DNA of 23,646 nt from a virus. Each line of letters starts with the position of its first letter. Positions within the stretch are counted from its first letter, which is position 1. Where the stretch lies: the IMG/VR virus record IMGVR_UViG_3300030688_000120, positions 1-23,646 of that record. One strand, given 5' to 3'. Positions 1 to 23,646 of the stretch are shown piece after piece. The position numbers and the translations under genes are program-made. The notes below the pieces were generated by a model. That model was not told where the DNA came from. It worked only from the letters and a program-made list of their open reading frames with translations, and did not search any database.

Positions 1-1
1 G

Positions 2-67
2 AAACTGAAGGTAAAGGAATCAACTCCTGCCGCAGCTAAGAACGCTTTGAAGAAATTGGTCAAGTAA
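2..67 (+). CDS. 3' end of an upstream gene (partial)
   Basis: An open frame enters from the left edge and stops at TAA 65-67. The visible 21 residues are lysine-rich, ending KNALKKLVK. It lies directly before the first dispersed motif and the next gene's ribosome binding site, as expected for the tail of a real gene. Function cannot be told from this fragment. Confidence 0.55.
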   Translation, partial: KLKVKESTPAAAKNALKKLVK

Positions 68-75
68 CATAACCC

Positions 76-90
76 GTCCACTACCTGGAC
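76..90 (-). repeat. Dispersed 15-bp motif, copy 1
   Basis: GTCCACTACCTGGAC, with arms GTCCA/TGGAC around CTACC. It is the most divergent spacer and fits the reverse orientation (GTCCA-TTATC-TGGAC) best. It sits between the stop of the partial gene and the AAAGGA ribosome binding site of the gene at 103. Confidence 0.75.
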
Positions 91-102
91 AAAGGAATAA
101 TC

Positions 103-420
103 ATGGCTGAGAGCAGGGCGAAGTCCGGAATGGGCGGAAAATCCGGAAAGAAATCTAGCAAGAAATCAGGTCGCATTCATGAGACCCACATCCGCCATTA
201 CCCTCACGGAGGGCACGAAGTAACCCACCACTACAAAAACGAGGACGGGTCAGTCACTCCCGGTGATCCCGACATGATGGCCGACAAAGCCTCGCTCATG
301 GCAAATCTACAAAACACTATTCCCGACAACGGGTCGGCACAAGCCGCTCCTGTTGCGGCACCTCAAGCAGCACCCGCCGGTCCGGCTCCTGCCGCTGCGG
401 CGGCACCACAAGGAATGTAG
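103..420 (+). CDS. Small hypothetical protein, basic N-terminus and Ala/Pro-rich tail
   Basis: 105 residues, starting at ATG with AAAGGA 5-10 bases upstream. The first 20 residues are Lys/Ser/Gly-rich. The middle is histidine-rich (HIRHYPHGGHEVTHHY). The last 30 residues are almost only Ala, Pro, Gln and Gly, a disordered tail. The opening MAESRAKSGMGG is nearly repeated by the protein at 2243 (MAEIRAKSGMGG), so the two share a duplicated or convergent head. The HxRHYxxGGHxVxHH pattern resembles short proteins seen in other phages, but I assign no function. Confidence 0.75.
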   Translation: MAESRAKSGMGGKSGKKSSKKSGRIHETHIRHYPHGGHEVTHHYKNEDGSVTPGDPDMMADKASLMANLQNTIPDNGSAQAAPVAAPQAAPAGPAPAAAAAPQGM

Positions 421-421
421 A

Positions 422-664
422 ATGATCTCTCCACTAACCGACAGCAACATTCTCGATACAGTTCTTGGGAGCATGGCCATCTCCTCTATTTTGGTGGCTC
501 TCCCAAAACCGGGAACTCCGCTAACGTGGGAAGCTCTGTATAAATTTTTCTACGACACAGTCACTGGTTTCTGGTCTCTGAAGACGGGCAAGTCAGGGGA
601 CCCTCCTTCGCCGGTAGTTCCGGCCAGGGTTGAAGTGGGAGCTGTCGAAACGAAGGTGAAATAG
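422..664 (+). CDS. Small hypothetical protein with a hydrophobic segment
   Basis: 80 residues. ATG 422 is chosen over an upstream in-frame ATG at 353 because 353 lies deep inside the previous gene and AAGGA sits about 9 bases before 422. Residues about 8-26 are hydrophobic (LDTVLGSMAISSILVALP) and could be one weak membrane segment. The C-terminus is Pro/Val-rich and probably disordered. The stop TAG shares its G with the GTG start of the next gene, suggesting translational coupling. Function unknown; a small membrane or lysis accessory is possible but unproven. Confidence 0.65.
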   Translation: MISPLTDSNILDTVLGSMAISSILVALPKPGTPLTWEALYKFFYDTVTGFWSLKTGKSGDPPSPVVPARVEVGAVETKVK

Positions 665-1173
665 TGTGGCCCTTCAAGACTAAGGCACCGTCCGCAAGCG
701 CTGTGACGACGCCCGCAATTTCTACCGGGACGCCTGTGGCGGAGCCCGTTGCAAGTAGTGTAACACAACCAAAACAGGAGATTAACATGGGTTTTAAAAG
801 CGTTCTAAGTACGTTTGGTGGAGACATCAAGAAGGTTTTCGAGTGGGTAGGCAGCGCTAAGGGTCAGGCAGTTGTCGCTAGCGGCGAGGCTGTAGTCGAA
901 GTTATCGATCCCGGTCTGACTGGTATCATCAATTTGGCAAACACGTATATTACAGAGGCTCTGAAGACCGAGGCTCTTGCTGCGGGTGCTGCCGCGCAGA
1001 ATGGAACCGGAACTCAGAAGTTGGCGGCTGTTACCGCTGCGGTTACACCTTCGGTGTTGGCTTACGCCAAGGCTGCGGGTCTGGCTGTTCCTACCGCAAC
1101 TGAAATTCAAAACGCAGCAGACGGCATCGTTGCGTTCTTGAATGCCCTGAACGGAACTGCTGCTGCTGCCTAA
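664..1173 (+). CDS. Hypothetical protein, Ala-rich helical, two possible starts
   Basis: 169 residues from GTG 664, which has AAGG about 8 bases upstream and overlaps the previous stop. A second in-frame start, ATG 787, follows a stronger AGGAGA by 6 bases and would give 128 residues beginning MGFKSVLSTFGGDIKKVF. The 41 extra residues are Pro/Ala/Thr-rich (MWPFKTKAPSAS), typical of a flexible linker. The core is strongly helical and Ala-rich (ALKTEALAAGAAAQ, AAVTAAVTPSVLAYA). Both products could be made. Function unknown. A hairpin follows its stop. Confidence 0.75.
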   Translation: MWPFKTKAPSASAVTTPAISTGTPVAEPVASSVTQPKQEINMGFKSVLSTFGGDIKKVFEWVGSAKGQAVVASGEAVVEVIDPGLTGIINLANTYITEALKTEALAAGAAAQNGTGTQKLAAVTAAVTPSVLAYAKAAGLAVPTATEIQNAADGIVAFLNALNGTAAAA

Positions 1174-1180
1174 CAATAAC

Positions 1181-1210
1181 GGGCGCTTCTTCGCGGGAGC
1201 GCCCATTTCT
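1181..1210 (+). terminator. Possible intrinsic terminator
   Basis: GGGCGCT (1181-1187) pairs with AGCGCCC (1198-1204), extendable by a T-G wobble and a C-G pair. Only a weak T-rich stretch, ATTTCT, follows. It lies between the gene ending at 1173 and the start at 1222. It could be a weak terminator or an mRNA-stabilising hairpin. Confidence 0.5.
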
Positions 1211-1221
1211 ATGGAACAAAC

Positions 1222-1878
1222 ATGACCCCCAAATTAGCTGTTCTCTACTTCGTCTTGGTAGTCCTTCTTAGCCTCTCCGTTTGGGGGAGCATGGGACTAA
1301 CCCAGCACATAATTGTGGCGATAGATAAGTGGGGAAACTCAGCTCCCGATTTTAAGCCCACATTAGACGCAATAAGCGGTCCCCGGGGAACGCTGCACGA
1401 AATCAACAAAGTTGCAGTGAAGATTGGGGATGCTGTTGTAACCACTCAGCTTCAAGAACGATCAGCAATCCCGCATGTAAACGCCGCTATGGACCAGTTT
1501 GCACTAGCCGCTTCCCGTCTGAGTAATACCGCAGACTCTTTATCTGGGACAGCCAACGCTCTTACTGGGACTGCGCAGGCGGCTACCGGAACACTGAACG
1601 AGGGGCGGCGTACAATCGCAGCCGCACAACCTCTGTTGACGAGCTATACGCAAACCGGATACGACCTCGACGAACTCCTCAAGCGCGAAGCGATTGGTCA
1701 GATTTTGGATCACGCGGCTGGTATCTTGGATCACGGCGATAGTATTGCCGGAGATGCCCAACGAGTCAGCGACGACTTAACCAGACGCTACTTCCAGCCA
1801 GAGCCGTGGTATAAAAAAGTAGGTCCGTTCGCCGAGCTAGGGGTTAAGGTAGGAAACAAAGCACTCGGACTTTGGTAG
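1222..1878 (+). CDS. Membrane-anchored helical protein of unknown function
   Basis: 218 residues, starting at ATG with GGAA 6 bases upstream. Residues about 4-27 form one strong membrane segment (AVLYFVLVVLLSLSVWGSMG). The rest is predicted to be external and helical. Residues about 90-140 repeat a seven-residue pattern (LSGTANALTGTAQAATGTL), suggesting a coiled coil like those in methyl-accepting or spanin-like proteins. The C-terminus has an aromatic patch (YFQPEPWYKKVGPF). A lysis or envelope-spanning role fits the shape, but no family motif is visible. Confidence 0.8.
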   Translation: MTPKLAVLYFVLVVLLSLSVWGSMGLTQHIIVAIDKWGNSAPDFKPTLDAISGPRGTLHEINKVAVKIGDAVVTTQLQERSAIPHVNAAMDQFALAASRLSNTADSLSGTANALTGTAQAATGTLNEGRRTIAAAQPLLTSYTQTGYDLDELLKREAIGQILDHAAGILDHGDSIAGDAQRVSDDLTRRYFQPEPWYKKVGPFAELGVKVGNKALGLW

Positions 1879-1882
1879 ACGC

Positions 1883-2089
1883 ATGACTTTCGAAGTTCTG
1901 GAAAGAATCAGACTGTTTGTGGGCGCGAACCGGCAGAAATCGCTGGTATCCGCTCGAAATGCTCGACTCAACGGGTACAAGTCTGTTGCGCTGGAGCACG
2001 AAAACGAAGCCGAGTTAGCAGCTCAAATACTTCGGGATTTAGCAAACGAAAACGGAGCGGTTTATGCCCACACGAAAGCCGACAACTAA
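1883..2089 (+). CDS. Small hypothetical protein
   Basis: 68 residues, starting ATG just 5 bases after the previous stop, with no clear Shine-Dalgarno, so probably coupled. It is charged and helical (ARNARLNGYKSVALEHENEA), with no membrane segment or metal motif. Its last 26 bases overlap the start of the next gene in another frame. Confidence 0.6.
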   Translation: MTFEVLERIRLFVGANRQKSLVSARNARLNGYKSVALEHENEAELAAQILRDLANENGAVYAHTKADN

Positions 2090-2243
2090 AGAGGGTAAGA
2101 AGAAGGCGGTAGAGACCGTCATGCGGGAGTTCAAGTCTGGAAAACTTCACTCCGGTTCTAAAAAAGGTCCCAAGGTTGCCTCACAGAAGCAGGCAATTGC
2201 TATTGCGCTATCGGAGAGCGGCCAAAGCCGCCGTAAAAAGTGA
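2064..2243 (+). CDS. DUF6496-like small basic protein
   Basis: 59 residues from ATG 2064 to TGA 2241-2243. The segment TVMREFKSGKLHSGSKKGPK followed by VASQKQAIAIALSESGQS matches my recollection of the DUF6496 family, very common small phage and bacterial proteins (head HEFKxGxLxSGSKKGPxV, then RKQAIAIALSEA). It is highly basic, so nucleic-acid binding is possible, but the family has no proven role. Its TGA overlaps the ATG of the next gene. Confidence 0.85.
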   Translation: MPTRKPTTKEGKKKAVETVMREFKSGKLHSGSKKGPKVASQKQAIAIALSESGQSRRKK

Positions 2244-2509
2244 TGGCAGAAATACGAGCAAAATCCGGAATGGGTGGCTCAGCAGACAAGGGTCACGGAA
2301 CTCGGATAGCTGAGTATATCGAGACTCCTCTGCGAATTCACTGCGGCTCTTGTGAATATTTAGTCGGAAAGAAATTCTGTCGTCAATCGGTCGTGGCGAA
2401 GGATAAACAAATACCGACCGATAAATCTACCGGACTCAAGATCATAGACCCTATAAAGGGGTGTTGCAGATATTATGAAGCGGATGAAGATAAGGATCAA
2501 TCCAGATAA
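2243..2509 (+). CDS. Small Cys-containing hypothetical protein upstream of terminase
   Basis: 88 residues. ATG 2243 is preferred over GTG 2240 because it forms a TGATG overlap with the previous stop and gives the N-terminus MAEIRAKSGMGG, nearly that of the gene at 103. Cysteines at CGSC, FC and GCC resemble a small zinc or iron-sulfur site (CGSCEYL, KKFCRQS, KGCCRYYE). Its stop TAA 2507-2509 shares its last A with the terminase ATG, inside a copy of the dispersed motif. It may be a packaging accessory by position; function is not known. Confidence 0.75.
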   Translation: MAEIRAKSGMGGSADKGHGTRIAEYIETPLRIHCGSCEYLVGKKFCRQSVVAKDKQIPTDKSTGLKIIDPIKGCCRYYEADEDKDQSR

Positions 2510-2514
2510 TGGAC
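2500..2514 (+). repeat. Dispersed 15-bp motif, copy 2
   Basis: ATCCAGATAATGGAC. The TAA stop of the upstream gene and the ATG of terminase are both inside the motif (TAATG), so the element is also the coupling junction. Confidence 0.85.
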
Positions 2515-4554
2515 AACGCAGATAAGTTTGACTTGCTGCAAGATCAGTACGGCAGTAAGCAAGAAATTCCAAATTCCGTCTTGTACGACTTCCTTATAGA
2601 GATAAAGGAAGACCTAATAAATTTAGCTAAATTGGGTTTAGACACAATACCGAACTCATCTCTTGGCAAAGAGGTTCGTCGTCGCTGTGTTTTCGACATT
2701 AAGTGGTTAGCGCAATATTTCTTGTGGGACGCCATGCCCGTCAGCGATGGCGGATTAAAACCAGTTTCAGATAATATATTTCTCGATCCTCAGTACGATA
2801 TTTTCGCCGAGTTGTTTGCCAAGAAAGACCCCGCAGTACCAATCCATAAACTAAGCCCCACCAAGACACGTCTTCTACTATGGCCTAGAGGCGGAGCAAA
2901 AAGTTCCTACGACCACGTAGATACCTTCCAATGGATCATTGCGTACCCAGATGTTCGTATTCTATACCTGACCGCAGAGTCTAGTTTGTCGGTCGGGTTT
3001 ATCGGCGAACTTAAGGGATTCTTTACCCTCCGCGAAGACGTTCCCACCTTTGCGAATCTTTTCTTCCCTGAGCACTGCTCCTTATCCAAGGACATGAAGA
3101 AGGGGACGTTGTTTACCTCCCCGGTTTATAAGAATAAGAAAACAGGGCGTAAAGAACCAACAGTGGTTGCCTCCTCGGTGGGCAAAACAAAATCGGGATG
3201 GCACTACGAAGTAATTAAATGTGACGATTCTGTCTCAGATAAGAATACGGAAACAGAGACACAATGCCAGACGGTTTCCGAAAAGCTGTTCCTCGCGGAA
3301 AACCTTTTGATCCCTGGCGGCGATGGCTTTCCCATATTTTATATCGGGACGCGCTATCACGACCTAGACCATTATGGTGCTTTGCTTGAGAGATATTTAG
3401 ATAAAGGTGAAGTAGAAGTTACGTCCGGGATCGGCTGGAAATTCTATCACAACAAAACCTTCAGCATTGACATACTAATAGGTAAAGCCTGTCAGATAAA
3501 GCCGGAAGTTGCCGATAAACTGTCCAGAGAAGGCAGACCGGTAACATACAGCGAAGCCGGAGAAGCCGGATGCGATATTCTGCTCCCTAATATTATGTCG
3601 TACTCGTTCTTCATGGGAAAGTTCTCGAAGAACGAGAGGGTAACAGAGGGTCAGCTTAATCAGAACCCACAGACTACGAGTGACGTTGAGTTCGACCGGA
3701 TGCTCATGGTTCGGGCTACTGTTCCATACCAGATGCTTCCCCGAGAAGGACCCTGCTGTCAGTTCTGGGACTTCGCTTTTAGTCAGAAAAAAGGAAGAGA
3801 CTACTCAACGGGTGCGTCCATTATCTGGACAGAAGAAGATGAACTTACCTCCAAGGGAGAAAAGACCGGCAACAAGAAAACGGTCGGATACGTCCGTAAG
3901 ATCGTCCGAGATCGATTTAATCATTCTACCCTCGCTCAAGCAGTAGTTGATTTGGCGATGGAAGAGCGGCCTTTCGTCATTGGAATTGAAGACGCCGCTG
4001 GGTCCAGATTTTTAGAGCCCACAATCATTTCTACCGCTCTTCGGACCAAAGACCCCAGAATAATCGAATTATGTTCTCACATTGACTGGGTGTCTCCAGA
4101 CAACCAGATAGATGCCAAGCGGGTTAGAATGCGGTCGATGTATCCTTGGGTTTCTGAGGGTCGTCTCAAATTCTTGAACGCCTGTATGGCCCCCAAAGAG
4201 ACCAATCTGGAAGTACTCTATTCAGAATATCAGAAATGTCTAGTAAGCCACCACCACGACGATATTCCCGATGTCGTTTCTCAGATGCCTAATCGGTATG
4301 CCCCCCGCGCCACGCAGGCTATAGTAGAAAACAACGTCGAGATGTTCTCTCGAATCGATCAAATAGGCTGGAACGAACTCTTCAACGAAGACTATATGTC
4401 TCAGCACGGTTCGTGGATGGACGAAAACGGGAACATAATAAATCAGGAACAGCCGATCCTTCCGATGGCTGATTTATTCCAGCCAGAACCAGAAGCATCA
4501 AACCAGACACCCTACGGGTTACCAAACGTGTTGGGCGCTGGATTTTGGGGGTAA
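2509..4554 (+). CDS. terL: Terminase large subunit
   Basis: 681 residues. The DNA-packaging ATPase and nuclease cuts the concatemer and pumps DNA through the portal. Residues about 125-137 (LLLWPRGGAKSS) form the Walker A loop, and CDDSVSD near 242 fits Walker B followed by the coupling region. The C-terminal RNase H-like nuclease shows FWDFAFS (about 420) with the first aspartate, GIEDAAGS (about 490) and HHHDDIPDVV (about 585) with the last acidic residues. The order and length are normal for TerL, though it is at the long end. The start overlaps the previous stop. A copy of the 15-bp motif lies in the nuclease region at 3816-3830 without breaking the frame. No small terminase was recognised nearby. 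Confidence 0.93.
   Translation: MDNADKFDLLQDQYGSKQEIPNSVLYDFLIEIKEDLINLAKLGLDTIPNSSLGKEVRRRCVFDIKWLAQYFLWDAMPVSDGGLKPVSDNIFLDPQYDIFAELFAKKDPAVPIHKLSPTKTRLLLWPRGGAKSSYDHVDTFQWIIAYPDVRILYLTAESSLSVGFIGELKGFFTLREDVPTFANLFFPEHCSLSKDMKKGTLFTSPVYKNKKTGRKEPTVVASSVGKTKSGWHYEVIKCDDSVSDKNTETETQCQTVSEKLFLAENLLIPGGDGFPIFYIGTRYHDLDHYGALLERYLDKGEVEVTSGIGWKFYHNKTFSIDILIGKACQIKPEVADKLSREGRPVTYSEAGEAGCDILLPNIMSYSFFMGKFSKNERVTEGQLNQNPQTTSDVEFDRMLMVRATVPYQMLPREGPCCQFWDFAFSQKKGRDYSTGASIIWTEEDELTSKGEKTGNKKTVGYVRKIVRDRFNHSTLAQAVVDLAMEERPFVIGIEDAAGSRFLEPTIISTALRTKDPRIIELCSHIDWVSPDNQIDAKRVRMRSMYPWVSEGRLKFLNACMAPKETNLEVLYSEYQKCLVSHHHDDIPDVVSQMPNRYAPRATQAIVENNVEMFSRIDQIGWNELFNEDYMSQHGSWMDENGNIINQEQPILPMADLFQPEPEASNQTPYGLPNVLGAGFWG
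3816..3830 (-). repeat. Dispersed 15-bp motif, copy 3, inside terL
   Basis: GTCCATTATCTGGAC, the exact reverse complement of the consensus. It is inside the terminase coding sequence, where it encodes SIIWT after the first nuclease aspartate. This is the only copy fully inside a conserved gene. Confidence 0.85.
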
Positions 4555-4555
4555 C

Positions 4556-4936
4556 GTGAAACTACTTGTCCAAATAATGGACGACAACGGCGAAGTCCTA
4601 GATAACTATTCTTGTGACCCTTGTCAGCCAAGTCGATGGAACGCACCAACAGGACAGCGATTCGTAGGCAAGATGCCGCAGCAGTCGTCCGATGTAGTAA
4701 ATAACGGAACCTACGAGTTGTTTGGGATCACCTTCCAACCTCACCTGCGCGTAGATCGACCGAATGGATGGTCTACCCCTCCTCCAAGTTCCTTTTCATC
4801 TACTCCTACCTCCGAATTTCCAATTTCCAAATCGTGTTCTAGGCCAGCTTTACCGTGGAGCAAGTTCGCTCCGACTTCCGCACCAAAATCTCAAACCGCG
4901 ACGGCTCAACTGCCTGCGGAAATATTAAGAGGATAA
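4556..4936 (+). CDS. Hypothetical protein, Pro/Ser-rich C-terminus
   Basis: 126 residues from GTG 4556, which lies one base after the terminase stop and follows a GGGGG run. An in-frame ATG at 4577 lies inside a motif copy and would give a start MDDNGE like the other motif-borne ATGGAC starts. It lacks its own ribosome binding site. The N-terminal half looks folded (MKLLVQIMDDNGEVLDNYSC, with two Cys). The second half is Pro/Ser/Thr-rich and probably disordered. Function unknown. Confidence 0.65.
   Translation: MKLLVQIMDDNGEVLDNYSCDPCQPSRWNAPTGQRFVGKMPQQSSDVVNNGTYELFGITFQPHLRVDRPNGWSTPPPSSFSSTPTSEFPISKSCSRPALPWSKFAPTSAPKSQTATAQLPAEILRG
4568..4582 (+). repeat. Dispersed 15-bp motif, copy 4
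   Basis: GTCCAAATAATGGAC, with perfect GTCCA/TGGAC arms and spacer AATAA. It lies in the first codons of the gene starting at 4556 and carries an in-frame ATG. Confidence 0.8.
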
Positions 4937-4937
4937 C

Positions 4938-5231
4938 ATGAACACAGGCTTGATTTCGCTCGGCGGGAATCTAGAATCTCCCCGTAACTGTAAACCTTCC
5001 GACTTCCCCGCAGTCGGACCTTCCGGACCTGAAGGAGAAGCTAAAGGTGCCGGACAACTCGTCAACCAGACTTTGACTCAGGAAGGCCCACAGCATACCC
5101 AAGACGAGGGTGAACACACTCCTTCCAAATGGGGCAAGGCCGACTGGACCGTAGGAAAAGCGAGCGAGGGGAGTACCGCAATTTCAATTCCCTGTTCGGT
5201 AGATTTCGAGACAGGAAAACACACCTGCTAA
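4938..5231 (+). CDS. Small hypothetical, Gly/Pro-rich protein
   Basis: 97 residues from ATG with AGGA 4 bases upstream, one base after the previous stop. It is rich in Gly, Pro, Ser and Glu (GPSGPEGEAKGAGQL), with no membrane segment, and ends in a two-Cys segment (CSVDFETGKHTC). Low complexity suggests a disordered or virion-associated protein. No family recognised. Its last base is the first base of a motif copy. Confidence 0.6.
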   Translation: MNTGLISLGGNLESPRNCKPSDFPAVGPSGPEGEAKGAGQLVNQTLTQEGPQHTQDEGEHTPSKWGKADWTVGKASEGSTAISIPCSVDFETGKHTC

Positions 5232-5245
5232 TCCATTATCTGGAC
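5231..5245 (-). repeat. Dispersed 15-bp motif, copy 5
   Basis: ATCCATTATCTGGAC, reverse orientation, placed 6 bases before the GTG 5252 start of the large surface protein. Confidence 0.85.
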
Positions 5246-5251
5246 GGACTT

Positions 5252-7864
5252 GTGAATAAACTATTTCTTTTGCTACTCATTTCGGGTATTGCTTTTGGCC
5301 AAGCCACCACGGGGTACCACCGGGTCAACCAACTATTGTCCCGGGGGACTTCTGGCGTTACGGCGCAAATTGTACCCAACGGTACGATTTTCGTAACCAA
5401 TACTACTACGGGGGCCGTTGCTACCATCTACTCTGATCCCGGCCTGTCTGTTCCGATTACTTCGGGGGTAGTAACATCTGATAAGAACGGGAACTACGAT
5501 TATTATATTCCCCTAAATTATTGTGTAGACGAACAGGTGTCTGCGGCGGGTCAAGGTAGCTATACTACCAAGAACATTTGCGTAAATAGCAGCGGAGGGT
5601 CCGCTCTTCCCGCCTCGGCTCCTTTGATAGGAACTACGAGTGGGGGGTCTGCTCAGAGCATCACTCTGGGAAGTAATCTTAGTTTGAGCGGAACTACTTT
5701 GAACGCGACAGGCGGAGGGTCTGCTCCAGCTCCTCCCGCTAACTGCATTCAACTGGCAAACACTGCGGCGACTGCGCTAGCGTGCGACCCCGAGTTTGCC
5801 GAAAACCCGATAACTCACACACTAACACTTGGCACAGGTGCAGATTCCTGCACCGGCGCGAACTGCATCACTCTGGCTAACGGCAATGGCACATTCGGAG
5901 GCACCGTCGAGGCTCCCATTGCGTTGCATGGACAGATCAACGCGACCTTTACGGCAAGCCAATACAGCGGTGGGTCTGTGGCTGCCCAGATAGCGGCTGC
6001 GCTCTCAGCGTGTGTCGCCAATGGCAGCGGTACGGTGATCGTTCCACCGACGATGGGGGTAGGTTATTGGACTCCGCCGTTACCGACCGGTTGCAACGTT
6101 ATAGATCAGCGTAATGGAATCTTTGATATTCATCGAACCAGCGGAACTAATCTAGCGGGGCAGTCAGGCGGTTTCGGCGTGTTTATCAACGAAGGAGCAC
6201 CTATCAGTACGAACCCCGCAGCTAATAACCCTGTGGGTTTCTACTCGGAAGTATGGTCACGGACCTTGTTCGGAGCAATCACCCCCGGCACTGGATATAC
6301 TACAGCAAGCGGACTTTCCACTACTGGAGGAACAGGGACGGGACTGACGGTCAATATCACGGCAACTAGCGGAGGTATTATCTCTGCAACCGTAGCAACC
6401 GATGGAACCGGATACACTCCAGGAGATGTTGTTACAGTTACGCAGTCTGGGGCATCGGGCGGAACGATAGCTCTCATAACCGTACCTATGACGGCATGGG
6501 GCGCAAATCCTCTTGTCGCGTGCAAGAGCACATCAGCAGTATTCCCTTGCTGGGCAGCGGAAAACGATGTAAGCAACCAAACATCCGGGATGAGTGGTTA
6601 TGGTTCTAATTCGGTCATTACTAGCTATTCGGGATTCAGCGCAGCCCAGCCGTCGCAACTAGGAGACTCGGCATTTTATGCCAATGGAGTTTACGCTCGA
6701 TGGTCTACAGGACTGAAGATCAAAGCAGCATCCTTTCAGTGGATTGGAAACCAAAGTTATGAGCCTGCTAGTGGAAGTGCCCAAACCACATACCCTCCTC
6801 CCGGATTTAACTTCACTGGCGCAATCACCGGATCGGCCTCTCCGCAGCAGTTGAGTGTTACTCAGACCGCAGGCAATTCCCTAAGCTATGCCGGAACTAA
6901 CTCTTACGTTACTTGTGATCCTTTAGGTAATCCTGAAACGGTTCTAATTACGGCGCTTAACTCAAGCAATGTAGTAGGAACTTTTTTGAATAACCATGCG
7001 AGTGGAACGAGTTGCTACTTCTTCGATGCACAGTTTGGATTCAATGCCTACAACGCGATTTTCCAATATTCCCCTATCGTGTTAGGAAGCATCAAGCAAA
7101 CTGCTCTTTATGGTGCGGCATCACCTAACATAGCCGTATATGACAACGCCGGAATCCTGCAAGAGCCAATCCGCGTAGACAACAGCAACACTTTCATTCT
7201 CACAACGATGGGTAACGGCCTGAGTGTCCGCAATCGGACAAACAATTCAGGCATAATTCAAACGACCAAAGAAGACGGGACAGTGGCCTGGAACACTTTC
7301 TCGACGGGGAATCCCCAGTGGACCACATACGGTCCAAGCGTTCCGACTGGAAATAATATCGGGGCATGTTACGGACTCGACACGAGCAACAAGGACGGCG
7401 CTTGCTTTGACTTTTCCAATGTCGCGGGAACGGGAAGTTCTTCTAATTTTGGCTATCTAGCCATTCAAGGTGCTTCTCCAGCAATATCTTGGTTTGCAGA
7501 TCAGCATGTGTCTATTGGAAATCGTCTGGTTATCAATGGCGACTTCTCGAATGCCAACGGCGTCACTATTCCCTCAACCGCAACGGCTTCTAAAGGAACA
7601 CTTTCTGGCGGTCCTGTCTTGGTCCTCACTTGTACTACGGGGAGCATCACCCCCGCTACTACAGCAGGTGGCACAGCAAGCGGGACGTGTACGGTATCCG
7701 CATCTGCCACAGGGCACGCGGGAGCCGCCACAGCTTCTGATGGAACCGTGCAGGGAATAGTCATTCCCCAAGTTTCCGTAATCGGTACGACGGCTACGGT
7801 TACGCTCACGACGGTCATCGCTGGATCACCCACGGCAAAGACTTACAACGTCACGGTATTTTAA
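5252..7864 (+). CDS. Large tail-spike or fibre-like surface protein with Sec signal peptide
   Basis: 870 residues. GTG 5252 is chosen because it opens a classic signal peptide (VNKLFLLLLISGIAFGQA, likely cut after AFG). The longer in-frame extension to 5129 runs through another gene and is charged. Residues about 20-110 hold a beta-sandwich-like head (GTIFVTNTTTGAVATIYSDP, then GNYDYYIP) common at the start of phage tail fibres. Residues about 130-165 carry fibre-like GTTSGGSAQSITLGSN. From about 230 there is a pectate-lyase-like pattern (GGSVAAQIAAALSACVANGS, then GTVIVPP). A GTGYT repeat occurs around 345-390. The C-terminal 90 residues are Thr/Ser/Gly-rich beta sequence. Probable adhesion or polysaccharide-binding protein. 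The signal peptide is odd for a virion protein. Confidence 0.75.
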   Translation: MNKLFLLLLISGIAFGQATTGYHRVNQLLSRGTSGVTAQIVPNGTIFVTNTTTGAVATIYSDPGLSVPITSGVVTSDKNGNYDYYIPLNYCVDEQVSAAGQGSYTTKNICVNSSGGSALPASAPLIGTTSGGSAQSITLGSNLSLSGTTLNATGGGSAPAPPANCIQLANTAATALACDPEFAENPITHTLTLGTGADSCTGANCITLANGNGTFGGTVEAPIALHGQINATFTASQYSGGSVAAQIAAALSACVANGSGTVIVPPTMGVGYWTPPLPTGCNVIDQRNGIFDIHRTSGTNLAGQSGGFGVFINEGAPISTNPAANNPVGFYSEVWSRTLFGAITPGTGYTTASGLSTTGGTGTGLTVNITATSGGIISATVATDGTGYTPGDVVTVTQSGASGGTIALITVPMTAWGANPLVACKSTSAVFPCWAAENDVSNQTSGMSGYGSNSVITSYSGFSAAQPSQLGDSAFYANGVYARWSTGLKIKAASFQWIGNQSYEPASGSAQTTYPPPGFNFTGAITGSASPQQLSVTQTAGNSLSYAGTNSYVTCDPLGNPETVLITALNSSNVVGTFLNNHASGTSCYFFDAQFGFNAYNAIFQYSPIVLGSIKQTALYGAASPNIAVYDNAGILQEPIRVDNSNTFILTTMGNGLSVRNRTNNSGIIQTTKEDGTVAWNTFSTGNPQWTTYGPSVPTGNNIGACYGLDTSNKDGACFDFSNVAGTGSSSNFGYLAIQGASPAISWFADQHVSIGNRLVINGDFSNANGVTIPSTATASKGTLSGGPVLVLTCTTGSITPATTAGGTASGTCTVSASATGHAGAATASDGTVQGIVIPQVSVIGTTATVTLTTVIAGSPTAKTYNVTVF

Positions 7865-7875
7865 GGAGATCAATC

Positions 7876-8235
7876 ATGGCGTGGACGCTCGCACCTTCTA
7901 TCACAGACCCTGCTTCCGGCGCATCTGTCGGGGGTTTATGCCTTGCCATCAAAAGCATCTCTGCGGTTCACGCGGAGAAATACGCTACGGTGTTCTGGGC
8001 GATCTACCAAAGTAAGGCGGCGCGCGAGACCGGACAGTTGCCTATTATTGACCGCGACCTCTTCACTGTATTCAACGATACGAACGCGCTTGTGGCAGGT
8101 CAGTACACGCCGATCTTCGCAACGCCGTCACTCACCCACACACCGAACCCGTTGGCGGCGGCAGCCTACGCTGCTTTGCCGACGCACCCCGATCCTGTTA
8201 TCTCCGGGCTGCTGGTTGGCGCGGTGGAGTGCTAA
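7876..8235 (+). CDS. Hypothetical protein between the two surface proteins
   Basis: 119 residues with a strong AAGGAG ribosome binding site 8 bases before ATG. It is mixed hydrophobic (VGGLCLAIKSISAVHAEKYA) and ends VISGLLVGAVEC. There is no signal peptide or clear membrane helix. GC content rises here relative to the terminase region. It may be a virion or chaperone-like accessory to the adjacent large proteins, judged by position only. Confidence 0.7.
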   Translation: MAWTLAPSITDPASGASVGGLCLAIKSISAVHAEKYATVFWAIYQSKAARETGQLPIIDRDLFTVFNDTNALVAGQYTPIFATPSLTHTPNPLAAAAYAALPTHPDPVISGLLVGAVEC

Positions 8236-8307
8236 GGACTCAAGCGTAATAGGCACTACATCTCCTGACAAACAACGATTCATTCATCTTGAACACAAGG
8301 CAAGCAG

Positions 8308-8496
8308 ATGGGATCACCCGCAGGTTTCGGATTCGGCGCATTCGGCATCAATTACGGCGAGAGCGTGGCTACCCGCGCTTTCGTCGGACCCTCGTCTTCC
8401 GTATCCGGCGCTTCGGTTGCTCTGAAACTGGTAGATACCTACGAAGATGGTACTCAGGTTGAACGCACTACGTTACCAACCACAAGCTGTGGATAA
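8308..8496 (+). CDS. Small Gly/Ser-rich hypothetical protein
   Basis: 62 residues with AAGG about 8 bases before the ATG. The sequence MGSPAGFGFGAFGINYGESV is Gly/Phe-rich, followed by short beta-type segments. It lies 11 bases before the next gene. The 72-base gap upstream shows no gene. Function unknown. Confidence 0.5.
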   Translation: MGSPAGFGFGAFGINYGESVATRAFVGPSSSVSGASVALKLVDTYEDGTQVERTTLPTTSCG

Positions 8497-8507
8497 GGAG
8501 GAGACAC

Positions 8508-10718
8508 ATGAAGAAACTCGCAGTTCTGCTTTTCGTCCTGTTGGCTGGTACGTTGGCTGACGCGCAAATTATTACCGCCGCCTCGTGCAGTGCAAGCGAT
8601 GTGCAGACTGCATTCAATGCTGTAGTGGCCTCAACTACTACAGTCAACATTCCTGCGTGCAGCGGCGGCGTCACCTGGACCACCGCTATTTCGCTCACGG
8701 TTCCGTCGGGCAGCACAACCCTGTCGATTCTGGGCGCGGGCAACCTGAGCACCGTCGGCGGCGGCGACCAGACTGTGATCATCGACGGGACGAACAGTTC
8801 TAGTCCCCTTATGCAGATCACCACAGCCGGAAGCTCTTCTCATCTGCGAGTAGCTGGTTTCACAATACAACTGCTGACTGGCGCGTCCAAGAACGCTGGA
8901 ACCTTTTATGTGGATGGCTTGTCGAGCAACTTCCGTATGGACCATATGCACATACTGACCAGCATCAACACCAACGTTGCGCAGTTCGGTGGATGCCTCT
9001 ACGGTGTCATTGACCATTCGATATTCGATAACGGCGCAGGGAGTACGAGCAACTCACTGCGCATCTACAATCAGGGGTCCTGTTACAGCGATTCTCTCCA
9101 AATTGGTGATCAGGCTTGGGCGCATAGCACGGGACTCGGCGGACCCAACTTCATGTTTGTCGAGGACAATGTCTTCAACAACGGGGCTGGAGACGACTGC
9201 ACCGATGGCGGGAGCTTTGTTTGGAGATTCAACACAATGAATATGACCTATCCTGCACCGGCCCTACAGACGCATCCAACGGGCGGCGCGGGGAGAATCA
9301 GGGGATGCCGCGCCTGGGAGATTTACCAGAATCAATTTGATGCCCAAAGCGGAAGTATTGCCAGTCCGGTATTCTGGCTCAGCAGCGGAACTGGCGTCAT
9401 GTGGGGCAACACGATACCGTCGTCCACAGGAACCGGATACGCTGCAATGATGCAGCTTCAGGAACAGCGCACCATCGGCAACCCACCCGGGACGTATACG
9501 CAGACGGCTACGCCAAATGGCTGGGGATATTGCGGAACTACCTACAATGGAACTGGATCAGCGTGGGATCAGAACACCAGTACGGTTACCGGCGCCCACT
9601 GCATGGATCAGCCAGGTATGGGTCAAGGCGATCTGTTGACTGGAGGGTTCACGTCGGACGGCAGTGGTTCCAACAACGTATGCGACATCACACAGAACCC
9701 GTCGGGATGCTCATCTTACACAGGGCAATGGGTCAATGAGGCGGTCGAGCCTATCTACGAGTGGTTGGACAACTACTCACCTGTTCCCATCCAAACGTCA
9801 TACTTCCTATGGATTAATACCGCCTTCACGAACACGTTCGTAGCCAACTCGGACTACTACCTCTGGTGCGATCCAACCAGCCAAAGCGGATGCACCAGCT
9901 TTACGGGTGCGACGGGAACAGGATCGGGCGCACGCTCTGCTCGGCCCACGACCTGCACAACCGGCGTAGCCTATTGGTCCACGGATCAGGGGAGCTGGAA
10001 TACCAGCGGAAGTGGCGGCCAGGGCGTGCTCGACAAATGCACGGCAACGAACACATGGACCAATGCGGCTTACGTTCCCTACACCTATCCGCACCCGCTC
10101 GACACCAGCAGCACGCCCACGGCATCAACGCCCACGTTCTCGCCAGCGGCGGGCACCTACAGCAGCGCTCAGACAGTCACCATCACCACATCCACTGGGC
10201 CGGTGATCTGCTACAACACGACCGGAGCCCCAGCGACAAACGGATCTACCGGTTGCACCACAGGGATGCTCTACACGGGTCCATTCACCGTGAGCACGAC
10301 ACAAACGCTGTATGCGGTGGCTGGTGGCACTGGCTATGCTGATTCGACGGTTGCTTCCGCAGCCTACACGATCACCATTCCGACTGCGGCCACGCCGACA
10401 TTCTCACCGGCTGCGGGGACGTACTCCTCGGCGCAGACCGTGACCCTTGCTGACACGACGCCATCGTCTTTGATCTACTACACCACGGACGGATCGACGC
10501 CGACAACCGCGTCAACACGCTACACAATACCTTTCACCGTCTCAGCTACCACAACGGTAAAGGCAATTGCGACCGCATCGGGATACACGAACAGCGCGGT
10601 CGGGACGGCGACGTATACGATAACTCCTGTACTAGTATGTACAGCGGTATTCATTGGATCAAATGGTTCTCTGAACATCGGAACTGGAGGTACCTTTCAA
10701 ATAGGTGGTTGCCATTGA
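8508..10718 (+). CDS. Secreted right-handed beta-helix protein with two chitobiase-type C-terminal repeats
   Basis: 736 residues with GGAGGAG 6 bases before ATG. Residues 1-20 are a textbook signal peptide (MKKLAVLLFVLLAGTLADAQ). About 20-350 has the short beta-strand rhythm of a pectin-lyase-like beta-helix (VIIDGTNSS, FRMDHMHI, YGVIDHSIFDN, NFMFVEDNVFNN). Two homologous modules, about 540-625 and 627-708, share TPTFSPAAGTYSSAQTVT and fit the CHB_HEX_C-type domain, frequent in secreted Acidobacteriota proteins. A short tail (GSNGSLNIGTGGTFQIGGCH) follows. There is no obvious tail-attachment domain. It could be a secreted carbohydrate-active or adhesion protein acquired from a host, or a processed spike. 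GC is clearly higher than in the head genes. Confidence 0.75.
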   Translation: MKKLAVLLFVLLAGTLADAQIITAASCSASDVQTAFNAVVASTTTVNIPACSGGVTWTTAISLTVPSGSTTLSILGAGNLSTVGGGDQTVIIDGTNSSSPLMQITTAGSSSHLRVAGFTIQLLTGASKNAGTFYVDGLSSNFRMDHMHILTSINTNVAQFGGCLYGVIDHSIFDNGAGSTSNSLRIYNQGSCYSDSLQIGDQAWAHSTGLGGPNFMFVEDNVFNNGAGDDCTDGGSFVWRFNTMNMTYPAPALQTHPTGGAGRIRGCRAWEIYQNQFDAQSGSIASPVFWLSSGTGVMWGNTIPSSTGTGYAAMMQLQEQRTIGNPPGTYTQTATPNGWGYCGTTYNGTGSAWDQNTSTVTGAHCMDQPGMGQGDLLTGGFTSDGSGSNNVCDITQNPSGCSSYTGQWVNEAVEPIYEWLDNYSPVPIQTSYFLWINTAFTNTFVANSDYYLWCDPTSQSGCTSFTGATGTGSGARSARPTTCTTGVAYWSTDQGSWNTSGSGGQGVLDKCTATNTWTNAAYVPYTYPHPLDTSSTPTASTPTFSPAAGTYSSAQTVTITTSTGPVICYNTTGAPATNGSTGCTTGMLYTGPFTVSTTQTLYAVAGGTGYADSTVASAAYTITIPTAATPTFSPAAGTYSSAQTVTLADTTPSSLIYYTTDGSTPTTASTRYTIPFTVSATTTVKAIATASGYTNSAVGTATYTITPVLVCTAVFIGSNGSLNIGTGGTFQIGGCH

Positions 10719-10754
10719 GAGGTAACCGACTAGTGCAGTAACAACGTATAACCA

Positions 10755-10769
10755 GTCCATTATCTGGAC
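10755..10769 (-). repeat. Dispersed 15-bp motif, copy 6
   Basis: GTCCATTATCTGGAC, exact reverse-orientation consensus, directly before the AATAAGGA ribosome binding site of the portal gene. The rest of the 10719-10782 gap shows no gene. Confidence 0.88.
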
Positions 10770-10782
10770 AATAAGGAACTAG

Positions 10783-12858
10783 ATGATTCTCCCAGAGCCC
10801 GTACGCGATCCTCACCAAGACATAACTCCAGACGAAGCGAAGGTGTTCCTCAGTTCAGGAACTTGGGGAGACCCAGCAGCTCTCGCGTTGACGGTGCAAG
10901 ACTCTGAGAGAGCAGAATCTGAAGAGCAACGTCGTCAGTGGATCATGGCTTGGGTTTCGTCGAGGGATCTTTATACCTCGGTTTATTCTCCAAACTTCTG
11001 GCCCGGAACGTCGATTGAAGCCTCGTCCGTAAACTTTTTCACGGTGGCCACGGCAGTTAATGGGATCAATCCTCAGCTTCTGGCTGGATTGTTCTACGAA
11101 AACCCTCCTTTCATGGTTCAAGAAAGACCCGGAACCACCTCCCAGTGCGCCCGAGCCGTCTCCGCTCTATTAGGATACCAACTAGAAGATATCAACTTCC
11201 GCGAAGAACTCCGCCTCGGATTGATGAACTGCCTGCTATTTGGTACGGCCATCTTCCAAGAGGGGTGGGAAAAATATACAAAGAAACGCAAGATCGTCAA
11301 ACGCAAGAATCCTGTCATCAAGATTCCGAGCTTAATCCCGGGAGCCAAAGAAACATCGATTAGTGATGACGAGCTAGAAGTTGAGGAAATCGAAGAGGTA
11401 ATCGACCGACCCACGTTTGAGCACATCGTCAACCTCAGAGAAGTCTTGGTTGACCCGGGCCTCGAAGTTCCGGATATTCGCAAAGCTAAATATGTTGTCC
11501 GTCGCCGATACATGACGTGGGAAGACATTGATAAGCTACGTGACCGGGAAGGATACGATATTCCTTCTCGACAGAAGATGTTAGAGCTGTTCTTTCCTCC
11601 GAGGGAGCTTCCCGAGTCAAACCCACAGCAAGAAGGTGGACGCAATCCTTTATGGGACGCGCGCGCCGAATCCCCTTGGGACGCAACTACGATCGATCCG
11701 TTCCAAAAACCTCTTGAAGTTCTAGAACGCTGGGACAACAATACCCTGATTGTAGTCATCCAGAAAAAGATGGTTATCTACAACGGTCAAAATGCCTATG
11801 GTAAGATTCCTTTTCTGAGTATTGGTTGGTGGGATCAGCCGGGAGCCTTCTGGTCTATAGGTCTTGGTCGTCTAGTCGGAACAGAACAGCGTGTCCAAGC
11901 AGGAATAACCAACCTGATGATGAATATCGCGAACCTGAAGCTGAACGCTCCGTTGGTCCGCGTAAAAGGCAAGTCGGTCCCAACACAAAGTATCCGCATC
12001 GGTCCTAATAAGATGATCGAGGTGGATGCTCAAGGCGATCTTCAACCCCTGAAATTTGGAGACCCTGTAGTAGAAGCCAACCAGCTCTTTGCCATGTCTC
12101 AGCAGAGGGTTGACTCGGTCTCGGGTAACAATCCGATCACATCCCAGGGTAACGCGGGATCAGCAGGACACTCGAATCTTGCCCGGTCGTCTGCTGGAGC
12201 TTCGCTCCTCGGGCAGGGTGCTTCGAATGTCATCTCGGATTGTATCGATAAACTGGCTAATCAGGTGCTGGTGCCTTATTTGTACGACATGCAAGAGATG
12301 AACGCAATGATGCTGCCATATTCTCAACTGGAATGGATTCTATCTGAAGAACTTCAGCACGAGTATATACAAGAGGGCGGCGATATCATAAATGTTCTCA
12401 ACGCCAAAGTCAAATTTGCCGTTCTTGCGGGAAGTAAAATGCAGACGCGGCGCGTTGCGCAGCAAGCTCTCCCCATGATAAGTCAACAGATTCTATCTCC
12501 TGAAGCAACCACCCATTTGCAGAATCAAGGAATGACGGTTGATTTCATCGAACTGGTGAGAACGTGGATGGAGATGGCGGAGCTGAAAAATATGCGAGAC
12601 TTGATCCGCCCAATGAATGAACAAGAAATGGCTAGGATGCAAGCCCAGACACAATCAGCCGCTCAGCAATCAAAAGCAGCAGTACAATCTCAGCTAGCAG
12701 ACCAAAAATTCCAACAAGCCCAAACATTGGCGGATCAAGAGAACACAGCCCGGGCTGCTCGTGACGTTTTGCGCGAATCATTCAAGGCTTCCGTAGCTCC
12801 TCAAGAACTCACGGGAGCACCCAACGCCTCATCTGGGTTTGGCTCGTTAAACATTTAA
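10783..12858 (+). CDS. Portal protein
   Basis: 691 residues, ATG 10783 with AAGGA 5 bases upstream. The portal is the ring at one vertex through which DNA enters and leaves. Family-like features are an N-terminal region with RDLYTSVYSPNFWPG and LLAGLFYENPPFMVQERPG, a central wing (FEHIVNLREVLVDPGLEVPD, VRRRYMTWEDIDKL), a stem and crown region (LGRLVGTEQRVQAGITNLMM), and a long Gln/Ala-rich C-terminal coiled coil (about 615-675), as in large podovirus portals. The length is normal for P22-like portals. It stands upstream of the scaffold and capsid, the usual order. Assigned by overall pattern, not a single motif. Confidence 0.85.
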   Translation: MILPEPVRDPHQDITPDEAKVFLSSGTWGDPAALALTVQDSERAESEEQRRQWIMAWVSSRDLYTSVYSPNFWPGTSIEASSVNFFTVATAVNGINPQLLAGLFYENPPFMVQERPGTTSQCARAVSALLGYQLEDINFREELRLGLMNCLLFGTAIFQEGWEKYTKKRKIVKRKNPVIKIPSLIPGAKETSISDDELEVEEIEEVIDRPTFEHIVNLREVLVDPGLEVPDIRKAKYVVRRRYMTWEDIDKLRDREGYDIPSRQKMLELFFPPRELPESNPQQEGGRNPLWDARAESPWDATTIDPFQKPLEVLERWDNNTLIVVIQKKMVIYNGQNAYGKIPFLSIGWWDQPGAFWSIGLGRLVGTEQRVQAGITNLMMNIANLKLNAPLVRVKGKSVPTQSIRIGPNKMIEVDAQGDLQPLKFGDPVVEANQLFAMSQQRVDSVSGNNPITSQGNAGSAGHSNLARSSAGASLLGQGASNVISDCIDKLANQVLVPYLYDMQEMNAMMLPYSQLEWILSEELQHEYIQEGGDIINVLNAKVKFAVLAGSKMQTRRVAQQALPMISQQILSPEATTHLQNQGMTVDFIELVRTWMEMAELKNMRDLIRPMNEQEMARMQAQTQSAAQQSKAAVQSQLADQKFQQAQTLADQENTARAARDVLRESFKASVAPQELTGAPNASSGFGSLNI

Positions 12859-12866
12859 AATAAGTG

Positions 12867-12895
12867 TTGACAACTCGAACATAGTATGATATACT
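12867..12895 (+). promoter_or_regulatory. Sigma-70-type promoter A
   Basis: TTGACA (12867-12872), a 17-base spacer and TATACT (12890-12895). It starts 9 bases after the portal stop. A TTCGAA dyad lies at 12905-12910, about the start point, as at promoter B. Confidence 0.82.
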
Positions 12896-12900
12896 GTTTT

Positions 12901-12975
12901 TGGATTCGAATTCAAAACAGAGAGAAGGGTGGCGCTGACTCGTCACCCAACTCCCTCATAGTCAGATGAGGAAAT
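12901..12975 (+). promoter_or_regulatory. Structured leader A
   Basis: The transcript from promoter A starts near 12902. It contains TTCGAA inside a near-perfect inverted repeat (12896-12918). Hairpin 1 pairs GGGTGGCG (12927-12934) with CGTCACCC (12941-12948) around a 6-base loop. Hairpin 2 pairs CCTCAT (12954-12959) with ATGAGG (12966-12971) around AGTCAG. The second arm of hairpin 2 contains the GAGG that would serve as Shine-Dalgarno for ATG 12976, so folding would hide it. Leader B has the same plan. Confidence 0.6.
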
Positions 12976-13092
12976 ATGGAAAACGAAATAGACACCCAAC
13001 TAAACCGTCCAGATAATGGACAACTCGCAGACGCGGATTGCGTCAGGAGACACGATGCAGAAAGTTTTTACGGTTCCAATTTCCAAACCTAG
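12976..13092 (+). CDS. Small ORF, possible leader peptide
   Basis: 38 residues (start MENEIDTQLNRPDNGQ) reading straight through motif copy 7. GAGG lies only 4 bases upstream, within a hairpin. It overlaps the start of the next gene in another frame, so its translation could control that gene. There is no homology signal; it may be a leader peptide or chance. Confidence 0.4.
   Translation: MENEIDTQLNRPDNGQLADADCVRRHDAESFYGSNFQT
13007..13021 (+). repeat. Dispersed 15-bp motif, copy 7
   Basis: GTCCAGATAATGGAC, exact consensus, 34 bases before the ATG at 13055. The stretch after it (ACAACTCGC) resembles the one after copy 14 at 23299. Confidence 0.88.
13030..13050 (+). promoter_or_regulatory. 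GGAUU-loop hairpin before the ribosome binding site (copy 1)
   Basis: GACGC (13030-13034), loop GGATT and GCGTC (13040-13044), followed with no gap by the Shine-Dalgarno AGGAGA (13045-13050). Two other genes (14030 and 23352) have the same arrangement with different stems. Confidence 0.6.
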
Positions 13093-13393
13093 TTCGTGGG
13101 TACCGCCCTACGTAGACGACAATTTGGAAGAATCGAAATATCCCTTAGAATTTTCTCTTCTGAAAGATTGGCAAGGAGAAACTTACCACTACGTTTGTCG
13201 AAGTTGTATGTCGGCGGGCGGAGAGATAGACGACATCTTCCGATCTTCTTCCGCAGAGGAATCTGAGTGGCCATATGGAGAGGAAGGAGTTCCTATTCGT
13301 TTAGCTCATGAAATGTTTGCTCACAGCCGACAGCACGAAATTATATGGCGTTGGTCGGTCAATAGGATTCCTAAGCCGAGGTACGATCAGTGA
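13055..13393 (+). CDS. Hypothetical protein
   Basis: 112 residues. ATG 13055 is chosen over ATG 13016, which lies in the 15-bp motif, because AGGAGA precedes it by 4 bases and the upstream residues are encoded by repeat and hairpin. It has two cysteines in CRSCMSAGGE, and a His/Trp-rich C-terminus (HEMFAHSRQHEIIWRWSVNR). Its stop overlaps the GTG of the next gene. It lies between portal and scaffold. A small head-completion or zinc-binding protein is possible; no family recognised. Confidence 0.7.
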   Translation: MQKVFTVPISKPSSWVPPYVDDNLEESKYPLEFSLLKDWQGETYHYVCRSCMSAGGEIDDIFRSSSAEESEWPYGEEGVPIRLAHEMFAHSRQHEIIWRWSVNRIPKPRYDQ

Positions 13394-13596
13394 CCCAACC
13401 CAACTTTTCAGTAAATAGCAATTCTATCCCCGCTACCGATTTCGACCGAATGTCGGACGCCCAAATCCAGCAGCTAATCAACCAAGCCCACCAAGTCAAA
13501 ACAGGACGTATGGGTCGAGTATCTGCGGCCCCTCCTCCCCCTCAAAAAGGGTATGTGGACATTGACAACCTCATCGAAAGATACGGGAGTAAGTAA
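13390..13596 (+). CDS. Small hypothetical head-region protein
   Basis: 68 residues, starting GTG within a GTGA overlap with the previous stop. A helical segment (DAQIQQLINQAHQVKTGRMG) is followed by Pro-rich APPPPQKGYVDIDNLIERYG. The stop TAA shares its last A with the next ATG. Function unknown. Confidence 0.65.
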   Translation: MTQPNFSVNSNSIPATDFDRMSDAQIQQLINQAHQVKTGRMGRVSAAPPPPQKGYVDIDNLIERYGSK

Positions 13597-13934
13597 TGAA
13601 CGAAATTATCTACCCCGACGAACTCGAAGGTAAGATAGACGTATATGAGCGGGGTCGAATTCTACGAACGGTTCCGGACCAAGCGTGGGAGATCATCTTC
13701 GACACTGTCCACAGCTACGTAGACGGGATCGACCAAGCACATCGAGCTCTCGCACCAGGGGACCCGTCTGTAGTAGCTTCTCACGCGGGGCTCTCAGTCA
13801 TGAGCCAGTTTGAGACGTTCTTCAAACAGGACCTCGAAAACGCTATGGAATTCGCACTGCATCCGGACAAGGAATTCACTGCATACTTGAGTGGGTTCCG
13901 AGATAAACTAGATGTTTTGAAACAGCAAGAATAG
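13596..13934 (+). CDS. Hypothetical protein before scaffold
   Basis: 112 residues starting at a TAATG junction. It is acidic and helical (VPDQAWEIIFDTVHSYVDGI, then FETFFKQDLENAMEFALHPD), with no membrane segment. Its TAG shares the first base of motif copy 8. By position it is a probable virion assembly protein, but no motif supports that. Confidence 0.7.
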   Translation: MNEIIYPDELEGKIDVYERGRILRTVPDQAWEIIFDTVHSYVDGIDQAHRALAPGDPSVVASHAGLSVMSQFETFFKQDLENAMEFALHPDKEFTAYLSGFRDKLDVLKQQE

Positions 13935-13948
13935 TCCAAATAATGGAC
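13934..13948 (+). repeat. Dispersed 15-bp motif, copy 8
   Basis: GTCCAAATAATGGAC, beginning on the last base of the previous stop. It is followed by a CGTTA-AGAAA-TAACG dyad (13954-13968) and a TATACT sequence; no good -35 box is at the right distance. Confidence 0.85.
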
Positions 13949-13997
13949 ACTTCCGTTAAGAAATAACGTATACTTTTTCTTTCACCACCTACCCGTT

Positions 13998-14020
13998 GAT
14001 ATTGGATTATATCAAGAGGA
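13998..14020 (+). promoter_or_regulatory. GGAUU-loop hairpin before the ribosome binding site (copy 2)
   Basis: GATAT (13998-14002), loop TGGATT and ATATC (14009-14013), followed by AAGAGGA (14014-14020), the ribosome binding site of the scaffold gene. The loop is conserved with 13030 and 23325, but the stem bases differ. Confidence 0.6.
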
Positions 14021-14029
14021 ATGAATAAC

Positions 14030-15196
14030 ATGGCTAAGCCCGTAAATGACCCCTGGCTCCTGAATCCAGATGGGTCTGTAGATCCCTTCGCAAACAACGT
14101 AGATTGGAACATGCCCGATCTCCCAAACTTGGACGACGACATTAACAATCAAGACCCCGTTCTCGCGTCTCAAGACGTTCTTGATCCGGAAGTAGTCGAG
14201 ACACCGACCGCTCCTGTCGAACCACCCCCTCCCGAAGAACCTGAAGGTCCCGAAACAATGGACCTTGAAGACGGTACCCAACTTGTTCTCAGCAAAGACA
14301 AAGGAGTTTGGGTAGGGTCAGTAATAGGTCTTGCAGGCAGCGCTCAGGTCTATAAAGGAGCTACCAAGAACAAACTGATTTTGGAATTCTTGAAAGCTCA
14401 GGCAAACGCCACCAAGAAAATCAGAGATCAGAATGCCAAGCTAAAGTTCGGATCGATCCCGGCTAAACCAGTCGCTCAGCCTCAGACCCCGCAACCTACG
14501 CCCGTTCGTCAACTCACGTCGGACGAGGTTTTCGAGTACAAAGCTCTTTGGGAATCGGACCCAGTCGCGGCCAATAATTTCTTGCTTCTGAAAACTCGCG
14601 GTGTGACTCTGGACCAAGTTCTAGATATCGCACAGCAGAGCGACAAGAAAGCTAGCTACGCGGCTAATCAGCTTACTGCCGAGCAGGCAAATAAGACCTT
14701 CCTGGCGAATAATCCGGACTACTACCCGGATAACAATTTTGTGAACTTCAACCTGCTGCTTCAGTGGCTAGCGAAGTTCAAACTCGGCGAATCAATCCGA
14801 AAGGGAGATGAAGAAGCTGTATTCAATAAGCTGCTCTCTGCGGGTGCGTATACCGCCGAAAATCTTGAGGAAGCCTTCCAGGACCTGACCAATGATGGTT
14901 TGATGATTCAGGCACCAAGGCAACCCAAAACACCTTCACCGGAAACGGTGGAACCCCCTCCGCCGGTAGCGGTTCAACACGAACCGGCACCTGCGCCGCG
15001 TCCCGACTCACGGATTGTAAGTCAGGTTACGCGCCCGAGAGCGGCACTAGGAATTGGCAGGAATGACGTAACACCCGTCAAACCTCCGGAGTCTCCGAAC
15101 GCGCCCTCAGCCGAGGATTTTGAGAACATGACAGACGAAGAAGTTGCGAACACCCTCAATGCTATTCGTCAGGCACGTGCTCAAAGTCGGCGCTAA
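14030..15196 (+). CDS. Probable capsid scaffolding protein
   Basis: 388 residues. ATG 14030 is preferred to ATG 14021 because GAGGA is 9 bases upstream of the former and touches the latter. It is acidic with Pro-rich ends (PPPPEEPEGPE near 65, PPPPVAVQHEPAPAPRPDS near 310) and a helical middle (about 105-270) with ASYAANQLTAEQANKTFL. The final helix (MTDEEVANTLNAIRQARAQS) is typical of scaffolds that bind the coat through a basic C-terminus. It lies between portal and major capsid, the usual place. The role is inferred from position and composition. Confidence 0.7.
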   Translation: MAKPVNDPWLLNPDGSVDPFANNVDWNMPDLPNLDDDINNQDPVLASQDVLDPEVVETPTAPVEPPPPEEPEGPETMDLEDGTQLVLSKDKGVWVGSVIGLAGSAQVYKGATKNKLILEFLKAQANATKKIRDQNAKLKFGSIPAKPVAQPQTPQPTPVRQLTSDEVFEYKALWESDPVAANNFLLLKTRGVTLDQVLDIAQQSDKKASYAANQLTAEQANKTFLANNPDYYPDNNFVNFNLLLQWLAKFKLGESIRKGDEEAVFNKLLSAGAYTAENLEEAFQDLTNDGLMIQAPRQPKTPSPETVEPPPPVAVQHEPAPAPRPDSRIVSQVTRPRAALGIGRNDVTPVKPPESPNAPSAEDFENMTDEEVANTLNAIRQARAQSRR

Positions 15197-15223
15197 AAAC
15201 TAACAACAAAGGAGTATCTCTAA

Positions 15224-17626
15224 ATGAGCTACTCACCTGCGAGTATCGTAACTTCCGGGGCGCTTCCTAACCTTGTAGCAATTCACTAAAATCTTGGTGA
15301 ATCAAAATTCGGCTATATCGGTGGAACTCTGTTGATACGCAGACAATACCGAGGAAAGACCGGGAAACCGGAATCCGTAGAGACTAATACGCCGAACAGT
15401 CCAGATAATGGACTGAAGATAGAGCCCGATCCTATTGGTGACAGTAGGCGCGACCCAACGGTGACGTTGGTGTCCTAAAACACAAATGATGAACGTGAAG
15501 CGATCCCTAACCTAAAAGCCCAGACGCCTTTCTTGAGCATGACAAAACAACGTCCGCTGCCCCTCCGTCAGGGAAACCAGATTCAGTATTGAATAGTGCT
15601 GAATTAAAATCTAGCTATATCGGTGGAACCCTATTGACAATAGAATGCTGGTGTGGTATTCTTATCTTGTCAACTAGACAATACCGAGCAAAGACCCTAT
15701 GAGAGAACGAACAAAAGCATACGTAGCCGGACTGATGGACGCCGAGGGCTGCTTTTCGATTTACAAACCAACAGTTAAACCGAACGGCCCCTGCACCAAC
15801 TACCAACCACGCATTGTTTTGAGTAATACTAATCTGTCGATAGTCAAATGGCTGGTTAGAACTTTCGGTGGCTTCTTTACCAAACATACCCCTAAGAAAG
15901 GGCAGGTTTGGTATCAGTGGAACCTCAACGGCAAAAAGTTTGCCCCCGAATTCCTCTCATACATTCTTCCGTATCTTCGCATCAAAAAAGCTGAGGCTCT
16001 CGTACTTCAGGAGTTCTATAGCTTGGGAGACGCACAGAATCCTTCCAGACGCCAAGAACTTATGGCAACGATTCGCGGAATGAAGAATAGGGAATGCCTA
16101 ACGACTGAGACGCTAGACGGAAAAGTTGAAGATAAACTAACACACGCGTATATAGCCGGAATTATGGACGGAGAAGGCTGCGTATCCGCCGCTTTCACCC
16201 CGGACAATAAACCGATGCTACGAATTCGGATGGGAAATAATTACCGCCCCCTTGTCCAAATGTTTCTCGATCTCTACGGAGGTTGGTTTCATACGACAGA
16301 GGCCCACGACAACACCGAGGAGTTTTATACTTGGGAGTTGACGGGAAAAGAAAGTCGGGAACAATTCCTCCTCCAAGTTCTTCCCTACCTAAGAATCAAG
16401 AGACCGCAAGCCAAGATCGCTTTGGAACTTGTTCGTCTTCCTAGTTCTCCGAATAGGGAACTCCGCAAGAAGTTGTGTGATGCAATTCGTTATCTCAACC
16501 TACCGAAGATACAGCCTGTTCTCATCGGCGACGATGAGAGTGCCCCAGTAGAGATACTGACGGCCTAAACACAAAAGTCTTCACCTACGCTCTGCTTGCC
16601 GCCAACCTTAATCAGGCAGCGGAAGGAACCGTCGGAAGTCCTATCAGTGAATCCAGCAATAAAATTGTCGCGACTATCGGGCAATATGCTGATTTCATTA
16701 ACAGTTCCGACCTTGCCCTGGACGTTGCAATTGACGACCCGGGTCTCCTTCAGAACTTGGCAAACGAACTGAACTACCGCTTGGCTCTCACCCTCAACTC
16801 CCTCGTCCAGCTTACCGCTGACTCGGCTGTTGCGGTCGATAGCTTGGTAAATATCCAGCTTGCAAACGGCTCGTATCTGACTGCGAATAACATCCGGTCT
16901 GCTGCTCAGTCGCTGGTAAGCGTCAACGCTCGTCCTCTCGTGGACAACAAATTTGGTGGAATCATCCACCCGAACGTGGTCCGCGATGTGCTGAACGACA
17001 CCTCCTTCAACGGATTGTCGGACATCATCAAGAGAAGCGACGAGATGCGCAACATGCTGTTTGAACTGCCTAAGAATGAGGATACCATCTCGTTCGCGGG
17101 TGTGACGTTCAAGCAGACTAGTACCGCGCCGACAGTAACTATTGGGGGTAATACCTATTACAATAGTTACATCTTCGGCGACGATGCTATCTTCTCTGTG
17201 TTCCTGGGGAAGAATCCAAACGATGGATCGAAGAACTATCAAATGGTAGCTTAGGGGAGTAATTCCCTTCGAACACACCGCTAATTCAGGGAACAACTCT
17301 TCGGAGTCAATCCTGAGCGAAGCCCGAAAGGGAACGTGCAGAGGCCATACACGGTGCCCCTCGAAAGAGGGTGATGAGATGGTCCGCTCTATACGGCGAC
17401 GTATAGAGGTGGGCGGAACAAGAAACGACCCACCCTTGTCCAGAGTAAGGGACATGTAACAAAGAGGAAATTGTTCATACAGTCTGCGCCAGAACAAGGC
17501 AGTGTGAGTGATCCAGCTCGCCAAATTGGGGGTTGGGTTTCTTATAACGTTAGGTATACCAATACTTTGCGTCCAGGCTCGACAATGACGCTTCGTCGTT
17601 TGCAGTCGGAAACATCATCCAGCTAA
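15224..17626 (+). CDS. Major capsid protein, four exons
   Basis: AAAGGAG precedes ATG 15224 by 9 bases. Proposed exons are 15224-15287, 15489-15587, 16578-17239 and 17468-17626, which join in frame to 984 bases (327 residues). Joins give IHYEREAIPNLKAQTPF, GNQIQFFTYALLAAN and SKNYKLFIQSAPEQGS. These look like a continuous HK97-fold coat protein of the P22/N4-gp56-like type, with a central EGTVGS and IGQYADFINSSDL and the C-terminal SDPARQIGGWVSYNV. Each exon boundary was chosen so that the exon ends in U, the intron ends in G and the frame continues. Without splicing the reading frame stops at 15288-15290. A stop-overlapping motif copy (17617) follows. Family assignment is by pattern only. 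Confidence 0.85.
15288..15488 (+). ncRNA. Group I intron 1 in the capsid gene
   Basis: 201 bases with no ORF. P1: exon ATTCACT (15281-15287) pairs with intron GGTGAAT (15296-15302), giving the required U-G at the splice site. P4 is TCGGT (15318-15322) with ACCGA (15348-15352), and P5 is TCTG with CAGA. The GGTGGAAC...AGACAATACCGAG signature resembles T4 td-type (IA) introns. P8 is the motif hairpin at 15397-15415. GAAGATAGAG is the usual J8/7. P9 is CCAACG-GTGA-CGTTGG. It ends CACAAATG. I could not find a convincing P7 partner strand, so the core may be degenerate or misread. It is related to intron 2 by sequence. Confidence 0.8.
15399..15413 (+). repeat. Dispersed 15-bp motif, copy 9, forming intron P8
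   Basis: GTCCAGATAATGGAC, exact consensus, extended to a 7-bp stem CAGTCCA/TGGACTG (15397-15415). It occupies the place of hairpin P8 in intron 1, between the conserved GACTA and GAAGATA segments. Confidence 0.85.
15588..16577 (+). ncRNA. Group I intron 2 in the capsid gene, carrying an endonuclease gene
   Basis: 990 bases. P1: exon ATTCAGT (15581-15587) pairs with GCTGAAT (15598-15604), with U-G at the splice site. It shares TATATCGGTGGAAC and GACAATACCGAGCAAAGACC with intron 1. P5 is longer here (TTGACA with TGTCAA). The conserved 3' core lies inside the endonuclease gene: GTTGT near 16473 can pair with ACAGC at 16511 as P7 after GAAGAT, and CTCATCG-GCGA-CGATGAG is a P9-like GNRA hairpin. 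It ends ACACAAAAG. The splice join at T15587/16578 restores the frame as QFFTY. A cut after the other U-G pair (T15589) would break the frame. Confidence 0.8.
15699..16568 (+). CDS. LAGLIDADG homing endonuclease (intron-encoded)
   Basis: 289 residues. It carries two LAGLIDADG motifs: AYVAGLMDAEGCFSI (residues 7-21) and AYIAGIMDGEGCVSA (150-164), with the acidic residues D14/E16 and D157/E159 placed for metal binding. Each half then repeats a GGxF...W.LxGK...FL..LPYLRIK pattern (FLSYILPYLRIKKAEA and FLLQVLPYLRIKRPQA), so this is an intact monomeric two-domain enzyme. It cuts the intronless capsid allele to spread intron 2, and some such proteins also help splicing. ATG 15699 starts in the P6-side loop with no strong ribosome binding site. 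The 3' end overlaps conserved intron structure. Confidence 0.93.
   Translation: MRERTKAYVAGLMDAEGCFSIYKPTVKPNGPCTNYQPRIVLSNTNLSIVKWLVRTFGGFFTKHTPKKGQVWYQWNLNGKKFAPEFLSYILPYLRIKKAEALVLQEFYSLGDAQNPSRRQELMATIRGMKNRECLTTETLDGKVEDKLTHAYIAGIMDGEGCVSAAFTPDNKPMLRIRMGNNYRPLVQMFLDLYGGWFHTTEAHDNTEEFYTWELTGKESREQFLLQVLPYLRIKRPQAKIALELVRLPSSPNRELRKKLCDAIRYLNLPKIQPVLIGDDESAPVEILTA
17240..17467 (+). ncRNA. Group I intron 3 in the capsid gene
   Basis: 228 bases with no ORF. P1 is weak: exon CTAT (17236-17239) with GTAG (17246-17249), U-G at the junction. P4 is TCAGG/CCTGA (17286-17290, 17312-17316). P5 is ACTC-TTCG-GAGT. GAACGTGCAGAGGCC is the usual R segment. P7 pairs GGCCA (17343-17347) with TGGTC (17380-17384). 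P8 is CCCTC-GAAA-GAGGG. P9 is CTCTATACG-GCGA-CGTATAGAG (17387-17408), 9 bp. It ends at G17467. It differs in sequence from introns 1 and 2, so it is an independent arrival. The 5' site is less sure than for the others; an unspliced read-through stops at TAG 17252. Confidence 0.8.
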
Positions 17627-17631
17627 TGGAT
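17617..17631 (+). repeat. Dispersed 15-bp motif, copy 10
   Basis: ATCCAGCTAATGGAT, in which both outer bases have changed together (G to A, C to T), keeping the arms paired. The capsid stop TAA (17624-17626) is inside it. Confidence 0.75.
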
Positions 17632-17652
17632 GAAATAATTCGAAAATAGTTG

Positions 17653-17680
17653 TTGCAAACCCACGAAAGTGTGGTATAAT
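17653..17680 (+). promoter_or_regulatory. Sigma-70-type promoter B
   Basis: TTGCAA (17653-17658), a 16-base spacer and a perfect TATAAT (17675-17680), placed 26 bases after the capsid stop. TTCGAA follows at 17690-17695, 9 bases after the -10 box, the same distance as at promoter A. Confidence 0.82.
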
Positions 17681-17685
17681 ACTTC

Positions 17686-17759
17686 TATGTTCGAACAAAC
17701 GGTCGAAGGGGTCGTGCTCCACCACGGCCCCAGAGACCCAAACCTCATGTGGAGATGAG
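17686..17759 (+). promoter_or_regulatory. Structured leader B
   Basis: Same layout as leader A. TTCGAA is near the start point. Hairpin 1 pairs GGGGTCGTG (17708-17716) with CACGGCCCC (17723-17731), 9 bp around 6 bases. Hairpin 2 pairs CTCAT (17744-17748) with ATGAG (17755-17759) around GTGGAG. The stems of hairpin 1 differ in sequence between A and B but keep pairing. Confidence 0.6.
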
Positions 17760-18004
17760 AAAAAATTGTCCCAGAGTTCTGCCCAGTTTTTGGGGTACGT
17801 CTAGAGTTTGGAAGAATGGCAGATCGAGACAATTCTCCTAGTATCGATAGGATCGATTCCTCTAAAGGATATATTCCTGGAAACGTAGCAGTCATATCTT
17901 GGTTGGCTAACAAAATAAAGAGTAACGGGACTGCCGAGCAACATCATCTCATAGCTGACTGGATGGATACCCAAAAGGACCCCACCAATGCCCTTCGTTC
18001 GTAA
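17755..18004 (+). CDS. HNH-like small protein, apparent frameshift at a run of six A
   Basis: The clear frame from 17759 reads VPEFCPVFGVRLEFGRMA, then NSPSIDRIDSSKGYIPGNVA and VISWLANKIKS. CPVxG plus PSxDRIDxxKGYxxxNVxVIS is the hallmark of small HNH/endonuclease VII-like phage proteins. There is no ATG, GTG or TTG in that frame before M at 17816, which would lose CPVFG. ATG 17755 is one base out of frame, and losing one base in A6 (17760-17765) would give MRKIVPEFCPVFG. So this is a frameshifted gene, a slippage-expressed gene or one using the ATT at 17765. It is probably a mobile endonuclease relative. Confidence 0.7.
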
Positions 18005-18173
18005 TCCACAAGTCGATAACTGGACGATCAGCGATTGGGAGCAATACATTTATCCCGATCCACTCCCTGAAGAACTTATTGCACTGAGACGAACACGGGT
18101 TGATATTTTGATGAAGAACTGGGAAGACCTTATCTCGTATCAGAAGGAGATCAATGCGAACCCTGCCGCTTGA
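17988..18173 (+). CDS. Small hypothetical protein
   Basis: 61 residues, with AAGGA 9 bases before ATG. The start lies inside the end of the HNH-like gene. Trp/Tyr-rich (DNWTISDWEQYIYPDPLPEE) with a helical C-terminus (LMKNWEDLISYQKEINAN). Its end overlaps the next gene. The pattern resembles small phage assembly-chaperone proteins, but this is a guess. Confidence 0.7.
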   Translation: MPFVRNPQVDNWTISDWEQYIYPDPLPEELIALRRTRVDILMKNWEDLISYQKEINANPAA

Positions 18174-18450
18174 AGTCGAGATCAAAAATTACGAACTGGT
18201 GATCCACATTGGTCTTGAGTCCCTCGCGTACGCCGCCGACCAGAGCGACTTGTTCAACCCATACGACCCTGAAAAGAACGACTTTGTCCGTCAATTTCAA
18301 GTGTCTGACGAAGAAGAATGGGCCAAGGATATCAAGCGGGAACTGACACGAGAGGAAGAGGACGGCAGTTCGAGGTTGACCAACCTCTTTGACAAGGCTT
18401 TCGAAAAGGCTCTAGACCAGGGAAGTCTTGGGATAAAGGACTTCGCGTGA
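18154..18450 (+). CDS. Small acidic hypothetical protein
   Basis: 98 residues with a strong AAGGAGA 4 bases before ATG. Acidic (DEEEWAKDIKRELTREEEDG) and likely helical, beginning with a short beta-type segment (LEVEIKNYELVIHIGLES). It overlaps both neighbours. Function unknown. Confidence 0.72.
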   Translation: MRTLPLEVEIKNYELVIHIGLESLAYAADQSDLFNPYDPEKNDFVRQFQVSDEEEWAKDIKRELTREEEDGSSRLTNLFDKAFEKALDQGSLGIKDFA

Positions 18451-18866
18451 AAAGATATTGGGCAACAACTACTGTATCTGTGAGCTTATTTCGATCTTGT
18501 CTGTTCGGTCTTGTGGTTCCGAAGAAAGTTCGAGAATCTTGGCAACGTCGGGATAATGCCCAACTAGCGGCTTTAGACGCTGCCCGGCAAAACCAGATTG
18601 AGCTTCGGTCCGCCCTTGTTGAAGCACAAAAGGAATCCCAGGAACGAGATAGTCTACATGAGCGAAATTGGCTCAAGCAAGCCTCGGTATTTTCGGGAAT
18701 AGACTTGAGCTACGAATCTTCAGTGTTTGGCAGGGGAGAATATGAAAATCACGCTCTGTTGTGCGCTAAGGAATCTTATCGTCGGGGAAAGGGATACCGG
18801 GAGTTTCTGGATTTCTACAAAGAATACCAGGGGATTGGACGGGGATATTCTGGGGGTCGCTTCTAA
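18447..18866 (+). CDS. Hypothetical protein with helical middle
   Basis: 139 residues from GTG 18447, in a GTGA overlap with the previous stop and with AAAGGA upstream. The N-terminus is moderately hydrophobic (TTVSVSLFRSCLFGLVVP), a possible membrane anchor. Residues 28-70 are a charged helix (NAQLAALDAARQNQIELRSA). The C-terminus is Tyr/Gly-rich. No family recognised. Confidence 0.7.
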   Translation: MKRYWATTTVSVSLFRSCLFGLVVPKKVRESWQRRDNAQLAALDAARQNQIELRSALVEAQKESQERDSLHERNWLKQASVFSGIDLSYESSVFGRGEYENHALLCAKESYRRGKGYREFLDFYKEYQGIGRGYSGGRF

Positions 18867-19252
18867 TGCCTAGACTTCTCGGAGAAATGGACCACGACGA
18901 ATGCGCCCCTTGGTGCGACCACGACCCTGTCCACCACGCCGAAGACTGTAGTGATTCCTTCTGTGACGGATACGAGTGCTGGCAAACTAAGCACCACATA
19001 TCCTTCTGCGATCTGTGTCAAACGGATATAATCATTTGTGGAAAGTGCGGGAATAATTGTTGCAATGGAGGGTACGGTACTCTTCCCGACGGATCTACTT
19101 GTAACCTCTGTCCGTCCGCTTACGCAAAGCAAAAGGAAATGTGGGAGAAACGAGATTCCAATGCCTTTGGGTACCGTTTAGCGAATCGTGTTACCTCCGG
19201 ACCTGAACAGGAATTACGAATTAAGAATGTGGAGATTCCAAATGCCCAGTAG
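18866..19252 (+). CDS. Cysteine-rich, probable zinc-binding protein
   Basis: 128 residues starting at a TAATG junction. It has many Cys/His in pairs (DECAPWCDHDPVHHAEDC, FCDGYECW, FCDLC, ICGKCGNNCC, CNLC), enough for two or three zinc sites. The C-terminus is charged and helical. Probably a small nucleic-acid or protein-binding zinc protein; no known family recognised. Confidence 0.72.
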   Translation: MPRLLGEMDHDECAPWCDHDPVHHAEDCSDSFCDGYECWQTKHHISFCDLCQTDIIICGKCGNNCCNGGYGTLPDGSTCNLCPSAYAKQKEMWEKRDSNAFGYRLANRVTSGPEQELRIKNVEIPNAQ

Positions 19253-19361
19253 CCCCGCCTCAGCAACCACCGGCCCATCAATGCCGAGCACAACCGCGAC
19301 ATACTACGGAACCAAAACTAAACCCAAACCCAAGAAAGCAAAGAAGACCAAGAAGAAATGA
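19242..19361 (+). CDS. Small Lys-rich peptide gene
   Basis: 39 residues from ATG 19242. A Ser/Thr/Pro-rich head (MPSSPASATTGPSMPSTT) precedes a tail of Lys (KPKPKKAKKTKKK), like tiny DNA-binding peptides of phages. There is no clear ribosome binding site beyond GGAG 8-11 bases upstream. It overlaps the genes on both sides by 4-11 bases, which supports its being real. Confidence 0.6.
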   Translation: MPSSPASATTGPSMPSTTATYYGTKTKPKPKKAKKTKKK

Positions 19362-19519
19362 AAGATCAATCAAGAACGGTCCCGGTTCCCTTCGAAAATA
19401 CAACTATAGTCGTAACTGCCCCGAAAGATTGGGTAGTATTCAGACGATATAGGGGTGCTGCTAGACTTCCGGAAGTCGTATCGAGAAAAGCAGAATTGCT
19501 TCTCAAGGAGTCCAGATAA
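19358..19519 (+). CDS. Small hypothetical protein ending in the motif
   Basis: 53 residues in an ATGA overlap with the previous stop. Short beta segments (TTIVVTAPKDWVVFRRYRGA). The last three codons, TCC AGA TAA, are part of motif copy 11, exactly as for the gene before terminase. Function unknown. Confidence 0.6.
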   Translation: MKDQSRTVPVPFENTTIVVTAPKDWVVFRRYRGAARLPEVVSRKAELLLKESR

Positions 19520-19524
19520 TGGAA
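19510..19524 (+). repeat. Dispersed 15-bp motif, copy 11
   Basis: GTCCAGATAATGGAA, one base from consensus. As at 2500, it contains a TAATG stop-start junction. Confidence 0.82.
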
Positions 19525-19620
19525 AACGCTATCGGAGTTGCTTTTGTAGTCACGTTTACTGTTTGTTTTATTTGGATGATCGTTTACGAGAAAAGTGTTG
19601 ACAAACCCCACAATCCGTAG
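19519..19620 (+). CDS. Tiny single-pass membrane protein
   Basis: 33 residues starting at the motif ATG. Residues 5-22 are a strong membrane segment (IGVAFVVTFTVCFIWMIV), then YEKSVDKPHNP. There is no ribosome binding site apart from coupling to the previous stop (AAGGAG is 8-13 bases upstream). The 3' end contains the -35 box of promoter C. Possibly a small lysis or membrane regulator; the function is not visible. Confidence 0.55.
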   Translation: MENAIGVAFVVTFTVCFIWMIVYEKSVDKPHNP

Positions 19621-19626
19621 TACAAT
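19598..19626 (+). promoter_or_regulatory. Sigma-70-type promoter C
   Basis: TTGACA (19598-19603), a 17-base spacer and TACAAT (19621-19626). The start point should fall near 19633, 17 bases before ATG 19650. The -35 box lies inside the tiny membrane protein gene. Confidence 0.8.
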
Positions 19627-19649
19627 GTTCCTAGATCAAAGGAGAGAGT

Positions 19650-19811
19650 ATGGCATCTAAACACCCAGGTTTTAAAGCCGTTCAAAGTAAAATCGAGAAA
19701 TCTGGCTACAGCAAGGAGTCTGCCGGAGCTATTTTGGCTTCCGCTTCGCGGGGGGCCAGCAAGAAGGCGAAGGCTAAGAACCCCCAGCTGGCCAAGGTTA
19801 AAGGCAAGTAA
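19650..19811 (+). CDS. Small basic conserved phage protein
   Basis: 53 residues, with AAAGGAG 6 bases before ATG. The sequence KHPGFKAVQSKIEKSGYSKE then AGAILASASRGASKKAKAKN and PQLAKVK follows a pattern I recall from many short phage proteins (HPGFKxVxxxI.KK.GxSxxxAxAILAxxxRxAS..AKxxNPxLxxVK). The role is unknown; it is very basic. It is first in the transcript from promoter C, and its stop overlaps the next ATG. Confidence 0.8.
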   Translation: MASKHPGFKAVQSKIEKSGYSKESAGAILASASRGASKKAKAKNPQLAKVKGK

Positions 19812-20032
19812 TGGACCGCCCTCTCAAACTCAAGAAGGAGAGTAGTCAGATTCACGAAGGATCGACCTACGACCCGAGTACAGAACGACTGACTACCGTT
19901 CTGAATGGCGCGACGGTGGCTTACCACCAAGTTTCTCCCGAAATTATCGCCGGGTTAGAACAAGCCGATAGTCCCGGGACGTATTTCCACCAGTACATTC
20001 GTAACGCACATAAGAACACCAGAGTTCGTTAG
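19811..20032 (+). CDS. KTSC-domain protein
   Basis: 73 residues starting at a TAATG junction. The segment from SSQIHEGSTYDPSTERLTTV through VSPEIIAGLEQADSPGTYFH fits the KTSC domain, a short beta-sheet domain with V...L..A.S.G.YF..I seen in phages and bacteria, sometimes fused to lysyl-tRNA-synthetase-like proteins. Its function is not known. It is the last gene before the structured RNA region. Confidence 0.75.
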   Translation: MDRPLKLKKESSQIHEGSTYDPSTERLTTVLNGATVAYHQVSPEIIAGLEQADSPGTYFHQYIRNAHKNTRVR

Positions 20033-20035
20033 ATC

Positions 20036-20225
20036 GGCTGTCCATATCCTTCCTCCTTTATACGGATAGCCAGCCGGGGCTTGAACTTTCTCCTCCTTTC
20101 TTTCAGGCCCCGGTCACCCTATGAATAGAATAACCGCGAAGTGGGGCGGTTTCCGTAATGCGAAAAGCCTCTCAATGATGCTCAAATCGTCGCAGCGTTT
20201 TCCTTCCGGAAGGACCCCAACTTTT
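20036..20225 (+). ncRNA. Structured RNA region with two anti-Shine-Dalgarno loops
   Basis: Hairpin 1: GGCTGTCC (20036-20043) with GGATAGCC (20064-20071), extended by TAT/ATA, showing loop CCTTCCTCCTTT. Hairpin 2: CCGGGGCTTGAA (20074-20085) with TTCAGGCCCCGG (20102-20113), 12 bp with one wobble, loop CTTTCTCCTCCTTTCT. Both loops hold TCCTCCTTT (20051-20059 and 20091-20099). Hairpin 3: AACCGC with GCGGTT (20132-20151). A palindrome and a short T-run close the region. No convincing gene is present. It could be the 3' part of the promoter C transcript or a released small RNA. Confidence 0.65.
20201..20225 (+). terminator. Possible terminator or palindromic site
   Basis: TCCTTCCGGAAGGA (20201-20214) is a perfect 14-bp palindrome; as RNA it makes a 5-bp stem with a CCGG loop. 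TTTT comes 8 bases later, which is farther than ideal, so it may equally be a DNA site. Confidence 0.45.
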
Positions 20226-20240
20226 GTCCGAATAATGGAC
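20226..20240 (+). repeat. Dispersed 15-bp motif, copy 12
   Basis: GTCCGAATAATGGAC. With flanking bases, TTTGTCCGAATAATGGAC is identical to copy 13. It lies after a structured RNA and about 85 bases before promoter D. Confidence 0.82.
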
Positions 20241-20323
20241 GCGCAGGTCGCCGTAGACTAGCCAATCCGATAGTTCACTAGCCCTGAATGAGCGGGGAGG
20301 CGGATTGAGCAGGTTGGATAGTA

Positions 20324-20369
20324 CTGACAAGATTTTAGATGACCTCTACTATCGTAGTCAGACTACGAT
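20324..20369 (+). promoter_or_regulatory. Promoter D with a 19-bp palindrome at the start point
   Basis: CTGACA (20324-20329), a 17-base spacer and TACTAT (20347-20352). ATCGTAGTCAGACTACGAT (20351-20369) is a perfect dyad with nine-base arms about a single A, covering the expected start near 20359. This is the usual place of a repressor operator. The remaining 20241-20323 shows no gene; an in-frame TTG at 20305 is not favoured as a start. Confidence 0.6.
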
Positions 20370-20433
20370 TCCAACCGGGCAACGCTTGATCTTAAATCTA
20401 ACCTGCGGCCTGCGATTTTTACCCAGAGGAACA

Positions 20434-20811
20434 ATGCCAAAAATAGCCGATCCTTTCGACGACCACTATCAGCATTTAAATCACCTACCCGACTCCACCC
20501 TCCGCGACTTAGCTCGCAATGACGCAGCCCCCAGAGACTACCGGAAATTTGCTGTGGAGCTTCTGTGGGTCCGCAAATCTCCCTACGTCAAGCACACCGA
20601 CCTACGCGAATTTGTCCAAGAACTGGAAGCCGAGTACGACGGAATCTCGTTCGAATTCCCGGCACCGGTTGTAGAAGACGGTCCAGGTCCGTTGACGGCT
20701 GGCGTGACTACGAAGACCATGTTCGGCTCCGACGAAGTTCCTACTCCTACAGAAGCTCCCGAGGATAACCCTCCTCCGAAGCCTCGAAAGAAGAAACCGG
20801 ATGATGCCTAA
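20434..20811 (+). CDS. Hypothetical protein upstream of the phosphatase
   Basis: 125 residues from ATG 20434, with AGAGGAA 4 bases upstream. An in-frame TTG at 20305 would add 43 residues encoded by the promoter and palindrome, so it is rejected. The N-terminal 70 residues are compact and His/Asp/Arg-rich (FDDHYQHLNHLPDSTLRDLA, then FAVELLWVRKSPYV). The C-terminus is Pro/Lys-rich and disordered (PTPTEAPEDNPPPKPRKKKP). It overlaps the next gene by 11 bases. Function unknown. Confidence 0.7.
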   Translation: MPKIADPFDDHYQHLNHLPDSTLRDLARNDAAPRDYRKFAVELLWVRKSPYVKHTDLREFVQELEAEYDGISFEFPAPVVEDGPGPLTAGVTTKTMFGSDEVPTPTEAPEDNPPPKPRKKKPDDA

Positions 20812-21427
20812 AGGAACCGCAGTCTGCTTTGTAGCGCGTCACGGGGAGACGGTCCTCAACAAGGATAAATGTTTCAGAGGGTCCGCCAACCCACCCCTAA
20901 ACGATACCGGAATAAAGGAAGCTCATGAGTTGGCTGAGTTCCTGGAATCATTTGAAATCTCCCATGTCATCTCCTCCGACAAACAGCGCGCGACTAAGAC
21001 CGCTGAAATAATCGCCAAAGCGCAGCACACGGATGTCCACCAGACCCCCTTCCTCCGGGCTTTGAACGTCGGTAAGTTCTCCAGCCAGAAACGAACACCC
21101 GAGTCTGAAGCCGAACTCCAAACCTACCTAGATGACCCCGATTGTAAAATCCCCGATGGCGAATCTCTGAATGAGTTCAAATCTAGAATTCATCCCTGTA
21201 TTACGGAAGCTATTGATTTGTTCTGCCAGTCGGGAATTCCTCCATTGATCGTGGCGCATTCAAGTATCGTTCACGAAGTAGGAAGTATGCTACGTGGTTC
21301 GCATAAGGCTCTTTTGGTCGAACCGGGAGGAGCAATTGCAATCTATTTCAACGGATCTAAACTGGACGCGGAACCAATCTTCAAACCTCTTTCTATTTCT
21401 GGCACACACGCAGAAACGATAACGTAG
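20801..21427 (+). CDS. Histidine phosphatase (phosphoglycerate-mutase-like) family protein
   Basis: 208 residues. VARHGETVLNKDKCFRG near residue 11 is the RHG phosphohistidine motif, with the catalytic His and Arg. ISSDKQRATKTAEII near 58, PDGESLNEF near 125 and VAHSSIVHEV near 148 supply the other conserved Arg, the Glu region and the second His. The length is standard. The enzyme should remove phosphate from a small molecule or protein; the substrate cannot be told. Such an enzyme in a head-gene region is uncommon. The start, ATGATG, overlaps the previous gene. Confidence 0.88.
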   Translation: MMPKGTAVCFVARHGETVLNKDKCFRGSANPPLNDTGIKEAHELAEFLESFEISHVISSDKQRATKTAEIIAKAQHTDVHQTPFLRALNVGKFSSQKRTPESEAELQTYLDDPDCKIPDGESLNEFKSRIHPCITEAIDLFCQSGIPPLIVAHSSIVHEVGSMLRGSHKALLVEPGGAIAIYFNGSKLDAEPIFKPLSISGTHAETIT

Positions 21428-21464
21428 CCAACAGCTACCTACACCAACTCAAAAAGGAAATAAC

Positions 21465-22208
21465 ATGGCCAATAGTGATTCTTTCATTTCCGCAGTAGCT
21501 GGCACCGGGCGCAATAAGTTTGCAACCGTAAGTGCAATTACTAGCGCTTCTGCCTCCGCCGGAGTTTTCCAAGTCCAGACCGACTCGGGAACCAATCTAC
21601 CGTTCTTCGCTTCTATTCCTCTTCAAACTGGAGTAGTTGGATCGACATCTCCAATCGATATCAACGCAAACCCGGCAGTTCTTGCTGGGAATTTTGGGCG
21701 TCCGGGGCAAGGATATCGGGGAGCAGCTCCCTTCTTCAGTTCCTCTTCGTTCGACGGACACCCTTTCAGCATTTCTGTCCAAGGAAAATATACCGTAGCC
21801 ACGGCCTCCACCTCGGCGGCTCCTACCTTTACTCTGTACGTTACGACCGCCGCTGCTATGGCCGCTTCTCTCGCTGCTGGAGTTTCTGGTAATGCCACTC
21901 TTGTGTCCGCTTCGACGGCTGTCGGCACCGCTGCTGGAACTGCGGTATCCACTGCCGGTTCTTATTCCTTCTTGTTCCAGAGCACGTACTTGTGGGACTC
22001 GACGGCACAGATTCTAGGCGGAGAAACGTGGGGTATCACCTACGGCCCAGCCTACAATACTACCCCCGTGTACACTGGTCGGGCCTACGTTGGTGGCGTT
22101 TCTGTTCCAGCATACACAGGTTTGAACTTCTTCGGAACCCTATCTTTCACTGGGTCTACCTCGGTAGTGGGCGTTACTCCGACTGAGTTCACAATCTCTG
22201 CTATCTAA
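21465..22208 (+). CDS. Probable virion protein (decoration or structural)
   Basis: 247 residues with AAAAAGGAAATAAC before ATG. Low in Cys and Lys, rich in Ser, Thr, Ala and Gly with aromatic beta segments (FSISVQGKYTVATASTSAAP, then SYSFLFQSTYLWDS, and FFGTLSFTGSTSVVGV), the composition of phage beta-structured virion proteins. The best guess is a capsid decoration or fibre component, by composition and position. A GTAGC-CAACA-GCTAC hairpin (21425-21439) lies upstream. Confidence 0.65.
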   Translation: MANSDSFISAVAGTGRNKFATVSAITSASASAGVFQVQTDSGTNLPFFASIPLQTGVVGSTSPIDINANPAVLAGNFGRPGQGYRGAAPFFSSSSFDGHPFSISVQGKYTVATASTSAAPTFTLYVTTAAAMAASLAAGVSGNATLVSASTAVGTAAGTAVSTAGSYSFLFQSTYLWDSTAQILGGETWGITYGPAYNTTPVYTGRAYVGGVSVPAYTGLNFFGTLSFTGSTSVVGVTPTEFTISAI

Positions 22209-22215
22209 TCAGACC

Positions 22216-22308
22216 TGCGGGTGTCTCTACGTAGTAATGCGTAGAGCGGGTACACGGGTCTCGGGGTCTCTCAGTAAAACCAAACGTGAGATATCGAGAA
22301 CACCCGCA
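22216..22308 (+). ncRNA. Multi-branched structured RNA candidate
   Basis: Closing stem TGCGGGTGT (22216-22224) with ACACCCGCA (22300-22308), 9 perfect pairs. Inside is hairpin CTCTACG (22225-22231) with CGTAGAG (22240-22246). A second arm has TCTCG (22259-22263) with CGAGA (22295-22299) and TCTCA (22269-22273) with TGAGA (22287-22291). GCGGGT at 22246-22251 can compete for ACCCGC. There is no T-tract after it, so it is not an ordinary terminator. No gene is present between 22209 and 22341. Confidence 0.6.
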
Positions 22309-22315
22309 ATAATTT

Positions 22316-22330
22316 GTCCGAATAATGGAC
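22316..22330 (+). repeat. Dispersed 15-bp motif, copy 13
   Basis: GTCCGAATAATGGAC, directly before the TATGAGG ribosome binding site of the gene at 22342. It shares TTTGTCCGAATAATGGAC with copy 12. Confidence 0.83.
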
Positions 22331-22341
22331 TATGAGGTTTT

Positions 22342-22602
22342 ATGTCAGTTGCTATTTCGGTTCTAAGAGCACAAGAAGACCCCGTTGGAGGCTTCGAAAA
22401 CGTCATCGGCTATGTAATTGCCGCAGTCGTTCGACAGTCCGATGGGGAAATCTCATTGGAGCGGGAGATCGCCGTTCACGCAGACAGCTTCGAAGATAAT
22501 CAGTTAGCCGAGTCTGTGGTCAAAACCATCGAAGCTAAACTGAACGAAGCCTTTCCTGACCCAAACAAACCAGAGCCTAGTAAGTTGTGGGTGCCGGACT
22601 AA
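22342..22602 (+). CDS. Small hypothetical protein
   Basis: 86 residues, with GAGG 4-5 bases before ATG. Mixed alpha/beta (VIGYVIAAVVRQSDGEISLE, then SVVKTIEAKLNEAFPDPNKP), soluble, with no motif recognised. Its stop shares a base with the next ATG. Confidence 0.7.
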   Translation: MSVAISVLRAQEDPVGGFENVIGYVIAAVVRQSDGEISLEREIAVHADSFEDNQLAESVVKTIEAKLNEAFPDPNKPEPSKLWVPD

Positions 22603-23297
22603 TGAGTGATTCAATCAAGAGCGAGTTTGATGTTGTTGACTATGAAGCAGGCGCTTCGAACGACGTAAAGGGCCAGGAATGTGTAGGTTGCAGACGCCTC
22701 CTTCGTTGGGAGTTCTACGACAAAGACTCTTCTCGAAGTTCTGGATACGACCCGATGTGCCCCCTCTGCAAAGCCTCCCCAAAACTGAGCATGGCCGAGC
22801 ACACTGCCCGACTCCGGGAGATGAACTACAACTCTGAAGGTACGCGCAGACAACGCCATCCTGATTCTGAGTTTTTCTGGGATAAGCGCCCTGGTCGTCC
22901 AATGGAGTGCTCAGCGTTCCTCACCAAGCTGAAACACGTCTATCCTGAACTTCATGTTACACAAGGCGGTGTTACAGTAAATGGAGCTATTGTGGACTTA
23001 GCTCTGTATGCCACCTCCGGCGTAAATAAGCCAGAGTTCGGGGGACGAAGTTTCAAATACATGGGCTACGTGACCCTAGGAGTCATGCCCGAATACTCAG
23101 AGTATGAGTTTAACGACCGAGACATTCTTCAGAGATGCGCACAAATTGGTTGGAGGTCTGTCCTGCTCCGGTTTGTGGAGAACCACATTCTGACCGAAGA
23201 ACAATGCGAGAAAGAGTTCGGAGTCCCATCCGGGGGGGTTAACTCCCTTTGGTTCAAGAAACTCCACAATTTCCGCAACGCAAAGAAAATTGCTTAA
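22602..23297 (+). CDS. Zinc-finger phage protein
   Basis: 231 residues. ATG 22602 (TAATG overlap) is chosen over GTG 22587. CVGCRRLLRWEFYDKDSSRS followed by CPLCKASPKL has two CxxC pairs, a zinc ribbon with the 'CRRxLxxxxFYxxxxxxxGxxxxCxxC' spacing of small phage zinc proteins. The remainder is a folded domain (LTKLKHVYPELHVTQGGVTV, then YVTLGVMPEYSEYEFNDRDI) of unknown role. Probably DNA- or protein-binding. Confidence 0.78.
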   Translation: MSDSIKSEFDVVDYEAGASNDVKGQECVGCRRLLRWEFYDKDSSRSSGYDPMCPLCKASPKLSMAEHTARLREMNYNSEGTRRQRHPDSEFFWDKRPGRPMECSAFLTKLKHVYPELHVTQGGVTVNGAIVDLALYATSGVNKPEFGGRSFKYMGYVTLGVMPEYSEYEFNDRDILQRCAQIGWRSVLLRFVENHILTEEQCEKEFGVPSGGVNSLWFKKLHNFRNAKKIA

Positions 23298-23298
23298 C

Positions 23299-23313
23299 GT
23301 CCAGATAATGGAC
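23299..23313 (+). repeat. Dispersed 15-bp motif, copy 14
   Basis: GTCCAGATAATGGAC, exact consensus, starting one base after the previous stop (TAA 23295-23297). Confidence 0.88.
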
Positions 23314-23324
23314 AACCCACCGTA

Positions 23325-23346
23325 GCACTTGGATTAGTGCAGGAGA
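23325..23346 (+). promoter_or_regulatory. GGAUU-loop hairpin before the ribosome binding site (copy 3)
   Basis: GCACT (23325-23329), loop TGGATT and AGTGC (23336-23340), followed with no gap by AGGAGA (23341-23346). It has the same motif-hairpin-Shine-Dalgarno order as at 13007-13050. Confidence 0.6.
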
Positions 23347-23351
23347 CCGAT

Positions 23352-23646
23352 ATGCCCGCAGGAAGACCACCCAAGAACCAAAATGAAGAAACCGAAGCCA
23401 TTGAGGAAACCCCTCAGACTTTTAATAGCAGCGCAGCCCCTATTTCCACGGACGCTCTGCTTACCTTGATTGCTTCAATGCAGCAGCAGTTACTCGCGTC
23501 TCAACAGTCAGCCGCAGAAGCAAACGCCAAACTGGCCGAGGCTATTCTTGAGACAACCAAGCCTCGTGAAGTCTTGAAGACCAAGGAGCAGTTAGCTAAG
23601 GAAGAGAACGACAAGAAATTCGATGAAGCCGCCAAAGAACTCCGCC
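23352..23646 (+). CDS. Hypothetical protein, coiled-coil (partial)
   Basis: The first 98 residues of a gene running off the right edge. AGGAGA is 5 bases before ATG. It starts MPAGRPPKNQ, then acidic and Ser-rich, then a Gln/Ala/Glu-rich coiled coil (LLASQQSAAEANAKLAEAIL, then KEQLAKEENDKKFDEAAKEL). The function is not visible. Confidence 0.75.
   Translation, partial: MPAGRPPKNQNEETEAIEETPQTFNSSAAPISTDALLTLIASMQQQLLASQQSAAEANAKLAEAILETTKPREVLKTKEQLAKEENDKKFDEAAKELR

Follow-up and report, generated by a model that had tools for sequence, protein, structure and literature searches.

The spike gene and its neighbours

The window, by which we mean the whole stretch of 23,646 bp from an IMG/VR virus record that was analysed, carries at 8508-10718 an open reading frame of 736 aa on the plus strand, as are all features of the window located below. 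It starts with ATG, is preceded by a strong Shine-Dalgarno sequence (aaggagga, 8495-8502) and is a genuine gene. The product is a spike-like protein, predicted to be exported, in which a signal peptide is followed by a beta-helix, a cysteine-bearing module, two CHB_HEX_C_1 repeats and a short Gly-rich tail. The predicted signal peptide (8508-8564) reads MKKLAVLLFVLLAGTLADA with the cut before Q, which fits the Sec/SPase I type. As a strong Shine-Dalgarno sequence stands at ATG 8508 and the feature is common to most relatives (38 of the 44 viral members whose N-terminus is intact score likewise), a chance signal or a wrongly chosen start was ruled out. Signal peptide calls here and below come from a home-made heuristic in which the start may lie anywhere within the first 70 codons and which picks up N-terminal membrane helices too. 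Calibrated on 44 E. coli genes, it caught the exported genes except malE and flagged several inner-membrane proteins and, through the any-start option, the soluble lysC.

The right-handed beta-helix occupies 8565-9890, its end being approximate, and is supported by an AlphaFold model (AF2) built from 45 aligned sequences, which is confident (pLDDT of at least 90) for 281 residues. Its top structural neighbour is ORF18 of Geobacillus virus E2 (Z 25.1, rmsd 2.9 over 282 residues), and the neighbours at Z 18-25 include alginate epimerase/lyase, RbmB, polygalacturonases, phage depolymerases and tailspikes. E219, R240 and H256 are invariant in the family alignment; the fold neighbours are mixed. 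The helix is followed by a module conserved in the spike family (9897-10100), ending in KCTATNTWT..PYTYPHPL and containing Cys483 and Cys511, which are cysteine in 59 and 57 of the 61 aligned sequences, respectively. The two CHB_HEX_C_1 stretches (10134-10607; 96.9 bits against a Pfam cut-off of 22) match best at residues 634-700, the boundaries of the first repeat being approximate, and are overlapped by an Fn3_assoc match; beyond these, searches of Pfam and PHROG returned no beta-helix, catalytic or other family. The repeat region was left without an AlphaFold model, as there are no aligned relatives there. No head-binding domain was detected, as the helix starts directly after the signal peptide and neither of the two head types tested matches by profile.

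The earlier note, which asked for structure prediction, had described a Sec signal peptide, a pectin-lyase-like body, two CHB_HEX_C-like modules and the absence of a tail-joining domain, and our results agree with it in all of these. It had also placed the gene in a GC-rich island with a codon use to be compared with that of head genes. The quoted values are right (68% GC at 8701-8760, 30% at 2581-2640), but they come from hand-picked 60-nt windows while GC ranges from 25 to 77% across the window. Taken whole, the gene has 56.6% GC compared to 50.6% in the window, and a GC3 of 0.638 compared to 0.48-0.52 in four other genes, a shift that is real but modest.

Upstream of the spike lies a second gene with a predicted signal peptide, encoding a tail-fibre/spike-type protein of 870 aa (5252-7864). 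The listed frame opens at 5129; we set the start to GTG 5252, where the relative L092 has an ATG at the homologous MNKLFLLLL. The predicted signal peptide, MNKLFLLLLISGIAFG with the cut before Q (5252-5299), is followed by a head-binding-type domain (5300-5620) that holds the cysteine pair of signal-bearing copies (NYCV...NICVN). By structure this domain resembles the Pan3 tail spike (Z 9.0, rmsd 2.9 over 91 residues), the Pam1 tail machine (Z 8.2) and the head-binding domain of the P22 tailspike (Z 7.3), where a Z of 7-8 on its own may reflect a common arrangement. A BFVD search with the domain returned many phage proteins (best E 4.3e-6), and a sequence profile search of the PDB returned the Pan3 tail spike alone, as a weak match (E 0.09). 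The gap between fibre and spike holds a 119-aa frame (7876-8235) that has no Pfam or PHROG family and recurs as the same stretch in the relative contig G001. The cassette is flanked on the left by the terminase large subunit (2509-4554, phrog_38) and on the right by an SU10-type portal protein (10783-12858, PF23899, phrog_332). The notion of the spike as a lone cargo gene was discarded, as the upstream fibre bears a signal peptide as well; the earlier note was right in seeing a secreted spike-like protein and too narrow in seeing a lone host-type gene, since the pattern is general.

The fibre gene of contig L005 (6637-9357) matches that of the window over 711 residues at 99.7%, and yet the head domains differ, each standing after a signal peptide, which we read as head-domain swapping between exported fibres. 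L002 and L005 belong to one contig of 68,943 bp, both ends of which lie inside exported-spike cassettes: one end equals the start of the window spike (125/125 residues) and the other resembles it at 85% and starts with another signal peptide, which suggests that the cassette is hypervariable in the population.

Further to the right, the window contains two Rfam group I introns (15208-15448 and 17230-17406; 55.6 and 63.8 bits), and the capsid protein of the cultured acidobacterial phage Tunturi_3 matches capsid-like pieces at 15509-15586 and 16490-17623. Because of the two intron matches and the separate pieces, the major capsid gene appears to be split by two introns. A LAGLIDADG-type endonuclease frame in this region (15699-16568), to which frames in the capsid region of G013 and G014 are related, is probably an intron homing endonuclease.

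Signal peptides around the spike family and in the tail-fibre slot

Searches with the spike and then with a 15-sequence alignment recovered 19 and 48 viral-contig loci, the two sets overlapping, and 26 loci in contigs of cellular genomes. Viral members without a recognisable signal peptide do occur (L006 and L082, for example), and among cellular relatives with an intact N-terminus 18 of 22 score as secreted. Before the genes around the spike were counted, L001/L005 and seven loci that duplicate others exactly or nearly were set aside. In the resulting 47 viral loci a signal peptide was scored in 29/39 genes at position -1, 20/32 at -2, 14/37 at +1 and 1/21 at -5, as against 28 of the 251 genes lying more than six genes away (positions -1 and -2 against far genes, Fisher p = 3e-21). 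Ten nearby genes lacking a signal peptide were scanned, and the five with PHROG matches were all structural or packaging genes, namely a J-type central tail fibre, terminase, portal, major head protein and head closure.

The signal-bearing proteins upstream of the spike are mostly long and fibre-like, and those of the cassettes reach 2295 aa. By similarity 38 fibre-like proteins fall into a single network; 33 have a signal peptide, and the others are truncated at contig ends, short, or heads that stand alone. Pfam and PHROGs put names on few of the exported fibres, one being that of L003 (257 aa), which matches a PHROG tail fibre family. The window spike, the spike of L015, the window fibre and two other signal-bearing fibres had no tblastn match in 50,697 phage records; this is weak evidence, as the window repeats do match a Tunturi_2 protein by direct blastp (see below) and low-complexity filtering is a likely cause.

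Cellular homologues of the spike come from contigs of Acidobacteriota, Verrucomicrobiota and Nitrospirota, and the cellular row nearest to the window in the family tree is from an Acidobacteriaceae MAG. Viral and cellular rows are interleaved (16 label changes, shuffled mean 17.6), giving no clear direction of transfer. That the cellular copies are prophage was rejected, as their neighbours and those of the viral loci have nothing in common at E 1e-8 except two spike-family-like proteins; judged by these neighbours most of them look chromosomal. Two cellular contigs, L040 and L048, carry two spike-family paralogues each, and the N-termini of those in L040 are lipoprotein-like by eye.

The position of the signal-bearing genes can be compared with that of fibre genes in Tunturi_3, the portal of which is 31% identical to the window portal. 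In this phage the adaptor gp13 and the stub gp14 are followed by the tail fibres gp15-gp18, none of which has a signal peptide. In G014, L064 and L100 the homologue of gp13 and a stub are followed by signal-bearing genes and then by homologues of gp12 and gp19, and therefore exported genes fill the tail-fibre slot. The window, G013 (which is L092) and L094 have an exported fibre between terminase and portal, and the content of the cassette varies among close relatives, L092 and L094 having no spike of the window's family at this site. G013 carries, behind a homologue of Tunturi_3 gp20, a fibre-like gene of 407 aa without a signal peptide (35255-36478), which may serve the window's relatives as their ordinary virion fibre. 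This gene speaks against the idea that exported proteins supply all the fibres in every case; nor does every acidobacterial phage export its fibres, since none of the genes examined scored in Tunturi_3 (0/22) or Tunturi_4 (0/16).

The same layout is found in a cultured phage. Tunturi_2 (PP885685.1) is a podovirus-like isolate on Tunturiibacter psychrotolerans X5P2, and behind its tail adaptor lie gp12 (1190 aa), gp13 ("tail fiber"), gp14 ("pectin lyase"), gp15, gp16 and gp17, all of which except gp15 score for a signal peptide; the product names appear to derive from prediction. The "virion structural protein" gp17 (1280 aa) combines its predicted signal peptide with a weak, sub-cut-off Beta_helix match and two CHB_HEX_C_1 repeats that are about 50% identical to those of the window by blastp, and a profile search places it outside the window's beta-helix family. 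A signal-like score is found in 13 of the 106 annotated genes, six of them within gp12-gp18, and all proteins of at least 300 aa that lack one have the annotation or the position of a terminase, portal, capsid, adaptor, nozzle-like, internal or replication protein. Thus by prediction the large fibre/spike-like proteins of Tunturi_2 all carry signal peptides. The excerpted main text of its genome paper mentions neither mass spectrometry, LC-MS or SDS-PAGE nor a signal peptide (PMC11924767).

Cysteine pairs in heads with and without a predicted signal peptide

Whether the predicted signals function was approached through two unrelated families of fibre heads, each of which occurs with and without a signal peptide. 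Heads of type 1, to which the window fibre belongs, have exactly two cysteines in 18 of 18 distinct signal-bearing copies, whereas 8 of 9 distinct stand-alone heads without a signal have none, the exception (L210) having two at other positions. Both forms occur side by side in L064, L100, L101, L199, L203 and L210, and the stubs without a signal begin approximately at the predicted cut site of the exported versions. L100:9496, to which the plain heuristic gives a signal, was counted as lacking one because the supposed signal falls inside the head domain.

Type-2 heads form the N-terminal domain of annotated tail spikes in cultured phages, Xanthomonas PBR31 and Shewanella X14 among them. Two cysteines are present in 10 of 11 exported copies (L115 has none) and in 0 of 76 without a signal peptide, five of which have one cysteine; the sample without a signal probably comes mostly from other habitats and hosts, so that host lineage confounds this comparison, to which the type-1 pairs within one phage are less exposed. 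Two "internal" type-2 heads (L187 and L003:8117) were set to exported by eye and the other 11 were taken as lacking a signal, with an over-long reading frame; one locus set consisted of the best 80 of 577 loci. Clustering the heads at 70% identity leaves two cysteines in 11/11 signal-bearing as against 1/5 other clusters for type 1, and 10/11 as against 0/26 for type 2. Over whole genes the all-gene cysteine content differs little (1.89% versus 1.28%), the comparison of head domains being the informative one. In the spike family itself Cys231 and Cys267 come and go together, with both present in 16, neither in 45 and a single one in none of the 61 sequences. We take the pairs as marks of folding in an oxidising compartment, and as evidence that these proteins reach one. 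It weighs against this reading that virions may contain disulphides with no appeal to export signals, as in phage Milano (PMC10811340).

A putative Sec-exported cassette and known phage systems

We propose that the spike gene is probably a member of a Sec-exported cassette of tail fibres and spikes. Features that can be read from the DNA itself, namely the predicted export signals, the beta-helix, the clustering in the late structural module, the fibre identity of the partners and the cysteine pairs, all point to this. The cassette proteins would be translated late and then exported by the host Sec pathway, to be folded and stapled by disulphides in the periplasm of a diderm host, probably one of the Acidobacteriota, and they would be useful only outside the cytoplasm. 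At lysis the exported proteins may meet finished virions and dock onto them through their retained head domains, becoming spikes that bind receptors or degrade extracellular polysaccharide, a step to which, taken by itself, we give somewhat less than even chances. The window spike, which has no head domain, would work either on its own or by way of another protein of the cassette. Two things favour docking at lysis: the exported fibres retain head-binding-type domains, and Tunturi_2 offers no further large candidate for a fibre or spike; the ordinary fibre-like gene of G013 and the headless window spike weigh against it. Put generally, it is a real possibility, at somewhat less than even odds, that in some tailed phages of soil bacteria the receptor-binding fibres and spikes are exported by Sec, acquire disulphide staples in the periplasm and are added only at lysis to virions that are otherwise complete.

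The same head domains would be needless if the proteins were free depolymerases or adhesins that loosen the polysaccharide or biofilm around the host, aid release and spread and never join virions. This explanation would suit a spike that is itself headless, has polysaccharide lyases, epimerases, hydrolases and phage depolymerases as structural neighbours and has cellular relatives that score as secreted; Tunturiibacter moreover produces extracellular polysaccharide-like substances, according to the excerpted text of PMC11924767. As it would also leave Tunturi_2 without a large fibre or spike, we consider it unlikely, while giving it real weight. A secreted host enzyme picked up as late-region cargo, that is, a host-derived auxiliary carbohydrate-active gene, would account for the signal peptide, the CHB_HEX repeats, the raised GC and GC3 and the homologues in bacterial contigs with an Acidobacteriaceae MAG nearest. 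In most viral loci, however, other signal-bearing genes adjoin the spike gene, and as the tree gives no direction of transfer and no catalytic Pfam family is found, we regard such an origin as rather unlikely. Of the two readings offered by the earlier note, a carbohydrate-active gene taken from a host is the less probable, and a spike exported before assembly is favoured by the signal-bearing fibre and spike cassette.

By analogy, exported receptor-binding proteins might occupy the receptors of the infected cell, stopping superinfection and the adsorption of progeny to debris. T5 Llp, a lipoprotein, blocks the receptor in such a manner. Proteins of fibre type with export signals do adjoin tail genes, with several different ones per cassette, but sizes of up to more than two thousand residues and enzyme-like beta-helices differ from the known small blockers, which makes this role improbable. 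It is still harder to believe that the product is an ordinary virion protein of the cytoplasm whose hydrophobic N-terminus serves as a membrane-active segment or hydrophobic anchor. The heuristic cannot tell signal peptides from N-terminal helices, and yet the sites are of the AxA type followed by Q, stubs without a signal start at the predicted mature start, and cysteine pairs track the signal in two head families.

If the exported proteins are indeed virion parts, as the proposed cassette would allow, this would be categorically new. The export of whole fibre cassettes would add a periplasmic or extracellular stage to phage assembly or to the interaction between phage and host, disulphides could stabilise fibres in soil, and some of the secreted genes reported from soil viruses as "auxiliary" and carbohydrate-active may turn out to encode receptor-binding proteins. 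As Tunturi_2 is in culture and has the same layout, the question is directly testable. The usual view is that tailed phages produce their fibres and spikes, and put them together, in the cytoplasm. There is precedent for tailspikes, for beta-helix depolymerases and for phage proteins that are exported, and in the open-licence PMC literature we met no paper on Sec-exported tail fibres or on a signal-bearing fibre cassette, which may exist elsewhere.

Exported phage proteins include lambda Lom and T5 Llp, and the window cassette is like an Llp-type blocker in its predicted export and its siting beside receptor-binding genes. Endolysins with a signal peptide or SAR domain also use the host export pathway, as the excerpted text on fOg44 describes (PMC6116005). 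Unlike the cassette proteins, all of these act in lysis or at the envelope and none is a tail fibre or spike. Acidobacteriota and other bacteria have secreted beta-helix proteins of the same family as the window spike, likewise with a predicted signal peptide; their gene neighbours are not those of the viral loci. Tunturi_2 gp12-gp17 are like the window cassette in presenting signal-bearing fibre, pectin-lyase and beta-helix proteins in a row, with gp17 falling outside the window's beta-helix family by profile search. In fold the window proteins resemble tailspikes of the P22/Sf6/Pam1 type, which have a head domain like that of the window fibre and a beta-helix like that of the window spike, the structural neighbours of the latter including spikes of Sf6, Pam1, CBA120 and Klebsiella phages. 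In contrast to these, the window has head domain and beta-helix on separate genes, and its fibre has a signal peptide ahead of the head domain and an added cysteine pair. Where phage tailspikes are taken to be assembled in the cytoplasm without an export signal, both the spike and the fibre of the window carry predicted signal peptides.

Follow-up and report, generated by a model that had tools for sequence, protein, structure and literature searches.

Tandem hairpins with anti-Shine-Dalgarno loops in a clade of soil phages that probably infect Acidobacteriota

The non-coding gap and its two hairpins

The window analysed here is a 23,646-base IMG/VR phage contig. Its plus strand carries a 73-aa KTSC-domain gene (19811–20032; PF13619, E 7.8e-12) and, further on, the gene dn (20434–20811), which is syntenic in related phages and gave no match in Pfam, PHROGs, NCBIfam or PADLOC. 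The gap between the KTSC stop codon at 20032 and the dn start at 20434 is non-coding (20033–20433). It holds, all on the plus strand, two adjacent hairpins (H1, 20036–20071; H2, 20073–20114), a separate neighbouring abiF-type RNA hairpin (20159–20195) and a large pseudoknotted RNA of ∼ 190 nt (20226–20413) that accompanies the pair in relatives. The KTSC gene stops 3 nt before H1. A sigma70-type promoter-like site on the same strand (TTGACA-17-TACAAT, 19598–19626; a consensus match only) precedes H1 by 438 nt and is also present upstream in L007, L004 and L419. We regard it as the candidate start of the transcript carrying the pair; no separate sRNA promoter for the pair was found in most members.

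H1 pairs arms 20036–20047 and 20060–20071 around the loop CCTTCCTCCTTT (20048–20059). Written as GGCTGTCCATAT-ccttcctccttt-ATACGGATAGCC, it has 8 bp (one G-U), an A.C mismatch and then 3 bp, and its assignment rests on the fold, on counterparts in 14 other phage types and on the pairing of its own arms. One base further on, H2 (GCCGGGGCTTGAA-ctttctcctcctttct-TTCAGGCCCCGGT) pairs arms 20073–20085 and 20102–20114 through 12 bp with one U-G, plus a terminal G-U, and encloses the loop CTTTCTCCTCCTTTCT (20086–20101). H2 was assigned from its fold, from compensatory changes and from a match to the hairpin covariance model (28.5 bits). Together the hairpins fold at −35.9 kcal/mol (z = −6.2), with single-hairpin z-scores of −4.0 for H1 and −4.9 for H2. 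The two side-by-side stems described in an earlier note on this DNA were thus reproduced as drawn, and the loop sequence that it had seen in both was found to be specific to them: TCCTCCTTT occurs only twice in the window, once in each loop, with 0.27 copies expected. The pair exceeds chance.

Distribution and conservation in related phages

Relatives were gathered with the portal protein (10783–12855), which gave 39 related loci, with a profile search, which gave more, and with a 236-aa downstream protein, which gave 38. Sixteen related contigs were retrieved, and the relatives were searched for hairpins with anti-SD loops. The element recurs across these phages at one site per genome, after a KTSC-domain gene (most relatives have a homologue of it 5′ of the hairpins) and before the second structured RNA; in many members the pair begins 3–14 nt past a stop codon. 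Examples are the hairpin GCCGGGACAGTT-ctttcttcctcctttc-AACTGTCCCGGC of L004, ACCGGGGGTGGG-ctttattcctcctttct-CCCACCCCCGTT of L008, and GGCTCGGCG-ctttatcctcctttct-CGCCGAGTC of L064, which is followed directly by CCGGGGACGGA-ataattcctccttcc-TCCGTCCCCGG. For the earlier note, flanking genes kept in homologous phages whose stems and loops are lost would have spoken against the element. Among the 21 phage types in which the gap was read and the KTSC/large-RNA neighbourhood is present, 20 keep at least one anti-SD-loop hairpin (both loops in 13, one in seven), the exception being L415. Since only one loop keeps the anti-SD core in seven types and neither does in L415, two loops are not required.

More distant relatives (portal identity 45–53%) have no syntenic hairpins, KTSC gene or large RNA, apart from an isolated large-RNA motif match in L446. 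One of them, L400 (portal 47%), has instead a single anti-SD-loop hairpin directly 3′ of the capsid gene, and in two others (G017 and G020) the position immediately 3′ of that gene is taken by a plain GC-rich hairpin. Viral contigs were also scanned for tandem loop patterns, and the matches listed were mostly coding or of low complexity. Among them, L007 was the one phage in which the strict two-loop pattern marked a true pair, which means that the exact form has no wide distribution; outside the clade, only L135 (model score 26.2 bits) and L155 look similar. Both contigs are unrelated: L135 has tandem CCTCCTT-loop hairpins (797–861) upstream of a terminase small subunit gene, and L155 has them (6446–6515) directly after a capsid gene, in a Firmicutes-like element. 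The L155 hairpins are not common to its capsid relatives.

The stem sequences are almost wholly different between phages, and their pairing is retained. Stem arms are 98–100% paired with their own partner vs 44–60% with the arms of other phages (0 of 2000 permutations). RNAalifold returned no structure from a MAFFT alignment of the mixed hairpins, because unrelated stems misalign; the test for compensatory change used a gap-free subset of seven hairpins. In this set nine of ten pairs show compensatory change, the covariation score is 1.10 vs 0.27 after shuffling (reached in 0 of 500), and when the partner is shifted by a single column, the share of paired cells falls from 98.6% to roughly 50%.

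The loops behave in the opposite manner. They vary in length (11–21 nt) around a core, CCUCCUU(UCU), that is kept across phages. The columns CTCCTT are invariant across 21 aligned hairpins, which were themselves selected by the motif. A permuted 7-mer control, independent of this choice, was run on 13 related contigs: CCTCCTT ranks first among 35 7-mers of the same base composition by its occurrence in hairpin loops, with 16 hairpins in nine contigs compared with at most seven hairpins in four contigs for 7-mers that do not share its sites. Free stems with a fixed loop imply that something reads the loop, and loop conservation through full stem turnover agrees with recognition of the loop sequence.

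The stems contain far more G-U pairs than A-C mismatches, 24:2 (22:2 for internal pairs), a ratio somewhat inflated by the stems having been drawn with G-U allowed. It indicates that the plus-strand RNA is selected. A search of 1.12 Mb of related sequence with a covariance model derived from seven relatives listed 34 matches, all of them on the gene strand. Both observations argue for an RNA rather than a DNA element, and by these comparisons the hairpins are a real, conserved element at the RNA level. They also bear on the idea that the minus strand is active, its loops reading AAAGGAGGA (SD, or CsrA-binding GGA), or that the locus forms a DNA cruciform or is just an ordinary terminator. Although the minus strand also folds (z = −3.0), the strand bias of the stems and the orientation of the model matches make this group of explanations hardly credible. 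A CsrA sponge of the CsrB/RsmZ type, with GGA loops on the minus strand, was rejected on the G-U:A-C ratio, and a DNA element on that ratio together with the model matches. Like terminators and intercistronic stability hairpins, the pair has GC-rich stems and lies in a gap that follows genes, but it differs from them in its tandem arrangement and its long loops of conserved sequence. With such loops, and with no U-run after H2, the pair is not an intrinsic terminator; nor was a terminator listed there on the plus strand.

Loop identity and possible action on ribosome-binding sites

The sole relative among 50,697 phage records was Tunturiibacter phage Tunturi_3 (31.5% portal identity), and another was located in a Candidatus Sulfotelmatobacter MAG. 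Both bacteria are Acidobacteriota, and this clade of tailed soil phages probably infects that phylum. Of eight Acidobacteriota 16S 3′ ends, all contain CACCTCCTTT and six contain CACCTCCTTTCTA. Most H2 loops read CCTCCTTTC or CCTCCTTTCT, and CCTCCTTTCT is identical to the CACCTCCTTTCTA tail of those six ends. The 16S pattern GGTTGGATCACCTCCTT had no match in Acidobacteriota, which read GGCTGGATCACC. By this identity, the loop is an anti-SD tail of the presumed host's type. The claim that the loops copy the 16S tail thus holds from CCUCC onwards but fails upstream, where the loops are pyrimidine-rich and not 16S-like: the rRNA bases 5′ of CCUCC (GGAUCA) are absent and helix 45 is not mimicked.

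The nearest known architecture is that of the α-r14 or ‘cuckoo’ RNAs, in which consecutive hairpins each carry an anti-SD motif in the loop and the stems are highly diverged (PMC3927594, PMC10746234). NfeR1 of Sinorhizobium has three CCUCCUCCC-loop hairpins with diverged stems and has been demonstrated experimentally to silence ntrB by pairing at the translation initiation region (PMC10746234), while the CcsR RNAs of Rhodobacter are co-transcribed with a gene for a small RNA-binding protein (PMC10253847). Like α-r14 (NfeR1, SmelA075 and the related CcsR; RF02344), the phage pair consists of at least two consecutive anti-SD-loop hairpins with diverged stems, and, as with CcsR, small-protein genes precede it. 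However, the phage loop is CCUCCUU(UCU) and not CCUCCUCCC, there are two hairpins and not three or four, and the carriers are phages, probably of Acidobacteriota, and not Alphaproteobacteria. The Rfam ar14 model gave no match in the window, and its best score, in L007, was 22.1 bits against a gathering threshold of 58.8. The pair may work like an α-r14 RNA, and we do not file it as a member. The analogy drawn in the earlier note is therefore apt for the architecture, whereas the novelty that it saw in the tandem arrangement applies to phages only, since α-r14 RNAs already carry several anti-SD loops each.

In the staphylococcal sRNAs with C-rich (UCCC-type) loops, hairpin loops pair with Shine-Dalgarno regions. 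The phage element resembles them in its C-rich hairpin loops and differs in having the full anti-SD CCUCCUU, in tandem, in a phage whose phylum is a different one; these families gave no Rfam match in the window. RNAIII, one of these sRNAs, is reported to pair in this way with coa mRNA (PMC2837412).

These comparisons lead us to prefer, tentatively and with a confidence that falls somewhat short of probable, a model in which the tandem anti-SD-loop RNA silences strong-SD messages in trans. Each hairpin would present a single-stranded CCUCCUU(UCU) loop to messenger RNAs, and the transcript bearing the pair would bind AGAAAGGAGG-type ribosome-binding sites through these loops. Bound sites would be hidden from the ribosome, lowering translation of strong-SD messages; the targets could be host messages or phage messages of the other genome arm, and a preference for host ones, which the earlier note considered, finds no support in these results. 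Two loops may offer two binding chances, or two targets per RNA. We infer this action because a fixed loop needs a reader, the SD sequence is the simplest partner and NfeR1 provides a precedent. It is weakened by the location of the pair inside a gene cluster and by the prospect that an unselective anti-SD RNA would strike the phage's own simultaneous messages as well.

Phage genes whose SD matches the 16S tail over at least 7 nt lie mostly on the strand opposite to the hairpins and the structural module, with counts of 45/408 vs 7/363 (p = 2e-7; noted in G003, G005, G011, G016 and G022). Such genes are compatible with a role as candidates for shut-off by the structural-module transcript. The bias is real, yet it is also seen in G017 and G019, which have no syntenic hairpins, and is thus not evidence of targeting.

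The position of the pair would also suit a role in cis within a polycistronic phage mRNA, either as an intercistronic, 3′ processing or stability signal, or as a device controlling the ribosome-binding sites of neighbours on the same transcript. The short distance from the preceding stop codon in many members agrees with this, as does a strong promoter that in most precedes coding genes and not the pair directly. The pair lies directly 5′ of a gene in G011 and G012, and GAGGA-type sites precede the dn start in several relatives. A plain stability hairpin, however, has no need of a conserved 7-nt loop, there is no constant neighbouring gene (the downstream one in G011 and G012 differs from that of other phages), and no conserved complementary site was found within the gap. 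We consider such a cis role somewhat unlikely.

Should the loops act in trans, the ribosome-tail-mimic design of the rhizobial cuckoo RNAs would have been reached independently by a virus, which could exert broad control of translation by RNA alone, a takeover that could be tested with a two-base loop swap. Anti-SD loops in diverged stems are known in bacteria, and we know of no phage case. A literature search, with subscription papers mostly outside its reach, found no phage anti-SD hairpin RNAs.

Neighbouring structured RNAs

The abiF-type hairpin downstream of H2 matches RF03085 (E 5e-4) at 32.6 bits, where the gathering threshold is 37; L007 scores 32.9 and L417 37.8 bits. It is found in four phage types, in a slot that varies between phages (20145–20181 in L007, about 19467–19490 in L008, 4014–4050 in L417), with a conserved 19-base core. 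The abiF motif serves as an antitoxin of AbiF in C. difficile (PMC12373285), and in the Acidobacteriota genome L482 it adjoins an AbiD gene. No Abi_2 domain (PF07751) was found in 16 related phage contigs, or among ten window proteins that included the neighbours of the hairpin. The orphan phage RNA is possibly an antitoxin decoy.

Such a neighbour suggests that the locus may collect decoys, and the anti-SD loops themselves might be one, baiting a protein of the host that targets the anti-SD region by binding or cutting it (a toxin nuclease, for example) and so protecting phage translation. The loop does copy the host-type tail CCUCCUUUCU. On the other hand, the failure to copy GGAUCA or to mimic helix 45 is unfavourable, and we know of no toxin that attacks the rRNA tail in the phage's host. 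Nuclease toxins cutting the anti-SD region do exist, RelE1 of M. tuberculosis being reported as one (PMC12620021). On balance this use of the loops appears quite improbable.

The large RNA (20226–20413; 34 pairs) is built from five to six helices together with a pseudoknot that covaries: TAGCCC pairs with CCGGGCAA, and in L416 and L417 GACC pairs with GGTC. Paired cells amount to 92.8%, and 0 of 500 shuffles reached its covariation score. Its invariant stretches are GACGATCTC-like and CCGGGCAA. It was also found in L007, L409, L008, L064, L422, L425, L414, L364, L374, L375, L376, L416 and L417, and a T-run follows it in the window (20416–20420) and in many members. It matched no Rfam family and is possibly a new RNA class.

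The pair could be the 5′ domain of a larger ncRNA with this pseudoknotted core, its loops serving in docking, dimerization or assembly (e.g. packaging). Within the clade the pair, the KTSC gene and the large RNA do co-occur, and more distant relatives lack all three; only 9–54 nt separate H2 from the large RNA in several phages, and the T-run comes after the large RNA in many members. Against this, a gene of about 150 codons intervenes in G011 and G012, which indicates that the two can be separated, L415 carries the large RNA but lacks the pair, and the large RNA contains no conserved GGAGG partner. A composite RNA of this kind is accordingly unlikely.

Extending the trans-silencing model to the whole gap, one transcript might supply an anti-host RNA toolkit: a late-infection anti-SD switch-off of strong-SD messages (of the host or the other phage arm), an abiF-type RNA neutralizing host AbiF/AbiD and a new class of pseudoknotted RNA. 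We offer this as speculation that is decidedly unlikely in its entirety. The conserved neighbourhood suggests that the little-studied phages of Acidobacteriota possess decoy RNAs for toxin-antitoxin defences as well as a pseudoknotted RNA class not previously described.

An Rfam scan of the window at gathering thresholds gave only two group I introns (15208–15448 and 17230–17406), which lie around the major capsid gene region near a LAGLIDADG-like ORF (15699–16568); relatives carry introns at other places in the major capsid gene. A short palindrome, TCCRRATAATGGA, often overlaps a stop/start junction (TAATGG), with sites near 19514 and at 20226–20240 of the window. It recurs at many sites in G016, G021, G011 and G022, and the G016 and G021 genomes each contain numerous copies.
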